Positions 1 to 64,000 of a stretch of 64,000 nt of DNA are shown here, piece after piece. The notes below the pieces were generated by a model. That model made no database searches and had not been told where the DNA came from. It worked only from the letters and a program-made list of their open reading frames with translations. The stretch covers positions 3,728,501 through 3,792,500 of the forward strand of contig NZ_JAHBRW010000001.1 of NCBI RefSeq assembly GCF_018398315.1, written 5' to 3'. The translations under genes were made by a program, and so were the position numbers. This DNA comes from Chelatococcus sp. YT9 (lineage in GTDB: Bacteria; Pseudomonadota; Alphaproteobacteria; Rhizobiales; Beijerinckiaceae). Position 1 is the stretch's first letter. Each line of letters starts with the position of its first letter.

Positions 1-1
1 C

Positions 2-202
2 CACGTCATCGGGCACAATCTCGGTATCGCCGATGAGCATTACGTCGAACTCACGCAATCAGACCAGCCCGGCGAAACGGTACGCCTGATCGGCGGCGAG
101 ATCGAGCGCTTCGCTGCGCTCTGCCTGCGAGTCGTGCTTGATCTGGAAAAGTCTCTGCTGCCTGGCCGCCGGATACACACGAACAGACCAGTTGATCAGT
201 AA
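2..202 (+). CDS. 3' end of an unidentified gene (cut by window edge)
   Basis: An open frame without a start enters from the window edge and gives 66 residues before a TAA at 200-202. It ends 15 bases before the TIR-like gene, whose ribosome binding site lies in the gap, so it is probably the preceding member of the same operon. The visible tail is mixed charged and hydrophobic and has no motif I recognise. Codon use looks normal for this genome. The opposite strand is also open over this stretch, so the strand choice rests mainly on the operon-like spacing. Confidence 0.45.
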   Translation, partial: HVIGHNLGIADEHYVELTQSDQPGETVRLIGGEIERFAALCLRVVLDLEKSLLPGRRIHTNRPVDQ

Positions 203-217
203 GAAGAGGGGGGAGCT

Positions 218-715
218 ATGGGCTACCGCAACAAGACCTATGTGATTTTTGATGGCGACAACGACATGTGGGCCTATGCCTACATGAAGGGTTGGAACCA
301 GAACAAGAAGATCGATTTCAACTTCAACGACGCCCATGATCTGAACACGATCACCAATGCGTCGAGTGAGGCGAACACTAAACGGAAACTCCGCGAGCGG
401 TTCTCCACTGCGAAGCAGGCCATAGTGTTGATCGGGGAGTCGACCAAGAACCTGTATCGCTTCGTGCGGTGGGAGATCGAAGTCTGCCAGACGCTCGGCC
501 TGCCGGTCGTGGCTGTGAATCTGAACAAGATGCGGCGCTATGATGCCGACCTCTGCCCACCGATTCTTCGTGATGCAGACGCCGTGCATGTGTCTTTCAA
601 TGCCCGGATCATCAAGTACGCCCTCGATGATTTCTGTACGAGCTACAGTAAGTACCAGGGCAAAGGGGATAACTGGCATTATAAGGAGCAGGTTTATAAG
701 GACCTCGGCTTGTGA
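218..715 (+). CDS. TIR-like (ThsB / MTH538 type) nucleotide-signalling protein
   Basis: The 165-residue protein begins with the YVIFDGDND pattern of the MTH538 TIR-like family (DUF1863). A central beta strand (AIVLIGEST, about residues 69-77) is followed by the RFVRWEIE helix, which carries the family's conserved acidic residue. This is the family of the Thoeris sensor ThsB, which makes an NAD-derived signal on phage infection. The start has a strong purine-rich ribosome binding site (AGAGGGGGGAG). Its stop overlaps the GTG of the following SLATT gene by four bases, so the two are translation-coupled. No ThsA (SIR2/SLOG or Macro) gene is visible. The SLATT membrane protein is therefore the likely effector. 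The family call is strong; the function is inferred. Confidence 0.8.
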   Translation: MGYRNKTYVIFDGDNDMWAYAYMKGWNQNKKIDFNFNDAHDLNTITNASSEANTKRKLRERFSTAKQAIVLIGESTKNLYRFVRWEIEVCQTLGLPVVAVNLNKMRRYDADLCPPILRDADAVHVSFNARIIKYALDDFCTSYSKYQGKGDNWHYKEQVYKDLGL

Positions 716-1587
716 CGCCCGAAGATTACCCCGCTCTGTTCCATTCCGCTGACGCATCCTCGGTTGCCGCGCAATCGAGCTACCTATGGCTGATCCGGCT
801 CCAATATGGGCTGTTGATCACGGCCGCGTCAGTCGCGTTATGGTTCGATTATGCGCCCGCGCTTCTCCTCGTTTACGCGTTTATCGTCGGAGCATCGACG
901 GCGTTGCTGATCTATATGTCGGTCAAGAAGCCGGAGAAGGACTGGTACGGTTGCCGCGCGCTGGCAGAGTCCATCAAGACGTCGACCTGGCGCTATATGA
1001 TGCGCTCCGAGCCGTTCGAAGACGTTCCTCAGGTAAGTTCGGTTAAGCAGAAGTTCGCCGCGTTCCTCAAAGAGATTCTGGACGCAAATGGCCATGTGCG
1101 CGATTCAATCAGCCGCCGCCCCACGCCCGGCGATCAGATTACGCCCAAGATGAATGAAATCCGTGCCCTTCCTCTTGAGGAACGCCGTGAGTTTTATCGG
1201 ACCAAGCGCATTGTAGAACAACGCAACTGGTATGTTGGGAAGGTAAACACCAACCGACGGCATTTTCGGGGCTGGATTGCTTTCTGCATCCTCATTCAAG
1301 GCAGCGCTATCGTTCTTGCGCTCATCCGTTCGCACTATCCTGAAGGTTGGTCGGTCTGGCCGGCAGAACCGCTGCTTGTCGCCGCGTCTGCTGCGATCGG
1401 TTGGATTCAGATCAAGAAATTCAACGAGCTGGCCTCGGCCTATAGCCTCACAGCTCATGAGATCGGTATCATACAGACCCGGATCAGCGATGTTACGACC
1501 GAGTCTGAATTCTCTGAATTCGTGAACGAGTCTGAGCGCGCATTTTCGCGCGAACACACCCAATGGGTGGCGCGTCAGAACGATTGA
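712..1587 (+). CDS. SLATT-domain membrane effector (DUF4231-like)
   Basis: The 291-residue protein has two pairs of membrane segments, about residues 24-68 and 185-232. The first pair is followed by a DWYGCRALAESIKTSTW stretch typical of SLATT/DUF4231 proteins, and the C-terminal helical tail resembles the second SLATT half. Known SLATT proteins are two-TM modules tied to nucleotide-signalling conflict systems and are thought to act as membrane-permeabilising effectors. The gene starts with GTG inside the stop of the TIR-like gene (GTGA overlap), which implies coupled synthesis of sensor and effector. A hairpin immediately after the stop suggests the operon ends here. Alternative: a stand-alone SLATT membrane protein of unknown role. 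Confidence 0.82.
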   Translation: MTPEDYPALFHSADASSVAAQSSYLWLIRLQYGLLITAASVALWFDYAPALLLVYAFIVGASTALLIYMSVKKPEKDWYGCRALAESIKTSTWRYMMRSEPFEDVPQVSSVKQKFAAFLKEILDANGHVRDSISRRPTPGDQITPKMNEIRALPLEERREFYRTKRIVEQRNWYVGKVNTNRRHFRGWIAFCILIQGSAIVLALIRSHYPEGWSVWPAEPLLVAASAAIGWIQIKKFNELASAYSLTAHEIGIIQTRISDVTTESEFSEFVNESERAFSREHTQWVARQND

Positions 1588-1589
1588 CG

Positions 1590-1616
1590 CGGTGGCTAGT
1601 CGGCCACCGTCTTTCC
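1590..1616 (+). terminator. Probable terminator of the TIR-SLATT operon
   Basis: A 7-bp GC-rich stem (CGGTGGC at 1590-1596 with GCCACCG at 1603-1609, loop TAGTCG) starts two bases after the SLATT stop and is followed by TCTTTCCT. The T tract is weak, so termination may be partial. Confidence 0.55.
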
Positions 1617-1710
1617 TACTCGGGTCGGGTATCGAGTTCCGGGCTTTTGACGACTGTCATACCGCCTGCGGCAACTAAACGGTTTGACGGACAGCGCTTC
1701 GAGCAATGCA

Positions 1711-1750
1711 AGATCGGCGTGCCGGAAGGCGCCTTCCGGCACGCCGATCT
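1711..1750. repeat. Perfect 40-bp palindrome in a convergent intergenic region
   Basis: Positions 1711-1730 are the exact reverse complement of 1731-1750 with no spacer. It sits in the 333-base stretch (1588-1920) between the end of the SLATT gene and the end of the second ParB-like gene, which converge. I see no protein gene in this stretch. It has no T tract on either side, so it is not a classic terminator. It could act as a bidirectional stop, a partition-protein binding site or a recombination site. Confidence 0.9.
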
Positions 1751-1920
1751 GTGGTGCGGGAGCTTGTGGTGCTTCCGCAGGGCGGCTGGACCTGATGGCG
1801 GCCAGCCTGGTGGGCTTCCTGCGGGTTCGCCGCCATTCCCACCACCATGCTCGATCCGCCCCACAGTGCGGCGTCTCCCATGGTCCCCGCGCTTATCGGG
1901 TCCGGGTCCCCATTGCCTGC

Positions 1921-2850
1921 TCAGGCGTCAGGCTCAGCGATCGGCGCGAGCGTGTCGATCTCGGCGATTTTCTGGAATTCGCCGAGATATTCCTGGCGGT
2001 GGCTGGCAAGCCAGCGCGCCACTCGGCCATTGGCCAGAAGCTTGGCAACATAGCCGCGCGCCACCGTCAGATGCAGATTGTCGACCCCATAGGTTTCTTC
2101 AACCGATTTGACCTGCGTCTGCAGCGCCGCCAGTTCGCGCTCCATGCGCGCGATCTGCTGGCCGGACGGCGTCGGTATGCCGGCGCCTTTACCTTTCTTG
2201 GCTGTCGCCAGCTGATTGTCCGGGGTCGCCGCGCGAAGGGCGCGGGCGAACATGATCGAAAAATTGTTCTGCCCAATCATCAGGTCCGCCGCCTCGATCT
2301 GCCGCACCGCCGACATTTGCCGCAAAATGTCGAACACCTTCATCGAGCAGGGCGTGTCTTTCAGCATCTCGGCCGCTTCCGGGCTGATGCCCTCGAGCAG
2401 GCGGAAACGCCGGATGACCGATTCCACCTGCAGGTTGAGCGCCTCGGCAATATCGGTGGCCGCCACCCCGCGATCCATGGCCCGTGCGATCATCCGATGC
2501 TCCTGGATCGGTGGGATCCGGTTGACCCGCTTGTTATAGGTATAGGTGTCGTCGTCGGTGGCGATCAGGCATTCGACCTGTTCAATGCCAAGCTCCTTCA
2601 GCGCTTCGATCCGCAAATGCCCATCGAGCAGGAAATACGAGCCGGTCTTGGCCGTATCGGCCATGACCGCCGGGGCTTCGATCAGCCCGACCGCCTTGAT
2701 CGAGGAGAGCACCTGCGCGAAGGTTCGACCTTCACGCGCGCCATCGGGCAGCGTCTTGAGCGGCACGATGCTTGCGACGGGTATGGTCACGAACTGGCTT
2801 TCGAACGCCTGATGGATGCGATCGCCAGGATCGTCGATCCGCTCAGCCAT
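1921..2850 (-). CDS. ParB/RepB-type partition-like protein, second copy
   Basis: The 309-residue protein has a ParB N-terminal domain (VPLKTLPDG near residue 28; DGHLRIEALKELGI near 77). A helix-turn-helix region and a RepB-type C-terminal region ending in a coiled segment follow. I chose the ATG at 2850 because GGAGAGCACG precedes it and the start overlaps the stop of the upstream ParB-like gene by eight bases. It belongs to a recombinase-ParB-ParB cassette without ParA or a replicase, so plasmid segregation is unlikely. ParB-fold proteins bind CTP and DNA; here they may regulate or target the recombinase or the island. Role inferred. Confidence 0.8.
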   Translation of the reverse strand: MAERIDDPGDRIHQAFESQFVTIPVASIVPLKTLPDGAREGRTFAQVLSSIKAVGLIEAPAVMADTAKTGSYFLLDGHLRIEALKELGIEQVECLIATDDDTYTYNKRVNRIPPIQEHRMIARAMDRGVAATDIAEALNLQVESVIRRFRLLEGISPEAAEMLKDTPCSMKVFDILRQMSAVRQIEAADLMIGQNNFSIMFARALRAATPDNQLATAKKGKGAGIPTPSGQQIARMERELAALQTQVKSVEETYGVDNLHLTVARGYVAKLLANGRVARWLASHRQEYLGEFQKIAEIDTLAPIAEPDA

Positions 2851-3742
2851 CGTGCTCTCCCGCAATCCGCATTGCCAGCGCCCGCGGCATCGTCGCCAGG
2901 CCTTCGGCTCTGAGCAGGTTAAGAAAGCTCTCGTCGGTGAGCAGGTCTTTGAGCGCCTCGACAATGAACAAGAGCCGCGTCTGCGTGAAATCGGATTTCT
3001 TGACCAGGAGCCGCTGCTTTTCCGCCTCGCGCTGGTAGACCTGCATGAGATCGTTGGCGGTCATCCGTCTCCCGCTGCCCTTGCGGCCCAGTCGCCCCGA
3101 AGGCAGCCCCTTGCGCTGCGCCCGCAAGCGCATGTCGAGAATGCGCCGCGCAGCCGCCAGCTTCTTGCCTCTGAGCTTGCCGGTCTCATAGGCGTCGAGC
3201 AGCAGGGTCTGGGCTTCTTCGCTCTCGGCCTTGGAAATCTCCATCGCCAGCGTGATCGGGATGACGCCGGTTTCGACCGCAGCGACCAACCGTTCCTCGC
3301 CGCGCTCAAGCAGCGAAGCGATCATGTTGACCCAGGACGCGCCGACGCCGAGCTTTTCGCCGATCGCCGTGTCGTTAAAGCCGCGGGCGCGCAAGGCGCC
3401 GATCTCGCGCATGATATCGATCGGACGCGGCGTGCGCCGGGCAATGTTTTCAACCAGGCTCATCACCAGGCATTGGCTCTCGCTGGCCTCGATCACCACG
3501 GCCGGGATTTCGCTCTGGCCGAGCATCTGGAAGGCCTCAAGCCGGCCTTCGCCGCAGACCAGATCGTAGCGCGCGCCGCCCGGGCCATCATGGCGCGCCA
3601 CCGTGATTGGGCGCTTGAGCCCGATCGCCTCGATATTGTTGACGATCTCGCGGTGCTGGCGCTTGTTGCGCGCCCGCGAATTAAGAACCGTGATCCGCGA
3701 GATCGGGATCATTTCCACCTGTGTCGAACGCACGGCAGGCAT
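2843..3742 (-). CDS. ParB/RepB-type partition-like protein, first copy
   Basis: The 299-residue protein shows a full ParB N-terminal domain with the CGEGRLEAF box (about residues 64-72) and the LVENIARR box (about 94-102). A helix-turn-helix segment (GEKLGVGASWVNMIASLLERG) and a basic C-terminal region follow. The ATG at 3742 shares one base with the recombinase stop (TGATG), so translation is coupled. It is paralogous to the next gene, and tandem ParB pairs of this kind accompany large serine recombinases in alphaproteobacterial islands. No parA or repC is nearby. Confidence 0.85.
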   Translation of the reverse strand: MPAVRSTQVEMIPISRITVLNSRARNKRQHREIVNNIEAIGLKRPITVARHDGPGGARYDLVCGEGRLEAFQMLGQSEIPAVVIEASESQCLVMSLVENIARRTPRPIDIMREIGALRARGFNDTAIGEKLGVGASWVNMIASLLERGEERLVAAVETGVIPITLAMEISKAESEEAQTLLLDAYETGKLRGKKLAAARRILDMRLRAQRKGLPSGRLGRKGSGRRMTANDLMQVYQREAEKQRLLVKKSDFTQTRLLFIVEALKDLLTDESFLNLLRAEGLATMPRALAMRIAGEHDG

Positions 3743-5310
3743 CAGGCAGCCTCCGGTAAGGGGATGGGAGCGGCGATGGTGTAGAGAAGATCGAGGTCGT
3801 CGAAGCGGTAGGCGTCGAGGACAAGCGCATTGTCTTCGCTCAGCCGGACCTTCTCGGAAAGTGTCTCGATGCGCGGGAAAAGATAATAGTCGAATGGCGC
3901 GCGGTTGGTACGGTCCATGCGCACGACCACGGTGATGTCGGGCGCAAGCGAAGCATCGAAACGCAGCTTCCAGCGCAAAAGCCCCGTCGGGGTCTCGAAA
4001 CAGCGCGCGATCACCACCGAGACGCTGAATTCGCCATTGACGATCACCCGGTCGCTCTCGTCCTCCTGCCAGCTCTCGCTGCCCGTGGCCGTAAGCCCCG
4101 CAATCAGCTCGGTCACAATGCCGGGATGAAGCTGGCGCAGCTGCCGGTTGATTTCGATGTAGCGATAGTCCCGCTCTGGCGTGAACCCGACCAGACTATA
4201 GGCTCTGAGCAGGCTGCCGAACCGCGAACTGTAAGCGCTGCTCGAGGCCATGGCCTCGCATTCGTCGATGATGATCCCCGAAAGCATGCCCTGACGCTGG
4301 TAGAGTTCGGCCAGGGCCTGAAGCATCTCCTCATCGCTCAAGCGGAACGAGCGCGCGGCGATGATCGTGCGCGCCGCCTCGAACAATTCGCGTTCGACAA
4401 TAGCCTCAAACGCGCCATCGGCGCGGATCCACATCTCGGGCGCATTGCGCACCCGCTTCTTCTTGAGCTTGAACGAACGGCGGTTCCAGACATTGTCGCC
4501 AACATATTTCTCATTGATCAGGACCTGATGGACCGTGCCGCGCGTCCAAAGCCGGCCAAGATCGGTTTTGAAGCCGCGCGCATTGAGGTCGGCCGCGATC
4601 GCGCTTTCGCTGCGGCCTTCATGGACAAAGGCGCGGTAAATCTCGCGCACCAGCGCGACCTCTTCCTCCGGTCCCGGCGTCAGGATCACCCGGTCGGTCT
4701 GGATGCTCTTGTGCTCGCCGCGCGAAAGAACCCCCTTGATGGCGCCATGCTCATCGATCAGCATGCGGCGCAGGCCAAAACCGGCCGGTCCGCCCTGGCG
4801 AAAACCCTTTTCGATCAGCCTTCCTTGCCCGGCAAACACCTTGGTCGAGAGCTCGCGGCTATATTCGCCGGCCATGGCGCGTTTGACGCCTTTGACGATG
4901 GTCGAGACCGGGCTGCCATCATTGTCGAATTGCTCGGCGCAATATTGCACGGCAATCCCGGCGCGCCGGCAGATATATTCGTAGTAGGCGCTCTCATCGG
5001 CATCCTGGAACCGGCCCCAGCGGCTGACATCATAGACCAGCACCAATGTGAAATCGGCCGTGCCGGCCTCAACATCCTCGATCAACTGCCTGAGCGCATC
5101 GCGGCCCTCGATCTTGAGCCCGCTCTTGCCAGCATCGGCATAGGTGCGCACGATCTCGATGCCGCGCGCTTCTGCATATTGCCGGATCGCGTCGGATTGG
5201 TTTTCAGTCGAATATTTCTGATGATCGGTCGACATGCGGACATATTCGGCCGCGCGCACCAGAGGTGCCGGCTCGGATCGGTCGTCGTCGTTAAGATCCC
5301 ATCTCGGCAA
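3742..5310 (-). CDS. Large serine recombinase
   Basis: The 522-residue protein has an N-terminal resolvase domain with the nucleophile region YVRMSTDHQ (Ser27) and the VYDVSRWGR motif near residue 92. A recombinase domain (PAGFGLRR near 177) and a long C-terminal DNA-binding part follow. The start is a TTG at 5310 preceded by AGGAAAGGG; the first internal ATG would delete the catalytic serine region. It leads a coupled cassette with two ParB-like proteins. A long inverted repeat lies just upstream. Such enzymes integrate and excise islands or phages, or transpose. I cannot see attachment-site pairs within this window. Confidence 0.88.
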   Translation of the reverse strand: MPRWDLNDDDRSEPAPLVRAAEYVRMSTDHQKYSTENQSDAIRQYAEARGIEIVRTYADAGKSGLKIEGRDALRQLIEDVEAGTADFTLVLVYDVSRWGRFQDADESAYYEYICRRAGIAVQYCAEQFDNDGSPVSTIVKGVKRAMAGEYSRELSTKVFAGQGRLIEKGFRQGGPAGFGLRRMLIDEHGAIKGVLSRGEHKSIQTDRVILTPGPEEEVALVREIYRAFVHEGRSESAIAADLNARGFKTDLGRLWTRGTVHQVLINEKYVGDNVWNRRSFKLKKKRVRNAPEMWIRADGAFEAIVERELFEAARTIIAARSFRLSDEEMLQALAELYQRQGMLSGIIIDECEAMASSSAYSSRFGSLLRAYSLVGFTPERDYRYIEINRQLRQLHPGIVTELIAGLTATGSESWQEDESDRVIVNGEFSVSVVIARCFETPTGLLRWKLRFDASLAPDITVVVRMDRTNRAPFDYYLFPRIETLSEKVRLSEDNALVLDAYRFDDLDLLYTIAAPIPLPEAA

Positions 5311-5332
5311 ACTTTGCCCTTTCCTGCTTTAC

Positions 5333-5363
5333 CTGAGGCGGTCCGGGCAACCGACCGCCTCAG
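5333..5363. promoter_or_regulatory. 11-bp perfect inverted repeat upstream of the recombinase
   Basis: CTGAGGCGGTC (5333-5343) is repeated in reverse complement at 5353-5363, with a 9-base spacer. It lies between the divergent recombinase gene and the HTH-containing gene starting at 5423. It is well placed as an operator for one of the ParB-like or HTH proteins, or as a recombinase binding site. There is no T tract. Confidence 0.7.
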
Positions 5364-5422
5364 CACGTGGCCTCGCCACCGCTTCCGCACCTCGACCAGT
5401 TTAACTGCGGAGAGACCGGAAG

Positions 5423-6088
5423 ATGTTGCAGAAAAAGGGCAGGAAATTACCGCCATGGAAAGGTGTCCTGGCCACGCGCCAGATCTATGCGCAAACCATG
5501 GCCGAACTGCTGCGCAAGGAGCACGGCGACAGCCACCGTGCGATCAAGCAGATCATGCGCCAGACCCATGCCAGCGAGCGCACCGTCAAACACTGGCTCT
5601 CGGGCCAACACGGTCCCGATACGGTGTTTTTCTTGCGTCTCGTGGTGTCCTCACCAGTCATTCGCGCGTTCGTCCTCGGGATCATCGAGGGACCGGTGGC
5701 CGCCAAACTGTCAGGGCCAGTCGATCGCTATGCGCTGGCGGCGGCCAGGTGCGCCTATGTCGTCGGCGAGTTTGCCGGGGGCAGGAGACCTGCCGATCAC
5801 CGGCCAAATGACCCTAAAGATGACTCTAATCGCGACCCTATGAATGACCCTGATCGGGCTGAACTCAATGAGCGCCAATACTGGTTTCTGGCCAGACTCG
5901 CCGAAGGCGATCGCTGCGGCGCCAGCGAGATCATGGCCTTGTGGCAAGTCAGCCTCAAAACCGCGCGCCGCGACATCGCTGCGCTGAAAACGGCGAACCT
6001 GATCTGCTATGTCGGATCGCGGCGGAAAGGGCGATATCGACGAACAAGCGCTGCTTCGGAAACCGACGCGCGTCCGCTCGGCGGATGA
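5423..6088 (+). CDS. Two-domain helix-turn-helix protein of unknown role
   Basis: The 221-residue protein has an N-terminal helical region with a predicted helix-turn-helix (AIKQIMRQTHASERTVKHWL, about residues 40-59). A charged linker of repeated Asn-Asp-Pro-like residues (about 125-145) joins it to a C-terminal winged helix (ALWQVSLKTARRDIAALKTANLI, about 172-194). The ATG follows GGAGAGACCGGAAG. It is divergent from the recombinase cassette across a palindrome and convergent with the helicase gene, so it may be the cassette's regulator. I do not recognise a named family. Confidence 0.6.
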   Translation: MLQKKGRKLPPWKGVLATRQIYAQTMAELLRKEHGDSHRAIKQIMRQTHASERTVKHWLSGQHGPDTVFFLRLVVSSPVIRAFVLGIIEGPVAAKLSGPVDRYALAAARCAYVVGEFAGGRRPADHRPNDPKDDSNRDPMNDPDRAELNERQYWFLARLAEGDRCGASEIMALWQVSLKTARRDIAALKTANLICYVGSRRKGRYRRTSAASETDARPLGG

Positions 6089-6136
6089 GGCCGTCATTGG
6101 GGCGAATTGTACTTCGTTCCAGCCGCCGACCCGGCC

Positions 6137-8923
6137 TTATGCGCGTCGTCGCAAGCGCGCGGCCGAAGGCGCCTCGGCTCCTTCACTATGCCTGCAATCG
6201 GGGAACTGGTTGCACCCGCTGAACACCGTGCCGTTCCTGTTGCGCTTCTCGACCATCTGCCCGACCAGACACTTGGGGCATTGACGCAGCGCCGCGCCTT
6301 CGATCGTCTCAAACCGGATCTCGTCGCCCGCGATCTCGCACAGCTCCCGGATATAGCGGGATGGCTGCCGGCTATTGGTGATGAGATATGCGCCTCGGCT
6401 GGCGCGTGTCAGCGCAACGTAGAACAGACGTCGTTCTTCCGCATATGCGTAGGTCTCTGGGCGCGGAATAACCAGATTGAGCAGTTCATCGTCCTCGATG
6501 CGGCTCGGCACACCGTAGTCGCCCTCGCTCACATCGAGCAAAACCGTGTAATCGGCCTCAAGCCCCTTGGCCCGGTGAAAGGACATCCCCGAAACCTCGA
6601 TATGGGCAAAGGCGGGCGGACGTCCTGCGAAGGGATCGAGCAGATTGTACCGCCATAAAACCAGAACCTTGAGCTTGGCGTCCGGCTCCTTGCGCCACTG
6701 CGCGGCGATACCGCCCAGAGCCGTGTCGAGCCGTTCGAGCAGGCGATGGCAAGCCTGAGCAAAATCGGGTCTGCCGCGCTCATCTTCAATGGGAATGACG
6801 CGGATCGAGCGCGCAATTGCGGGCCGGGTCGAGCGGACCGCTTTGGCGATCTGCTCGGGATTGCGCTGGACGAACTTGGCGGCCGTTTCGGCAATCAGCT
6901 GATTGCAGCGATATGTCTGTTCCAGGCGCCCCCGCCAGCTTGCCCCGAAATTGGCCTCGAACTGCGTGAAGATCGTGATGTCCGATCCGGCAAAACGGTA
7001 GATCGACTGCCAGTCGTCGCCGACGGCGAATACCTTGCTGAACGCCTTCTGCTGCTTGAGCGCTTTGATGAGATTGGCGCGCGGCTCGGAGATATCCTGG
7101 AACTCGTCGACAAGGATCAGCGAGTAGGGACTCTGATAGCGGCCGGTTTCGACAAGCCGTACGGCATCGGCGATCATGGAATCGAAATCGATCCGGTTGG
7201 TCTCTTCCAGGCGCCGGGAATAGTCTTGCGCGATCGACCAAACGACACGGGCATAGAGCTTTGCCCGCTCCTTGTCGTGCAGCGTTTTCGCACGCTCGAG
7301 CAGCATGTCGAGCGTCAACTGGCTGGCGCGAATGTGCTTGATGCAGATCGATATGAGCTTGTGGTAATGCTTGATCACCACCGGCTCGAGCGCTTTGGTG
7401 ATCTCGGCATAGCTCTTGCGCTCCAATGGCACGGCGCGCTGCGCCAGCTCGGCTTCGAGCGTGCTCAAGAGCGTTTCGCTGCTGGCCTGTGCTGACGTCG
7501 TCTCGAAGAAATCGATGCCTTTGCGGCCATAGGCCTGCCGCTTGCTCTCGGCATGCTCGACATAGTCCGTAAACGGTGAGGTCCCATCGGCATTAAGCGC
7601 GAAATGCTCATGCACCGTATCGGACTGCGGGTAATAGAAGTCGGGATGGAGGTGGCGCACCGTGCCATCATCGTCTTCGACCGCGATCTGCCGCTCATAA
7701 TCGAAGGCCACGGAATGCAGCCATAGCCAATTGACGATCTTCTGCTCCTGCAGGGATTTGACGACGGTGCCGGCAAGCGAACCGATTGTGGCAGACCCCT
7801 TCCTGAGGCGATCGGAGACATAGCGATTGTAGTCGGTTTCCGTGTCGAAGACCTCGACCGGAATGTCGGCCTTGGGATGCACCACCAACAGGTCGCTCCA
7901 CATCCGCGCGAATTCCGGATCGCTCTCGACCAAGGTTTGGATGATCTCTTCGATGACCCTGGTTTCGCCGGCGGGGTGCTCGACCCAATTGGCCAGTTGG
8001 GGCGGCCGGCCCTCGACCTCCTCGATAATGCCGCGTCCCAGCGCATGAAACGTCGTGACGCGGCAAGCCAGTTCGCTTTCCTCGACCTGCAACTGCCGGG
8101 CGATCCGGGTCTTCAATTCATCGGCAGCACTCTTGTTGAAAGCCAGAAGCAGGATCTCCTCAGGCCGGTAGAGCTGCTTTTCCAGGACATAGGCAACCTT
8201 GCCGACCATGGTCGCGGACTTGCCCGAGCCCGCCGAGGCGACCAGCAAATTGTTGTCCTCGAGGCGAATGCAGGCTTCGCGTTGCTGATCGGACAGGGAC
8301 CGCCCGTCGAGATCGTCGAAGAACGGCCCGAATTTTTCCAGCTCCGCGGCGACGAATGCTTCATTATAGGCTTGGCGAACGCCCGGATCCGTCAGGAAGG
8401 TGAATGACGCCGGCAGAGACGCCTTGAGCTTGACCGGCATCAACTGTGAATTCAGGAGCGGATGCGCGAGGGCCGCCGCCGCATCGCCTGGCACGCTGGC
8501 AATCGCCCGGCCAAGATCGGCCTGAGCGAGATACTGCCTGCTGCCTTCGGTGATTTTCCGAAGCCGGGCATCGACATCGTGCAAGCGGCCAGTTTCGGCG
8601 CCAATCAGGCCGAAAAGATGAGTATTGATGAAGGCGTGAAGGTCGGCGACCAATTGCGCGGCTGCTTCACCCGTCAGGCCGGACAGACCATCCGTTCTGC
8701 CGCGAGAGCGGATCTCAACGCTGTGCCACAGCAGAGCCTTGCTGGCCGAAATCGACACGATATCGAGGCAGGCAAGCTCGATATCGCCATCCTGGCGCAG
8801 CCGGATGCGCCCGGATGATTTCGGATCCAGGGTCAGCTTCCATTTTCCGGAAGCAAACAACCTTGCAAGAAAGCCGGGGCGGTATGTCTGCGCCCGGCTG
8901 GACAACAATTTGCTCAATGCCAC
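6137..8923 (-). CDS. UvrD/HelD-type superfamily 1 DNA helicase with C-terminal zinc ribbon
   Basis: The 928-residue protein has a helicase-IV-like N-terminal region and a Walker A motif (SAGSGKSATM near residue 230). Further motifs are DEFQDIS (motif II), QTYRCNQ (motif IV) and YVALTRASRGAYL (motif VI). A topoisomerase-I-like zinc ribbon (CPKC...GCNQFPDC) closes the C terminus. The start is a GTG at 8923. It is the last gene of a candidate operon with two tiny paralogous proteins and a DUF1883-TIR gene (gaps 130, 13 and 26 bases). UvrD-family helicases are common partners in phage-defence systems. An ordinary repair role is the alternative. Confidence 0.85.
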   Translation of the reverse strand: MALSKLLSSRAQTYRPGFLARLFASGKWKLTLDPKSSGRIRLRQDGDIELACLDIVSISASKALLWHSVEIRSRGRTDGLSGLTGEAAAQLVADLHAFINTHLFGLIGAETGRLHDVDARLRKITEGSRQYLAQADLGRAIASVPGDAAAALAHPLLNSQLMPVKLKASLPASFTFLTDPGVRQAYNEAFVAAELEKFGPFFDDLDGRSLSDQQREACIRLEDNNLLVASAGSGKSATMVGKVAYVLEKQLYRPEEILLLAFNKSAADELKTRIARQLQVEESELACRVTTFHALGRGIIEEVEGRPPQLANWVEHPAGETRVIEEIIQTLVESDPEFARMWSDLLVVHPKADIPVEVFDTETDYNRYVSDRLRKGSATIGSLAGTVVKSLQEQKIVNWLWLHSVAFDYERQIAVEDDDGTVRHLHPDFYYPQSDTVHEHFALNADGTSPFTDYVEHAESKRQAYGRKGIDFFETTSAQASSETLLSTLEAELAQRAVPLERKSYAEITKALEPVVIKHYHKLISICIKHIRASQLTLDMLLERAKTLHDKERAKLYARVVWSIAQDYSRRLEETNRIDFDSMIADAVRLVETGRYQSPYSLILVDEFQDISEPRANLIKALKQQKAFSKVFAVGDDWQSIYRFAGSDITIFTQFEANFGASWRGRLEQTYRCNQLIAETAAKFVQRNPEQIAKAVRSTRPAIARSIRVIPIEDERGRPDFAQACHRLLERLDTALGGIAAQWRKEPDAKLKVLVLWRYNLLDPFAGRPPAFAHIEVSGMSFHRAKGLEADYTVLLDVSEGDYGVPSRIEDDELLNLVIPRPETYAYAEERRLFYVALTRASRGAYLITNSRQPSRYIRELCEIAGDEIRFETIEGAALRQCPKCLVGQMVEKRNRNGTVFSGCNQFPDCRHSEGAEAPSAARLRRRA

Positions 8924-9053
8924 ATTCGATATGCCCGAAACATCCAGAATTCACATGGCTGATTATCAGCAACGTGTTGAGATGTTCCAAACCGGTGGCG
9001 GGCAGAGTCTTGAATGAGCGGTCATGAGCGCCGCAGGAACGACGCTCTGACTG

Positions 9054-9251
9054 CTAATCGATGCGGCGCACGCGCACCGCCTTGGGCATGCCCTCGACAT
9101 GCATATACCGGCCGTCGATCACTACGTGCGGCCGGTATTTGTACTGATAACGATAATAGTACTGATCCTGGCGCCAGACCGTTCCATTGGCGAGCTTGAC
9201 AATGGTATCGCCGCTCCAGCCCGTCCAGGCTCCTGCAATACGCGTCTGCAT
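9054..9251 (-). CDS. Tiny beta-rich protein, paralogue of its upstream neighbour
   Basis: The 65-residue protein has a core of WSGDTIVKLANGTVWRQ, a YYYRYQYKYRP segment, and MHVEGM...VRVRRID at the end. It aligns over nearly its full length with the product of 9265-9462, so the two arose by tandem duplication. The alternating hydrophobic and aromatic pattern suggests a small SH3-like beta barrel. It lies between the TIR gene and the helicase gene on the same strand. I know no function; a binding or regulatory partner of the TIR or helicase protein is plausible. Confidence 0.7.
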   Translation of the reverse strand: MQTRIAGAWTGWSGDTIVKLANGTVWRQDQYYYRYQYKYRPHVVIDGRYMHVEGMPKAVRVRRID

Positions 9252-9264
9252 CGGCGTTGTTCTC

Positions 9265-9462
9265 CTAGTCGATTCGGCGGACGCGGATGCCGCGGCTCAT
9301 GCCCTCGACATGCATGACGTTGCCGGACAGGGTCACCGACGGGCGGTAGGCGTAGCGATATTCATAATGATACTCCTCCTGGCGCCACACCGAACCGTCG
9401 GTCAGCCGGACGATGGTGTCGCCGTCCCAGCCGCTCCATTCATCCTCAACCTGTTTTCTCAT
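9265..9462 (-). CDS. Tiny beta-rich protein, tandem paralogue
   Basis: The 65-residue protein has the core WDGDTIVRLTDGSVWRQ, a YHYEYRYAYRP segment and MHVEGMSRGIRVRRID at the end, the same layout as the next gene. I chose the ATG at 9462 because AGGAGAG precedes it by seven bases. The longer open frame to 9492 would overlap the TIR stop. It starts 26 bases after the DUF1883-TIR gene. The duplicated pair probably works with that gene; this is inference from gene order. Confidence 0.7.
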   Translation of the reverse strand: MRKQVEDEWSGWDGDTIVRLTDGSVWRQEEYHYEYRYAYRPSVTLSGNVMHVEGMSRGIRVRRID

Positions 9463-9488
9463 CTGAGTCTCTCCTGGCGCCTCTGGCG

Positions 9489-10290
9489 TCACGCCGCGTT
9501 CGGCAAGCGCACGACGTCCGCGATTTCCGCGGCAATCTCTTCGACGGTGTGGGTGGCGGTGCTGCGCGCCAGTCGATCGGCGAGCGAAGCCGAGTAGCCG
9601 ATCACCTCGCGTTTGGAGACGTTGTGCCAGATCGGGAGCAGGATCTGCTCGCCCGATACGGCGCGGGTGACGAGCCCGTCGAGCTCGTATTCGGGCCAGC
9701 CTTTGCCAAAGAACGCCTGCGACAGGACAACCACGCCGAAGCGGCTGCTTCCTAGGCCCCGGTCGATTTTGCGGCGAAGGCTGTCGCCGATCCGCAGTTC
9801 GAATTCGTCATACCAGACCGACAATCCTGCTTCGCGCAGTGCATTTGCCAGCGGTCGGACGACCTCGTCCTTGTCTTCGGACGCATGAGAGATGAAAACG
9901 TCGAACACTCGGCCATCGGGTGCCTCCGGGGGGCGGCGCGAGATCATCATCGGCGTCGCGGACGAGTGTGGGGACGCTGCGCAGCGGTGCCTCGTTGATC
10001 GTGGGCAGTGGGTTGAACGCCGCACCCGGGACGACCTGAACACCGGACCGCACCGATCCGCGAAGTCCCTGCATGTCGACGGCGACATGCCAGGTGCCGG
10101 AATGCGGTACCGGCAGCCGCACCGGAGAACGTTTGGCGAGTCCGCCGACGTAGCGATGCTGGCGCCCGGACTTGTAGCTGTTGAAGTTCGAACCATCCAT
10201 GAGGCGGACGTTGGCCGCGCTGCCGCTGAGCGTCACCACGACGACACTGCCTCGTTCGACGTGTCCCAGATTGTAATGCGTGAAATTCAT
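9489..10290 (-). pseudogene. DUF1883-TIR protein gene, split by a one-base frame change
   Basis: The first frame (ATG 10290, preceded by CGGGAGAG) encodes a roughly 95-residue DUF1883-like domain (MNFTHYNLGHVERGS at the start). Its linker runs into a C6 tract, read as G6 on the plus strand at 9928-9933. The TIR domain (RVFDVFISHASEDKDEV) continues in another frame to 9489. Removing one C at the tract joins the two into one protein of about 266 residues, the architecture known for DUF1883-TIR proteins. The break is either a real mutation, a sequencing error in the homopolymer, or slippage-based expression control. TIR domains of this kind cleave NAD in defence. It heads the operon with the two tiny proteins and the helicase. 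Confidence 0.8.
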
Positions 10291-10526
10291 CGAGCTCTCC
10301 CGAGTACCGGCGTCCAGCTGACCGAAGAGCAGACTATCCGGGGCGCGGTGAGCCATCGCGAATCGTCTGTCTCTCAGGACAGATTCGCATGATAGGGTGA
10401 CAAAATCTGGCACCGACGGCGGTCGCCAGAGCAGTCCCATGTGTCCCGACGCATAGCTGTACAATCGACAGCTATCATGTGGGTGCACACAGGGACTGGT
10501 GCCCTGCGACCTTTTCCGATATCCAT

Positions 10527-10556
10527 CATCTCAATGATTCTTGAAACATTGAGATG
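10527..10556 (+). promoter_or_regulatory. ArsR operator of the arsenic operon
   Basis: CATCTCAATG (10527-10536) and its exact reverse complement CATTGAGATG (10547-10556) flank a 10-base spacer just upstream of arsR. An inverted repeat overlapping the translation start region is the expected autorepression site for an ArsR-family protein. Confidence 0.75.
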
Positions 10557-10559
10557 AAT

Positions 10560-10922
10560 ATGGACGAGAAGCAGGCTCTCACGGCGTTTGCCGCGCTTTC
10601 GCAGGAGACAAGGCTACGTATCGTTCGGCTTCTTGTGACGGCCGGGCCCGAGGGAATGGCCGCAGGCGCCATCGGCGAAGCAGTGGACGGCGCGTCCTCC
10701 TCGCGCATGTCCTTTCACCTGAGCCATCTCGAACAGGCCGGGCTTGTCGAATCCCGGCGTGCCGGACGCTCCATCATCTACACCGCTGCACTCGGGGCGC
10801 TCTCGGGCCTCGTCGAATTCCTCATGCGCGACTGCTGCCAGGGCCACCCGGAAGTGTGCAACCCGGCCATGGCCGCGTTGTCACGTTGTTGCGAACCGAC
10901 GAAAGCCGCCGCCCATGCCTGA
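10560..10922 (+). CDS. arsR: ArsR-family arsenic-sensing repressor
   Basis: The 120-residue protein is an ArsR/SmtB winged helix with the recognition segment SSSRMSFHLSHLEQAGLV. A C-terminal cysteine cluster (Cys92-Cys93 and Cys100, with a further CC pair near 110) matches the As(III) site of Acidithiobacillus-type ArsR rather than the classic CVC helix site. I chose the ATG at 10560; an ATG two codons earlier lies inside the operator. It heads arsR-arsC-arsC-acr3-arsH and overlaps the next gene by eight bases. It is expected to repress the operon until arsenite or antimonite binds. Confidence 0.9.
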   Translation: MDEKQALTAFAALSQETRLRIVRLLVTAGPEGMAAGAIGEAVDGASSSRMSFHLSHLEQAGLVESRRAGRSIIYTAALGALSGLVEFLMRDCCQGHPEVCNPAMAALSRCCEPTKAAAHA

Positions 10923-11457
10923 AGCAACCCACCCCGATCGCATTTTCAATGTTCTGTTTCTGTGCACCGGTAACTCGGCGCGCTCGATCCTGGCCGAAAG
11001 CATCCTGAACAAGGATGGCGCGGGTCGCTTTCGCGCCTTTTCCGCCGGCAGTCAGCCCAAGGGAGACGTCCATCCTCTCGCGTTGAAGGTCCTGAAAAGC
11101 TTTGACTATCCCGACGGTGGATTGCGCTCAAAGAGCTGGGAAGAGTTCGCTGCGCCTGATGCGCCGGCCATGGATTTCGTGTTTACGGTCTGCGACAGCG
11201 CGGCCGGTGAAGCCTGTCCGGTCTGGCCGGGTCAGCCGATGACTGCGCACTGGGGCATCGAAGATCCCGCCGCGGTGGAAGGCTCCGAAATCGAACAGGA
11301 AGCCGCTTTCGTTGCGGCCCTTCGTTACCTCAAGAACCGCATCTCCATCTTTACCGCACTACCCGTAGCCAGCCTCGACAAGGCATCCTTGCGCGCCAAG
11401 CTCGTGGAGATCGGGCAATCGGACGGGGCGTCCTCGCCCCGCAACAGCGCCGCGTGA
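10915..11457 (+). CDS. arsC: Arsenate reductase, low-molecular-weight phosphatase type
   Basis: The 180-residue protein has the P-loop CTGNSARS with the catalytic cysteine at Cys17 and a second conserved cysteine in the VCDSAAGEACPVWPG region. This fits thioredoxin-coupled or related LMW-PTP-type arsenate reductases. It reduces arsenate to arsenite in the cytoplasm for export by Acr3. The ATG at 10915 overlaps the arsR stop by eight bases and gives the family's usual N terminus. Confidence 0.87.
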   Translation: MPEATHPDRIFNVLFLCTGNSARSILAESILNKDGAGRFRAFSAGSQPKGDVHPLALKVLKSFDYPDGGLRSKSWEEFAAPDAPAMDFVFTVCDSAAGEACPVWPGQPMTAHWGIEDPAAVEGSEIEQEAAFVAALRYLKNRISIFTALPVASLDKASLRAKLVEIGQSDGASSPRNSAA

Positions 11458-11465
11458 GGTCAGCC

Positions 11466-11891
11466 ATGGACATCATCATCTATCACAACCCCGACTGCGG
11501 CACTTCGCGCAACACGCTGGCGATGATCCGCAATGCCGGTATCGAACCTCACGTCATCGAATATCTCAAGACGCCGCCGTCAGGGGCGATGCTCGCCCGG
11601 CTCATCCAGCGCATGGGCATTCCCGTGCGCGCCCTGCTGCGCGAAAAGGGAACGCCTTATGGGGAGCTTGGTCTTGGCGATCCGGCGCTGACCGACGACC
11701 AGCTTTTCGACGCCATGATGGCGCATCCGGTCCTCATCAATCGACCAATTGTCGTCACACCCAAGGGCGTGAAACTCTGCCGGCCCTCGGAAGAGGTGCT
11801 CGACCTGCTGCCGCCGCAGCAAGGCGAATTCATCAAGGAAGATGGCGAGCGCGTCATTGACGAGCACGGTCGCCGCGTGGCGAGCGCATAA
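11466..11891 (+). CDS. arsC: Arsenate reductase, glutaredoxin-dependent type
   Basis: The 141-residue protein starts MDIIIYHNPDCGTSRN with the catalytic Cys11, and has the RPIVVTPKGVKLCRP segment of the ArsC/Spx fold. It is the plasmid-R773-type arsenate reductase that uses glutathione and glutaredoxin. The ATG at 11466 follows GAGGTCAG; a GTG 12 bases earlier overlaps the previous stop. Having two unrelated arsenate reductases in one operon gives redundancy in reductant use. Confidence 0.92.
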   Translation: MDIIIYHNPDCGTSRNTLAMIRNAGIEPHVIEYLKTPPSGAMLARLIQRMGIPVRALLREKGTPYGELGLGDPALTDDQLFDAMMAHPVLINRPIVVTPKGVKLCRPSEEVLDLLPPQQGEFIKEDGERVIDEHGRRVASA

Positions 11892-11900
11892 GGGAAATCC

Positions 11901-12962
11901 ATGTCCACATTCGAACGCTATCTGACCCTGTGGGTCGCGGTTTGCATTGTCCTTGGCATTGCACTTGGCCATTTTGTGCCGGGCGTGTTCCAGGCCATTG
12001 GCGCAGCCGAAATCGCCAACGTCAATTTGCCGGTGGCTGGGCTGATCTGGCTGATGGTTATACCGATGCTGCTCAAGATCGACTTCACCGCGCTCGGCGA
12101 AGTTGGCCGACACTGGCGGGGCATTGGCGTGACGCTGTTCATCAACTGGGCGATCAAGCCCTTCTCGATGGCCTTGCTCGGCTGGCTGTTCATCGGCTGG
12201 CTTTTCCGGCCCTATCTGCCGGCGGGCCAGATCGACAGCTATATTGCTGGCCTCATCATCCTCGCCGCCGCGCCTTGCACGGCGATGGTATTCGTCTGGT
12301 CGCACCTGACCAAGGGTGAGCCGCATTTCACGCTCTCCCAGGTCGCACTCAACGACGCGATCATGGTGGTGGCCTTCGCGCCGATCGTTGGTTTGCTGCT
12401 CGGCCTGTCGGCGATCACCGTACCATGGGGCACGCTCGTCCTATCGGTTGTGCTTTATATCGTGATCCCGGTGATCATCGCCCAAATTCTGCGCCGACGC
12501 CTCTTGGCAACCGGCGGACAAGCCGCGCTCGATCGGCTGCTCGCCAGGCTAAGCCCGGTCTCGCTGACGGCGCTGCTGGTGACACTGGTGCTGTTATTCG
12601 GGTTTCAGGGCGAACAGATCATCGCCCAGCCCATGGTCATCGGGTTGCTCGCTGTGCCGATCCTGATCCAGGTCTATTTCAATTCCGGACTGGCCTATCT
12701 GCTCAATCGGATCTCGGGGGAACAGCATAGCGTTGCCGGCCCCTCGGCGCTGATCGGCGCGTCCAACTTCTTCGAGCTGGCGGTTGCCGCCGCCATCAGC
12801 CTGTTCGGCTTCCATTCCGGCGCAGCGCTCGCCACCGTCGTCGGCGTGCTGATCGAGGTCCCGGTCATGCTCTCGGTCGTGTGGATCGTGAACCGCTCGA
12901 AAGGTTGGTACGAGCGGGGCAGCAAGACCGCGACTGTCGCGGAGGCGAACCACTCATGCTGA
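11901..12962 (+). CDS. acr3: Arsenite efflux transporter, Acr3 family
   Basis: The 353-residue integral membrane protein has about ten hydrophobic segments. The conserved [11 protein letters not shown] motif in transmembrane segment 4 contains the essential cysteine (Cys126), and the late IEVPVML motif carries the conserved glutamate. It exports the arsenite made by the two upstream reductases using the proton-motive force. The ATG follows AAGGGAAATCC. Its stop overlaps the arsH start. Confidence 0.92.
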
Positions 12963-13669
12963 ACGCTCTACCCAATATCGATCCCGGTTGCATCGCTGTT
13001 CCCGATACTGACCGGCTGCGGGCATCGCCTTCGGCGCATCGGCCGCGCATCCTGCTGCTTTATGGCTCGCTGCGCGAGCGCTCCTATAGCCGGTTTCTGG
13101 CGCAGGAGGCCGAACGACTGTTGAATGCCTTCGGCGCTGAAACACGCATCTTCGATCCGTCCGGCCTGCCATTGCCGGATGGAGCCGAGGTCGGTCACCC
13201 GAAAGTGCAGGAGCTGCGTGAGCTGTCGCTTTGGTCGGAGGGGCAGGTCTGGACGAGTCCGGAGCGGCACGGCGCGATGAGCGCGGTGATGAAGGCGCAG
13301 ATCGACTGGATACCCCTTTCGGTCGGGGCCGTCCGGCCGACGCAGGGCCGAACACTGGCCGTCATGCAAGTATCGGGCGGCTCCCAGAGCTTCAACGCCG
13401 TCAATCAGATGCGGGTACTCGGTCGATGGATGCGCATGGTGACGATCCCCAATCAGTCATCCGTCGCCAAGGCGTTCCAGCAATTCGACGAGTCTGGCCG
13501 CATGAAACCGTCCTCCTACTATGATCGCGTGGTCGACGTGATGGAGGAGCTGGTCAAGTTCACGCTGCTCACACGGGATGTCTCGGTCTATCTCACCGAT
13601 CGCTATTCGGAGCGCAGGGAGAGCGGGGAGGCTATGATGCGCCGCGTGAACCTGTCGGCGGCGACCTGA
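12956..13669 (+). CDS. arsH: ArsH flavin reductase / organoarsenical oxidase
   Basis: The 237-residue protein has the NADPH-dependent FMN reductase fold with [14 protein letters not shown] near residue 33. ArsH signatures follow: [20 protein letters not shown] and the C-terminal [15 protein letters not shown]. ArsH oxidises trivalent methyl and aromatic arsenicals and reduces flavin or metals. The ATG at 12956 overlaps the acr3 stop by seven bases, closing a five-gene operon. A fragment of a second arsH C terminus lies near 20.7 kb. Confidence 0.92.
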
Positions 13670-13739
13670 CGCGTCATCCGATTGTACCCATCGTCACATA
13701 ATCAACGGCGGCAATGTCCGTGCATATGAGAATTTCTGA

Positions 13740-14939
13740 ATGGATCATGGCCGGCAACAACCACAAGGTAGCGTCTCCGAGGTTTTTCGCGTCTTTCTGA
13801 AGCTTGGCCTGACATCCTTCGGTGGCCCCATCGCCCATCTCGGCTATTTTCGTGATGAGGTGGTGACGCGCCGCAAGTGGCTCGGTGAGAGCGCCTATGC
13901 CGATCTGGTGGCATTGTGCCAGTTCCTGCCCGGCCCGGCCTCCAGCCAGGTCGGCTTCGCGCTCGGCCTCATGCGGGCTGGCTGGGGCGGGGCGGTCGCT
14001 GCCTTCCTCGCCTTCACGCTGCCGTCTGCGCTGCTCTTGTTTATCCTCGCCCTGACGGCAGCGCGGGTTGAAAGTCCCGTAGGCCTGGGCGTCCTGCACG
14101 GGCTGAGGATCGTTGCCGTCGCCATCGTGGCGCAGGCAGTCTGGGGTATGGCGCGCAATCTTTGTCCCGACAGGGAGCGCGCGACCATAGCGGTGGCGGC
14201 CGTAATCCTGCTGGCATTTACCCCAGGCGCTCTCGGGATGATGGGCGCAATCTTTTTAGGAGCCGTTGTCGGGCATGGCCTTGGTAAGGGACAAGAAGCG
14301 ACCGGCACGCATTTGCCCGTGCCAGTCTCGCGGCGAGCGGGGATGACTGCGCTGGCGCTGTTCGCCTTGCTCCTGGTTGGGCTGCCGGCTCTGGCCGAGC
14401 TCGGCCAGGGATTTGCGCTGACCGACAGTTTCTATCGCGCCGGCTCTCTGGTCTTTGGCGGCGGCCATGTTGTGCTGCCGCTATTGCAAGCCGAAACGGT
14501 CGTACCGGGTTGGGTAAGCGAGGATGCGTTCCTAGCTGGCTATGGCGCAGCGCAGGCGGTGCCCGGACCGCTGTTCACCTTTGCCGCCTGGCTGGGCGCA
14601 GTCATGGGACCTGAGCCGAATGGTGTTACCGGTGCTGTGATCGCACTTCTGGCGCTGTTTCTGCCGGGCTTCCTGATCCTGATTGGCGCACTGCCCTTCT
14701 GGGACCAGTTTCGGCGCAAGGCATGGGCGCAATCGGCCATGCAGGGCGCCAATGCGGCGGTCGTGGGCATTCTCGGCGCAGCACTCTATTCACCCGTCTT
14801 CACCAGCGCCCTCAGCGGGATGCCCGACTTTGCGCTGGCCCTCACCTGTTTCGTCGCGCTGACAGCGTGGAAAGCCCCACCTTGGGCGGTCGTCCTTCTG
14901 GCCGCAGCAGGTGGCGTTGCGTTGGGCTTGATGGTGTAA
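13740..14939 (+). CDS. chrA: Chromate efflux transporter, long-chain CHR family
   Basis: The 399-residue membrane protein consists of two homologous chromate-transport halves. The first begins FLKLGLTSFGGPIAHLGYF with CQFLPGPASSQ; the second begins YRAGSLVFGGGHVVLPLL with YGAAQAVPGPLF. These are the duplicated signatures of bidomain ChrA. It exports chromate from the cytoplasm. It follows arsH by 70 bases and may be co-transcribed or independent; no chrB is present. Confidence 0.9.
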   Translation: MDHGRQQPQGSVSEVFRVFLKLGLTSFGGPIAHLGYFRDEVVTRRKWLGESAYADLVALCQFLPGPASSQVGFALGLMRAGWGGAVAAFLAFTLPSALLLFILALTAARVESPVGLGVLHGLRIVAVAIVAQAVWGMARNLCPDRERATIAVAAVILLAFTPGALGMMGAIFLGAVVGHGLGKGQEATGTHLPVPVSRRAGMTALALFALLLVGLPALAELGQGFALTDSFYRAGSLVFGGGHVVLPLLQAETVVPGWVSEDAFLAGYGAAQAVPGPLFTFAAWLGAVMGPEPNGVTGAVIALLALFLPGFLILIGALPFWDQFRRKAWAQSAMQGANAAVVGILGAALYSPVFTSALSGMPDFALALTCFVALTAWKAPPWAVVLLAAAGGVALGLMV

Positions 14940-14968
14940 GCGCGCGCATCCGGCCACTGGCGCATCTT

Positions 14969-16960
14969 TCATGCTGCACGCCGCGCTATCTTTCTGCGGT
15001 AGGCGTGGCGTGGGACCGGTTGGCCCGCGACCGGATTGCTTGCCGGCGGCGAGGTTGGTGTCCTTTCCTTGGCGCGAATAGGATCGCGGAGGAGGCGCAG
15101 GCCGTTCAGCACCACAAGCACTGTGCCGCCTTCATGGCCGATGACAGCCAGCGGCAGCGGCAATTCGAAGAACAGCCCGCCAACGACGAGAACCGCCATG
15201 GCGCCCATGGCAAAAATCAGGTTCTGGCGGATGATCGTGGCTGTGCGGCGCGCTAGCCGGTGGGCGTCGGCCAGCCTGCTCATATCTTCCGAAAGCAGCG
15301 CCACGTCAGCGGCCTGGAGCGCAACGTCCGAACCGGCTGCTCCCATGGCGATGCCGACATCGGCGCGCGCGAGCGCCGCAGCGTCGTTGACGCCGTCGCC
15401 GACGAACGCCACCTTGCCTGTCGTCGCAAGTTCGCCCGCCATCCGGACCTTGTCCTCCGGTAGCATATCGGCGTGGATCTCTTGGGGCTTCAGCCCGAGT
15501 TCCTCGCCAATTCGTAAGGCGACGGGAAGGCGGTCGCCCGTCATCATGACGATCTTCTCCACACCGCCCTCACGCAACGCTGTGAGCGCCGGCCCGGAGG
15601 TCGAGCGCGCGATATCGGCGACGGTGACCGCGCCCAGCACCCGCGCATCCCGACCGGCATAGATGACTGTCTGCGCATCCTGCGCCAACGCCAGCAGCGC
15701 GGGGTGGTCGATGGACGCGCCCATCTGGGCGGCAAGGCGCGGGTTGCCTGCCCACAGAAACCCTTCGCTATCGCTGCCGACAATCCCCGCGCTGGGCCGC
15801 GTGGCCACATCCTTCACATCGATAGGCGTGACGCCGCGCGCGGCGGCCTCATGGCGGATAGCCGCGGCGCTATGATGCTCCGACTGGGCCTCAAGGCCGG
15901 CAAGCAGCGACAGGAAACCTTGCTCATCGCCATCAAGCGCCACCACTTTGTTCACGGACGCCTTGCCGGTCGTCAGCGTTCCGGTCTTGTCGAAAGCAAA
16001 GGTGTCGACAGCAGCAAGTGTTTCAAGCGCGGCTCCGCCCTTGAATAGCACTCCGCCGCGCGCGGCGGCCGACAGCGCCGACAGAATGGCGGCAGGCACC
16101 GAGATGACAATCGCGCACGGGCTTGCCGCCACCAGCAGCGTCGCGGAACGGTAAAGCGCTTCCTCCCAGCCGCGCCCCAGCCAGTAGAAGGCCGCGAAGG
16201 CAAGGACCGCGCCCACCATCACCGCAACCGTATAGCGCTGCCCGAACCAGGCGCTGAACCGTTCCGATGGGGCCTTTGCCGCCTGCGCCTCGGTGACCAG
16301 CGCGATCATGCGCGCCACCGTGCTTTCCGCGACTGACTTGGTCACGATCGCCTCAATCACGCCATCGATATTGACGGTCGCTTCAAATATCTGCGCGCCT
16401 GGCTCCTTTGCCACAGGCATGGATTCGCCGGTGATGTTGGCCTCATCGAGCGAGCCGCGCCCGCTAACGATCACCCCGTCGGCAGGAACGCGCGCGCCAG
16501 GACGCAGCACGACGATGTCGTCCACCTTCAGATCGGCAGCCGGAACCTCGAGGACCGTTCCGTCCGTTCCCTTGCGCAGGGCCGTCTCCGGACGCAGTGC
16601 CATCAGCGCCTCAATGGCCCGGCGGGCCCGGCCGAGCGCGCGTTCCTCCAACGTGGTCGAGATACTGAATAGCGTCAGCAGCACAGCGCCCTCGAAGGGT
16701 GCGCCGACTGCCGCCGCTGCGACCGCTGCAACGACCATCAACAGGTCGATATCGAGGATGCGCTCCTCCCATAAGGTGACGGCGGCCCGCCAGCCGGCGG
16801 GCAGGCCACCGGCGAGATAGACAAGAGAAAGGCCCGCGAGCGAGGCAGCACTGGCTGCATTCCCTTGGAGCGGCCAAAGCGCCAGAACGGCCAGAAGCAT
16901 ACCGATAACGGTCAGCGTCGTCAGAACCGTCGAACGATCAAGGTCAAGCAGTTTCTTCAC
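14969..16960 (-). CDS. P1B-4-type metal-transporting ATPase (Co/Zn/Fe/Cd)
   Basis: The 663-residue P-type ATPase lacks an N-terminal metal-binding domain. It has the membrane SPC motif (residues 280-282), the phosphorylation motif DKTGT (324-328), an actuator ITGES (about 176-180), GDGVNDAAAL, and the last-helix HEGGT motif (609-613). SPC plus HEGGT defines subgroup P1B-4 (CoaT/CtpD), which exports Co2+, Fe2+ or Zn2+/Cd2+. The C terminus is short and basic, without an extra metal site. It is convergent with chrA and fits a general metal-resistance block. Confidence 0.88.
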   Translation of the reverse strand: MKKLLDLDRSTVLTTLTVIGMLLAVLALWPLQGNAASAASLAGLSLVYLAGGLPAGWRAAVTLWEERILDIDLLMVVAAVAAAAVGAPFEGAVLLTLFSISTTLEERALGRARRAIEALMALRPETALRKGTDGTVLEVPAADLKVDDIVVLRPGARVPADGVIVSGRGSLDEANITGESMPVAKEPGAQIFEATVNIDGVIEAIVTKSVAESTVARMIALVTEAQAAKAPSERFSAWFGQRYTVAVMVGAVLAFAAFYWLGRGWEEALYRSATLLVAASPCAIVISVPAAILSALSAAARGGVLFKGGAALETLAAVDTFAFDKTGTLTTGKASVNKVVALDGDEQGFLSLLAGLEAQSEHHSAAAIRHEAAARGVTPIDVKDVATRPSAGIVGSDSEGFLWAGNPRLAAQMGASIDHPALLALAQDAQTVIYAGRDARVLGAVTVADIARSTSGPALTALREGGVEKIVMMTGDRLPVALRIGEELGLKPQEIHADMLPEDKVRMAGELATTGKVAFVGDGVNDAAALARADVGIAMGAAGSDVALQAADVALLSEDMSRLADAHRLARRTATIIRQNLIFAMGAMAVLVVGGLFFELPLPLAVIGHEGGTVLVVLNGLRLLRDPIRAKERTPTSPPASNPVAGQPVPRHAYRRKIARRAA

Positions 16961-17118
16961 GGTATCTCCTGGGGAAGGGATACTTACTTGCCATCATTTT
17001 GGCCGACCCGCGAATGGGCTACCCCTCCCGCTGATCGGCAAGAGGGGTCAATAGATCGAAGCAGCAAGGCTGTTGGCCATACACAATGAGGGCTGCTCAT
17101 GGCTTCGGCAGTGAAGAA

Positions 17119-17517
17119 CTACCCTTCGCTCGTTTTGCCGTCGAAGTGTTCATGAGCTGCGTCGGCCTCGGCCTTGGTTGGATAAACGACACCATCGATA
17201 TGCTCTGGAGGACTGTAGATCGTATAAAACTTCAACGGCTTGTCGCCAGTGTTCTTTACATTGTGCCGCGCGCCTGCGGGTACGATCATGGCCATATCGG
17301 ACTTGATCTTGCTCACCGTCCCATCGATCCAGATTTCGCCCTTGCCCTTCTCAACGCGAAAGAACTGATCTCCGTCATCGTGCACTTCTTCGCCAATTTC
17401 CTCGCCGGGCTGAAGCGCCATCAGGACGAGTTGCAGGTTTCTTGCGGTGTAGAGAACACGACGATAGTCCGTATTCTCTTCGGTCAGCTCTTCTATGTCG
17501 TCCACAAATCCACGCAT
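17119..17517 (-). CDS. Cupin-domain protein
   Basis: The 132-residue single-domain cupin has motif 1 around GEEVHDDGDQFFRVEKGKGE (about residues 42-61) and motif 2 around VPAGARHNVKNTGD. The His/Asp/Gln/His ligands fit a mononuclear metal site. It starts with ATG after AAGGAG. It is monocistronic and stands between the metal ATPase and a broken LysR gene. The substrate is unknown; related small cupins are isomerases, dioxygenases or binding proteins. Confidence 0.75.
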   Translation of the reverse strand: MRGFVDDIEELTEENTDYRRVLYTARNLQLVLMALQPGEEIGEEVHDDGDQFFRVEKGKGEIWIDGTVSKIKSDMAMIVPAGARHNVKNTGDKPLKFYTIYSPPEHIDGVVYPTKAEADAAHEHFDGKTSEG

Positions 17518-17619
17518 AATAGGCTCCTTCTTGCTATTTGTTGCATGAGATGTTGGTTCGCTCGTTGATGTCGCTCAAGGTGCTCCACATTCCACCTGCT
17601 TGGATATTCTCACACATCA

Positions 17620-18380
17620 TCATATTGCAGGTGCGACTTCGGTGTCATTGCGAAACTGCCCTCCCAGCAGCGGCGCTTCCTTCGCTAACGCCTCCGCGAG
17701 GAAATCGAGGAAAGCCCGGATACGCGCCGTCCGGCGCAGATCCTCATGGGTCAAAAGCCAAAGATCGAGCGCAAAATCATCGGGCAGTGGTGCAACGCGC
17801 ACAAGGTCGGGCTCGAGATCGGCGATGCCGCAAGGCAGTGGTGCAAGTCCCAGGCCCGCCTTGGCCGCGGCAACAGCCGCCGCCACAGAATTGGCGCGCA
17901 AGGCTGGCGTAACATCGGGCAGAAAGCTGGCAAAGCGCCGGACCAGTGCCGCATGTTCGGCGTCAAAGCCGATCCAGTCGTGCTGCGCAAGATCGGGCTC
18001 GGTGTACCTGCCGCAATAATCGGCGCTGCCATAGACGGCGAAGACCAGCTGTCCGACGCGGCGGCCCACGAGGCTCTCCGGCGGCTCGTTGCCGACACGA
18101 AGTGCTACGTCTGCCTCGCGCCGACTGAGATTAAGTGCGGCGTTGCCGACGACGAGTTCGATCTCGATGCCGGGATATAGCTTGCGGAAATCGGCGAGGT
18201 GACGCGGCAGCAGCCCGTAGGCCAGCATGTCGATGGTGGTGATCCGCACCGTACCGCTCAGGCGCAAATCCTGCCCCGTGACCTTGCGGCTGAGGCCCGC
18301 GATCTCCTCCTCGACCCGCAGAGCACCCGCCTGCATCTCCTCGCCGGCAGGGGTCAGCAGATAGCCGTGTTTCCTTCGCG
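17620..18380 (-). pseudogene. LysR-family regulator lacking its DNA-binding domain
   Basis: The frame encodes the end of the LysR linker (RRKHGYLLTPAGEE, just before the ATG at 18336) and a complete substrate-binding domain of about 210 residues (SGTVRITTIDMLAYGLLP onward). The N-terminal helix-turn-helix of about 60 residues is missing. Homology stops at about 18380, exactly where the neighbouring truncated ATPase begins on the other strand. A deletion or rearrangement therefore removed the start of both genes. The remaining frame is open and might make a domain fragment, but it cannot bind DNA. Confidence 0.8.
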
Positions 18381-19550
<1,170 letters not shown>

Positions 19551-19562
19551 AGCGTTCTCTCA

Positions 19563-19590
19563 GGGACCCCGCGATAGGGCGCGGGGTCCC
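19563..19590 (+). terminator. Intrinsic terminator after the ATPase remnant
   Basis: GGGACCCCGCG (19563-19573) pairs perfectly over 11 bp with 19580-19590 around a six-base loop and is followed by TTGTCTTT. It ends the unit carrying the ATPase fragment. Confidence 0.8.
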
Positions 19591-19642
19591 TTGTCTTTGC
19601 CGCATTAAAGCGGTCTCATCGCGCAAGCCGGAAAGGATCGAC

Positions 19643-20287
19643 ATGACTGCCAGGACCGCTCCATGGAACGACATTCTCGACTTCTGGTTTCCCGAAGGCC
19701 GATCGCTAGAGGTGGATGCCGAAATCCATCGCAAATATTGGTCATGGCGGTTGCATGGCGGCGCGGACACCAAGATCGTCGAGCGCTTCGCCGATCTTAC
19801 GAGGAGCGCAGCAGCAGGCGATTTCGACGACTGGGCCGCCGACCCCCAAGGCAGGTTGGCGCTTATCGTCATGCTCGACCAGTTCTCGCGCTCGCTGTGG
19901 GGCGGCACACCGCGCGCCTTTGCGCAGGATCCTGCCGCGCTGACGCTGGCGATAGAGGGGTTTTCCAACGGTCACTATGCGTCCCTAAGCACGCCATGGT
20001 TCAAGATCGTCTACAGCCAACCCCTTGGCCACTGCGAAGGCGCCGATCACCTCAACCGCATCGATCTGCTCATCAGGCTGCGCGAGGAAATCGCGAAGCA
20101 AGCGCCCGCTTCGCTTCAGCCGATCTACCAGTCGCTGGTGAAACAGGCCGGTGACGTGCGCAAGGTCGTCGCCGCGTTCGGCCACCATCCACACCGCAAC
20201 CGAGTTCTGGGCCGGCAATCGACTCCACAAGAGGAGGCATACATTTCGGAGGGGGATTTCCCGCATGAGAGGGCGTTTCGAGGCTGA
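19643..20287 (+). CDS. DUF924 family protein
   Basis: The 214-residue protein has the DUF924 signatures ILDFWFPEG at the start, LIVMLDQFSRSLWGGTPRAFAQDP in the middle and FGHHPHRNRVLGR near the end. The family has a TPR-like helical fold and occurs widely in proteobacteria without a proven function. It is preceded by GGAAAGGATCGAC before the ATG. It has its own context after a terminator and no clear operon partner. Confidence 0.85.
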   Translation: MTARTAPWNDILDFWFPEGRSLEVDAEIHRKYWSWRLHGGADTKIVERFADLTRSAAAGDFDDWAADPQGRLALIVMLDQFSRSLWGGTPRAFAQDPAALTLAIEGFSNGHYASLSTPWFKIVYSQPLGHCEGADHLNRIDLLIRLREEIAKQAPASLQPIYQSLVKQAGDVRKVVAAFGHHPHRNRVLGRQSTPQEEAYISEGDFPHERAFRG

Positions 20288-20628
20288 CTTCCGACAGCTC
20301 GAGAACTGTTTTCGGTCGATCAAAGCCCCGTTGCAGCGGCTGTTCTCCGCAAGGCTTTAATCCAATCGTGGATATAGCGGCCTCAACCGGTTATTCACCG
20401 TCACAAGCTGCTGAAGGAGAAGCGGCTGTCGACGCTTCAACGACATCCTTCAGCAGGATCTTGAGCGGGCGAACACGGTCCTGGCCGGCATAGACGAGGC
20501 CCAATCCGCACGCGGTTCCTGAGGAGAGTTGGGTGCTGCTTGCGCCGGTGGCCCGCCCGGCGTGCTTGAGCGCGCGATGCCCGACGCATCCGCGCAACGG
20601 CTGACGCCGTCCTCCGCTTGCGCTTCGG
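20288..20628. other. Gene-poor stretch with no confident coding region
   Basis: Between the DUF924 stop and the arsH remnant I see only short open frames without recognisable domains. A minus-strand frame near 20430-20530 reads like protein sequence (GLGLVYAGQDRVRPLKILLK) but cannot be assigned. The stretch looks like decayed DNA left by rearrangement. Confidence 0.5.
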
Positions 20629-20706
20629 CTCACCGATCGCTATTCGGAGCGCAAGGAAAGCGCCGAAGCGCTGATGGAGCGGGTGAATCTTTTGGCCGCT
20701 ACCTGA
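20629..20706 (+). pseudogene. arsH C-terminal remnant
   Basis: These 78 bases encode [20 protein letters not shown] and five more residues before a TGA at 20704-20706. They align with the last 25 residues of the intact ArsH encoded at 12956-13669, with six differences. Nothing upstream in this frame resembles ArsH. The fragment shows that a second, diverged arsH once lay here, so the intervening block was rearranged or acquired separately. Confidence 0.8.
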
Positions 20707-20745
20707 TGGCTCGCCGATGATGATGACGGCCGACCTTCTCCGAAC

Positions 20746-20967
20746 CTAGGTTGCCAGAACCTCTTCAAGCTGCCGCACCAGTGCCTGGCGCTTCTCTGCC
20801 TTCAGACCATCGAGGTTCTGTTGCCGCCATCGCACGGCCGGCAGTTCGCGCACGAACAGATTAATCGCTGTGCCGCCCTTCATCGCGAAGCAGTCCTCCG
20901 CGGCCACCGAAGGCAGTGTGCGGATCAGTAATGCGACCTGATTTCGGTAAGTGTCCGCAAATGCCAT
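20746..20967 (-). pseudogene. AbiEii-type toxin with large internal deletion
   Basis: The 73-residue frame begins like an AbiEii nucleotidyltransferase toxin (FAMKGGTAINLFVRELP). It then jumps directly to the family's C-terminal tail (VRWRQQNLDGLKAEKRQALV). Full-length family members have nearly 300 residues, so about 220 are missing, including the catalytic DxD site just after the GGTA motif. The reading frame is preserved across the deletion. The ATG shares a base with the antitoxin stop (TGATG). It is expected to be non-toxic. Confidence 0.78.
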
Positions 20968-21815
20968 CAATACGTCTCGGCCAGTTCCTTGGGGACGGTG
21001 ATCGCGTAGGTCGGGTCGTACCTGCCATCCTTGACCAGCATGCGCTTGCCCGATCCCAAATCGATTGCGGTCCGGTCGACATGCTTGAGCCATGCATGGC
21101 GATGCCGGTCGGCAAAGAAGAAGAACAGGCGCTTCACCTTCACACTGCGGCAGCGGACAAGCAGCTTCTGGATCCGCCTCGGCGCAAGATCGCTCAGACC
21201 TTCCATAAGCACGTCGACCTGATCGAAACTTTCATGTTGCGGGAGTTCATCGAGAAGTTCGAGAACCGCCCGTTCGGGCGTCGATACCGTCAACGGCCCA
21301 TCCCATTGGCCCCAGGGCAGAGCGCGCAGTCCGGCATCCTGAAAAGATCCCGCATCTCGGGCATCAGGTGCGCGCTCGGAAACGAGGGAAGGGAAGCTGA
21401 TCTCCTCCAGGTCAACCCCGAAAAGCGGCGTGCTGTTATGATACGCGAACTGTTCCTTGAGTGGCAGCGTCGTGAGCCAGCTGGGCGGCCTTGCCGGACC
21501 GTGAAGATGGATCTCGGAAAGATCCTGCGAGAGGTAATGGGCATAGCCTTGCAGCTCGAGGGCTGTCCGGCCGCCAACGGTGAGACGATAGCCGAGAAGC
21601 GTCTGCAGCGAGACGACCACCTGCTGCCAGCCAAGCTGCCCGCGAGGACGCCGATAGACTCGGCGGGCCGGCTGCTCGAGCCAGCCCGAGGCGACATATT
21701 TGGTGCGCAGTGAGGTTGAGTAGCCGTGAGCAGAAAGCCACGCGGCATCGACGAGCAATCCCTCTGGCAGGAGGTGCTCCAGCTGCTTTAACTTCCCCGT
21801 TGTTTGCTCGCTCAT
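20967..21815 (-). CDS. AbiEi-family type IV antitoxin
   Basis: The 282-residue protein begins with a winged-helix region (LLPEGLLVDAAWLSAHGYS, then VYRRPRG). The AbiEi C-terminal domain follows, with LTVGGRTALELQGYAHYL and the STPERAVLELLDELP box. AbiEi represses its own operon and counteracts the AbiEii nucleotidyltransferase in abortive phage infection. The partner toxin here is deleted internally, so this is now an orphan antitoxin and regulator. It could protect against an incoming AbiE element. Confidence 0.85.
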   Translation of the reverse strand: MSEQTTGKLKQLEHLLPEGLLVDAAWLSAHGYSTSLRTKYVASGWLEQPARRVYRRPRGQLGWQQVVVSLQTLLGYRLTVGGRTALELQGYAHYLSQDLSEIHLHGPARPPSWLTTLPLKEQFAYHNSTPLFGVDLEEISFPSLVSERAPDARDAGSFQDAGLRALPWGQWDGPLTVSTPERAVLELLDELPQHESFDQVDVLMEGLSDLAPRRIQKLLVRCRSVKVKRLFFFFADRHRHAWLKHVDRTAIDLGSGKRMLVKDGRYDPTYAITVPKELAETY

Positions 21816-22391
21816 GGTGAGTATTTTAGCATGATTTCAAACTATGCGTCAGTTTGAAGGAGTCTTGGTTTGCTGCGCTGTGGTTAGCAAATCCGCACAA
21901 ACGCAAACCGACCTCTTGTTCGAGGCAGGTCGCTCATTGTGGTCAGCGGTGTTTTCTGATACAGATCGGCAATTGACGTGGGGTGGCCTTCAAAGGGTCC
22001 AAACGGGCGATAGACGCCGATTATCCTTGAAACCCACAGATTTTTTTTCGACCCTTTTTCCTTTTAAAATCAAAAGCGTAACATTTTGACTAGCCAGTAG
22101 TCGGTTTTTGTGTGCGCAAAGGCCATATTGACGTGTAATATCAATAACTTAATCCACATTTGGACGATTGAGTGGGAATGATTTTGCCTTCCGTGTAGGT
22201 CACCATGCAGCTTCTGGATATGGAATAGCGATAGCGCGACGTTGTTCCTCATTGCGGCATATGCCGGATAGGCGCGGCTGAAGTGGTGCGTACTAGCGGT
22301 ACCATGCGGGTGTCGGGCAAGTGCATGTTGCGACGCGGCTGGCTTTGCCGCTCGTCTGCTGTTTTCTTTCGGCGCTTAGAAAAGCGCTGAC
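21816..22391. other. AT-rich intergenic region without a supported gene
   Basis: The 576 bases between the AbiE locus and topoisomerase IB are notably richer in A+T than the surroundings, especially 22030-22170. A plus-strand frame at 21844-22089 has poor codon use and no domain. A short stem near 22091 (GACTA/TAGTC) followed by G2T5 could be a weak terminator. The composition suggests foreign DNA or promoter-rich flanks of the AbiE element. Confidence 0.55.
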
Positions 22392-23495
22392 ATGGCGCTG
22401 TTCGGCCGGAACGCCCCGAAGCCTTGCGACGTTGAGGCTGCGGTGTACGGAGGCGTTTCATTTCAGATGGCCGACAAGATCACGATCAGGCGCCTTGCGC
22501 GCCGCTATGACATGCGAATTGTGTCTCCCTCCGAGCTCACTATCCTTCGCAAACGCCGCGGCCTGGGCTTCAGCTATCAGACCCAGGAGGGGGTGTTGTT
22601 GAAGGATGCGGAGATCGTCGCCCGGCTCAGGAGCCTCGCAGTTCCACCGGCCTACCAGAATGTGCGCTTCGCTGCCGATCCCCGCGCGCATCTGCAGGCG
22701 ATCGGGGAGGATGCAGCCGCGCGCCTGCAATATCGCTATCATCCCGACTGGACACGCGTGCGCGAGGCCATGAAGGCAAACCGGCTGTCCAGCCTTGCCC
22801 AGGCACTCCCCACCATCCTGCGGGCCGTGCGCCGTGAACTGCGCCGGGCGGAGACCGACCGGTCGTTTGCCCTCGCTGCCGTTGTGCAGCTCGTCGCGCT
22901 GACCGCCATTCGCGCCGGTAGCGATGAATATGCAGAAGAACATGGCACACGCGGCGCGACGACATTGCTCCGCTCGCACGTGCGCATTGCGGGCGATGAG
23001 GTGGCACTCGCCTTCACGGGAAAGGGGGGCAAGCCTATCCGCAAGAAGGTCCGGGACGCCAACCTTGCTCGCGCGCTGGAGCGGCTTAAGACGATCCCGG
23101 GGGCGCGTCTGTTCAAATACCGTGATGATGCGGGCACCATCCACATCATACGGGCGAACGAGGTCAACACGTTTCTGAAGGCAATCAGCGGCCATCTCAT
23201 CTCGCTGAAGGATTTCCGCACCCTCACGGCGTCGCTCGGCGTGATCGAGCGGCTCGGACAATTGGAGCCGGAAAAAAGCGTCCGCGGCCGGCGACGACAG
23301 ATCCGGGAAGCCATTGCGCCCCTGGCCGATGAACTCGCCAATACGCTGACCGTCTGTCGAACAAGCTATGTCCATGACAGTGTGATCGCCGCTTTCGAAA
23401 GCGGAAAGCTGGGGAAAGCGAGCTCTGCAGCCCAATCCCAGACCGCGCGCATGCAGGTGCTCGCGCGTCTCCTTCGTAGCAACGCCTGTCGCTGA
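22392..23495 (+). CDS. DNA topoisomerase IB
   Basis: The product is a poxvirus/bacterial-type topoisomerase IB of up to 367 residues. It has the N-terminal KRRGLGFSYQTQEG...LRSLAVPPAY region, the catalytic TAIRAGSDEYAEEHGTRGATTL arginine segment, the FTGKGGK lysine loop, and CRTSYVHDSVIAAF with the nucleophile Tyr326. It relaxes supercoils by nicking one strand. The start is uncertain; ATGs at 22467 or 22512 would also leave the catalytic core whole. It clusters with a DUF72 protein and a uracil-DNA glycosylase, a frequent genotoxic-stress grouping. Confidence 0.9.
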   Translation: MALFGRNAPKPCDVEAAVYGGVSFQMADKITIRRLARRYDMRIVSPSELTILRKRRGLGFSYQTQEGVLLKDAEIVARLRSLAVPPAYQNVRFAADPRAHLQAIGEDAAARLQYRYHPDWTRVREAMKANRLSSLAQALPTILRAVRRELRRAETDRSFALAAVVQLVALTAIRAGSDEYAEEHGTRGATTLLRSHVRIAGDEVALAFTGKGGKPIRKKVRDANLARALERLKTIPGARLFKYRDDAGTIHIIRANEVNTFLKAISGHLISLKDFRTLTASLGVIERLGQLEPEKSVRGRRRQIREAIAPLADELANTLTVCRTSYVHDSVIAAFESGKLGKASSAAQSQTARMQVLARLLRSNACR

Positions 23496-23660
23496 GCGCG
23501 GCCGCGCCCTGACCTCTCCGCAGAAGGCGAACGGCTCCCGAGAAGGAACGGCACCGAAGGAATGTTGCTCCCGCGAGGGAACTCGGCCGGAGGCTGGCGG
23601 ATTCTCCAAGAGAATGCCTCTGAGAGAGCCATGGTTCTCCCCTGAACCGGAAGGATGTTC

Positions 23661-24566
23661 ATGAGTCGGCGACATGGTGTTGTACGCATCGGCGTTTCCG
23701 GCTGGACCTATGCGGGCTGGCGCGGACATTTCTACCCGGAAGGAACTGTCCAGAAGCGCGAGCTCGCCTACGCTGCAACACGGTTCCCGGCACTGGAGAT
23801 CAACGGCACATTCTATGGCCTGCAGAAGCCGCCGATCTTTGCGCGATGGGCAAAGGAGACGCCGGACGGCTTCATCTTCGCGGTGAAGGGATCACGCTAC
23901 ATTACACATTCCAAACGATTGCGCGACGTCGAGAGCGCGCTCGCCAATTTTCTGGCTTCGGGGGTTCTGCGGCTGGGCCCGAAGCTCGGCCCGCTGCTCT
24001 GGCAGTTGCCGCCAAACCTGCGTTTCGATCCCGGGCTGATCCGCGACTTCCTCGCCCTCTTACCGAAAGACACCGACGCCGCTTCGGCACTGGCACGGCA
24101 TCATGACAGTCGCGTCGACGGTCGAGCGGACACCGAGACCGATGCGCGCCGGCCGCTGCGCCACGCCCTTGAGATCCGCCACGAGAGTTTTCGCGATCCG
24201 GCCCTCATCGATCTTCTGCGGGAGGCCGGAGTGGCACTGGTTTGCGCCGATACCGTGGACTGGCCGCGTCTTATGGATCTTCCCGCGGATTTTGCCTATT
24301 GCCGCCTGCACGGGTCCGATGAGCTCTATCGCTCACGCTACAGCGATGCTGCGCTTGGGACCTGGGCCGCCAGGGTGGCCGCTTGGGCCGCAGGACGCAC
24401 GATGAAAGATGGGGATTTCATCGGCTCCGTGGAACGTCATCCGACGCCGCGTGACGTGTTCGTGTTCTTCGACAACACCGACAAGCGGCACGCTCCGGAG
24501 GATGCATTGCGGCTCATGCAGCGGCTCGGCGTGGAATGGCATGCCGAAGACAAGAAGGCTGCTTGA
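23661..24566 (+). CDS. DUF72 family TIM-barrel protein
   Basis: The 301-residue protein has the DUF72 (YecE-like) signatures IGVSGWTYAGWRGHFYPEG at the start, EINGTFYGLQKPPIFARWA, FAVKGSRYITHSKRL, YCRLHGSDELYRSRY and VFVFFDNTDKRHAPEDALRL. The biochemical role is unknown. I chose the ATG at 23661, six bases after GGAAGG; another ATG lies two codons upstream. It ends one base before the udgX start, so it is in an operon with udgX and probably topoisomerase IB. Confidence 0.88.
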   Translation: MSRRHGVVRIGVSGWTYAGWRGHFYPEGTVQKRELAYAATRFPALEINGTFYGLQKPPIFARWAKETPDGFIFAVKGSRYITHSKRLRDVESALANFLASGVLRLGPKLGPLLWQLPPNLRFDPGLIRDFLALLPKDTDAASALARHHDSRVDGRADTETDARRPLRHALEIRHESFRDPALIDLLREAGVALVCADTVDWPRLMDLPADFAYCRLHGSDELYRSRYSDAALGTWAARVAAWAAGRTMKDGDFIGSVERHPTPRDVFVFFDNTDKRHAPEDALRLMQRLGVEWHAEDKKAA

Positions 24567-24567
24567 C

Positions 24568-25182
24568 ATGCCAGAAGCGGATGATGCTCTCACGAGAGAA
24601 GACGACTTCCCGTCGATCGAGGCATTTAACGCGGCGTTGGCCGAGAGGCAGGCGCCCACGCCGGGTGAAGCGCGGCCTGTCCAGGGGGAAGGTCCCGTGG
24701 GGGCGCCGATCGCCTTTGTCGGCGAACAGCCCGGTGATGAGGAGGACCGACAGGGGCGTCCCTTCGTTGGCCCGGCGGGGCGGCTGTTTGACCGGGCACT
24801 TGCGGAGGCGGGCATAGAGCGAGCCCGCAGCTATGTGACCAATGCCGTCAAGCGTTTCAATTTCGTCCAGCGGGGCAAGCGGCGTATTCACCAGAAGCCG
24901 ACGACTGGGGAGATCGCGCATGAGCGGTGGTGGCTCGAGCGCGAGCTCGCGCTCGTCCACCCGCAGGTCGTGGTCGCCCTGGGCGCGACGGCGGGTTACG
25001 CGCTCGCTGGCCGGAAGGTCGCCGTAACGCGTGAACGCGGCGCGCTCGTTTTCGGCAACCGGCGCGGATATCTGACCGTGCATCCCTCCTACCTCCTGCG
25101 GGTGCCGGACGCGGCGGCCAAGCGAGCCGCCTACGAGGCTTTTATCGCTGACCTCAGGGCTGTGCGCGATATGATCAGCTAG
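24568..25182 (+). CDS. udgX: UdgX-type uracil-DNA glycosylase lacking all cysteines
   Basis: The 204-residue protein has the family 4/X motifs GEQPGDEEDRQGRPFVGPAG (about residues 52-71) and HPSYLLR near the end. It also has the UdgX-specific insertion KRRIH (104-108), whose histidine forms a covalent bond with the uracil site. Length and histidine position match mycobacterial UdgX. It contains no cysteine anywhere, whereas the family normally binds a [4Fe-4S] cluster through four cysteines. The ATG follows the DUF72 stop by one base. It captures or excises uracil in DNA; activity without the cluster is an open question. Confidence 0.88.
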   Translation: MPEADDALTREDDFPSIEAFNAALAERQAPTPGEARPVQGEGPVGAPIAFVGEQPGDEEDRQGRPFVGPAGRLFDRALAEAGIERARSYVTNAVKRFNFVQRGKRRIHQKPTTGEIAHERWWLERELALVHPQVVVALGATAGYALAGRKVAVTRERGALVFGNRRGYLTVHPSYLLRVPDAAAKRAAYEAFIADLRAVRDMIS

Positions 25183-25204
25183 AGAAGTACGCCCGACGAC
25201 GGCG

Positions 25205-25867
25205 CTAGGCGGCCTCGAGGCGGATGCGATAGGCGCAGCGGCGTGCGCCGAGGATGATGTGGTCCACCCGTTCAATCGAACAACCTGGCCCCAGCATTTC
25301 TCGAAATATAGCCAGTTCGGCACGGCAGAAGCCCTGGCACACGGCCGCCGCCGTGCAAATGGGGCAATGATTTTCAATCAAGAGCCAGCCGTCGCCATCG
25401 TCCGCTTCTCGGTATTCCGCCATATAGCCCTCGCGAGAGCGGATCGCCGCAAGCGCAGCGATCCTGGCCTCCAGGCCGGCGATCGGGCGCAGTTCTGCGC
25501 GATAAGCAGCACGCATCTCATCTTCGCGTGCGCTGATCAGGCGATCGAGCGCGTCAGTTCCAAGCAGATCACGAATATTCTTCAGTAGGCTGGCGGCCAG
25601 TTCGCCATGGGCATCCGGAAACCGTGCGTGCCCCTTCGCAGTGAGCCGCCAATATTGGGCGGGGCGGCCGACCCCGCGAACGACAACCTCAGTTTCGACT
25701 ACGCCTTCCGTCGCAAGCTTCGACAGCTGTTGACGCGCGTTCTCGCCGGTCGTGCCAAGAGCGTGCCCCAGCTCCGCCGCAGTCAGAGGGCCTCGGGTCT
25801 TCAACAGCACCAGGAAGCGATCCGGGCTGGGACGTCCCGGCAATTTTTCCGAGGCCGGCATGGGCAT
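25205..25867 (-). CDS. SufR-like winged-helix regulator with cysteine cluster
   Basis: The product has an N-terminal winged helix (LTAAELGHALGTTGENARQQLSKL) with a RPAQYWRLTAKG wing. Its C-terminal domain carries NHCPICTAAAVCQGFC before AELAIFREMLG. The CPIC-x5-CQGFC pattern matches iron-sulfur-binding SufR/ArsR-like regulators. I placed the start at the ATG at 25867; the frame remains open to 25933. Possible targets are iron-sulfur or redox-stress genes, but nothing adjacent identifies one. Confidence 0.72.
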   Translation of the reverse strand: MPMPASEKLPGRPSPDRFLVLLKTRGPLTAAELGHALGTTGENARQQLSKLATEGVVETEVVVRGVGRPAQYWRLTAKGHARFPDAHGELAASLLKNIRDLLGTDALDRLISAREDEMRAAYRAELRPIAGLEARIAALAAIRSREGYMAEYREADDGDGWLLIENHCPICTAAAVCQGFCRAELAIFREMLGPGCSIERVDHIILGARRCAYRIRLEAA

Positions 25868-26075
25868 GTTCAAGCTATCGATATTCAAAGCAATCGCTTG
25901 ATTTATAACCCTTGCAGCCAAGCAGCGCAACAACCGGGTTGGCTCGCTCAGTTCGCCGCGCGCTGTCCTGAAAGTGGCCTTGGCCTTGGCTGGTATCGGC
26001 GGGCTTCACCTCCAAAGATGCGGCTGCGGACGGAGTCCATGCGCGCGTTGCCGGCAGCGCTGCCAAGCGTCCGCC

Positions 26076-26525
26076 TCATTCCGCAGGGGAGAGGGCGAAT
26101 TCCTTGGGGTCGGGAACCGGAAAGACGCGATCGTAGACAATATTGAAGACGAATGCGTAGACGAGATAGAACGCGACAATCGCGATATCCATCATCAGGG
26201 CGGCCCAAAGGCTGATGCCGAGATACCACGCGATCATCGGGATGAGCATGATGACCAGCCCGCCTTCGAACAGGATAGCGTGCGTAACCCGGATCATGAC
26301 CGTCTTTCTGCTATGTCCGCGGAGACGGACGAGGGCGTGGTCGAATGCGAGATTGAACAGGAAGTTCCAGGTTGTGGCGATGGTTGCCGAAACCACGCCG
26401 ATAACGCCCATATGGGCAACCGGCTGGTTGAAGAGCAAGGCGGCTGTTGGGGTGAAGACGGCAAGTCCGATGACCTCGAACAGGATGGCGTGCCGCATCC
26501 GGTCCGGGAATGTACGCAGAGACAT
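26076..26525 (-). CDS. PACE-family efflux transporter
   Basis: The 149-residue membrane protein has four helices in two tandem bacterial transmembrane pairs. The first contains RMRHAILFEVIGLAVF and WNFLFNLAFDH; the second contains RVTHAILFEGGLV and FNIVYDRVFP. This duplicated RxxHAxxFE and WN/FNxxxD layout defines the proteobacterial antimicrobial compound efflux (AceI) family, which exports chlorhexidine, acriflavine or short diamines. It is divergent from a LysR regulator 100 bases away, the usual aceI/aceR arrangement. Confidence 0.88.
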   Translation of the reverse strand: MSLRTFPDRMRHAILFEVIGLAVFTPTAALLFNQPVAHMGVIGVVSATIATTWNFLFNLAFDHALVRLRGHSRKTVMIRVTHAILFEGGLVIMLIPMIAWYLGISLWAALMMDIAIVAFYLVYAFVFNIVYDRVFPVPDPKEFALSPAE

Positions 26526-26625
26526 AGTGAGACCTGTTGAATGTATCAGCTTGATAGCGTTGCGGCTGGCTTTCTATCTTATTCTGGAAGATACTAAAGT
26601 TAGATAATATCTGGAAATGAGATAG

Positions 26626-27519
26626 ATGGCCGTTTCTATGGAGCAATTGGAGGCCTTTGTCGCCGCTGCGGACACGGGATCTTTCTCTGCGGCCGGACGG
26701 GCCCTGCGCAAGGCGCAATCGGCGGTCAGCACGCAGATCGCCAATCTGGAAGAGGATCTTGGACTGGCGCTGTTCAGCAGGGTCGGTCGCAACCCCGTTC
26801 TCACCCCGGCCGGGGAACAGCTCCTGCCGGAGGCGAGGCTTATCCTCGACCGTCGTGAGCACCTGATCGGCATGGCGGCCAGCTTCGAAGCGCATGTGGA
26901 AAAGCGCCTCGTCGTCGCGATCGACGAACTCTATCCCGAACCTGCGCTAGGCGAACTGTTCGCTGATTTCGCCAGCCATTTCCCGCATGTGGAGCTCGAA
27001 CTGCTGTTCCCGATGATGGAGGACGTGAGCCGCCTGGTTTTGGACGGGAAAGCCGATATTGGCGTGATGTGGCGGCAGGAGGTGCTTCCCACGGAGCTCG
27101 GCTTTCACACGATCGGATGGGTGCCGCTTGCGCTTGTCTGCGGAAAGAAGCATCCGCTCGCCCATGCCGTCGTGGACTGGGAAGACCTCAAGCGGCATCG
27201 TCAGATCATGGTGACGGTTCGCACCGAGGGGACGGAGCGGCACAGGCTGCGCGTCGCCGCAGAGGTCTGGTGGGTCGAAAGCCACTGGGTGATCCTCCAG
27301 ATTCTCAAACAAGGCATCGGCTGGGCGCTTGTCCCTGTTCATATCCTCAGGAACTCGCCGGTCACTCAGGATCTCGCGACGCCGGCCTTGCAGTTCGACG
27401 AAGGTATGCACCCTGTTGCGCTTGAGGCGGTTTGGCATAAACAGCGTCCCGCAGGGCCAGCAGCGAGATGGTTGCGCGACCGTATCGCCACGACGAAGAT
27501 CGACGCATTTACAGGATAA
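26626..27519 (+). CDS. LysR-family regulator, probably of the PACE pump
   Basis: The 297-residue LysR protein has an N-terminal helix-turn-helix (MEQLEAFVAAADTGSFSAAGRALRKAQSAVS) and a full substrate-binding domain. It is transcribed away from the PACE efflux gene with an AT-rich 100-base gap that would hold both promoters and the operator. By analogy with AceR it would activate the pump in response to its substrate. A start at 26638 is equally possible. Confidence 0.85.
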   Translation: MAVSMEQLEAFVAAADTGSFSAAGRALRKAQSAVSTQIANLEEDLGLALFSRVGRNPVLTPAGEQLLPEARLILDRREHLIGMAASFEAHVEKRLVVAIDELYPEPALGELFADFASHFPHVELELLFPMMEDVSRLVLDGKADIGVMWRQEVLPTELGFHTIGWVPLALVCGKKHPLAHAVVDWEDLKRHRQIMVTVRTEGTERHRLRVAAEVWWVESHWVILQILKQGIGWALVPVHILRNSPVTQDLATPALQFDEGMHPVALEAVWHKQRPAGPAARWLRDRIATTKIDAFTG

Positions 27520-27573
27520 GTGTTGGTGGTGATCGGCGGCTGCCCCCACAAGTGATGAGAGCAGGAATGATCG

Positions 27574-28047
27574 ATGTCTAAAGCAACGCGCGCGACCAAG
27601 ACGCTCGAGAAGGCGGGCGTCGCCTTCACGGTGCATAGCTATGACTATGACCCGGATGCCGAGCGCGTAGGACTCCAGGCAGCGGAAGCGATCGGCGAGG
27701 AGCCGGAACGCGTATTGAAGACGCTGATGGCGCTCGTGGACGGCAAGCCTGTTTGCGTGATCGTGCCATCGGATCGGGAAGTCTCCATGAAAAAGCTCGC
27801 CGCAGCTTTTGGCGGCAAGTCAGCGGAGATGATGAAGCCCGCGGATGCGGAGCGGATCACAGGCTACAAGGTTGGCGGCATCAGCCCATTCGGACAGATG
27901 CGGCGGGTTCCTGTTGCCATTGAGCAGCAGTCACTGGCGCATGCGCTTGTTTATATGAATGGGGGGCAGCGCGGCCTGCAGGTTCGCCTTGCGCCTGCAG
28001 ATGCACGTACGGCACTGGATGCAAGGGTGGCGGCCATCGTGGCATAG
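27574..28047 (+). CDS. ybaK: Cys-tRNA(Pro) deacylase, YbaK/EbsC family
   Basis: The 157-residue protein has the YbaK fold signatures: KTLMALVDGKPVCVIVPSDREVSMKKLA with the catalytic-site lysine region, then KVGGISPFGQMRRVPV. It hydrolyses Cys-tRNA(Pro) formed by mischarging prolyl-tRNA synthetase. The ATG follows AGGAATGATCG. It starts 54 bases after the LysR stop and is probably transcribed independently. Confidence 0.9.
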   Translation: MSKATRATKTLEKAGVAFTVHSYDYDPDAERVGLQAAEAIGEEPERVLKTLMALVDGKPVCVIVPSDREVSMKKLAAAFGGKSAEMMKPADAERITGYKVGGISPFGQMRRVPVAIEQQSLAHALVYMNGGQRGLQVRLAPADARTALDARVAAIVA

Positions 28048-28079
28048 CGGGTGGGTCAGTAAATTTTACAAGCGTTGGC

Positions 28080-28124
28080 TTGACAAACTTTCCCTGCCAT
28101 TTATCAAATTGATTGCTTGGTAAA
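28080..28124 (+). promoter_or_regulatory. Putative sodB promoter and operator
   Basis: TTGACA (28080-28085) is followed after 16 bases by TATCAA (28102-28107). The second box lies inside an imperfect inverted repeat, TTTATCAA (28100-28107) with TTGGTAAA (28117-28124), one mismatch. This is a good place for an iron- or manganese-responsive repressor to control the superoxide dismutase. Confidence 0.5.
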
Positions 28125-28211
28125 TCAGCTTCCGGTGATCGCGGCCCGAGGACCGACGTCCACCTGTGGAGATCGCCGGAGAGATGCCTCACCTTCTCAA
28201 AGGAGCTTTTG

Positions 28212-28820
28212 ATGGCCTTCGAACTTCCAGCCCTCCCGTATTCTACAACTGCCCTCGCTGCCGCCGGCATGAGCCAAGAGACGCTTGAGCTCCACCACGG
28301 TAAGCACCATCAGGCCTATGTGACGGCGCTGAATGGCTTTGTGGAGAAGAACGAGGAGCTGAAAGGCAAGTCTCTGGAAGAGATCATCCGCTTCACCGCA
28401 GGCAAGGCGGATCTCGCACCCGTCTTCAACAACGCCGGCCAGCACTGGAACCATATCCTGTTCTGGCAGGCGCTTTCGCCGCGGGGTGGCAAGATCCCGG
28501 GCGGCCTTGAGAAAAAGCTTGTCGCCGACTTTGGGAGCGTCGATGCCTTCAAGGAGGCCTTCAAGACCGCTGCGACTACCCAGTTCGGTTCAGGGTGGGC
28601 ATGGCTTGTCCTTGGCGATGACGGCAAGCTGAAGGTCACGAAAAGCGCGAACGCGGACAATCCTCTCGCGTCCGGTCAGGGGAGGGCACTCCTTGGCCTC
28701 GATGTATGGGAGCACAGCTACTACGTCGATTTCCGCAACCGCCGGCCGGACTACACAGCCAACTTCCTCGACAAGCTCGCCAACTACGAATTCGCGGAAG
28801 CTGAGCTGAACAAGGCTTAA
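28212..28820 (+). CDS. sodB: Superoxide dismutase, Fe/Mn type
   Basis: The 202-residue protein has all metal ligands in context: LELHHGKHHQAYV, NNAGQHWNHILFW and LDVWEHSYYVDF. The QFGSGWAWLV segment is typical of the Fe-type subgroup. It converts superoxide to oxygen and hydrogen peroxide in the cytoplasm. The ATG at 28212 follows AAAGGAG. It is flanked by a probable promoter-operator and a terminator, so it is monocistronic. Confidence 0.94.
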   Translation: MAFELPALPYSTTALAAAGMSQETLELHHGKHHQAYVTALNGFVEKNEELKGKSLEEIIRFTAGKADLAPVFNNAGQHWNHILFWQALSPRGGKIPGGLEKKLVADFGSVDAFKEAFKTAATTQFGSGWAWLVLGDDGKLKVTKSANADNPLASGQGRALLGLDVWEHSYYVDFRNRRPDYTANFLDKLANYEFAEAELNKA

Positions 28821-28920
28821 CGGCTTTCGAGCGGCCGGCTGGCCGCCGGTGAGGCTGGCGCTCTGACGGCCGTCGCGCCAGCCGAACATAGCCGAGACCG
28901 TTCGCACAACCGGATCAAAT

Positions 28921-28947
28921 GGAGCCATGGTCGCCGTGGCTCCTTTT
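28921..28947 (+). terminator. Intrinsic terminator of sodB
   Basis: GGAGCCATGG (28921-28930) pairs with CCGTGGCTCC (28934-28943), ten pairs with one G-U, and is followed by TTTT. The bases from here to 29140 hold no supported gene. Confidence 0.75.
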
Positions 28948-29146
28948 CTGCTTTGGGCGCGAATTGTCCAAGGATCTTCATGACCCCCCTGGCGACCACC
29001 GCACTCTTGGCGATCGGCGCTCCCGGATGTGAGGGGATCGATCGGGCGACCGTTCTGGCGGCGCGTGGGCCGCATCTCTGCTCGCCATGGCTGTCCGCCG
29101 TCCCGACATCGCGGCCCTTATTAAAAAAAAAAGAGTTGCCATTCAT

Positions 29147-29162
29147 ATAAGTCGTTGCTTAT
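29147..29162 (+). promoter_or_regulatory. Operator-like inverted repeat before the ArsR-family gene
   Basis: ATAAG (29147-29151) and CTTAT (29158-29162) form a perfect inverted repeat eight bases upstream of the ATG, in an AT-rich promoter region. ArsR-family repressors commonly bind such sites in their own promoters. Confidence 0.5.
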
Positions 29163-29170
29163 CTATCGGC

Positions 29171-29485
29171 ATGATCGAGAACGAGATCTTCCGGGCCCTG
29201 TCAGATCCCACGCGCCGTGCGATCTTCGAGAAGCTCGCGGCAGGTGCGATGAACGCGACCTCTCTTCGCGCGGGGCTGCAGATTAGTCAGCCCGCCATGT
29301 CCCAGCATCTTGCGATTCTACGGAGTGCGAAACTGGTGCGGGAAGAGCGGCAGGGGCGGTTTGTGAACTATGAGGTCGATCCTGAAGGTTTGACTCTCAT
29401 CGCACAGTGGTTGGCAAAATATCGCGCGTATTGGCCTGCGCGTATTGAGTCCCTGAAGGTCTTGCTGAAGGATATGGACCAATGA
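29171..29485 (+). CDS. ArsR-family transcriptional repressor
   Basis: The 104-residue winged-helix protein starts MIENEIFRALSDPTRRAIF and has the recognition helix SQPAMSQHLAILRSAKLV. It has no metal-binding cysteines, so it is of the non-metal SdpR-like subgroup typically paired with SRPBCC proteins. Its stop overlaps the next start by four bases (ATGA). It probably controls the pair through the upstream operator. Confidence 0.88.
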   Translation: MIENEIFRALSDPTRRAIFEKLAAGAMNATSLRAGLQISQPAMSQHLAILRSAKLVREERQGRFVNYEVDPEGLTLIAQWLAKYRAYWPARIESLKVLLKDMDQ

Positions 29486-29841
29486 GCGGCGAAAAGACGG
29501 AAGACCAGAAAAAGGGCGTCGAGCTCGAATACCATATCGATGAACCGCCCCATAAGGTCTGGCGCGCTATCACCGTTCCTGAGCTCCGTGACGTCTGGCT
29601 CCCCAAAGAAGCGTTGGCGGATCCGGAAGCTACGTCGCTGACGCCTGGAGAAGAGGTCAGCTACAGGATGCGTGAAAGCGCTCCGCCATTTCTTGAAAGC
29701 GTGGTGACTTTCCGCGTGTCGCCCAATACTTCGGGTGGAACCAGCTTGCGTATCATCCACGTACTCGCGGATATCAGGTCTGGCTCAACGAATGCGGCTG
29801 CTGCGAACGACGACATGATGCCGGTCCTGCGAGCGGCCTGA
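29482..29841 (+). CDS. SRPBCC (AHSA1-like) domain protein
   Basis: The 119-residue protein has the START-like pattern [22 protein letters not shown]...WLP and a later [18 protein letters not shown] strand pair. It is shorter than most AHSA1 proteins (about 150 residues), so the last helix seems short. The translation-coupled ArsR partner is the standard context for this family. The ligand is unknown. Confidence 0.8.
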
Positions 29842-29882
29842 CGGCTCAAATCCTCAATCATCTGCAAGATTGGAATTCGCCG

Positions 29883-30506
29883 ATGCGCGAAGCGATGCAA
29901 CTCGTGCCCATGGTCATAGAACAGTCGAGCAAGGGAGAGCGCTCTTTCGACATCTTCTCCCGGCTGCTGCGCGAACGGATCATTTTTCTAAACGGTGAGG
30001 TCAACGATTCCGTATCCGCGCTTGTTTGCGCACAGCTGTTGTTCTTGGAAGCAGAAAACCCGAAGAAGCCGATAAACCTTTATATCAATTCTCCAGGCGG
30101 TGTCGTAACCAGCGGCCTTGCCATGTACGACACCATGCGCCACGTTCGCGCCCCGGTGCACACCCTGTGCATGGGGACCGCCCGCTCGATGGGATCGTTC
30201 CTGTTGATGGCAGGCGAGCCCGGTCACCGCGCGGCGCTGCCCCATGCAAGTTTGCTCGTTCATCAGCCGTTGGGCGGCTTTCAGGGACAGGCTTCGGACA
30301 TCCTCATTCATGCCGAGGAGACGCGACGGATCAAGCATCTGATGACGCGGCTCTATGCCGAGCATTGCGGCCGGACCTACGAAGAGGTTGAACGCGCGCT
30401 CGACCGCGATAACTTCATGACGGCGGAGGAGGCCCGGGAATGGGGGTTGATCGATCGGGTCCTTCATGTGCGCGCGGACGAGGGCGTATTATCGGGCTCG
30501 ATATGA
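29883..30506 (+). CDS. clpP: ATP-dependent Clp protease proteolytic subunit (extra copy)
   Basis: The 207-residue ClpP has an intact triad: Ser102 in ARSMGSFLL, His127 in [10 protein letters not shown] and Asp176 in the RDNF segment. The [18 protein letters not shown] oxyanion strand is also present. It stands alone without clpX or clpA and begins [23 protein letters not shown], a normal N terminus. Alphaproteobacteria often carry several ClpP paralogues. This one is likely the stress-associated accessory copy that docks a ClpX or ClpA encoded elsewhere. Confidence 0.9.
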
Positions 30507-30567
30507 CATCGACCACCGCGTATCTCCCATGTTATCGGCCGCATCCTTCGGGCCGTGAGAGGCAGTT

Positions 30568-31044
30568 GTGAAACCGGAAAGCTCCATGCGTAAGCGGCCG
30601 TCCGCGCGCGTCCTTCTGCTGGATCAGTCAGGATGCGTCCTTCTTTTCAAATTTGTGCACAGGTCGGGGCCGCTCGCCGGGCGAAGCTATTGGGCGACAC
30701 CTGGCGGAGCGGTGGAGGAGGGCGAGACCTTCGAGGAGGCTGCCCTGCGCGAGCTGGAAGAAGAGACCGGGCTCATCAGGAATGAGATCGGTGCCGAGGT
30801 TGGCCGTCGAAGCCTTGAACTTCAGCTTACCGACGGAGAGACCGTGTGGGCGGAGGAACGATTCTTCGCTCTCCAAATAGCGCGGACCGCAATCTCGGAT
30901 TGGGGCTGGAGCGCTATAGAGCGAGAAGTGATGGCCGAACATCACTGGTGGTCTGCTGAAGAAATCCGGACGACGTCAGAGATCATCTTTCCCGATAATC
31001 TTCTGGAACTGATCGAGGCGGTGCCTGCACCAAAAGGCGTCTGA
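30568..31044 (+). CDS. Nudix hydrolase
   Basis: The 158-residue protein contains a complete Nudix box, GGAVEEGETFEEAALRELEEETG (about residues 47-69 in the GTG-start numbering). The box carries the catalytic REx2EE core. The start is a GTG preceded by GAGAGGCAG. Nudix enzymes hydrolyse nucleoside diphosphate derivatives, often oxidised nucleotides. The substrate cannot be read from the sequence. Confidence 0.9.
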   Translation: MKPESSMRKRPSARVLLLDQSGCVLLFKFVHRSGPLAGRSYWATPGGAVEEGETFEEAALRELEEETGLIRNEIGAEVGRRSLELQLTDGETVWAEERFFALQIARTAISDWGWSAIEREVMAEHHWWSAEEIRTTSEIIFPDNLLELIEAVPAPKGV

Positions 31045-31108
31045 TTGCGCCGTGATCCGCTCGCGGCGCATCCAAGCGGGCGCCGCGAGAGACAGCAAGG
31101 TGCACGGA

Positions 31109-31774
31109 TCAACTGGAGACATCCAGCCCGTCCGCTTTGGCATCCTGCCTCGGGCGACGGACGGCTCTCACCTTTCCGCTGGGGCCGCCGCCGCAGAAGA
31201 AGCGGTCGGCGCCATCGGACTCGAGCCCCGATACCCCTACGCCGGGAGGCATCTGCACTTGCTCGAGAACGTTCCCGGTTCTGGGGTCGATGCGTCGCAA
31301 TTCGCTCTCATCACCTTCCCACGTGCCATGCCAGAGTTCACCGTCCACCCAGGTCACCCCGGTGACGAAACGGTTGGAGGCGATGGTCCGGAGAACGGCG
31401 CCCGTTTCGGGGTCAATCTGGTGAATCTTGCGCTCTCGACATTGGCCCACCCAGAGGGTGCCCTCGGCCCAAGTGAGGCCTGAGTCGCTGCCGCCGCCTG
31501 GCGCCGGGATCGTGGAAAGCACGCGCCCGGTCCGAGGGTCGATCTTCTGAATGCGATCGGCGGCGATCTGAAAGAGATGCTCACCGTCGAACGCCGTGCC
31601 GGCATCCGCGGGGATGTCGATCGCACCTGTTGTCGTCCCGCTTGCGGGATCGATGGCATTGAGCTTGTCGCCCGATGCAAACCAGACGCGCTGACCGTCG
31701 AACGTGACGCCATGCACCTGGTCAATGCCCGGAAAGGGCCCGTATTCGTGGAGGATTTCAGCTGTCTGTTTCAT
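31109..31774 (-). CDS. Beta-propeller repeat protein (Vgb/YncE-like)
   Basis: The 221-residue protein consists of about five repeats of the form IDPxTGxV (for example AIDPASGTTTG, KIDPRTGRVL, QIDPETGAVL and RIDPRTGNVL) joined to WVGQ/WHGT strands. This is a small beta propeller of the glutamine-cyclotransferase or Vgb type. No signal peptide is evident, so it is probably cytoplasmic. It follows the TPR regulator gene by nine bases and is co-transcribed with it. The ligand is unknown. Confidence 0.75.
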   Translation of the reverse strand: MKQTAEILHEYGPFPGIDQVHGVTFDGQRVWFASGDKLNAIDPASGTTTGAIDIPADAGTAFDGEHLFQIAADRIQKIDPRTGRVLSTIPAPGGGSDSGLTWAEGTLWVGQCRERKIHQIDPETGAVLRTIASNRFVTGVTWVDGELWHGTWEGDESELRRIDPRTGNVLEQVQMPPGVGVSGLESDGADRFFCGGGPSGKVRAVRRPRQDAKADGLDVSS

Positions 31775-31783
31775 GGCTCGAGG

Positions 31784-33004
31784 CTAGCCGCTTGGCAGCG
31801 AGGGCGGGAGTAACAAGGTTGTCGTGAATCCCGGCATGGGCGGGGTGAGCCAACGACGGGCCCGTCCTTGTCCGAATGCCTCGACCTTGGAGGCTGCCGC
31901 GAGTTCGTCGAGCGCGCGCTGCACGGTGCGCTGGCTCGCGTGAAGGGCAAGCGCCAGCGCCGAACTCGACCAGGCCTCGCCATCGGCGAGGAGCGCCAGA
32001 ACAGCCGCATGCCGTTCTTCGACGGGCCGTGCCAGAACGATCACCTGGTCCGCGCGGCGCGGGGTCAGCGCGAAACCCTGCTTCGTCGCATCGACATCTG
32101 CCCAATCCCGGAGGACGTTGCGCAGCCGTCCGATTTCGACCCGAAGCCTTGCCCGATGGGATTCGTCCGCGCGCTTCGCTCGGAACGCTCGCGCAACGAG
32201 GCCGTCCCGCGAAGCTTCACGCGGCCAGGCTTCGGCCAGGGAACGCACGAGGGTGAACAGAACCGGGCGTGTGGCGAGCGAGATGATGGCTTGCTTGTAC
32301 CGTACGACATGGCGGCATGCATCGATGATGAGAGCGTCCGATGCCAGCAGCCGCTCGACGTCATCCAGAATGAGCTGTTGATCCTGCCCATCCGTGATCA
32401 GGCGGGCGGCTGGCGCCTCCAGCGTGAGGGATGCGGCGGCGACCTCCGCGATCAGCGCGGAAATACCGGCATGCTCCGCGGCCACTCTCCCACGCGCCAG
32501 AGCGGCGCGCGCCTCACCGATCCTCAATCGTCGCATAGCGATCCCGGCGAGTATCATCTCGTGAATGGTGCGCAGAGGCGGGGGCAGCGGTGCCGGATCA
32601 AGCCCACCCAGTGCCTGCTCCGCCTCCTCGAGGCGCCCGATGAGAAGAAGGCGCCGGACTTTGAGATGCTGCGCATGCGCAGCATTGATCCGGTCTCCAT
32701 GCAGTTCGAGAACTTTCCGCGCCGCATCAAGGGCCTTGGTCGGCCAGCCGAGATCGCGCGCGGCGAAAGCGACATCCGCCTCGGCGACGACGCAACGCGC
32801 GCGGGCCACGTCCTCCTTCGGCCCAAACGCGCGCGTGGCGTTGCGCAGGAGGAGCCGCGCGCGGGCAAGATCGCCGAGCTGGGCCATTGCAATGCCCCGC
32901 AGCGCAAGCGCGGGAGCGTCTTCGCGAAGCGCGACATAGTTCAGCGCGGAGAAGGGATCACCGGCGGCGAGGGCGCGCGCAGCGGCCGTGATCAGCGAAT
33001 CCAT
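31784..33004 (-). CDS. TPR-like regulator with C-terminal helix-turn-helix
   Basis: The 406-residue protein has helical TPR-like repeats over about residues 1-200 (AAGDPFSALNYVALREDAPALAL and onward). A middle winged-helix-like segment (RARLRVEIGRLRNVL) and a C-terminal helix-turn-helix (SSSALALALHASQRTVQRALDEL, about 343-365) follow. It is divergent from the DUF899 gene and operonic with the propeller gene, so it likely regulates both. I do not recognise a named family. Confidence 0.72.
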   Translation of the reverse strand: MDSLITAAARALAAGDPFSALNYVALREDAPALALRGIAMAQLGDLARARLLLRNATRAFGPKEDVARARCVVAEADVAFAARDLGWPTKALDAARKVLELHGDRINAAHAQHLKVRRLLLIGRLEEAEQALGGLDPAPLPPPLRTIHEMILAGIAMRRLRIGEARAALARGRVAAEHAGISALIAEVAAASLTLEAPAARLITDGQDQQLILDDVERLLASDALIIDACRHVVRYKQAIISLATRPVLFTLVRSLAEAWPREASRDGLVARAFRAKRADESHRARLRVEIGRLRNVLRDWADVDATKQGFALTPRRADQVIVLARPVEERHAAVLALLADGEAWSSSALALALHASQRTVQRALDELAAASKVEAFGQGRARRWLTPPMPGFTTTLLLPPSLPSG

Positions 33005-33121
33005 TCAAATCCCGCCACACTTGTCACTCCCACCCCGAGATCTCTGGCCCCTACCCTTATCTCATGATCAGCGATCGGCCGTCACATCATGCGCCGAAGA
33101 AATGATCGAGGGAGTGACATC

Positions 33122-33928
33122 ATGACGAAACATTTGACCGGAACACGAGAGGAATGGCAGGCGGCGCGGCTTGATCTGCTGGCGGCGGAAAAGGAGGTCA
33201 CGCGGCTCAGCGATGCCCTCGCGCAGCAGCGTCAGCGTTTGCCGTGGGTGCGCGTCGACAAGGAGTATCGTTTCGAGACGCGCGAAGGCGAAGCATCTCT
33301 CGCGGACCTCTTCCGGGGACGCTCGCAGCTGCTCGTCTATCACTTCATGTTTGGAGCGGATTATACGGCGGGATGTCCGTCCTGCTCGGCGATCGCGGAC
33401 GGCTTCAATGGTTTCGTGCCGCATCTCGCCAATCATGACGTCATGCTGTGGGCCGTGTCCCGGGCGCCCCTCGCGAAGTTGCAGGCTTACCAGCAACGCA
33501 TGGGCTGGACGTTCCCCTGGGCATCCTCGTTGGCGAGTGATTTCAATGCCGATTTTGGCGTTTGGTTCTCGGAAGAGGAGCAACGCGGGGGTGGTATTTC
33601 ATATAACTACCGGCCCGAGAAGGCATTCGCATGGCGTCCGGGACAGGAGGGCGGCGGCGCGGATGCTGAGGCGCATTTGGCGGCCACCTGCGGGACCGAC
33701 ACGGCCACCTACCAGCGCGAAAGGCCTGGCATGAGTGCCTTTGTGCGGGAGGACGGCGTCGTCTATCACAGCTACTCCACCTACGCGCGCGGGGTGGATG
33801 GCCTGTGGGGGATGTATCAATGGCTCGATCGCGCTCCCAAGGGGCGAAACGAAACGGGCATCTGGTTCCGCCGCCATGATGAGTACGGAGAGCCCGCAAG
33901 CAGCTTGGGTGCATCGTGCTGTGCCTGA
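33122..33928 (+). CDS. DUF899 thioredoxin-fold protein
   Basis: The 268-residue protein has the DUF899 signatures RLPWVRVDKEYRFETREGEASL and LVYHFMFGADYTAGCPSCSAIADGF. The CPSC lies where thioredoxins have their active site. VVYHSYSTYARGVDGLWGMYQWLDRAPKGRNE is near the end. Members are thought to be thiol or selenol oxidoreductase-like proteins without a proven substrate. The ATG at 33122 follows GAGGGAG. The gene overlaps the DUF2182 gene, with the TPR regulator divergent. Confidence 0.88.
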   Translation: MTKHLTGTREEWQAARLDLLAAEKEVTRLSDALAQQRQRLPWVRVDKEYRFETREGEASLADLFRGRSQLLVYHFMFGADYTAGCPSCSAIADGFNGFVPHLANHDVMLWAVSRAPLAKLQAYQQRMGWTFPWASSLASDFNADFGVWFSEEEQRGGGISYNYRPEKAFAWRPGQEGGGADAEAHLAATCGTDTATYQRERPGMSAFVREDGVVYHSYSTYARGVDGLWGMYQWLDRAPKGRNETGIWFRRHDEYGEPASSLGASCCA

Positions 33929-34770
33929 GCCCGGCGGAGCGCGCCTTCGGCCTCACTGCGGACCGGGCACGCGACGACGCGATGGCGTGCGGGCACGGCC
34001 GTCAGCGCGTTGTTTCAAGCGTCGCAGCGCTGGTCTTCGTGGCCAGCACAGCTGCCACAATCCTTGGATGTGCCTCCATGGAGACGATGGACGGGATGCC
34101 GATGCCCGGCGACTGGTCAATGTCTCTGGCATGGCTGCCGATGTGCGGTCAGACCTGGTCCGACGCGGCCCTGAGCTTTCTCGGTATGTGGACCGTGATG
34201 ATGGTCGCCATGATGCTCCCGTCCCTGATGCCGATCCTATGGCGCTACCACCGGGGGAGCAGCCTGTCCCGTGCGGGGCAGCCGGGTCTCCTGACCTTGC
34301 TCGTCGGCGCCGCCTATTTCCTTGTCTGGGCGCTGTTGGGGATGCTCGTCTTTGTGATCGGCTCCCAGCTGGCGACACTCGCGATGAGGCGACCGGACCT
34401 CGCCCAAACCACGCCGATGCTCATGGGAGCCTGGCTCCTGCTCGCCGGCGTGTTCCAGTGCACGCCGTCAAAGGCGCGCCTCCTGGCATGCTGCCGGAGT
34501 GCGCCGGAAGGAGGCGGGCAATGGGCGAACGGGTTCGCGGCCTCTGCTTATGGGCTCCGGCTCGGTCTCATCTGCTGCCTCAGCTGCTCCGCTCTTGTCG
34601 CTGTCCTTCTGGTCCTCGGCGTGATGGACCTTCGCGCTATGCTTCTCGTGACAGCGGCGATCACCGCTGAGCGTCTCGCCCCCAGAAGTCTCCGCGTTCC
34701 TGAGGCCATAGGAACCGTCACCGCCGGGGCAGGCGGCCTCTTGATCGCGCAAGCCGCTGGCCTCACCTGA
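33916..34770 (+). CDS. DUF2182 metal-binding membrane protein
   Basis: The product is an integral membrane protein of up to 284 residues. It has GMWTVMMVAMMLPSLMPIL (Met-rich, the hallmark of DUF2182), FLVWALLGMLVF, LLLAGVFQCTPSKARLLACC and GLRLGLICCLSC. The Met and Cys motifs in membrane segments suggest soft-metal binding. The GTG at 33916 overlaps the DUF899 stop; an ATG at 33982 is an alternative. It ends in a strong terminator. Confidence 0.82.
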   Translation: MLCLSPAERAFGLTADRARDDAMACGHGRQRVVSSVAALVFVASTAATILGCASMETMDGMPMPGDWSMSLAWLPMCGQTWSDAALSFLGMWTVMMVAMMLPSLMPILWRYHRGSSLSRAGQPGLLTLLVGAAYFLVWALLGMLVFVIGSQLATLAMRRPDLAQTTPMLMGAWLLLAGVFQCTPSKARLLACCRSAPEGGGQWANGFAASAYGLRLGLICCLSCSALVAVLLVLGVMDLRAMLLVTAAITAERLAPRSLRVPEAIGTVTAGAGGLLIAQAAGLT

Positions 34771-34790
34771 AGAGCCCTCAGCGCACAAGT

Positions 34791-34827
34791 TCCACCCGCG
34801 AACCGCGTCCGCGGGTGGAGCTTTTTT
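34791..34827 (+). terminator. Strong intrinsic terminator after DUF2182
   Basis: TCCACCCGCG (34791-34800) pairs perfectly over ten bases with 34810-34819, followed by GC and six T residues. It separates the DUF899/DUF2182 unit from the convergent rtcB gene. Confidence 0.9.
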
Positions 34828-34862
34828 AGGAGCGTGAGCCCCCAAGAGTGGGGTTTTTGTGG

Positions 34863-36260
34863 TCAGGCTGGAGCGCGGGCCTGCTTCTTCTTGCGCCAGG
34901 GCGCGTTTGCCGCCCAGTCGCCGGCCATGATGCAGCCGTAGGGGATCACCTCGTCGACGATCTCGGCGAGGCCATAGTGCTCGATCTGCCGGCGCACCGA
35001 CGCAGCGTTCTTGTAGGCGCTCGGTAGCTCCGAGATATCCGTCACACCCGAGAAGAAGCGCGCGTCGATACCCTGGGTCTCCGCGGCGAAGATCTCCGCG
35101 TCCGTCCGTCCCGCCTGAAGGCGCTTGTGCTGGCTACGCGAGAAGTTGCGACCCGCGCCATGAGGCGAAAATCCAAGGCCGTTCGGCGCATCCTTGCCAC
35201 GCACGATCAGTACAGGCTCCGCCATGTTGAGCGGAATGAGCGTCAGGTCCGTGGCGTCTTCGGCCCAGCCGGCGAAGGCCGGCGTCGCGCCCTTGCCGTG
35301 GTAGAACAGCCCGTCCGAGCGCCGGAAGACGAAGTTGTGCTCGTTCCAGAAGCGGTCCGAGACCTTCGCCGACAGCCGTTCGGCGGCCGCGTCGTGGATC
35401 AGCATATGGTTCGCTTTCGTCCAGGCCCGGATGGTCTGCAGAGCCTCCCAGTAGCGGTCGCCCTCCTCGGTATCGGCTGGAATCCAGGCGTTGTCGCGAT
35501 GGGTTTCCGGCGACGTCATCATGCGTACGGCATTGGCGATCATCATGCCCTTGCCATAGAGGCGAGCGCCCGGCGAACGCGAGCCGTGATGCGTCACCAG
35601 AGCCGTCTCGCCCGTCGACTTGATGGTTCCGACGAAGGCAAAATGGTTGCCGTCGCCCTGCGTGCCGAAATGCTCGATCGCCGCGCTGGTGATGTCGGCG
35701 AGCAGCGCGTTCGTGGTGAAGCGCTCCATCAGCGCCGGCTCCGGCCGGAACTGCTGGCCCCGCGGCCGCCCGCCCGGCCCGAAATGCGTCACCGCATGCA
35801 CGGTGTCGAGGAGAGCCTGCGGCGCGACGCCGGGATAGACCGAGATTGCCATGGAACAGCAGATATCAGCCGAGTGCATGCCGGGATGGATGGCTTCCGA
35901 CACCGCGATGCCGCCGACCGGGATCGTACCCATCGGGCCTGCCGGGCACGCATCCGGCATCACGGCGCCGGCCCGCACGACCGGAGTGCGCATCAGTTCC
36001 GTCATGCTTCGCGTCACCGCATCGACATTGGCCTGCTCGACCTCGTTCTCGGCATCGATGTTGATGTGGAACGGCACGGCGCCGGTGGGGCGCAAAGGGG
36101 TCGCGGGCGGCGGCTCGAACTGGCGCGCGGCCTCCACTGCGGCTGCAAATGAACCGCCGCTTTCCAGCACGGCGTTGCCCGCGGCGAGCGCCTTGCCAAA
36201 CCACTTGCCTTGCCGCATCCCGGCATCGATCAGGTCCTGTCCACTTAAAATCTCAGTCAT
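34863..36260 (-). CDS. rtcB: RNA-splicing ligase RtcB
   Basis: The 465-residue protein has the RtcB metal and GMP sites: HPGMHSADICCSM with the Mn-binding cysteine at about 134-135, GTQGDGNHFAFVG, HHGSRSPGARLYGKG and HGAGRNFSRSQ, whose histidine is guanylylated. RtcB joins a 2',3'-cyclic phosphate or 3'-phosphate end to a 5'-OH using GTP, repairing cleaved tRNA and other RNA. I chose the ATG at 36260; upstream sequence belongs to the last Y RNA. It is the distal protein gene of the rsr-Y RNA-rtcB unit under sigma-54 control. No rtcA cyclase is present. Confidence 0.94.
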   Translation of the reverse strand: MTEILSGQDLIDAGMRQGKWFGKALAAGNAVLESGGSFAAAVEAARQFEPPPATPLRPTGAVPFHINIDAENEVEQANVDAVTRSMTELMRTPVVRAGAVMPDACPAGPMGTIPVGGIAVSEAIHPGMHSADICCSMAISVYPGVAPQALLDTVHAVTHFGPGGRPRGQQFRPEPALMERFTTNALLADITSAAIEHFGTQGDGNHFAFVGTIKSTGETALVTHHGSRSPGARLYGKGMMIANAVRMMTSPETHRDNAWIPADTEEGDRYWEALQTIRAWTKANHMLIHDAAAERLSAKVSDRFWNEHNFVFRRSDGLFYHGKGATPAFAGWAEDATDLTLIPLNMAEPVLIVRGKDAPNGLGFSPHGAGRNFSRSQHKRLQAGRTDAEIFAAETQGIDARFFSGVTDISELPSAYKNAASVRRQIEHYGLAEIVDEVIPYGCIMAGDWAANAPWRKKKQARAPA

Positions 36261-36303
36261 CTCATTGTTCTTTCTGGCCACCCGTGGCGGCCGTCTTCGG
36301 CGT

Positions 36304-36460
36304 TCAGGACGACAAGTCGTGAGCGCAACGTCTTTTTCCGCCACCGCATCCGGGCCTCCGGCAGTCCCGGACTTGGGAAGGGATCGAACCTTCACGCCTC
36401 ACGGCATCCGGTTATCCCGGATCGCGTCTTCCAATGGAGTGGCGCTCGCATTCGTCCTGA
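36304..36460 (-). ncRNA. Y RNA 5 (YrlA-type), tRNA-Leu-like mimic
   Basis: The ends pair perfectly over 9 bp (36452-36460 with 36304-36312) and contain the Ro-binding signature GACGAATG. A second helix (36439-36447 with 36321-36329, one mismatch) follows after a 4-base/8-base internal loop. Inside, in permuted order, are a class-II-like variable arm, a T arm (GAAGG-TTCGATC-CCTTC) and a capped acceptor-like stem (36366-36371 with 36349-36354, 11-base loop). A D-arm region GTGGCGGAAAAAGAC, like tRNA-Leu, comes last. It ends 43 bases before the rtcB start. Binding to Rsr is inferred. Confidence 0.82.
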
Positions 36461-36464
36461 TCGG

Positions 36465-36609
36465 CCGCTGGCGACAAGCGTGACGCAGGACCTCTTCCCT
36501 GAGCTACATCCGATCCCGAAGGACCGGGAGGGGTGACTTGAACACCCGACCTTCCGCCTCGAGCGAGGCGGACGCTCTGACCTGTAGTCCTGCAGGCATT
36601 CGCCGGCGG
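36465..36609 (-). ncRNA. Y RNA 4 (YrlA-type) with UUCG-capped acceptor mimic
   Basis: The terminal stem pairs 36600-36609 with 36465-36474 (nine of ten pairs) and carries GGCGAATG. The second helix pairs 36587-36594 with 36484-36491. Inside are an 8-bp hairpin (TCCGCCTC/GAGGCGGA) in variable-arm position, then a T arm GGGTG-TTCAAGT-CACCC. A 7-bp acceptor-like stem (36521-36527 with 36510-36516) is closed by a C(UUCG)G tetraloop, and a TAGCTCAGG D-arm start follows. The tetraloop means the acceptor end can never be free or aminoacylated. It starts four bases upstream of Y RNA 5. Confidence 0.85.
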
Positions 36610-36620
36610 AGTGGTCTTCG

Positions 36621-36753
36621 AAGCACGGCGACAAGGATGGATGAAACCAGGAATGTCCCGCTCATGCCAGAGAGCGCCTGCAAGGTGAGGAGTCGAACCC
36701 CACGGAGCATTCCGTCTATGCTGCTGTAGTTCCATCCGGCATTCGCCGTTCTT
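36621..36753 (-). ncRNA. Y RNA 3 (YrlA-type) with shortened acceptor mimic
   Basis: The terminal stem pairs ACGGCGA (minus strand, 36743-36749) with TCGCCGT (36625-36631) and carries GGCGAATG. The second helix is 9 bp (36729-36737 with 36639-36647, one G-U). Inside are a T arm TGGGG-TTCGACT-CCTCA, then a minimal CCT-TGC-AGG hairpin at 36677-36685 in place of the acceptor stem. A D arm GCTC-TCTGGCAT-GAGC follows. The acceptor mimic is reduced to three pairs, the most degenerate of the five. Confidence 0.82.
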
Positions 36754-36801
36754 TGAAGGTCTTTATTCCATTGATTACTGTCCAGAAGCGGTCCGGTTAA
36801 G

Positions 36802-36921
36802 GTCATGACGACAACGGTCGGCGAAACGCTTCTGCTCTACCACTGAGCTACGGGCCAAAGAGGAGGCCCGACGGGGATCGAACCCGCGACTTGATGTAGT
36901 TTCGCCTGCATTCGTCATGGC
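36802..36921 (-). ncRNA. Y RNA 2 (YrlA-type), compact tRNA mimic
   Basis: The terminal stem core CATGACGA/TCGTCATG (within 36912-36921 and 36802-36811) includes GACGAATG. The second helix is a perfect GGCGAAAC/GTTTCGCC (36899-36906 with 36820-36827). The same helix in Y RNA 1 is GATGGAAC/GTTTCATC, so several pairs have changed on both strands. Inside are a T arm GCGGG-TTCGATC-CCCGT directly stacked on a 6-bp acceptor-like stem CGGGCC/GGCCCG with an 8-base loop, then a TAGCTCAGTGGTAGAGC D arm. It has perfect tRNA spacing but in permuted order. Confidence 0.88.
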
Positions 36922-36953
36922 TGTTGCCTCGGATCGTCGTTGTTCATGAAGAA

Positions 36954-37106
36954 GGCATGACGACAAGGGATGATGAAACCTCTCCCACCGTAAGCGGGAA
37001 CCCGCTCTGACCACTGAGCTACGAGCCCGCAGTTGGTGGACCCGGCGGGATTCGAACCCGCGACCTGGAGGGGACAGCCTGTAGTTCCATCGGCATTCGT
37101 CATGCC
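36954..37106 (-). ncRNA. Y RNA 1 (YrlA-type) with CCA-bearing acceptor loop
   Basis: The ends pair perfectly over 10 bp (37097-37106 with 36954-36963) with the GACGAATG signature. The second helix is 8 bp (37084-37091 with 36972-36979). Inside, the T arm GCGGG-TTCGAAT-CCCGC abuts a 7-bp acceptor-like stem (37038-37044 with 37022-37028, two wobbles). The loop of that stem, ACCAACTGC, keeps an ACCA where a tRNA has its 3' end. A TAGCTCAGTGGTCAGAGC D arm follows, then a hairpin with loop CTTACGG resembling a valine anticodon loop. It lies 49 bases after rsr. Confidence 0.88.
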
Positions 37107-37155
37107 AGGCCGTTAGTTCCTGTTGTGCCCCGGCGGCGGACCGCCGGAGCTGCCG

Positions 37156-38715
37156 TTAGAGTTCTATGGCGTCGATCGCCTTCACCCAGTGATCCCGGTC
37201 TCGTCCGCTCTTCGCCATGGCGGCGATGAGTGTGAACACCTGGTCCGAGAAGCCGCCGACATTCAGGATGTCCGCTTGGCCCTTGGCCTGGGTCGTCGTG
37301 CTCGGCTGGATATCGATGCAGACGAGTTTCGCAGCCGGATTGAGGACCTTGATCCTGTTCCACGCCTGCATTGTCGCCGTGCCGTGGTGGCGATGGGGCA
37401 CCCCATCCACCCACGATTCGTTATCCGACACGAACACCACCAGATCGACCTTCGCCTTCTCTGCAGCTAGCTTTTGCAGCGGCGCGGAGCAGTTCGTTCC
37501 GCCACCGCCGATCGCCGCCAGCTTCGCCGCGTTGGTCATGACCGTGTCGCGCGGGTTGAGGTCGACGCCGACCACATCATGCTCGAACGGCAGCACGCGC
37601 GCGGTCCTGTTGGCCCGCAGGAGCGCCGCGGCAACGAGTGCCGCGACATCGACGCAGCGCACCGTCGTGGTGGCGCCCCGGCGATAGCCGGTCACGGGCG
37701 AGCACATCGAGCCCGACACATCAGGGCAGACCACTACGTTGCCCTCGATCTCCGGCACGTTGGCGAGCGCGATCTCCATCGCATCCTGCAACGCGTTCTT
37801 GACCGCGGTCGGCACGCTGCTGTCCGCCATGGTGAAGGCCACCATGAGCTGATACGGGAAGACCCGGGCGCGCCGGATCTCGGCCGCGTCGGCGAGCCGT
37901 CCGGCCAGCCGCTCCGTGAATCCCTCCACCTCGAACACGCCGTGGCGGGCGAAGGTGTTGAGGTTCTGGCGCAGCATCTGCCAGCCGGCTTTGTCAGCGA
38001 TCTCCACCCAATGCGCCTTCGACAGCGGCATCGCGGTGAGCATCTGGAACGGCACCGGTGGCACCGGCAGGGAGGGATCGCGCTTGAATGCCTCGAAGGC
38101 CTTCACCACCTCCGGCAGGGCCAGCACGTCATAGGGCTTGCCGATGAGATAGCCGTAGAGCGCCTCACGCGAGGCCGATGCCGGCTTCGGGTGAACCATC
38201 TTGATGATGTCGGCCAGCGACGGATCGTTGCCGACAGCGGCGCGCATGATCTCGATGTCGTCGGCCTGCTCCAGCCATCCCTGCACGAGGCGCTTCGGCC
38301 GGCTGCCGAGCGACTTGCGGCCCGTGACGCCGGAGCGCATGAGCTGCACGAAGTTGCGCAGCATCTTGCCGTTCCGGACGATGCGCGGGAAGGCCCGCGA
38401 GAACTCCGGCCCCGGCATCATCGACAACGCCGCCAGAAGCAGCGCCGGCATGTCCTTCATCAGGCCGCGCTCGTAGGCATGGATCGCCGCCTTGGCGACG
38501 AATTCCGGCTCAACTTGCCAGACGAGCTTCAGCACCTCGTCGAGCTGCTCGCGCGGCTCGGCGTAGAAGGTCGCGTTGAACGTCCCCGTCGCCGCCAGCT
38601 GCGCGAGTGCCTGATGGGGCGTGAGCGCATAGGCCAGCGCGCCTTCATGGTTGACGCTGTCGGTCTTCGGCAGCAGCTTTCCTGCGATCGTCGCAAACAC
38701 GGATTTGTTTGCCAT
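37156..38715 (-). CDS. rsr: Rsr, bacterial Ro60 (TROVE-vWA) RNA-binding protein
   Basis: The 519-residue protein has a TROVE domain of HEAT-like helices over about residues 15-340, starting with the LTPHQALAQLAATGTFNATFY region. A von Willebrand A domain follows with the MIDAS motif DVSGSMCS and FVSDNESWV. Ro60 proteins form a ring that binds misfolded RNA ends in the hole and Y RNA on the outside. With Y RNA they tether polynucleotide phosphorylase or gate substrates. I chose the ATG at 38715, preceded by AGAAGGAACGG. The five Y RNAs start 49 bases after its stop, and a sigma-54 promoter lies upstream. Confidence 0.94.
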   Translation of the reverse strand: MANKSVFATIAGKLLPKTDSVNHEGALAYALTPHQALAQLAATGTFNATFYAEPREQLDEVLKLVWQVEPEFVAKAAIHAYERGLMKDMPALLLAALSMMPGPEFSRAFPRIVRNGKMLRNFVQLMRSGVTGRKSLGSRPKRLVQGWLEQADDIEIMRAAVGNDPSLADIIKMVHPKPASASREALYGYLIGKPYDVLALPEVVKAFEAFKRDPSLPVPPVPFQMLTAMPLSKAHWVEIADKAGWQMLRQNLNTFARHGVFEVEGFTERLAGRLADAAEIRRARVFPYQLMVAFTMADSSVPTAVKNALQDAMEIALANVPEIEGNVVVCPDVSGSMCSPVTGYRRGATTTVRCVDVAALVAAALLRANRTARVLPFEHDVVGVDLNPRDTVMTNAAKLAAIGGGGTNCSAPLQKLAAEKAKVDLVVFVSDNESWVDGVPHRHHGTATMQAWNRIKVLNPAAKLVCIDIQPSTTTQAKGQADILNVGGFSDQVFTLIAAMAKSGRDRDHWVKAIDAIEL

Positions 38716-38747
38716 GGGTCCGTTCCTTCTGTTCACGCCCCGTCTAG

Positions 38748-38763
38748 TTCAAGCAGCGTGCCA
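38748..38763 (-). promoter_or_regulatory. Sigma-54 promoter of rsr / Y RNA / rtcB
   Basis: The minus strand reads TGGCACG-CTGC-TTGAA, which matches the -24/-12 consensus TGGCACG-N4-TTGCW except at one -12 base. It lies about 33 bases upstream of the rsr ATG and opposite the divergent rtcR gene. That is where RtcR, a sigma-54 activator, should act from upstream sites within 38780-38920. Confidence 0.85.
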
Positions 38764-38922
38764 GTCCGGCGGTGATGGCGGGAAAAATGACCATTTTTTT
38801 AGTAAATGCTTGAAATTGTTATATTTCATTTTTTGAGCGCACGTGCGCAAGGCGGAGCGCGGTTGCTGGCGCGTTTCTCTGATGATATTGCTATCTAGCA
38901 TTTTAGAAATTTGGATAAGCGA

Positions 38923-40530
38923 ATGCGCCGCCGCATTGCCATCAGCGTCCTGGGAACCACACTCGACAGCGGCGGGCGCAAGGACCGGTGGAAACGCTGG
39001 CGGCCGACGGTTGCGCTCTGCCAGCAGCCCAACCTGTTTATCGACAGGCTGGAGCTCATCCACGGCGCCAAGCACCTGCCGCTCGCAACACAGATCACCC
39101 GAGACATCGAGCAGATTTCGCCCGCTACAGAGGTGAGGCTGCATGAGATCACCCTGCGTGATCCATGGGATTTCAGCGAGGTTTACACAAGCATGCGCGA
39201 TTTCGCGCACGGCTACAGCTTCGATCCCGAGCGAGAAGACTATCTCGTCAACATCACCACCGGCACCCATGTCGTGCAGATCTGCTGGTTCCTTCTGACG
39301 GAGGCGCGTTATATCCCCGGACGGTTGGTGCAGCTCTCGCCGCCGAGGAAAACCGAGGATCCCGGCGATTATTCCGGGACGCATTCGATCATCGATCTCG
39401 ACCTGTCGCGCTACGACGCGATTGCCACGCGCTTCGCGGCGGAGCGCGCGGAGGCGACGTCCTTCCTCAAGTCCGGCATCGCAACCCGCAATGCCACGTT
39501 TAACGAGATGATCGAGCAGATCGAGAAAGTTGCGATCCGCTCGCGCGCGCCGGTGCTTCTGACCGGGCCGACCGGGGCGGGCAAGTCACAACTGGCCAAG
39601 CGCATCTATGAACTGAAGCAGGCGCAGAGGCAGGTTTCAGGTGCTTTCGTCGAGATCAATTGCGCCACGCTACGGGGCGATCACGCGATGTCGACCCTCT
39701 TCGGACACGTCAAGGGCGCTTTCACGGGCGCGCAAGCGTCGCGCGCGGGGCTGATGAAGGCAGCCGACAAGGGCATGCTGTTCCTCGACGAGATCGGCGA
39801 ACTGGGCCTCGATGAGCAAGCCATGTGCCTGCGCGCGATTGAGGAGAAACGGTTCCTGCCGGTCGGTGCCGACAGCGATACCACCTCCGATTTCCAGCTG
39901 CTGGCAGGCACGAACCGGGATCTTGCCGTCAGCGTCAGGGAAGGGCGCTTTCGCGAGGATCTGTTCGCGCGGCTTAATCTGTGGACGTTTGAACTGCCGG
40001 CGCTCAAGGATCGTCGCGAAGATATTGAACCCAATCTCGATTTCGAGCTGAAGCGCTTCAGCGAGCGGGAAGGACTGAACGCCACCTTCAACAAGGAAGC
40101 GCGCGCGCTCTATCTTGCCTTCGCCATGAAGCCGGAAGCCGCCTGGCGCGCCAACTTTCGCGATCTCTCTGCATCGGTGACCCGCATGGCGACGCTCGCG
40201 CCACAGGCACGGATCAACGAGGATACGGTACACCAGGAAATTGATCGCCTCAGGCGGCAGTGGTCATCGGCGACTGACGGTGATGGATCAGAGGAGTTGC
40301 TCGTCAGCATACTCGGGCAGGAGCGGGCGGCTGAGCTAGATCTCTTCGACCGGGCACAGCTCGCAACCGTCATCAAGGCCTGTCGCGGCAGCGCCTCGAT
40401 CAGCGCGGCCGGGCGGCAGCTGTTCGCCGTATCGCGACTGCAGAAATCCACCGGCAATGATGCGGACAGGCTGAGAAAATACCTGCTGAAATACAATCTC
40501 ACATTCGAGGATGCCAGCCGGCCGCACTGA
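38923..40530 (+). CDS. rtcR: RtcR, sigma-54-dependent activator of RNA repair
   Basis: The 535-residue protein has an N-terminal CARF-like sensor domain (about 1-180, ISVLGTTLDSG at the start). A sigma-54 AAA+ domain follows, with Walker A GPTGAGKS (215-222) and the sigma-54-contact GAFTGA (265-270), then a C-terminal Fis-like helix-turn-helix. Known RtcR proteins sense RNA-damage products such as cleaved tRNA with a cyclic phosphate end and then activate the rsr/rtc promoter. I chose the ATG at 38923 after GGATAAGCG; a TTG lies four codons earlier. It is divergent from rsr. Confidence 0.93.
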   Translation: MRRRIAISVLGTTLDSGGRKDRWKRWRPTVALCQQPNLFIDRLELIHGAKHLPLATQITRDIEQISPATEVRLHEITLRDPWDFSEVYTSMRDFAHGYSFDPEREDYLVNITTGTHVVQICWFLLTEARYIPGRLVQLSPPRKTEDPGDYSGTHSIIDLDLSRYDAIATRFAAERAEATSFLKSGIATRNATFNEMIEQIEKVAIRSRAPVLLTGPTGAGKSQLAKRIYELKQAQRQVSGAFVEINCATLRGDHAMSTLFGHVKGAFTGAQASRAGLMKAADKGMLFLDEIGELGLDEQAMCLRAIEEKRFLPVGADSDTTSDFQLLAGTNRDLAVSVREGRFREDLFARLNLWTFELPALKDRREDIEPNLDFELKRFSEREGLNATFNKEARALYLAFAMKPEAAWRANFRDLSASVTRMATLAPQARINEDTVHQEIDRLRRQWSSATDGDGSEELLVSILGQERAAELDLFDRAQLATVIKACRGSASISAAGRQLFAVSRLQKSTGNDADRLRKYLLKYNLTFEDASRPH

Positions 40531-40679
40531 GGCGGCGTGAAAAGCGCTTCGCCGTGAGCGTCAAAGCGAGGCCGCTGCCGTGCATGCCGCGACAGCCTTG
40601 CGCCTTAGCGCCTGATGTCTAATAGGCTTGGGTGCCACGTGCCGCGGCGGTCGGCCGGGCCGAGAGAGCGAGGGCCGTT

Positions 40680-41150
40680 GTGACGTCTGAAATTGATGCG
40701 TTTCATATCACCACCCTCCACCAGGATCCTTCTTTCCGCGAGGTCGTGTCGGACCGGATCTGGAAAGCTTGGTGGCGTGACGAGGGTTTCAGCTTTGAAC
40801 AGATTGACCAGCGCGTTGGCCTCAGCCTAGGACCGGAGACGATTCCATCTGCACTAGTTGCGAGCAGCGAAGCTCAGTTTCTGGGAACCGTGTCCTTGAT
40901 CGACAGCGACATGGATGAGCGACCCGCTTACAGCCCTTGGGTCGCGGCCCTTTGGGTAGAGCCCGAGCATCGCCGCAAAGGGATTGGGGCCATGCTGGTG
41001 AAAGCGGCGGCGACCATGGCCTTCGAAGCTGGAAAGGCGGAAGCGTACCTCTGCGCCACGCCTGACAACGCGCCCTTCTATATCGGCCTGGGCTGGCGAC
41101 AGATCGAACACGATGTGAAGGGCCTCATTATCCTGTCGCTCTCGCGTTAG
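40680..41150 (+). CDS. GNAT-family N-acetyltransferase
   Basis: The product has the GNAT acetyl-CoA motif LWVEPEHRRKGIGAMLVKAA (R/Q-x2-G-x-G/A form) and a C-terminal FYIGLGWRQIEHD. I chose the GTG at 40680 because GAGGG lies five bases upstream, giving 156 residues. The frame is open to 40632. It is a single gene after rtcR and the substrate is unknown. Confidence 0.82.
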   Translation: MTSEIDAFHITTLHQDPSFREVVSDRIWKAWWRDEGFSFEQIDQRVGLSLGPETIPSALVASSEAQFLGTVSLIDSDMDERPAYSPWVAALWVEPEHRRKGIGAMLVKAAATMAFEAGKAEAYLCATPDNAPFYIGLGWRQIEHDVKGLIILSLSR

Positions 41151-41271
41151 GACCGCGCGATACTACCGGACCGGTAGACGGCACTATTAGGGTTGGTGCG
41201 TCGTGGCCATGATTTTACATTGCGCCGGGTTTCTGCGCAGACGACTTACCTGAGACTAGCCACGATCGGCC

Positions 41272-41979
41272 CTAACCGGGCTTTCCGCGAGATTGATCGC
41301 CGCGCTGCGCGAAAAACGCGGCGATCGTGCGGGCGGCGGTCGTCAAATGTGCGCGCAGGACCTCGACCGCTGTCGCGACATCCCGTCGCCGCGCGGCCGC
41401 CACCATGGCGCGGTGGTCGTCCTGGGACATGTGGGCACGCCCCTTGGCCGCCAGGTGAAAGCGCAGATAGCGATCGAAGGAGGCAAGCTGGCTTTCGGTG
41501 AGCGCTATCAGCTTGGGATGGCCCGCGGCACCATAGAGCGTCATGTGGAAGCGGCGGTTGAGCTCGCCCATCCGCCCCGGCTCGTTGACTGTGTCCATGT
41601 CGACAATCAGATCCTCCGCGAGAGTGAAATCCTCATCGCGCAGATGGGGAATGGACAGCGTGAGTGCCGCCGGTTCAAGGGCCATCCGGATCGCGTAAGT
41701 GTCCGCCGCGTCGGCCGCCGAGATCTCCGTCACCACGGCGCCCTTGTGGGGCACGAAGTCGAGGAGCGCCTGCGCTTCCAGTTGCCGCAAGGCCTCGCGC
41801 ACCGGCATGCGGCTTACGCCGAAAGTTGCCGCAAGATCCTCCTGTCGCAGCGGCGTGCCGCCCGGCAGACGTCCGGACAGGATGGCATCGCGCAAGGTCG
41901 CTTCGACAAAGGCCGTCGCGGTGCGATGGCGCGTGCCGCTCGCCGCAATGAGGTCTGCTATAGGCTGGAGATCTGACAT
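41272..41979 (-). CDS. GntR-family regulator, FadR/FCD subgroup
   Basis: The 235-residue protein has an N-terminal GntR winged helix (LRQEDLAATFGVSRMPVREALRQLEAQALLDFVPHKGAVV). An FCD ligand domain follows, with the metal-binding DMDTVNEPGRMGELNRRFHMTLYGAAGHPKL and a late HL. It is divergent from the BenE-like transporter across an operator-like palindrome. It probably represses the transporter until an aromatic or carboxylic acid binds. Confidence 0.88.
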   Translation of the reverse strand: MSDLQPIADLIAASGTRHRTATAFVEATLRDAILSGRLPGGTPLRQEDLAATFGVSRMPVREALRQLEAQALLDFVPHKGAVVTEISAADAADTYAIRMALEPAALTLSIPHLRDEDFTLAEDLIVDMDTVNEPGRMGELNRRFHMTLYGAAGHPKLIALTESQLASFDRYLRFHLAAKGRAHMSQDDHRAMVAAARRRDVATAVEVLRAHLTTAARTIAAFFAQRGDQSRGKPG

Positions 41980-41986
41980 CCAATAT

Positions 41987-42008
41987 CCAATTGTTCATTG
42001 GATCCAAT
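41987..42008. promoter_or_regulatory. Operator for the GntR regulator
   Basis: CCAAT-TGTTC-ATTGG (41987-42001) is a perfect inverted repeat overlapping the palindrome ATTGGATCCAAT (41997-42008). The two lie eight bases from the regulator start and in the promoter gap of the divergent transporter gene. FadR-type GntR proteins bind such short inverted repeats. Confidence 0.65.
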
Positions 42009-42075
42009 TGTGGCATACCTCGGGAGCGTTGTCATCGGTGACTGCGGCCGGCAGCCGTTCCAGTGGACTCATTCC

Positions 42076-43311
42076 ATGCATGATCAGGCGAAACATTCCT
42101 CGCAAGAGGCACAGGGCAGCGTCGTCACACCAGCGGCACCGTCTTTGGAAGACGGACTGATCCAGCCGATTGCCGCAGGCACGCTTGCGGCGGTTGTTGG
42201 TTTCGCCAGCGCCTTCACCATCGTTCTGCAGGGGCTGGCCGGCGTCGGCGCCACGCCGGCGCAGGCGGCGTCAGGGCTGCTTGTGCTCTGCGTCGGGCAG
42301 GGAATTCTGGCGGTCGCGCTCAGCCTGATGAACCGCCAACCCATCAGTATTGCCTGGTCGACGCCGGGCGCCGCCCTGCTTATGGGGGCGGGCGTGCCAC
42401 AGGGCGGTTTTGGCGTCGCCGTCGCAGCCTTCCTCGTGACCGGCCTGCTCATCGTGGTCGCAGGGATCTGGCGCCCGCTCGGCCGGGCTGTGTCCGCCAT
42501 TCCGTTGCCGCTTGCGAATGCCATGCTCGCCGGGGTTTTGCTTGAGCTTTGCTTGGCGCCCTTCCGTGCCATCGCTGCCGCCCCACTGCTCGCGCTGCCC
42601 ATTGTCGTCGCATGGGCATTTGGTTGGACTTTCGCGCGTCGCTTCGCTGTGCCCATCGCCGTTGCGATGACAGGCCTCATCGTGGCGCTCGCAACCCCCA
42701 TACCGGCGGAGGCCTGGGCGCATCTATGGCCGCAGCCCGTATTCGTCATGCCGGTCTGGGAGCTTGTGCCGGTGATAGGGCTCGCCATCCCCTTGTTCAT
42801 CGTCACCATGGCCTCGCAGAACGTTCCCGGTCTCGCTGTCTTGCGCAGCAACGGCTATGATGTGCAGGTTCGACCAGTGTTCATCGCGACGGGCATCGCA
42901 AGCTGGGCGGTTGCCTTTTTCGGCGGCCACGGCCTCAATCTTTCCGCCATTACGGCTGCGCTATGCGCCGGGCCTGAAGCAGGAGGGAATCCGGCACGGC
43001 GCTATATCGCCAGTGTCGCCGCGGGGCTGGTGTATATCGCCCTTGGGCTCGGCGTCGGCTTTGCGGCGACATTCATAGCCGCTTCGCCGCCCCTCCTGAT
43101 CCAGGCGGTGGCCGGCCTTGCCCTGCTGACCAGTCTCGCGGGGGCGCTGGCTGGGGCTCTCGCACGCGAAGCAGGTCGCCTGGCGGCGCTTCTGACGTTC
43201 GTCACGACGGCTTCAGGGATCAGCGTCTTCGGTATCGGTGCCGCCTTCTGGGGGCTCGTCGCCGGCGGATTGATGGTGATGCTCGAGCGTCGGCAGAGTC
43301 CGGCGGCTTAG
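42076..43311 (+). CDS. benE: BenE-family benzoate/aromatic acid transporter
   Basis: The 411-residue membrane protein has about 12 helices and BenE signatures ISIAWSTPGAALLMG, IPLPLANAMLAGVLLELC, PLFIVTMASQNVPGLAVLRSNGY and FFGGHGLNLSAITAALCAG. BenE proteins are benzoate:proton symporters related to nucleobase transporters. I chose the ATG at 42076; a TTG at 41998 lies within the operator. The divergent GntR gene is the likely regulator. No aromatic degradation genes are adjacent. Confidence 0.87.
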   Translation: MHDQAKHSSQEAQGSVVTPAAPSLEDGLIQPIAAGTLAAVVGFASAFTIVLQGLAGVGATPAQAASGLLVLCVGQGILAVALSLMNRQPISIAWSTPGAALLMGAGVPQGGFGVAVAAFLVTGLLIVVAGIWRPLGRAVSAIPLPLANAMLAGVLLELCLAPFRAIAAAPLLALPIVVAWAFGWTFARRFAVPIAVAMTGLIVALATPIPAEAWAHLWPQPVFVMPVWELVPVIGLAIPLFIVTMASQNVPGLAVLRSNGYDVQVRPVFIATGIASWAVAFFGGHGLNLSAITAALCAGPEAGGNPARRYIASVAAGLVYIALGLGVGFAATFIAASPPLLIQAVAGLALLTSLAGALAGALAREAGRLAALLTFVTTASGISVFGIGAAFWGLVAGGLMVMLERRQSPAA

Positions 43312-43648
43312 CGCCGTCGCGCCAATTGGAACGCTGGCGTCGACCCGGACGTAGAGCGACACTGTGCTTTCCGCGAGGAAGATTCGATCTTTCCCCTTTC
43401 TGTTAGATTACAGCCGTATTTCAAAAGCTTAAGTTGATGCAGCTCGGGATGTCGGCATGATGCACGGCGCGGGAGGGAGGGCCCGCCGCCCCGGCTGCAG
43501 CTGGTGTCCGGTCTCACGTTCGCCCCGTCTATGTGATCGCCGCCCCCGGCGGTCGTGCGAACGTCGTTCGAGATCGTGCCTTGAGCGATTCGCCAGGCGG
43601 ACCGCGCGGCCGGGGCGTCATTTTCACGGAGGCCTCATTGAAACGGCA

Positions 43649-43668
43649 ACGGGGCCCTGGGGCCCCGT
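43649..43668 (-). terminator. Hairpin downstream of the amino-acid binding protein
   Basis: ACGGGGCCC (43649-43657) pairs perfectly with 43660-43668 around a two-base loop. It lies 37 bases after the stop of the minus-strand binding-protein gene. The following bases (TGCCGTTT) are only weakly T-rich. The rest of 43312-43704 has no supported gene. Confidence 0.55.
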
Positions 43669-43704
43669 CATGGTCTACGCTGGATGGATGCTAATCGCCT
43701 AGCG

Positions 43705-44784
43705 CTAGCGTATCGGCGGGGCGTAGAGGATGCCGCCCATGCTCCAGAGCTGGTTGAGGCCGCGCGGGATGCCGAGTTTCGACTGTACACCGAGATTGCG
43801 CTCGTACATTTCCGCATAGTTGCCGGACGCCTTGACGGCCTGCTGCGCCCAGCCGTCACCAAGCCCCAGCATCTTGCCAAGTCCGCCTTCAGCGCCCATG
43901 AAACGGCGCACGTCAGGCTTGGTGGAATTCTGGGCCTCGGTGAGATTGGCGCTGGAGACGCCCAACTCCTCGGCATTGACGAGGGCGAAGTTCACCCACT
44001 GAACGATATTCGACCAGGCAACATCATCGTTGCGCGTGACTGGTCCCAGGGGTTCTTTGGAGATCACGTCGGGCAAGACGACCGCCTCGCCCGGCTTTCC
44101 AAGCTTGAGCCGCTCCGCATAGAGGGCCGACTGGTCGCGGGTGAGCACGTTGCACTGCCCGGCCTCGAAGGCCTTGAGCGCCTCGGCGGCGCTCGGGAAG
44201 CTCAATTCCTCATAGGTCATGGAATTGGCGCGGAAGTAGTCCCCGAGATTGAGCTGGGTCGTGGTGCCCGCCTCCACGCAAACCTTGGCCTTGTCCAACT
44301 CCAGCGCCGAGGACACGTCGAGGCTGCGCGCCACCATGAAGCCCTGGCCATCGTGGTAGGTTATCCCGGCGAAGGTGAGACCAAGGCCGGCTTCACGCTC
44401 GAGCGTCCAGGTGGAGTTGCGCGAGAGAAGGTCCACACGCCCGTCTTTCAGGGCCTTGAAACGCTCGCTGGCCGAGAGAGGGACGAAGGTGACCTTGGCG
44501 CGATCGTCGAAGATGGCGCCAGCGACCGCTCGGCAGAAGTCGACGTCGAAGCCCGACCACTGCCCCTGGGCGTCCTTCTCCGAAAATCCGAAAAGACCTT
44601 CACTGACCCCGCACTGCAGCTGCCCGCGCTGCTTGACCGTGTCGAGCGTCGCGGCCGAGGCGACCGGCGCCAGAAGGCATGCCGCGGCGATGCCGGCCGT
44701 CGCCGCGAGGGCACGGCGCATGTGCCTTTGCGCTATCCGCGTGGTGGCGTGGAACCCGGCGCGGGGTTGGGCCGCTTGCAGCAT
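43705..44784 (-). CDS. Amino-acid ABC transporter periplasmic binding protein (AapJ-like)
   Basis: The 359-residue protein has a signal peptide (MRRALAATAGIAAACLLAPVA, cleavage after ASA). The family-3 solute-binding pattern follows: VKQRGQLQCGVSEGLFGFS, GFDVDFCRAVAGAIF and DLLSRNSTWTLERE. This is closest to AapJ, which binds a broad range of L-amino acids. I chose the ATG at 44784 after AGGAGAAC. The permease and ATPase genes of an aap operon are not here, so it is an orphan binding protein. Confidence 0.88.
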   Translation of the reverse strand: MLQAAQPRAGFHATTRIAQRHMRRALAATAGIAAACLLAPVASAATLDTVKQRGQLQCGVSEGLFGFSEKDAQGQWSGFDVDFCRAVAGAIFDDRAKVTFVPLSASERFKALKDGRVDLLSRNSTWTLEREAGLGLTFAGITYHDGQGFMVARSLDVSSALELDKAKVCVEAGTTTQLNLGDYFRANSMTYEELSFPSAAEALKAFEAGQCNVLTRDQSALYAERLKLGKPGEAVVLPDVISKEPLGPVTRNDDVAWSNIVQWVNFALVNAEELGVSSANLTEAQNSTKPDVRRFMGAEGGLGKMLGLGDGWAQQAVKASGNYAEMYERNLGVQSKLGIPRGLNQLWSMGGILYAPPIR

Positions 44785-44874
44785 CGTCTTCGTTCTCCTG
44801 GTCGCCCGTGTATGGTCTTTCGAGAACCCGCCGCCCATGGTGCGCCGGGAAACCTTTGTTAAAGCCGCCGCGGC

Positions 44875-45528
44875 TCAGATCGTGGCGCCGTGCCGGATGA
44901 TCACCTTCGTGCCGACAGGGACCCGCTCGTACAGATCGATGATGTCACCGTTGGCGAGGCGGAAGCAGCCAGAGGAGATCGCGTGACCGATCGTCTCGGG
45001 CTGATTGGTGCCGTGAATGCGAAACACCGTCGAGCCGAGATAAAGCGCGCGTGAGCCCATGGGATTGCCGGGGCCGCCCGCCATGAAGCGGGGCAGATAG
45101 GGCTGGCGGGCGATCATCTCCGGCGGCGGACGCCAGTCCGGCCATTCCGCCTTGCGGCTGACATTCACGAGGCCCGACCACTGGAACCCTTCGCGGCCGA
45201 CGCCGATGCCGTAACGGAGCGCCCGGTTGTTGCCCTGAACGAGATAGACGAAGCGCTCTGAGGTATGGATGACGAGCGTGCCGGGCTTCTCGTTGCTGCG
45301 AAAGAAGACCATCTGGCGCGCGTAGGGGCCGTCGGTGATCACGACCTCTTCGGTCGAGACGCGGCCGGGCTCATCGCCGATGTCCAAGGTTTCCTTGCCC
45401 GGGATGCGCGGCGCGCTTTGGGCGAGAGCAGCCCCTGCCACCGCGGTCGAGAGCGATAGTCCGGCGAGAACGGCAAAGGCCGCTCTCAACGTGGACCGTC
45501 GAAGGGTCTCGTTGATGTCCTTGAGCAT
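44875..45528 (-). CDS. L,D-transpeptidase (YkuD domain), exported
   Basis: The 217-residue protein has a signal peptide (about residues 15-37). The YkuD domain has FRIHGTNQPETIG and the catalytic HAISSGCFRLANGDIIDLY, in which the cysteine is the nucleophile. It forms 3-3 cross-links in peptidoglycan or anchors proteins to it. The ATG at 45528 follows GGAGTACGGA. It lies just upstream of the lipoprotein-like gene on the chromosome and shares its strand. Confidence 0.9.
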   Translation of the reverse strand: MLKDINETLRRSTLRAAFAVLAGLSLSTAVAGAALAQSAPRIPGKETLDIGDEPGRVSTEEVVITDGPYARQMVFFRSNEKPGTLVIHTSERFVYLVQGNNRALRYGIGVGREGFQWSGLVNVSRKAEWPDWRPPPEMIARQPYLPRFMAGGPGNPMGSRALYLGSTVFRIHGTNQPETIGHAISSGCFRLANGDIIDLYERVPVGTKVIIRHGATI

Positions 45529-45561
45529 TCCGTACTCCACTTGTACCTGCTGCGAGCACGC

Positions 45562-46125
45562 TCAGTTGCCGCAGCGCGCGAAAATGAACGTGCCGTACCG
45601 GCGATTCGCGTCAGGGTCGACGAAGCGCATCACGAGGAACTCGCCATTGTAGGAGAGAACTTCGCGGTCCTGCGGATGGCCGGCCGGAGCCTCGAAGCCG
45701 ATGTAGGTCCTGCCATCGGCGCCGCGCTTGAGGGCCAGCTCATAGAGCTGCGCGTCGTCGGCGACATGCATCATCACGCCGTTGGTCGGGCCCTTGGTGA
45801 TGACGTAGGGCTGGCTGCACTGCGCGCGGGCCTGGGCCTCGGTGCGCTTGCGATCCTTCTCCTCATGGAACGACGCTATGCCCCAGCGTCCGACGAGCTG
45901 GTCGCGGGTAATCGCAAGGCCCGCGGGCGCTGTTTGGCTGAAGCTCTGCCGCTCTTCCGGCATCATGGCGCAGCCTGTCAGGGTGAGGGTGCCCAGCAGA
46001 AGGGCAGCAATCGCGGCGCCGCGAGTGCGCGAAGATTGCAAGTTGTTCGGAGGCAACTGTTGGGAAGGCTTGTCCGGGTGAGCCGCCATGAAGGCTCGGC
46101 CGCCAATAGAGTGTAGCCCGTGCAT
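45562..46125 (-). CDS. Lipoprotein of unknown function
   Basis: The 187-residue protein has an internal hydrophobic segment ending in a lipobox (LLLGTLTLTGC, Cys at about residue 52). An unusually long 35-residue N-terminal extension precedes it. A globular domain (LVGRWGIASFHEE, PYVITKGPTNGVMMHVADD, FLVMRFVDPDANRRYGTFIFARC) follows. The fold resembles small periplasmic barrel inhibitors. The ATG at 46125 follows GGGAGGAACG. An ATG at 46089 would give a more normal signal length. Confidence 0.68.
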   Translation of the reverse strand: MHGLHSIGGRAFMAAHPDKPSQQLPPNNLQSSRTRGAAIAALLLGTLTLTGCAMMPEERQSFSQTAPAGLAITRDQLVGRWGIASFHEEKDRKRTEAQARAQCSQPYVITKGPTNGVMMHVADDAQLYELALKRGADGRTYIGFEAPAGHPQDREVLSYNGEFLVMRFVDPDANRRYGTFIFARCGN

Positions 46126-46342
46126 CGTTCCTCCCACGTCTCAGCACTGGACAGTCAGGATTGCTTTTGCTGTGCAACCCAGACGTCTAGCATAAGCTAT
46201 AGTATGAGAAGGTGATGACGGAAAGAGCAAGACGCACCAGCGCGCGGCCTAGCCGCGCGGGCGGGGCTGTCGTCTTGTGGTCGACCGTTGAGAGGACGTC
46301 GCGGCGCCGGATCAACCGTTCCGCGCCGCCTTCCTCGCCGCG

Positions 46343-48265
46343 TCAGTGTTCCCTGAAGGCGCCGGACATGGCGTCTGTGAGGGGTCTCATGAGGTAGCTC
46401 ATGACGGTCCGCTCGCCTGTATTGAAGATGATTTCGGCGGGCATACCGGGTCTGAGGCGTCCCTTGAGCTCGGAGGGGATATCGGTATCGGCGACGGAGA
46501 TGAGGGCGAGGTAGTAGGGTTCGCGGGTCTGCTCGTCGACGAGGCGGTCGCGGGAGACGTTGCGCAGGGTGCCGAGGATGAGCGGCGTGGTGCGCGAGTG
46601 GAAGGCCGGGAAGCGGACTTCCGTTGATGTTTCCGTCCTGAGATTGTCGATATCGGTGACCTGGACGCGGGCCTCGATGACGAGCTCGTCGTCCTGGGGA
46701 ACGATCTCGACGAGGGTGTCGCCGGGGCGTACGACGGCGCCGACGGTGAAGATGCGCTGATTGATGTTCTGGGCTTCGCCGGCGCGTGGCGCGCGGATTT
46801 CGGTGCGGCGCAGGACATCCTCGGTGACGTTGAGCTTCTCGCGCATGTCGCCGAGCTTCTGGCGGATGTCGAGGAGCTGGGCGCCGACCTCCTCGATGAA
46901 CTTCTGGCGGGTCTGGGTCGCCTGCAGGTTCATCTCGCCGATATTGTTCTGGGCCTTGGCGGCATCGGCGAGGTTGCGGCCGACGACGCCGTCGAGGCGG
47001 GCCTTCTCACGCTCCAGCGCCGACTGGCGCGACTTCGGGACGAGACCCTTGAGGGCGAGGTCGCGGATGCCGACGAGCTCGTCGTTGATGAAGTAGAGCT
47101 GCTGCTCGGCGGATTTGCGCTCACGGTCGAGGCCGTCGATCTCGGCCTTGAGCTGGTCGACGCGACCGTTGATGATGTTGAGCTGGCCGGTGATGGAGGC
47201 GCGCCGGTCGGTGAACTGGGCGGTCTCGTCGGCGATGACCCGCTTGACCACCGGATCGTCGGGATGGTCGACGAGGAGGGCGGGGAAGGTGATCGCCGGG
47301 GCGTCGTCGCGCTCGGCGACGAGGCGGGCCTCGAGCGCCAGGCCCGCATACACCTGGTTGCGCACCGCGTCGCGGTTGGCGAGCGCGGTGGTGTCCTCGA
47401 GGCGGAACAGGAGGTCGCCCTCCTCGACCTTCTGGCCCTCGCGGACCTTGATCTCCTTGATGATGCCGCCTTCCAGGTGCTGCACGACCTGGCGCTTACT
47501 CTCCACGGAGATGACACCCGGCGCCACGACGCCGGCGTCGATATTGGCGAGCGCGGCCCAGCCGCCCATGACGCCGAAGGTGAAGATGATGATGGCATAG
47601 CCGGTCAGCGCGATGCGGCGGAAGTCGCTGTCGGGCTTGCCCGGGGAGCCGGTGCCGTCGCTGCCGCCTTCCGCCTTGTCGCGCTTGCTCTTGCCCAGGC
47701 TGAGGGCGGCATCGATGGCCTTTTCGAGGAAGGGCAGCTTGCGTCCGGTTTTGTCCTGCATGGCCTTGTTCTGCAGAGGCTGGCCCTGGATGGCCTCATG
47801 GGCCGGCACCTTCGCCGGCGTGATGGCGGCGAAGGGGGTGGACCCCGCTGTTTCGCCCTCGAACCTCGCTCCCGAAACGTCTTCCGGCGCGGCGGCTGTC
47901 GCCGCGGGGCCGGCGGGTCGCGCTCCGGCCGGAAGGGGAGGGGTGGGCTGGCCCGACATGGGTTGGCCCATGGTGGGCTGGCCCATGCTGGCCTGGCTTT
48001 GAGGGGGCTGGTTTGGCGGAATGGGTCTGCCGAAGGTCAGCGGCCGCGGAAAGCGCGTGCTCTCGCCGTCGGCGCCGGCCGGGACGCCGCCGGGGGCTGA
48101 CACGGCCACCCGCGAATGGTGACCCGCAACGGGCTGTGCGAACAGGGACTGGCTCGATGCGGGCGGGTTGGGGGCGGGCTGGTTTGGGGCCTGCCCTGTC
48201 TCGGCCTGCACAGGCGCTTTCTGCACAGGAGCCTTCTGCACCGGGGGGATCTTCTGCTCGGACAT
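46343..48265 (-). CDS. Type I secretion membrane fusion protein (HlyD/PrtE family)
   Basis: The 640-residue protein has an unusual cytoplasmic N-terminal extension of about 210 residues, rich in Pro, Gln and Ala, with PPVQKAPVQKAPVQ and MGQPTMGQPMSGQP repeats. One membrane helix (IALTGYAIIIFTFGVMGGWAAL), a lipoyl-like half motif (HLEGGIIKEIKVREGQKVEEGDLL), long coiled coils and a C-terminal beta-barrel part follow. PrtE-type adaptors normally have about 440 residues. It joins the ABC exporter to an outer-membrane TolC. It lies 225 bases after the ABC gene. Confidence 0.9.
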   Translation of the reverse strand: MSEQKIPPVQKAPVQKAPVQAETGQAPNQPAPNPPASSQSLFAQPVAGHHSRVAVSAPGGVPAGADGESTRFPRPLTFGRPIPPNQPPQSQASMGQPTMGQPMSGQPTPPLPAGARPAGPAATAAAPEDVSGARFEGETAGSTPFAAITPAKVPAHEAIQGQPLQNKAMQDKTGRKLPFLEKAIDAALSLGKSKRDKAEGGSDGTGSPGKPDSDFRRIALTGYAIIIFTFGVMGGWAALANIDAGVVAPGVISVESKRQVVQHLEGGIIKEIKVREGQKVEEGDLLFRLEDTTALANRDAVRNQVYAGLALEARLVAERDDAPAITFPALLVDHPDDPVVKRVIADETAQFTDRRASITGQLNIINGRVDQLKAEIDGLDRERKSAEQQLYFINDELVGIRDLALKGLVPKSRQSALEREKARLDGVVGRNLADAAKAQNNIGEMNLQATQTRQKFIEEVGAQLLDIRQKLGDMREKLNVTEDVLRRTEIRAPRAGEAQNINQRIFTVGAVVRPGDTLVEIVPQDDELVIEARVQVTDIDNLRTETSTEVRFPAFHSRTTPLILGTLRNVSRDRLVDEQTREPYYLALISVADTDIPSELKGRLRPGMPAEIIFNTGERTVMSYLMRPLTDAMSGAFREH

Positions 48266-48490
48266 CAACCACGCTCCAGCGTCACAGACCAGACTCCGGA
48301 CCAAGCCGGAGGAACAACAGGGACAAGCGCTGTCCGGACCACGCGGCAACCGGGCCAGCGAACATAAACACCGGCGCCGCCGCTCGCCACAGGAGAGCCG
48401 CCGGCTCCGATCACATCGGTGTTAGCCCCCTCGGGGGTCATTGGGCGGCCGCTTGAGGTCACGCGAGGCCCCTTTGGAGGCCAGGCTTGC

Positions 48491-50272
48491 TCAACCCGGC
48501 GCGGCGGCCGCGGCGATGCCCGGCTGGCCGGGGGCGGCGGTCGCCGGCCCTGCGCCCTGCGGCCCGACGATGCGCGGCCCGAGCACCTTGGCCAGCACCT
48601 CGTCGCGCGGCCCGAAGGCCTGCACGCCACCTTCCGCCAGCACCAGGATGGAATCGCACAAGGCCAGGGAATTGGTCTTGTGGCTGATCAGGATCACCGT
48701 GCGCCCGGCCGCCTTCAGCTGGCGGATCGCCGTCATCAGCGCCTGCTCGCCGGCCGCGTCGAGGCTCGCATTCGGCTCGTCCAGCACCAGGATCGGCGGC
48801 GACCCGTAAAGGGCCCGCGCCAGTCCCACGCGCTGGCGCTGGCCGCCCGACAGGGCCTGCCCGCCTTCGCCGATCTGCGTGTTGTAGCCGTCCGGCAGGC
48901 GCTGGATCATCTCATGCACGCCGGCCAGCTGCGCCGCCCCCACGATCCCCGCCTCGTCCATGTCGCCGAAGCGCGCGATGTTCTCGGCGATGGAGCCGGA
49001 GAACAGCTCCACGTCCTGCGGCAGATAGCCGAGGAAGCGCCCGAGCTGCTCGGGATCCCAATGGGTCAGGTCCGATCCGTCGAGCCGCACACAGCCCGCT
49101 GCCGCCGGCCACACCCCGACGAGCGCCCGCGCCAGGCTCGACTTGCCCGCAGCGCTCGGCCCGATGACACCCAGCACCGTGCCCGCCGGCACCGCGAAGG
49201 AGATGCCCTTCAGCACCGGCACGTCCCGCGTCGGCACCCGCACGATCAGGTTCTCGACCGAGATGTCACCCTTCGGATCCGGCAGACGCATGCGCGCGCC
49301 CGGCGCCGGCAGCGCCCGCAACAGGCCCTGCACGCGCTCATAGGCCGAGCGCATGTTGATCAGCGACTTCCAGTTGCTGATCGCCATCTCGATCGGCTGC
49401 ACGCAGCGCCCCACGATGATCGAGGCCGCGATCATCATGCCCGGCGAGATCTCCCGCTTGATGGCGAGATAGGCTCCGACCCCCAGGATCAGGCTCTGCA
49501 TGAAGGCGCGGTTGAACTTGATGCCCGCCATCAGCCCGCCGGCCCGGTCGGAGGCCTGCGCCTGGTGGCCAAGCGCGTCGTAGTGGTGCTTCACCCACTT
49601 CTCGCGCAGCCGTCCCACCATCCCCATCGCCTGCAGCACCTCCGCATTGCGGAAGGTGGTCAGCGCTTGGTTCTGCGCCGTGATATTGGCCTTCGTCGCC
49701 TGGTCGAGCACCGGCCGCGTCGCACGGTCGTTCGCAAAGGCCAGCGCCGCCGAGATCAAGGCCGTGATGATCGCCAGGATCCCGTACCAGGGATGCAGCA
49801 GCGTTGCCGCGATGATGTAGATCGGCACCCACGGCACGTCGCAGAAGGTGATCAGCCCCTGGCCCGTGAAGAACTCCCGGATGCTGTCGACGTCGCGCAG
49901 GGCCTGCACATGGCCAGGACCGGGCTGGCGCAGCGAGGCCCGCTGCACCGCATTGAACGCATCCGCGTTCACCTCCTCGTCAAACCGGACACCCGCGCGC
50001 ACCAGAAGGCGCGTCCTGAGGCTCTCCAGCGAGGCCGAAACAAGATACAAAATCGCGATCAGGATCGTCAGGACAACAAGTGTCGTCAGGTTCCGGCTCG
50101 ACAGGACGCGGTCATAGACCTGCATCATGTACAACGAACCCGTCAAACCCAGAAGATTGATGAAAAACGAGAAAATGATCGCCGTCACAAACGCGGGTCG
50201 CGTCGCGCGGATCGCCGCGTTCAGCGCCGTCGGAGCCTTCTTACCCCCACCCATAATCCCCGCCTGTGACAT
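48491..50272 (-). CDS. Type I secretion ABC transporter (PrtD family)
   Basis: The 593-residue half-transporter has about six membrane helices (from AFVTAIIFSFFINLLGL) and an ATPase domain with Walker A GPSAAGKSS, signature LSGGQRQRVGLARAL and Walker B ILVLDEPNASLD. There is no C39 peptidase domain, as expected for the PrtD/RsaD class that exports RTX and S-layer proteins. The ATG at 50272 gives MSQAG. It is followed by the fusion protein gene and preceded by two large substrates. Confidence 0.92.
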   Translation of the reverse strand: MSQAGIMGGGKKAPTALNAAIRATRPAFVTAIIFSFFINLLGLTGSLYMMQVYDRVLSSRNLTTLVVLTILIAILYLVSASLESLRTRLLVRAGVRFDEEVNADAFNAVQRASLRQPGPGHVQALRDVDSIREFFTGQGLITFCDVPWVPIYIIAATLLHPWYGILAIITALISAALAFANDRATRPVLDQATKANITAQNQALTTFRNAEVLQAMGMVGRLREKWVKHHYDALGHQAQASDRAGGLMAGIKFNRAFMQSLILGVGAYLAIKREISPGMMIAASIIVGRCVQPIEMAISNWKSLINMRSAYERVQGLLRALPAPGARMRLPDPKGDISVENLIVRVPTRDVPVLKGISFAVPAGTVLGVIGPSAAGKSSLARALVGVWPAAAGCVRLDGSDLTHWDPEQLGRFLGYLPQDVELFSGSIAENIARFGDMDEAGIVGAAQLAGVHEMIQRLPDGYNTQIGEGGQALSGGQRQRVGLARALYGSPPILVLDEPNASLDAAGEQALMTAIRQLKAAGRTVILISHKTNSLALCDSILVLAEGGVQAFGPRDEVLAKVLGPRIVGPQGAGPATAAPGQPGIAAAAAPG

Positions 50273-50394
50273 CAATCTACGCTCCAATCCCGATAAGCCA
50301 TCATACGGGGTTTCATAAGCACTGTATATCGCACCAACCCAAACTTATGGAGGCAATTACCACAGCAGGCATTCCTGATGTGAGGCAAGGCGAG

Positions 50395-50422
50395 ACGGCG
50401 GCGGAGCATTCTCCGCCGCCGT
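50395..50422 (-). terminator. GC-rich hairpin after the repeat protein gene
   Basis: A perfect 12-bp stem (50395-50406 with 50411-50422, loop four bases) lies 50 bases downstream of the repeat-protein stop and upstream of the ABC gene. There is no T tract, so it may stabilise the mRNA or attenuate read-through into the exporter genes. Confidence 0.6.
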
Positions 50423-50471
50423 TTGCGCTGTCGGTTGCCGGGACGGGGCGGGAATCTCCGCCCGTCGGACG

Positions 50472-52586
50472 TCAGACGAAGTCTGAATGGTCGATGACGC
50501 CCGTGTATCCCGTGACCTTGATGATCACGTCGTCGGCGCCAAATGCCGCACCTGTATCGCGGGCGGCAACGAGATAAACATCCCCACCATAACCGAACAA
50601 ACCCGCTGTGTTATGGCTGCCGTCCAGTTCACCGCCTGCATGGAACAGCCCATCAACGGCCTCCTTCAGCGTAGCGCCGGTGATGGCCTGAACGCGGGAG
50701 GTGTTGGCGACGAGATCAATGTCGAACGCGAAGTCGACCGTGTCGACCCGACCTTTGATGTTCTGGGTGCCGAGGTTCAGACCGTCGATCACCTTTTCTG
50801 CGTCGCCGTCTTGGTTGAAGCCGCCGGAGTCGACGGTGTAGTTGGTGCCGGTGTCGGTCGACGTTCCCTTGACGGTTCCATCCTTGGCGCCATCGCCACT
50901 GTCGGTGCCGTCCGTGCCGTTGCCATGAGTGTTGGTGCCGTCGGTGCCGCTGGTGTTGGTACCGTTAGTACCGTCCGTGCCATTGCCATTGGTGTTGGTG
51001 CCGTCGGTGCCGCTGGTGTTGGTGCCGTCAGTACCGTCCGTGCCATTGCCATTGGTGTTGGTGCCGTCGGTGCCGCTGGTGTTGGTGCCGTCAGTACCGT
51101 CCGTGCCGTTGCCATGAGTGTTGGTACCGTCGGTGCCGCTGGTGTTGGTACCGTTAGTACCGTCCGTGCCATTGCCATTGGTGTTGGTGCCGTCGGTGCC
51201 GCTGGTGTTGGTGCCGTCAGTACCGTCCGTGCCGTTGCCATGAGTGTTGGTACCGTCGGTGCCGCTGGTGTTGGTGCCGTCAGTACCGTCCGTGCCGTTG
51301 CCATGAGTGTTGGTACCGTCGGTGCCGCTGGTGTTGGTACCGTCAGTACCGTCCGTGCCGTTGTCACCCGTGTTGGTGCCATCGGTGCCGTCAGTGCCGG
51401 TCCCGGATGTGGGCTTCTCATAGGGGGTCTTGGCAACGTTTATCGATGTGCCATTCCACTCGTCCATATGCGCCGAAACGTCGCCGCCCTTCAGGCCCGC
51501 GTCGCCATGGATGACGAGCGTGTTCCCGTCGGCAATCACCTTGCCGCCGGTCAGCGCCTCGATTGGCCCTTTGTTCAGCTCCACGAACCTCGCAAGCGAG
51601 CCTGCCGTGTCGATACCGAACACGCCGTAGGAGGAGTAGACGTGCTCCCCAATGGTGAGCTGGAACTGCTGGTGCTGCATCCACGGCCCGATCGTGATGC
51701 GGTACTCGCTCGATGTCGGCGTGGTTGCAGGCGGCTCGAAGGCGGCGCTTCCGGCGGCCGCAGTAGCCTGCTCCACGTGCAGGACAGCGGGCGAGTCAGA
51801 GCCTACGCCGCTTTTTTCCAGATAGGCGGAGATGGCGCCGCCCTTCAGCGAAGCCGCGCCCATGATCGCAAGGTCGCCATCCTGAACGACGAGCTTTCCC
51901 CCGGTGAGCGCTTCGATGGCAGCGCCATTCGCGTCCACGAACTGGGAGAGGGAGGTGGACCGATTGGCGTCACCACTGCCATAGAAGGCATGCTCGCCAA
52001 TATTGATGTGCAGCGTATCGGAGGCGTCCCAGTCGGCCACGTCGATGATTGCCTGCGCCGTACCAGAGACATGCGCGCCGTCGGTGGTGACCGGCTCGGT
52101 GCTGTGTTCGGGAATGGCAGCGGGCATGCCTTTCGTCGTCACGCTGACGAGGCTGTCCTGCGCGAGGCCGTCGCCATGCGCTGGCGCATGCAAGCTCTTG
52201 CCGCGGTCCATGGCGGCGGAAACGGGGCCGCCATTGAGATCCGCACCGTCCTTCGCCTGGATGACGATCTCGAAATTGCCGGATCCGCTCTGGGCGGGCC
52301 GCACGAAAACAGTACCGCCGGTCAGGCTCTCGATCGCGGCCTTGTTGAACGCGACGAAGTGGTCAAGCGAGGCTTGACCATTGCATTGCGGGCCGGTGGG
52401 CGTATTCAGGCGAAAACCCTCAACAACGCTCGATGCCGAGAATACATGGCTGCCGATGCTTAGCTTGAGCTGCTCGTAGAGCTGCCATTGCTTCACCTCG
52501 ATGGCGTATTCTTTCAGGGTTGTCGAATTTGTGGCACCAGACATCGGCGCGCCGTCAAGCGCGTCATTTACAGCAATATCAGTCAC
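50472..52586 (-). CDS. Modular repeat protein, probable type I secretion substrate
   Basis: The 704-residue protein has no N-terminal signal peptide. Three related modules (about residues 22-125, 175-260 and 290-375) share the pattern xxIGxHVF, SLxxFVxxNxxAIEALTGG, then LKGGxxSA. A Gly/Thr/Asp/Asn-rich region with seven 21-residue repeats spans 409-555. A C-terminal domain ending YTGVIDHSDFV looks like an acidic-hydrophobic export signal. I chose a GTG at 52586 because GAGG lies six bases upstream; the frame is open to 52676. The adjacent exporter is the obvious route out. It may be an adhesin or surface-layer accessory protein; the modules match no family I know. Confidence 0.75.
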   Translation of the reverse strand: MTDIAVNDALDGAPMSGATNSTTLKEYAIEVKQWQLYEQLKLSIGSHVFSASSVVEGFRLNTPTGPQCNGQASLDHFVAFNKAAIESLTGGTVFVRPAQSGSGNFEIVIQAKDGADLNGGPVSAAMDRGKSLHAPAHGDGLAQDSLVSVTTKGMPAAIPEHSTEPVTTDGAHVSGTAQAIIDVADWDASDTLHINIGEHAFYGSGDANRSTSLSQFVDANGAAIEALTGGKLVVQDGDLAIMGAASLKGGAISAYLEKSGVGSDSPAVLHVEQATAAAGSAAFEPPATTPTSSEYRITIGPWMQHQQFQLTIGEHVYSSYGVFGIDTAGSLARFVELNKGPIEALTGGKVIADGNTLVIHGDAGLKGGDVSAHMDEWNGTSINVAKTPYEKPTSGTGTDGTDGTNTGDNGTDGTDGTNTSGTDGTNTHGNGTDGTDGTNTSGTDGTNTHGNGTDGTDGTNTSGTDGTNTNGNGTDGTNGTNTSGTDGTNTHGNGTDGTDGTNTSGTDGTNTNGNGTDGTDGTNTSGTDGTNTNGNGTDGTNGTNTSGTDGTNTHGNGTDGTDSGDGAKDGTVKGTSTDTGTNYTVDSGGFNQDGDAEKVIDGLNLGTQNIKGRVDTVDFAFDIDLVANTSRVQAITGATLKEAVDGLFHAGGELDGSHNTAGLFGYGGDVYLVAARDTGAAFGADDVIIKVTGYTGVIDHSDFV
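50922..51362 (-). repeat. Seven tandem 63-bp coding repeats
   Basis: Exactly 441 bases encode seven copies of a 21-residue unit, NGTDGTDGTNTSGTDGTNTH/NG. The only variation is D or N at position 7 and H or N at position 20. Units differ at few silent positions, which points to recent expansion or gene conversion. Copy number should vary between strains. Confidence 0.92.
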
Positions 52587-52765
52587 AGAAAACCTCAAAT
52601 AAAAAAATATATGAATATAATTCCACAAAGCCTTTGTAGTAGAGTGTGTTAACGCCGTCGAGCTGTCTTTGTGCAATAATTATCGCAATATGAGAAGAGA
52701 TATTCGTAATAGTGTTCTATCTTCATTGTTCGTTGAGGCTGAAGCAGCGCGCGACCGGAGCGCTC

Positions 52766-54289
52766 TCACGCTATGCGCAGACGTATCAGGGTCGGCAGCA
52801 GCTCCTCGTGAAAGGTCGACAGACGAGTCTCGATTTCGGCGCGGTTGGCGGCCTCGTCGTGCAACGGCGCGCCGTCCTTCATGAGGCGTTGACCTTGCGC
52901 CGCAAAGATCGACCAAATGAAGCCGACGAGATCATCGGCCTTCTGCCGGCGGGCCAACAGCGCGAGCTGGCTGATGCGGTCCACGGCGATCGCGCCACCG
53001 GTGACGGGCGAGGCGAGATACGACAGCTGACCGCTGTGCCGTGCGGCATTGAGGACAGCGTCGTTGAAATGCGCGGTGCCCACAGCGCGGGCCTCCTCCC
53101 CCTCGAGGGGGAGCGCGGGGCTCGCGGCCCCCTGGCCGACGAGGATCAGCAAGGCCTGGTGGAGACGTTGCCAGCCGATCTTCGCGAGCGCTGGCGTGTT
53201 CAGGAGCTCCCGCACGGATTTGGGGCGTTCGGCAAGAGCCTCGACGAGCGGATCGTAGATCGCCTCCTGCAAGCCGATCGTGCCGACGGGTGTGGTGATG
53301 GAGCGCGCGATGGACTGCGGGGCGCTCGACAGGACAAAACGTTGGGCCGCCCAGGCCTCGAACAGTTGCGCGCCTTCGAGAGGCAGGCGGCCCCGCACGA
53401 AGAGATCGCGACGGAACGGACGGTTCAGGATGATGTCGCTGGTGAGGTCCCGAAAAGCCGCGTCCTTGATCTCGGCGAGGAGCGCCCGCTGCGGCTCGGT
53501 GAAATTGATGGCATCGACGTGATCGGAGAGCTGCACCTGGCCGACGTAGCTCAGCTTGGCGCCCTCGAAGTCGCGGCGCACGTCGGTGCAGTAGAACGGC
53601 GTCCAATCGGCATTGAGATATTCGTGCGCGATATAGGCCTTCTGTTGCTTGCCGAGCCCCTCGAGCCGGCTGCCGACCGTGGGCGACTGGGTGAAATAGC
53701 GGGCCTGGGCGCTCTCCAGCCGCTTCGCAAAGGCGAGGCTCGCGTCGATCCGGTCGAACAACGGACCGGATTGCTGGGCGGCCGCGTCGATGAGCAGGCG
53801 GCGCAGGGGTGCGGCGGCCGCCCAGCCGGGCAGGGCGTTGTAGGACACGTAGAGCAGGCCGCCGGTTTTCAGGTGCTTGCGCGCGATCTCGCGAATGAGG
53901 GCGCGGTTCTCCGCGGAGACCCAGCTATAGACCCCGTGGAGCGCTATGATGTCGAAGGCGCCGAGGTCGGGATCCGCCGCGAGATCCGCGAAGCTTGCCT
54001 CGCGCAGGTCGACGCGCTCGCTCCGCGCCAGCCGCGCCAGATCACAGGCGCCCGCGATATGGGCGGGGTTGAAGTCGATCGCCGTGACCGAGACGTCGGG
54101 ATTGGCGGCGGCGATGATATTGGCCGATATACCCTGGCCGCAGCCGAGCTCGAGATAGCGCAGGCGCCCTGACGGGGGCTTGACGCCACAGGTCAAGGCC
54201 GCGAGTTGCAGACTGAGCGGCACGAGTTCGCGGTAGAAGCCATGCGTATAGCCGACCTCCGTCACGTAGCCATCGCTCCAGTCCGCCAT
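52766..54289 (-). CDS. Class I methyltransferase with regulatory domain
   Basis: The 507-residue protein has a SAM-binding domain (YLELGCGQGISANIIAAANP near residue 45, then VTAIDFNPAHI). A methyltransferase regulatory domain starts near residue 220 (AYIAHEYLNADWTPFYCTDV) and a winged-helix-like C-terminal part follows. It sits between SapC and the repeat protein within the surface-protein locus. It could modify a surface glycan or the exported proteins. The substrate is unknown. Confidence 0.85.
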   Translation of the reverse strand: MADWSDGYVTEVGYTHGFYRELVPLSLQLAALTCGVKPPSGRLRYLELGCGQGISANIIAAANPDVSVTAIDFNPAHIAGACDLARLARSERVDLREASFADLAADPDLGAFDIIALHGVYSWVSAENRALIREIARKHLKTGGLLYVSYNALPGWAAAAPLRRLLIDAAAQQSGPLFDRIDASLAFAKRLESAQARYFTQSPTVGSRLEGLGKQQKAYIAHEYLNADWTPFYCTDVRRDFEGAKLSYVGQVQLSDHVDAINFTEPQRALLAEIKDAAFRDLTSDIILNRPFRRDLFVRGRLPLEGAQLFEAWAAQRFVLSSAPQSIARSITTPVGTIGLQEAIYDPLVEALAERPKSVRELLNTPALAKIGWQRLHQALLILVGQGAASPALPLEGEEARAVGTAHFNDAVLNAARHSGQLSYLASPVTGGAIAVDRISQLALLARRQKADDLVGFIWSIFAAQGQRLMKDGAPLHDEAANRAEIETRLSTFHEELLPTLIRLRIA

Positions 54290-54386
54290 GCGTCACTCCC
54301 GCCCTGCGCTCCCGTTCGGGGATTGTGATCAGCATCGCTTTCAATGCAAGCGGCGCAGCAAAGAAAAGCTGCGGCGCTTCCGTCAT

Positions 54387-54414
54387 AAAAAAAACCCCAG
54401 CTCGTAGGCCGGGG
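54387..54414 (-). terminator. Intrinsic terminator after the SapC gene
   Basis: On the minus strand CCCCGGC and GCTGGGG pair over seven bases (one G-U) around a six-base loop and are followed by eight T residues (54387-54394). It ends the S-layer/SapC transcription unit. Confidence 0.88.
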
Positions 54415-54466
54415 CGAAAACCCGAAACGAAACGCTCCGGGTAAGGGGCGGCGGGCCGAAGCCCAA

Positions 54467-55255
54467 TTAGCTCAGATGCGAAAGGTCGAGGACATCGCTC
54501 TCGAACTGGAACGGGGCGTTGTTCCCACCGGCTTTGGCCACAAGGTCGGGATACTTTCCGCCGATCGGACCCTGGCGGAAATTCGCCCAGGACAGGAGAT
54601 GCGCGTAAATCAGGGGGAGCGCGCCGGATTTGCGGAGAGCGCAAAACTCTGCATCCGGCATATGGTTGAGCTTTTTCTCATCGACGACCCGGAGGCCCTT
54701 AATCTGGTGACCGGAGCCGTCTGCCTTGCGAATGACAAGGTTGCGCTCCGCGAGCAGACCAAATGAGGAAATCGCGCTCACCATGGCCTTGGTGGTCGCA
54801 ACTTTCTTCTGAACATGCTCCAGAAGCTGCAAGCGCCGCTGCATATGGGGCGTCAGCTGACCTTCAGGCGTGAAAACAGGATGACCACTCGGGTTCTTGA
54901 GATGCGGCGCGTCCGGGTCGAAGAATACAAGCATGCGCTTCTGCTCACCTTCCCCTTGCTCCACAGTTCCGAAAAGAAACGGGTAACGTCGGATATGCGC
55001 AGGAATATAGGTTGCGAGCCAACGGCCATCGTCAGCGATATAGGCGTTCTTTCCGGGCTCAACTCCCAAAAGCGCTGATGGCAGATCGCTCTTATTGTCG
55101 GGGAAAATGATGGGATATTCGCGAGCGATATCGCTCATCTCGTCGAAGACGAAGGGAGCGAGCGTTTCAGCTTTGGCAAAGCTGTAGTCGTTGCTCTCGA
55201 AGACCCGGAGATCGCGGTGCTGCGCGAAAGTCAGGGGAATCTGCGTCTTGAACAT
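54467..55255 (-). CDS. SapC family protein
   Basis: The 262-residue protein has the SapC pattern: FAKAETLAPFVFDEMSDIAREYPIIF, LLGVEPGKNAYIADDGRWLATYIPAHIRRYPF and the late LPLIYAHLLSWANFRQ. The family is named after the Campylobacter S-layer locus and is common beside type I-secreted surface proteins in alphaproteobacteria. It has no signal peptide, so it acts in the cytoplasm, perhaps as a hydroxylase or chaperone for the surface protein. It follows the S-layer-like gene across a strong hairpin. Confidence 0.88.
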   Translation of the reverse strand: MFKTQIPLTFAQHRDLRVFESNDYSFAKAETLAPFVFDEMSDIAREYPIIFPDNKSDLPSALLGVEPGKNAYIADDGRWLATYIPAHIRRYPFLFGTVEQGEGEQKRMLVFFDPDAPHLKNPSGHPVFTPEGQLTPHMQRRLQLLEHVQKKVATTKAMVSAISSFGLLAERNLVIRKADGSGHQIKGLRVVDEKKLNHMPDAEFCALRKSGALPLIYAHLLSWANFRQGPIGGKYPDLVAKAGGNNAPFQFESDVLDLSHLS

Positions 55256-55273
55256 GGCTCTCTCCCAAGCAGA

Positions 55274-55298
55274 AACGGGGGGCGTAGCGCCCCCCGTT
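55274..55298 (-). terminator. Perfect 11-bp hairpin between S-layer-like gene and sapC
   Basis: AACGGGGGGCG (55274-55284) pairs fully with 55288-55298 around a three-base loop. It lies just after the stop of the large surface-protein gene and only 19 bases before the sapC start. It probably acts as an attenuator or mRNA-stabilising stem, so the surface protein is made in great excess over SapC. Confidence 0.8.
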
Positions 55299-55323
55299 CC
55301 TTATACTACTAAGGCCCTAAGGC

Positions 55324-58300
55324 TTAGGCGTAAATGATGTTGAACTGCGACACGTCGTTCGCGTCAGCACCAAGACCGACAAGAGTGATCTCACCAGCGA
55401 AAGCACCAGTGATCGACGTGATATGCAGGTCAACGCCGTCATTCACGAAGGACAGCTGACCGGCGCTCGTCACGCCGAAGACCGACAGATCGATGCGGTC
55501 GGAGGTGGCAGTGTTGCCGCCTTCGAAGAAGTCGATCGTAATGTCGCCGACTCCCGCTCCATCGAATGTGAAGATTTCACGGGTGGCATAGAGATCCTCA
55601 GCCGTGAAGTTCACGAAGTCGGTCGCGCCGAGGTGGTACTCAACAGCGGTCGCGCCGTAGAGAGCGTCCGAAGCATCAACCGTGAGGTTGGCTACAACGC
55701 CAGACACGTCGAGCGTAGTGAAGCTGGCGAGATCGTCTGCCAACTCAACATTGGCGTTGTTGCCAGCAACTACGCTCAGCGAGATGAGGCCCGCGTTGCC
55801 CGATGTGCTCCCGTAGACGTCCACGTCAACATCGTTGCCAGCTGCGATAGCAGCTGTCACGACACCGGTGTTGATGAACTGAACGTCGGAGTCGACGCCA
55901 GCGGTCGCCGTGAAGGTGAATGAGCCCACAACATCATGGATGTGTGCGTCGGCATCTTGACCGCCCTCGACGTTGACCGTCTCGAGGCTATCAAAGCCTT
56001 CGGGGAGAACCAGCGGGACCTCAGGCGTACCCTGAACCGTATTGATAACGGGGTTGGTCCAGGTTCCTTGAGAGATTGCCAGCGGGAAGCTGGTAACATC
56101 ACCCTGGTTGCCTACGTCGTTCCAGACTATCTCGACGTCTGCGCCATTCCGCGTCGCGGTCAGCAGCGAGCTCAGATTCGTGTTGAGATAATCAACGATG
56201 TCCTGAGCGACACCCTGGTCGTGCAGCGGGCTGGTCGGTCCGATGCCGAAGCCGAAGGGGTTCGCAAAAGACGTGGCATAAGGAACGATGATTGAGCCGC
56301 CTGGGAAGCCCTGGCTTGACAATACGATCTGACCCGAGGTCTGAGATGTTTCGCCAAGACCAGCGCCGACGTTCACACCCGTTACGTTAACGGTGAACGT
56401 TGCGACTTCTTGCGTGCCGGGATCGTACGGCACGCCAGCTACGCCTTCGAACTCGAGGTAAGCGTCTCCTCCGGCTACAACATTGACGTTCCGAAGAGCA
56501 TCGAGATCCTCGCCAGGAGCGGAGGCATCGAACTCGACAGCAGCGTCCGCGGCAGCTGCGACATCAACATTCTGGAGAGACGCAACGTCGTCGCCCCCGT
56601 CCACGTCCACCCAGACATTGCCGTTCAGCAAGTCCGACGTTTCGATCTTAAGCGTCGTCAGAGCAGCGCCAGAAAGGGCGTCGATGTCGATGGTGCCGTC
56701 AAAGGACTTGACCGTGAGATCAGCAACGTCACCGACGTTAAGGCTGAGATCCTCAATGCCGAACTCGGAGTCGATAGTCAGCACGTCGACGGTGTTCGCC
56801 AGCGTGAGCCAGTTTCCATTTCCGTCAACGAAGGTGAAGTCGAGGGTTGTGACTTGGTCGCCGATGCCATCAAGATCGAGCGTCGCGTCGCCGCCAAGAC
56901 TGATGTCGTCAACAAACTCGAGGACGCCATTGAAGCCCACAAGCGTGGTGCCGGTGAAATCGAGGGCGTTGATGTCGCCATCGTCATAGACCTTGGCGAG
57001 CGCGAATTCGTTGTCACCCGCTCCGAGATCGATGAGGATGTCCTCGCCGTCGAAGTTGGCGCCGTTCACGACAACGCGGTCGTCGCCCGAGCCGGTCTCG
57101 ACGCTCTCGAGAACCTCGGAACCACGCAGGTCAATGTCGAGGTCGCCCGACATGGTGCTCGCGTCGAGCGTCTTCAGGCTATCCCACTGCTGCTGGAACC
57201 AGTTGCCGCGCACGTTGAGATCGCCGTCACCGTCGATGGTGAGGTTCTCGACGGTGCCGTGCAGCCCGTAGTTTATCTGCAGGTAGTTGTCGCCGGTCAC
57301 CGTCAGCGCGAGATCGGTAATGACGTCATCGCCGTTCGCGTGCACGTGCAGCTCGGTGCGATTGTCCTCGTCCTTGCCGACCTTGTTGATCTCAACAGCC
57401 TGCGCGGCGTGGTCGCTGCCGAGCGCGTCGGCCGCATACGACGCATAGAACGTCGTGTTGCCAGACACGTTGTCGAGGCCAAGAAGAACCGAGTTCTGGA
57501 TCTCGTAGACGTCGAGGTCGCGCGTCGAGTTGACGTTGCGGACTTCTTCCACGCCTTCGACACGGGTCATGTCGAGTTCGGCGTCGTTGTCACGTGACGT
57601 GAGCTGGAACTCTTCGATGTTCTTGATCGACGGATCGTCAGAGCCACCGATGCCGGTAAAGCCGTTGAGCTCGGCCTTGAGAATGTCGTGTCCGTCACCG
57701 CCGTCGAGCACGTCAACGCCCTGGAGCGTCTGCGTGGCGAAAAGCCCGTCAAGGCCGGTCTTGAGCGGCGCGGAGAAAATCTCGTCGCTGCCCGTGCCGA
57801 CGATGTGGTCAGCCTGGACGGTCAGGTCGTAGACCGTCGTGAGAACGTCGAACAGCGAACCCGTGTAGATGCCTTCGCCATCGGCCGCGGCGAGGAGGAA
57901 GCCCTCGACATAAGGCTCGGTCGACTCGATGAATTCCGGCGACTGGGAGAAGCCGACGATGACTTCGGCGAGCGAGCCGCCGTTGTTCAGGACTTCGGTC
58001 CAGAAGGCGATGCCAGCGGCGTCACCCGGACGGCCGAGAACGTTCGCGTAGAGACGACCGACGATCTCGGAGTTGGACAGGCCACCATATTGGGACTCGA
58101 ATTCGCCGGAATCGCCGAAGGCGCTGGCGAGCTCGGGGAGGGTCAGGCCCTGGCCGCCATTATACTGGGCGACCCAGAAATCAAGACCGTCGGAATCCGG
58201 CACGCGGCCGAAGACGGCCTGGTAAAGGCGAACGACTGGATCGACCGTAACCGTAGCCGCAGCCAGAAGAGCGTTGTCGAGCGCTTCGACGCTGGGGCTG

Positions 58301-58389
58301 TCCGCATAGGCGGCGACCTGCGCCTCGGACGGAGTGGACCGGAGGATCCCCTCGTAGCGCTGAATGACGACATCAGCAGGAAGTGTCAT
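55324..58389 (-). CDS. DUF4214-containing S-layer-like protein, type I secretion substrate
   Basis: The 1021-residue acidic, cysteine-free protein has a DUF4214 region at about residues 5-170 (VRLYQAVFGRVPDSDGLDFWV and RLYANVLGRPGDAAGIAFW). About 800 residues of Val/Asp/Asn-rich beta repeats follow, ending in DVSQFNIIYA. No N-terminal signal peptide is present. The size, composition and C-terminal hydrophobic end fit S-layer or large surface proteins exported by PrtD/RsaD-type systems. DUF4214 often anchors or binds glycans. The ATG follows AGAGGTTACC. SapC and the exporter are encoded in the same direction. Confidence 0.85.
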   Translation of the reverse strand: MTLPADVVIQRYEGILRSTPSEAQVAAYADSPSVEALDNALLAAATVTVDPVVRLYQAVFGRVPDSDGLDFWVAQYNGGQGLTLPELASAFGDSGEFESQYGGLSNSEIVGRLYANVLGRPGDAAGIAFWTEVLNNGGSLAEVIVGFSQSPEFIESTEPYVEGFLLAAADGEGIYTGSLFDVLTTVYDLTVQADHIVGTGSDEIFSAPLKTGLDGLFATQTLQGVDVLDGGDGHDILKAELNGFTGIGGSDDPSIKNIEEFQLTSRDNDAELDMTRVEGVEEVRNVNSTRDLDVYEIQNSVLLGLDNVSGNTTFYASYAADALGSDHAAQAVEINKVGKDEDNRTELHVHANGDDVITDLALTVTGDNYLQINYGLHGTVENLTIDGDGDLNVRGNWFQQQWDSLKTLDASTMSGDLDIDLRGSEVLESVETGSGDDRVVVNGANFDGEDILIDLGAGDNEFALAKVYDDGDINALDFTGTTLVGFNGVLEFVDDISLGGDATLDLDGIGDQVTTLDFTFVDGNGNWLTLANTVDVLTIDSEFGIEDLSLNVGDVADLTVKSFDGTIDIDALSGAALTTLKIETSDLLNGNVWVDVDGGDDVASLQNVDVAAAADAAVEFDASAPGEDLDALRNVNVVAGGDAYLEFEGVAGVPYDPGTQEVATFTVNVTGVNVGAGLGETSQTSGQIVLSSQGFPGGSIIVPYATSFANPFGFGIGPTSPLHDQGVAQDIVDYLNTNLSSLLTATRNGADVEIVWNDVGNQGDVTSFPLAISQGTWTNPVINTVQGTPEVPLVLPEGFDSLETVNVEGGQDADAHIHDVVGSFTFTATAGVDSDVQFINTGVVTAAIAAGNDVDVDVYGSTSGNAGLISLSVVAGNNANVELADDLASFTTLDVSGVVANLTVDASDALYGATAVEYHLGATDFVNFTAEDLYATREIFTFDGAGVGDITIDFFEGGNTATSDRIDLSVFGVTSAGQLSFVNDGVDLHITSITGAFAGEITLVGLGADANDVSQFNIIYA

Positions 58390-58458
58390 GGTAACCTCTT
58401 GATCAAAAAGGCGTTAAGCCAGCCGCTGCCGGAATCGTCAGCGCAGCTTGCAAGAGGC

Positions 58459-58486
58459 TATACAGCGATTACCATACTGCTGTAAA
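58459..58486 (-). promoter_or_regulatory. Possible promoter of the S-layer-like gene
   Basis: On the minus strand TTTACA (58486-58481) is followed by a TATA-containing box at 58464-58457 with 16-18 base spacing. It lies about 70 bases upstream of the ATG in a locally AT-rich stretch. The rest of 58500-58886 holds no supported gene; its short open frames lack domains. Confidence 0.4.
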
Positions 58487-58886
58487 TGTCTTTTATATGC
58501 AGAGCTTAAGCGCCGTTGGGCATTCCTGCGGCGCTCGATCCGTAAAAAATCGAAACAAATCAGCGGGGTATGGGGCCATGTTGAATTCCGTTAAACACGG
58601 GCCGGCTGTCCGAAATAGATAGTGAACAGTAGGTTACGTCGTGCGCTCACCGTTCGCGCCATGCCCGGCGGCGCGGTGTTGCAGGAGATGTTCTTGTCAA
58701 ATTGGGTCAGCTGCGCTGTCGTTTCTCGATGTGGGCGTCGATGCGCCGCACCGGAGCTCCGCAGTCTTCATTGATCTTGCGCCGGCAAAACTTCTGCGGT
58801 GCGGGCAATCTTCTTGATCTTGATGTGACAAAGACTTATCTTGAAAACGGTGATCACTTGCTGGGCAGATTGTTCGAGAATCCCTG

Positions 58887-59186
58887 ATGTACGGAAATCC
58901 GCAGAGGCGCAGCGCCAATGACGTGCAGGAGCTCAGACGCGAAGCCGGCCGCTGGCTGAAGCAGCGTCGCGAGGCGTGTAATCTGTCGCAGCGTGATCTC
59001 TCTACGCTTGTCGGCACGGACTACTATACCTTCATCTCCCAGCTTGAGACCGGCCGGGGACGTATCCCTCCGGATCGATACCGGGTTTGGGCGGAGGCTC
59101 TGCAGATGGAGCCGAAGGAGTTCGTGCGGCAGATCCTCAGGTTCTATGATCCCGCCACTTACGAGATTCTCTTCGAGGAAGCCTGA
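58887..59186 (+). CDS. XRE-family helix-turn-helix regulator
   Basis: The 99-residue protein is a single HTH_3-type domain: WLKQRREACNLSQRDLSTLVGTDYYTFISQLETGRGRIPPDRYRVWAEAL (about residues 23-72). It is divergent from the S-layer-like gene across a 500-base gap and is followed 89 bases later by an unknown 515-residue protein gene. It may regulate the surface-protein locus. Confidence 0.85.
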   Translation: MYGNPQRRSANDVQELRREAGRWLKQRREACNLSQRDLSTLVGTDYYTFISQLETGRGRIPPDRYRVWAEALQMEPKEFVRQILRFYDPATYEILFEEA

Positions 59187-59274
59187 TCGGCACGGGGCGT
59201 CGGCGCCCTAGTCAGTCGTATTGTGCCGGAGTTCGTTCGGCCCTCCCGCGGCGCGCAGTAATCTTGGGATCGGT

Positions 59275-60822
59275 ATGGCATCAAACGTCGCCCAGCTTTT
59301 CTCGTTTCGCCCCCGTTCGAACGACTGGAGCAACCAGGAACTCGCGGAGTTCTACAGGGTGGAAGCGTCGCTCGTGCAGGCGGGGCTCTTGGTTGATACC
59401 GATCGGGGCATCACCGATGAGAACGAACCCTGGTTCGTCTTCTGCAATTCCGAGACAGGCGACGTCATCATTCATTTCGCCCGTATAGATGGGGCCTATG
59501 TAGCGGCCAGCGGCGCGTTTGACGGCGTGCTGCGCGGGCGGGATTTCCGCTCCGTGGTCGAGGCGCTTCTCAGTCGTCACCCGCTCGTCATGCCGAAGGC
59601 GCGCGACAACATCCGGCTGCACCCGAGTTCCCTGCTCGTGGCGCTCGTCGCGACCGCGTTCTTCAAGCTGTCGGACGTCGATGCCCAGGCGAGCGAGGCC
59701 AATCACAAGGGCTCGGACGGGGGCTCGTCGCGGGAGATCTGGATCAAATCCGACGGGGACGTGAAGCAGGCAAGCATCCAGCTCGACCGTCGCCATGTCG
59801 CGGTCGTCCTGGCCGCCATGACCTTCGCCGTGACCCATGACTTCAATGGCGACTGGACACACTGGCTGAGTAAGGCGGCGGATTGGCTGGACGAGGACCA
59901 TGGCGCTTCGGACGTCGCGGCGGCTCCAAGGCTGGCGAGCGATTTGATCGAGTTCGCGAATCTGGCGGAGACACCGTCGGATGCCGCGCCGGTACGCGTG
60001 GAGCACGCCAGCATTCTGCCGCTGGATGGCGGACACATCGAGCAACTGGCGACGTTGTTCGGCGACAAGCTGTCTTTGCTCAGCTTGCTAACAAGTCTTA
60101 TGAACGGGACGCAAACCGCTGAGAAAGCTGGCGGTTCCGGCGTGGAGCTGCCGGGCGCAGTGGCGGTGGTCGAGGATCTGAGCACCTACAATAACCAAGA
60201 GGCCGCCCGCAATGGCTCCTCCGCGGCCGCCGATACGCCTCGCGAAATGGTGGCAGGACGAGATCGCGAGGTCACGACCGAGCAGAAGGCGGACAGCGCT
60301 GAAGTCGTGACGGTGGTGCTCAGCCAATCTCCGTCCGAGCAGTCCTCGTTACCGGTCGTGGAAGCGGTCCGCTATGTGGAAAGCAGCGGGCTGGCCTCTG
60401 TGGACAGCCGCGAGATCCTGAAAGTCGGTGACGGCCTGCTGGCTTCCTTGACGAGCGGCGACATCGCGTTGGGTCCGATTGCCGATGTGCTCCCTGAAGC
60501 CGCGTCGACCCCTTCGTCCGGACAAGACGGCAAGGATCAGGCGAGCGGACTGGCGGTTAAGATCGAGGCGCTGTTCGGTGACAACCGTCCCCTCCATGCC
60601 TTTCACGATGATGCCGACGACTACAAAAGCGTCATGGCGACCTTCAAGGAGAAGAACGCTGACTTCGAAGTGGCGCTATCGGGTAAGGACATCGTCTTTT
60701 ACGACCTGACGCCGGATGTGCACCCGGGCGACGCCCTGAGCTTTGTCACCTGGACATTCGAAGACGGTTCGACGCTGAGCCTGATAGGGGTTTTGCCGCA
60801 CGAGATCGCCATCGCGGCCTGA
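59275..60822 (+). CDS. Large protein of unknown function beside the S-layer locus
   Basis: The 515-residue protein starts MASNVAQLFSFRPRSNDWSNQELAEFYRVE. A globular N-terminal part (FCNSETGDVIIHFARIDGAYVAASGAFDGVLRG) is followed by one hydrophobic segment (RRHVAVVLAAMTFAVTHDF, about 180-198). A long low-complexity Ser/Ala/Glu region and a small C-terminal domain (DDADDYKSVMATFKEKN) come last. The ATG at 59275 is preferred over an open frame from 59221. I recognise no family. Its place next to an S-layer gene and an XRE regulator suggests a partner in surface assembly or its control. Confidence 0.65.
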   Translation: MASNVAQLFSFRPRSNDWSNQELAEFYRVEASLVQAGLLVDTDRGITDENEPWFVFCNSETGDVIIHFARIDGAYVAASGAFDGVLRGRDFRSVVEALLSRHPLVMPKARDNIRLHPSSLLVALVATAFFKLSDVDAQASEANHKGSDGGSSREIWIKSDGDVKQASIQLDRRHVAVVLAAMTFAVTHDFNGDWTHWLSKAADWLDEDHGASDVAAAPRLASDLIEFANLAETPSDAAPVRVEHASILPLDGGHIEQLATLFGDKLSLLSLLTSLMNGTQTAEKAGGSGVELPGAVAVVEDLSTYNNQEAARNGSSAAADTPREMVAGRDREVTTEQKADSAEVVTVVLSQSPSEQSSLPVVEAVRYVESSGLASVDSREILKVGDGLLASLTSGDIALGPIADVLPEAASTPSSGQDGKDQASGLAVKIEALFGDNRPLHAFHDDADDYKSVMATFKEKNADFEVALSGKDIVFYDLTPDVHPGDALSFVTWTFEDGSTLSLIGVLPHEIAIAA

Positions 60823-60849
60823 GCAGCAAGGCCCATCATCGCATATCAG

Positions 60850-60878
60850 AACCCCGACCCATGTGTCGTTGGGGTTTT
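60850..60878 (+). terminator. Probable terminator after the unknown protein gene
   Basis: AACCCCGAC (60850-60858) pairs with the GTC and GGGGTT segments of GTCGTTGGGGTT, leaving a small bulge, and is followed by TTTTATTG. It lies 28 bases after the stop. Confidence 0.65.
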
Positions 60879-61030
60879 ATTGTGCCTCAAGAGGGTCCTT
60901 CGGCGCTGCCGCATACCATTGATTCACTGGAAGCGATCCGATCGATCCTTCGCGCCGCAGCTCAAGGCGGATCGGCACCAGTCCGGAGCCAGGACGTAGG
61001 CGAACAATCGCTCACGACGCTCAGTGCGCT

Positions 61031-61546
61031 TTAGATGTCGATGCTGTCGTCCAAGCGGCGATCCGGCGTCCTCTGCACGGGAGGCGCTGTTTTTTCCACG
61101 ACAATGGAAATGGTGTAGCGCTCGACCGTCCTTCCCGAGACCACTTCGTATTCGATCTGATCCTGGCCACTGAAACCCTCACGAGACTGGTAAAACAGGG
61201 CTTGGGCGGGAGCTGGAATGGCCGCGCAAGGGCCGCTGGAGCGCTTTGATGAACCGCGCCGAACGACGAGGGTGCCATGGCCTGGCATCTTCTTGACGCG
61301 AATCTCAGCCAGGGGGCCGCGGCTGCAGTCAGGCTTGAGGCTCTGATATACCGCGACTCGATTGGGTTTACCGGTCTGCACCCGCAGCGTGCGATAGAGA
61401 ACGGTTTCAGCAAGCGCTGCCGAGAGGGGCGTTGAACACGCAAGCGCTCCAACTGCGGCGGAAAGGCATAACGTTCTCAAGCTTCGGGCGGCTCGAGAGA
61501 AGACAGCATGACCGTTGTCTCCTTCAGCCAGGCGGAGAGCATCCAT
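61031..61546 (-). CDS. Secreted protein of unknown function
   Basis: The 171-residue protein has an N-terminal export signal (RSLRTLCLSAAVGALACSTPLSAALA) and a small beta-rich domain. Its VKKMPGHGTLVV and LFYQSREGFSGQDQIEYEV pattern resembles bacterial cadherin/Ig-like repeat modules. A proline-rich tail ends the protein. I chose the ATG at 61546; one two codons upstream is possible. It is separate from the S-layer operon but could act on the cell surface. The 61553-61850 gap has no supported gene. Confidence 0.7.
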   Translation of the reverse strand: MDALRLAEGDNGHAVFSRAARSLRTLCLSAAVGALACSTPLSAALAETVLYRTLRVQTGKPNRVAVYQSLKPDCSRGPLAEIRVKKMPGHGTLVVRRGSSKRSSGPCAAIPAPAQALFYQSREGFSGQDQIEYEVVSGRTVERYTISIVVEKTAPPVQRTPDRRLDDSIDI

Positions 61547-61850
61547 ATGCATGTCTTCTCACTCTTCGTCGTTTCTGCCGATCGATCGATGTGAAGCTGC
61601 AGGCTTGCCAAGTCTAGAAGATCTTGTCCGGGTGCGAAACAGAAGAACGGCCCAAAGTGCGAGCCGTCAGTCTTTAACGTGGAAAAAATGTGCAACGCCA
61701 GATAGATGTTCCGCGGTCTTGAATCTTTTTGCCAGAGCAGGTTTGCAATCGAGCCGCCGCGAATGACGTGCTCACCAAACTATGGATGAATGGGACGCTT
61801 CCTAGCAGGGGGTGGCTCTCTGCCTTTCGGAAGCGTTCGCCACATCCGGA

Positions 61851-63299
61851 TTACCCGGAACGCTGGGTGCCTTCGAAGCTCCGGCTGGGTTCTATCGGCC
61901 TCGTTGGCAGGCTGAGTTCCCGCTCGATCCACGCGCCGAATGCGATGAGCGCCGCCTCGCGTCGCGGGTGCGCCACAATTTGGACGCCGATGGGTAGTCC
62001 GTCCGGGGCAAAGCCGATTGGCAAGGCGATCGCCGGACAAGCCGTCATCGAAAGGATTGCGGTGATTGCGATCCAGTCGAGATAGGTGTTCATGGCCACA
62101 CCCTCGATGGATGCAGGATAGAGCGTTTCGACCGGGAACGGCATGGCCTGCGTCGCTGGGCAGATCAAGAACTCGTGGCGATCGAGGAGATCAATCATAC
62201 GCCGGTAGAAATCCGCACGGTAGCGCTCGGCGGCCGCCAGGGTGGCGCCGGATTGTGAGGCGCCGCGTTCGATATCCTGCAAGACGCCAGCTGGGAAGAG
62301 CGCGCGATGCATGGGAAGGAAAGGCTCCCAAGCGGCCAGGAAGCTCGCGCCTCGTAGCGCGAGAAAGGCATCGAGGGCGCCGGTGATATCCGGCGTGGCG
62401 ACTTCCGTTCGCACCCCCGCGCGCACGAGCATTGCGACGAAGATTTCGAAAGCCGCTCGGATGGGTTGCGCAACGGGGAGCTGCCCGAGATCGACACTGA
62501 CCGCGACATGGCCCGGCTTTGACGGGGCGCGGGCTGCATCGAGGAAGGGTGGTTCCGTCGAAGGATTGGTCAGCACGTCGCCTGGATCATAGCCCACCAT
62601 CGCGTCAAGCAGGAGCGCGAGGTCGGTGACGTCGCGGGCCATCGGGCCTTCCACGGCAAGCGTATCGAAAGGCGCGGCGAGGCGCTTTCGCGGCACCCGC
62701 CCGGGCGTTGGGCGAAGGCCCGTGACGTTGCAGAAGGCTGCGGGAATACGCAGGCTGCCCCCCAGATCGTTGCCGTGGGCTAGCCAGGCTTCGCCTGTTG
62801 CGAGCGCAACAGCTGCGCCACCGGAGGAGCCGCCGCAAGTCAGCCTGATATCATAGGGATTGCGCGTCGCGCCGAAGACCGCATTGGTGGTCTGGGCACC
62901 GCCGAGCTCCGACAGATTGGACTTCGCGATGGGAACCGCGCCACGGCGCTCAAGAAGAGCGACGGTGCGGTCCGACGTGTCGGCGACCCGATCTCGAAAG
63001 AGTGGAGTGCCACTCGTGGTGCGCACGCCGGCGACGTCGTTGTTGTCCTTCACCACGATAGGCAGTCCCGCCAATAACGGGAGAGGCTCACCGCGCTTGC
63101 GGGCCGCATCGATGGCGGCAGCCTGCTCGCGTCCGCGTTCGAGACACAGGGTCGGCAGCGCATTTACGCTAGGCTCGATCGCTGCAATACGGGTAGCGGC
63201 AAGGTCGACGAGTTCGAGCGCGGATATCTCGCCCGCGCGCAGGAGACTGACGACGTGGTTTGCGCTGGCTCCGATCAATTCATCAGACATGGTTTTCAT
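61851..63299 (-). CDS. Amidase signature family hydrolase
   Basis: The 482-residue protein has the complete amidase signature. Lys84 is in GLPIVVKDNND, the cis-serine is in TCGGSSGGAAVALATG (about 158), and the nucleophile is Ser182 in NDLGGSLRIPA. It hydrolyses a carboxylic amide; the substrate is unknown and GatA is unlikely because GatB and GatC are absent. Its ATG overlaps the stop of the upstream LacI gene by four bases. An ATG three codons in is also possible. Confidence 0.9.
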   Translation of the reverse strand: MKTMSDELIGASANHVVSLLRAGEISALELVDLAATRIAAIEPSVNALPTLCLERGREQAAAIDAARKRGEPLPLLAGLPIVVKDNNDVAGVRTTSGTPLFRDRVADTSDRTVALLERRGAVPIAKSNLSELGGAQTTNAVFGATRNPYDIRLTCGGSSGGAAVALATGEAWLAHGNDLGGSLRIPAAFCNVTGLRPTPGRVPRKRLAAPFDTLAVEGPMARDVTDLALLLDAMVGYDPGDVLTNPSTEPPFLDAARAPSKPGHVAVSVDLGQLPVAQPIRAAFEIFVAMLVRAGVRTEVATPDITGALDAFLALRGASFLAAWEPFLPMHRALFPAGVLQDIERGASQSGATLAAAERYRADFYRRMIDLLDRHEFLICPATQAMPFPVETLYPASIEGVAMNTYLDWIAITAILSMTACPAIALPIGFAPDGLPIGVQIVAHPRREAALIAFGAWIERELSLPTRPIEPSRSFEGTQRSG

Positions 63300-64000
63300 C
63301 CAGCATGGTTTGAGTCGATTGAGGCGTCGTCAGCAGGGCTCCGGCCGGTAGAGTTCTGGCCCGTGGTAACGTGGCCTGCCTGTCGACGGTGACCGGGCCG
63401 GGCAGTCGACTCGCGCACCACCAGGCTGGGTGCGAGAACGCGGGTTTCGCCGGGGCCGGTCCGCACGCCCTGAATCCGGTCGATCAGAAGATCGAGCACG
63501 TGCTTGCCCATGGCGGCCACAGGCTGCGCGACCGTTGTCAGGCGAGGTGTGAATGCCCCCGCCCACGGGAAGTCGTCGATACCGATAACAGACACATCGC
63601 GCGGGCAGGCGAGGCCTAGATCGGCGAGGGCGCGCATTACACCGATGGTCATGACGTTATTGGTCGCGAAGATGGCAGTGGGCGCATCCTCGCGTCGCAG
63701 CATCTCTATGGCGGCCCTGTAAGCTTCGTTCTCGCGATAGCGCGCATCGCATATCAATGAAGGGTCGAAGGAGATACCAGCCGCCAGAAGTGTTTCCCTA
63801 TAGCCCTGCAGGCGGTCGGCCGCGGTGCGTAGTACCTCAGGTCCGTTGATGAGGCCGATGCGTCGGTGGCCGGCTTCGATGAGATGTGACGTTGCAAGCG
63901 CACCCGCGCGGTGATTGTCAAGGACGACGGCATCATAGCCGAGTTCGACCATACCGCGATCGACGAGAGCCACCGGCACGGCGAGCTCTGCAAGGATCGC
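63296..64000 (-). CDS. LacI-family regulator, N terminus outside the window
   Basis: The frame is open to the window edge and covers the periplasmic-binding-like domain: DNHRAGALATSHLIEAGHRRIGLINGP, then FATNNVMTIGVMRALADLGLACPRDVSVIGIDDFPWA, then TTVAQPVAAMGKHVLDLLI. The DNA-binding domain lies beyond 64000. It overlaps the amidase start (ATGA), so the regulator and amidase form one operon. It likely senses the amidase substrate or a related sugar or amide. Confidence 0.88.
   Translation of the reverse strand, partial: AILAELAVPVALVDRGMVELGYDAVVLDNHRAGALATSHLIEAGHRRIGLINGPEVLRTAADRLQGYRETLLAAGISFDPSLICDARYRENEAYRAAIEMLRREDAPTAIFATNNVMTIGVMRALADLGLACPRDVSVIGIDDFPWAGAFTPRLTTVAQPVAAMGKHVLDLLIDRIQGVRTGPGETRVLAPSLVVRESTARPGHRRQAGHVTTGQNSTGRSPADDASIDSNHAG

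What the first reader, a model, noticed from the sequence alone, without database searches (positions are those of the whole stretch)
36304..37106. Tandem array of five Y RNAs that are permuted tRNA mimics, between rsr and rtcB
Seen: about 800 non-coding bases contain five units on the rsr/rtcB strand. Each is closed by a 7-10 bp end-to-end stem with G(A/G)CGAATG on one strand and CTTGTCG(T/C)C or a close variant on the other. A second helix lies across a constant internal loop. Inside are a TTCRANY T arm, an acceptor-like stem capped by a loop, and a D arm, in that order. Both long-range helices covary between copies (GATGGAAC/GTTTCATC against GGCGAAAC/GTTTCGCC; CATGACGA/TCGTCATG against ACGGCGA/TCGCCGT). 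Known: bacterial Y RNAs (YrlA) bind Rsr through GNCGAAN0-1G and contain a tRNA-like domain. Inference: five copies in one operon would give Rsr a panel of tRNA mimics. I cannot tell whether such arrays have been catalogued.
Basis: partly seen in the sequence, partly recalled or inferred. Interest (0 to 1): 0.93.

Follow-up and report, generated by a model that had tools for sequence, protein, structure and literature searches.

The report
Array of differently opened tRNA-mimic Y RNAs
Between two RNA-repair genes this bacterium encodes five small RNAs that share one protein-binding handle but carry different heads, four of them tRNA look-alikes cut open at different places; related bacteria keep such sets in much the same order, and the RNA family database recognised only the classic kind in the loci scanned.

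Summary
The five units are real: 36304-37106, minus strand, between rsr and rtcB, behind divergent rtcR. The same unit finder gives 208 units (a lower bound) in 52 rsr loci, against 1 on the reverse strands and 2 inside rsr genes. All five share a Y-RNA handle: G(A/G)CGAATG...TTGTCG(T/C)C stem plus a second helix.

The heads differ. U5 and U4 are YrlA-type tRNA mimics opened at the anticodon arm; U4 is a full Rfam YrlA hit (82 bits). U3 has a T arm plus a conserved hairpin and is no tRNA mimic. U2 is a complete cloverleaf opened in the D loop, with compensatory D-stem changes in two lineages and with anticodon and acceptor arms capped. U1 is a D-loop-opened class II mimic; all 14 such units match tRNA-Leu best. 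A congener (L137) has the same A-A-C-B-D set; Mesorhizobium-like loci keep this order with gains and losses.

Circular permutation of YrlA and Y-RNA pairs are known. D-loop-opened and class II Y RNAs, encoded CCA in type A, and ordered arrays of up to seven I did not find in Rfam 15 or the papers searched. Best guess: Rsr-tethered adaptors or decoys that show the tRNA elbow without its working ends; the mechanism is inferred.

The parts
36304..36460 (-). Unit U1 (type D): Y RNA with a class II, tRNA-Leu-like head opened in the D loop; variable arm GCC(GUGA)GGC, capped acceptor arm
   Evidence: Best four host tRNAs all Leu; all 14 type D units, U1 included, best match tRNA-Leu; RNAalifold on these 14 gives a D-loop-opened class II cloverleaf unaided, D-stem pairs kept in 13-14 of 14 without variation. 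No Rfam match up to E 1. U1's own acceptor arm has mismatches and an extra extension.
36470..36604 (-). Unit U2 (type B): Y RNA with a complete class I cloverleaf opened in the D loop; anticodon arm and acceptor arm both capped by short loops
   Evidence: D stem: 70 of 72 cells paired on the MAFFT columns (97.2%), 72 of 72 when the strands are placed by motif, in 18 units; double changes in two lineages; RNAalifold finds the same fold unaided. Rfam YrlA only 19.3 bits, cut-off 69.
36625..36749 (-). Unit U3 (type C): Y RNA whose head is a T arm plus a GCGCUC-UCUGGCA-UGAGCG hairpin inside a covarying helix; no cloverleaf
   Evidence: Alignment A3 of 13; inner helix GGAAUG/CAUUCC supported by re-pairing test over 27 units, 0 of 2000. 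Rfam YrlA 23.9 bits.
36804..36919 (-). Unit U4 (type A): classic YrlA, tRNA-like head opened at the anticodon arm, no encoded CCA
   Evidence: Rfam RF02553 82 bits, cut-off 69, E 1.8e-17.
36954..37106 (-). Unit U5 (type A): YrlA-type head opened at the anticodon arm; acceptor loop contains encoded ACCA; G3:U70 and A73; extra hairpin on the 3' side
   Evidence: Rfam RF02553 49.8 bits over the full model, below cut-off; acceptor table; alignment A4.
37156..38715 (-). rsr (Ro60 orthologue, divergent)
   Evidence: Pfam vWA_Ro60 66.4 bits and TROVE 27.8 bits; best solved structure 2nvo, 'Ro sixty-related protein, RSR', E 1.8e-21. NCBIfam Rsr model only 78 bits against a cut-off of 900. Start at ATG 38715 chosen by eye.
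34863..36260 (-). rtcB (RNA ligase RtcB family, divergent)
   Evidence: Pfam PF01139 116.9 bits; NCBIfam RtcB-family models below their cut-offs; ATG at 36260.
38911..40530 (+). rtcR, divergent sigma54 activator
   Evidence: NCBIfam NF038308 820 bits, cut-off 650.
38748..38763 (-). sigma54 (-24/-12)-like promoter TGGCAC-N5-TTGAA upstream of rsr
   Evidence: One mismatch to TGGCA-N6-TTGCW (consensus recalled); 4 matches in the window where 7.1 are expected by chance, so only its position supports it.

Best explanation
What it is (about 0.95): the spacer of an RtcR/sigma54-type RNA-repair operon encodes five Y RNAs, probably in one transcript. Each has the same Rsr-binding handle (closing stem, constant internal loop, second helix) but a different head: two tRNA mimics opened at the anticodon arm (U5, U4), one T-arm/hairpin head (U3), and two cloverleafs opened in the D loop, one class I (U2) and one class II tRNA-Leu-like (U1). 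How it works (inferred, about 0.4): when tRNAs are cut, RtcR switches the operon on; the Y RNAs are released from the transcript and held by Rsr. The tRNA-like heads show the tRNA elbow (D/T-loop contacts) but lack working ends: the acceptor end is a closed loop, and the anticodon is removed, unpaired or capped. They would therefore bind proteins that recognise tRNA bodies (anticodon nucleases, PNPase or other tRNA-handling enzymes) without being charged, decoded or cut, either as decoys or to bring those proteins to RNA held by Rsr. Different heads would serve different partners or tRNA classes.
For: Shown by sequence: five units with a common handle; operon rtcR / rsr-array-rtcB; the same layout on four Rhizobium plasmids (RtcB named in two of them, 'hypothetical protein' in that place in the other two). 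No sigma70-promoter-like or terminator-like site inside the array. Type B D stem paired in 70 of 72 alignment cells, with double changes in two lineages. Over 18 aligned type B units A14, G18, G19, A21, C48, U55 and C56 are invariant and U8, G15 and A58 are at 90% or more (tRNA numbering mine). Type D best matches Leu in 14 of 14 with a class II fold. Class order: by the finder A before B in 34 of 34 loci with both, C before B in 23 of 23, D last in 14 of 14; with three type B units that the finder missed A before B is 36 of 37 and C before B 24 of 24. From papers: RtcR binds 5' tRNA fragments with 2',3'-cyclic phosphate, and YrlA, not cut by the anticodon nuclease, may act as its competitive inhibitor (PMC7790460, passages); YrlA is a substrate of TruB and DusA and links Rsr to PNPase (PMC8394870, passages).
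Against: No expression, binding or nuclease data for any of these units. U3 is not a tRNA mimic, so tRNA decoying cannot be the whole story. Types A and B are not isotype-specific by sequence, which weakens 'one head per tRNA'. In 15 of 52 loci no type B unit was found (18 lacked one by the finder, 3 of these have one at 90 bits or more by model R1), so the full set is not needed everywhere. In L026 a type B unit precedes the type A unit, against the usual order. Rotation did not raise U1's tRNA score (47.5 both ways) and raised U2's only from 39.25 to 42.0; their permutation rests on structure, not on that test. The type D D-stem does not vary, so it has no covariation support of its own.
Confidence: 0.5

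Rival explanations
1. Decay adaptors. The heads are docking modules for PNPase or other RNases (as in RYPER), and each Y RNA tunes Rsr/PNPase towards a class of structured RNA. Likeness to tRNA only gives a stable, recognised fold.
For: RYPER link of Rsr, Y RNA and PNPase in D. radiodurans and binding of PNPase by Salmonella Rsr and YrlA (PMC7790460, PMC8394870, PMC9879122, passages). Type C and short type E heads recur without a cloverleaf.
Against: Does not explain why type D keeps tRNA-Leu likeness down to the variable arm, or why elbow nucleotides are invariant in the type B alignment.
Confidence: 0.25
2. Processed, tRNA-like ends. Type A units with encoded NCCA are cut in the acceptor loop by RNase P and trimmed to CCA, giving two-piece tRNA mimics with a real acceptor end; those with G3:U70 and A73 could be charged with alanine, as tmRNA is.
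For: CCA at positions 74-76 in 50 of the 64 type A units (of 72 examined) whose loop has 4 or more nt. Wobble pairs at acceptor positions 1 to 7: 12, 2, 20, 1, 3, 1, 0 of 72. G3:U70 in 16 of 72, of which A73 in 14 (14/16 against 7/48, Fisher p 2e-7, related sequences not corrected for). U5 has all three features (all).
Against: U4, U2 and U1 lack NCCA; CCA could be a relic of a tandem tRNA origin; G3:U70 is not linked to CCA (p 0.74). RNase P action untested. Alanine identity of G3:U70 and A73 is recalled, not from a call.
Confidence: 0.1
3. Simple gene dosage: tandem copies of one YrlA that have drifted.
For: Tandem layout and a shared handle.
Against: The classes differ in topology and recur in much the same order across genera and families. 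No phylogeny of units was made.
Confidence: 0.05
4. Decaying tRNA gene fragments, no function.
For: Type A reads like 3' half-CCA-short spacer-5' half of tandem tRNAs; tRNA-Pro genes sit inside or beside the arrays of three relatives (L034, L035, L041). Some loci hold shortened units.
Against: Compensatory changes in several helices of types A, B and C, recurring classes and order.
Confidence: 0.02

Closest known systems
YrlA, Rfam RF02553 (Salmonella YrlA, structure 6CU1)
   Same: Handle motif, position next to rsr, tRNA-like head circularly permuted with the Y stem at the anticodon arm (permutation of 6CU1 shown in PMC11472068, passages). U4 is a member by score; U5 matches the full model below cut-off.
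   Different: U2 and U1 are opened in the D loop and keep (capped) anticodon arms; U1 is class II; U3 has no cloverleaf; U5 and 50 of 64 type A units with room for it encode CCA in the acceptor loop. In the scanned relatives all 28 YrlA hits over cut-off fall on type A units (mapped), and the 3 further ones also lie on type A-like units.
Salmonella rsr-yrlBA-rtcBA RNA-repair operon
   Same: rtcR divergent, sigma54-type promoter, rsr then Y RNAs then rtcB (PMC7790460, PMC9879122, passages).
   Different: Two Y RNAs there, five here and up to seven in relatives. I did not look for rtcA here.
Circularly permuted tRNA genes
   Same: tRNA parts in circularly permuted order.
   Different: Those transcripts are circularised and cleaved back to standard tRNA (PMC10085705, passage). 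Here a Y stem sits in the opening, and U2 and U1 have capped acceptor arms and no 7-nt anticodon loop.
tmRNA
   Same: U5 and several relatives have G3:U70, A73 and CCA, the alanine identity set (recalled).
   Different: Acceptor end closed in a loop, Y handle instead. Rfam tmRNA (24.4 bits) and permuted tmRNA (26.6 bits) match over U5 below their cut-offs of 47. I did not look for a tag reading frame.

Membership tests
YrlA (RF02553) | Covariance-model score at or above 69 bits: U4 | tested here: met
   82 bits.
YrlA (RF02553) | Covariance-model score at or above 69 bits: U5, U3, U2, U1 | tested here: not met
   49.8, 23.9, 19.3 bits, and no U1 match up to E 1.
YrlA (RF02553) | tRNA-like head in the order T arm, acceptor, D arm: U5, U4 | tested here: met
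YrlA (RF02553) | tRNA-like head in the order T arm, acceptor, D arm: U3, U2, U1 | tested here: not met
   U2 and U1 opened in the D loop; U3 no cloverleaf.
Bacterial Y RNA (broad sense) | Encoded next to a Ro60/Rsr gene | tested here: met
   The five lie 50-852 nt after rsr; Rsr by Pfam and 2nvo.
   All five carry GACGAATG or GGCGAATG in a closing stem of 5-10 bp.
Bacterial Y RNA (broad sense) | Bound by Rsr in the cell | not testable with these tools
   Needs pull-down.
tRNA gene | Recognised cloverleaf in normal order | tested here: not met
   ARAGORN finds no tRNA in the window.
Permuted tRNA gene | Processed to a mature decoding tRNA | not testable with these tools
   Against: of 18 type B units 8 have 4-nt loops on the anticodon arm and one has a 7-nt loop, without U33; 1 of 15 type B units examined has CCA at 74-76.

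The most novel reading that the evidence does not exclude
One Rsr handle has been grafted onto tRNA bodies at different points, giving a kit of permuted tRNA mimics (anticodon-opened, D-loop-opened class I, D-loop-opened class II Leu). The CCA-bearing members with G3:U70 and A73 are cut in the acceptor loop by RNase P and charged with alanine while held by Rsr: a second tmRNA-like, chargeable RNA tied to tRNA damage repair.
Probability: 0.08. Interest if true: 0.95.

Novelty: new variant of a known kind. Interest (0 to 1): 0.75.

Why it matters
In the best-studied RNA-repair operon (Salmonella) there are two Y RNAs, and the solved tRNA-like design is opened at the anticodon. Here one protein gene is followed by an ordered set of five, in relatives up to seven, and the same handle is attached to tRNA bodies at different points. 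That gives natural controls for what the tRNA-like head does: same handle, same operon, different opening point, class and ends. It makes the open question of what Rsr and Y RNAs do in RNA repair directly testable by deleting or swapping single units, in named rhizobia that carry the array. In the loci scanned Rfam recognised only the YrlA type; the D-loop-opened, class II and T-arm types could be added as new families.

Tried and rejected
Pseudoknot in type C: a short crossing helix looked plausible by eye, but re-pairing between sequences gave as much pairing (532 of 2000 at least as high); dropped. A valine anticodon loop in U5 (CUUACGG): in several related type A units the extra hairpin at that place ends in GCAA, so it is not kept; dropped. 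Isotype calls for types A and B: best host matches are scattered (Arg 38, Met 17 and others of 70 type A; Pro 13, Asp 11, Arg 11 and others of 51 type B), so no isotype is claimed. Rotation against host tRNAs was first run with unequal cut grids and repeated with equal grids and 100 shuffles: U5 z 9.3, U4 10.1, U2 4.5, U1 7.3, U3 3.0. Weak R1 hits over whole genomes (about 30-38 bits, often model positions 27-111) may be tandem ordinary tRNA genes; I did not check them one by one, and outside rsr loci I use only hits of 90 bits or more. Phages: no match to the array and no exact match of one type B pattern in viral contigs.

Counting notes: eight repeat loci (L014-L016, L020-L022, L043, L151) were dropped before the count of 52. 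The finder misses units: model R1 on the 18 loci without a type B call found three at 90 bits or more (L009, L026, L032) and further weaker units, for instance four more in L040, so 208 is a lower bound. Classes were assigned by text patterns plus hand relabelling of L137_3, L144_3, L147_2, L137_5, L146_6 and the E class; two C calls (L027_5, L031_2) are wrong, so C is 28 of 208, not 30, and 27 are unclassed. L029_2 is a merged unit. Some tables are anchored on motifs and so partly hold by construction: the D strands and the elbow positions; I therefore lean on the free alignments. The structure counted was derived from the same 18 sequences. One search covers 15 of 18 type B units (three Labrys units with 6-nt T loops left out). 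Alignment A4 holds 32 of 41 type A units. The type C test used 27 of 28 units (L145_3 failed the parser). Rfam was run on the window, 38 of the other 51 loci and 7 further loci. Sequences within a class are related, so counts are not independent events.

Full report
Setting. The window lies in a 6.74 Mb genome, by its named relatives a Hyphomicrobiales bacterium (Bosea, Boseaceae, Phreatobacter, Labrys, Mesorhizobium). On the minus strand lie rsr (37156-38715), the array (36304-37106) and rtcB (34863-36260); rtcR (38911-40530) is divergent. Rsr and RtcB are divergent: both pass Pfam's cut-offs but score far below NCBIfam's. A sigma54-like site with one mismatch sits just upstream of rsr, a match that chance would also give somewhere in 64 kb. 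No sigma70-promoter-like or terminator-like site lies inside the array. ARAGORN finds no tRNA in the window.

The units. Five units share a closing stem with G(A/G)CGAATG on one strand and TTGTCG(T/C)C on the other, a CUACA or CUCCA internal-loop strand and a second helix. In 1000 dinucleotide shuffles of the region the finder gave 0 units 973 times and 1 unit 27 times; the real region gives 5. Rfam: U4 82 bits, over the YrlA cut-off of 69; U5 49.8, U3 23.9, U2 19.3 below it.

Relatives. rsr homologues came from genome contigs (9 loci), from 29 of 397 genomes of the order, 2 of 4 of the genus and 21 of 146 of a second genus, which by identical array coordinates holds the named Mesorhizobium sp. 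YC-39. These sets overlap. After dropping repeats, 52 loci hold 208 units by the finder, 1 to 7 per locus; the same finder gives 1 on the reverse strands and 2 inside rsr genes. The finder misses some units. Of 56 plasmid records with a match I looked at four Rhizobium plasmids: each has rsr and a Y-RNA array next to it. The array interval has no listed gene in three and a small hypothetical ORF in the fourth; PLSDB lists no RNA genes.

Type A (U5, U4). Order T arm, acceptor, D arm; opened at the anticodon arm. RNAalifold on 32 units gives this fold, 17 of 31 pairs with double changes. Of 72 type A units, 64 have an acceptor loop of 4 or more nt, and 50 of these have CCA at positions 74-76; 16 of 72 have G3:U70, 14 of those with A73. 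In 50 units with room for it, the strand where positions 32-38 of a tRNA would lie has U33 in 40 and the pattern YUNNNR in 28, against at most 4 at offsets of 1 to 4 nt; U at the second position alone is also common at offsets +2 and +3 (39 and 32), and 16 of the 50 heptamers are only two sequences. U4 lacks this stretch; U5 has it shortened.

Type B (U2). Opened in the D loop: the unit starts with G18 G19 ... A21 and the 3' D strand, runs through anticodon arm, variable loop, T arm and acceptor hairpin, and ends with U8 A9, the 5' D strand, A14, G15. The D stem is GAGC/GCTC in most units, GCGC/GCGC in three of one lineage and GAAC/GTTC in three Labrys units; on the free alignment 70 of 72 cells pair. 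RNAalifold finds this fold unaided. For the structure as stated 92.4% of cells pair, against 81.8% in column shuffles and at most 56.3% when partners are slid. In the 18-unit alignment A14, G18, G19, A21, C48, U55 and C56 are invariant. On the anticodon arm 8 of 18 units have a 4-nt loop, the rest 5-14 nt, one of 7 nt without U33.

Type B elsewhere. Model R1 gives 17 hits of 90 bits or more in 15 of 397 genomes of the order, each within 0.8 kb downstream of rsr. Thirteen of the 15 supplied the model. Independent of it are G247, G385, L009 (Bosea sp. BK604, 108 bits), G438 of another order (90.2 bits; rsr alongside) and the four Rhizobium plasmids (108.5-119.3 bits). In the class sample of 385 genomes, only the window and G438 reach 90 bits.

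Type D (U1). Fourteen units, all best matched by tRNA-Leu among 45 host tRNAs. RNAalifold gives closing stem, second helix, D stem, anticodon stem, variable arm, T arm and acceptor stem, 7 of 39 pairs with double changes; it also pairs CUAC with GUAG in the internal loop. The D stem itself does not vary, so for type D the opening point rests on order and fold, not on covariation. Each type D unit is the last of its array (14 of 14). The congener G778 (L137) has the same five classes in the same order; the other loci with type D read ACBBD, AACBE?D, ACBEBD, ABD, ACBD, AACBBD, AACBED, AACBEBD or AABBD.

Order. By the finder A precedes B in 34 of 34 and C precedes B in 23 of 23 loci that hold both. 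With the three type B units it missed, C precedes B in 24 of 24 and A precedes B in 36 of 37; in L026 B comes first.

Type C (U3). T arm with UUCGACU loop, a hairpin CGCUC-UCUGGCA-GAGCG that is conserved in sequence in many units, and an outer helix supported by re-pairing (136 observed, shuffled mean 118.7, 0 of 2000, 27 units). Not a cloverleaf.

Known and new. Circular permutation of YrlA relative to tRNA is in print (PMC11472068, passages), as are a Y-RNA pair in Salmonella and the suggestion that YrlA may compete with an anticodon nuclease (PMC7790460, passages). Chen et al. 2014, Sim and Wolin 2018 and Wang et al. 2018 were not held. From recall, Chen et al. report Y RNAs near Ro60 in many bacteria with at least one tRNA-like Y RNA per species, so multi-copy loci as such may be catalogued there. 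I saw no mention of D-loop-opened or class II Y RNAs in the listings of searches or in the passages I read; these cover open-licence papers only. In the scanned loci the YrlA hits over cut-off fall on type A units.

Reading. The conserved handle, the different heads in a recurring order, and the loss of both working ends while the elbow is kept fit Rsr-held adaptors or decoys for tRNA-binding proteins during tRNA damage. Identity is well supported; the mechanism is inference.

Noticed in passing
L034 954-1031 (-); L035 3535-3612; L041 3221-3295: tRNA-Pro(tgg) genes sit inside or beside the Y RNA arrays of three relatives (Rfam, ARAGORN), a possible source of new heads. A second Rfam tRNA hit in L035 (3619-3691, 38.2 bits) and one in L029 over a Y unit (30.0 bits) are not confirmed by ARAGORN.
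   Followed up: partly
L009, 217-289 nt after rsr: In Bosea sp. BK604 the second unit keeps the handle and a short hairpin but lacks the tRNA-like head. L027 and L028 have units with inner parts of only 57 nt.
   Followed up: no
L017 734-832 (-) and 16 similar units: Type E: short units with a T arm and one hairpin, no D arm, often between type B copies in Mesorhizobium-like arrays.
   Followed up: partly
L157 (G438), unit 1; L036_1: In another order and in L036 a longer unit looks like a further D-loop-opened form with an extra 5' insert.
   Followed up: no
L161 8221-8509: On the Rhizobium sp. CIAT894 plasmid a gene annotated RNA ligase lies just beyond rtcR.
   Followed up: no
L040 3281-3843: Model R1 finds four further handle-bearing units after the single one the finder reported, so some arrays are longer than counted.
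   Followed up: no
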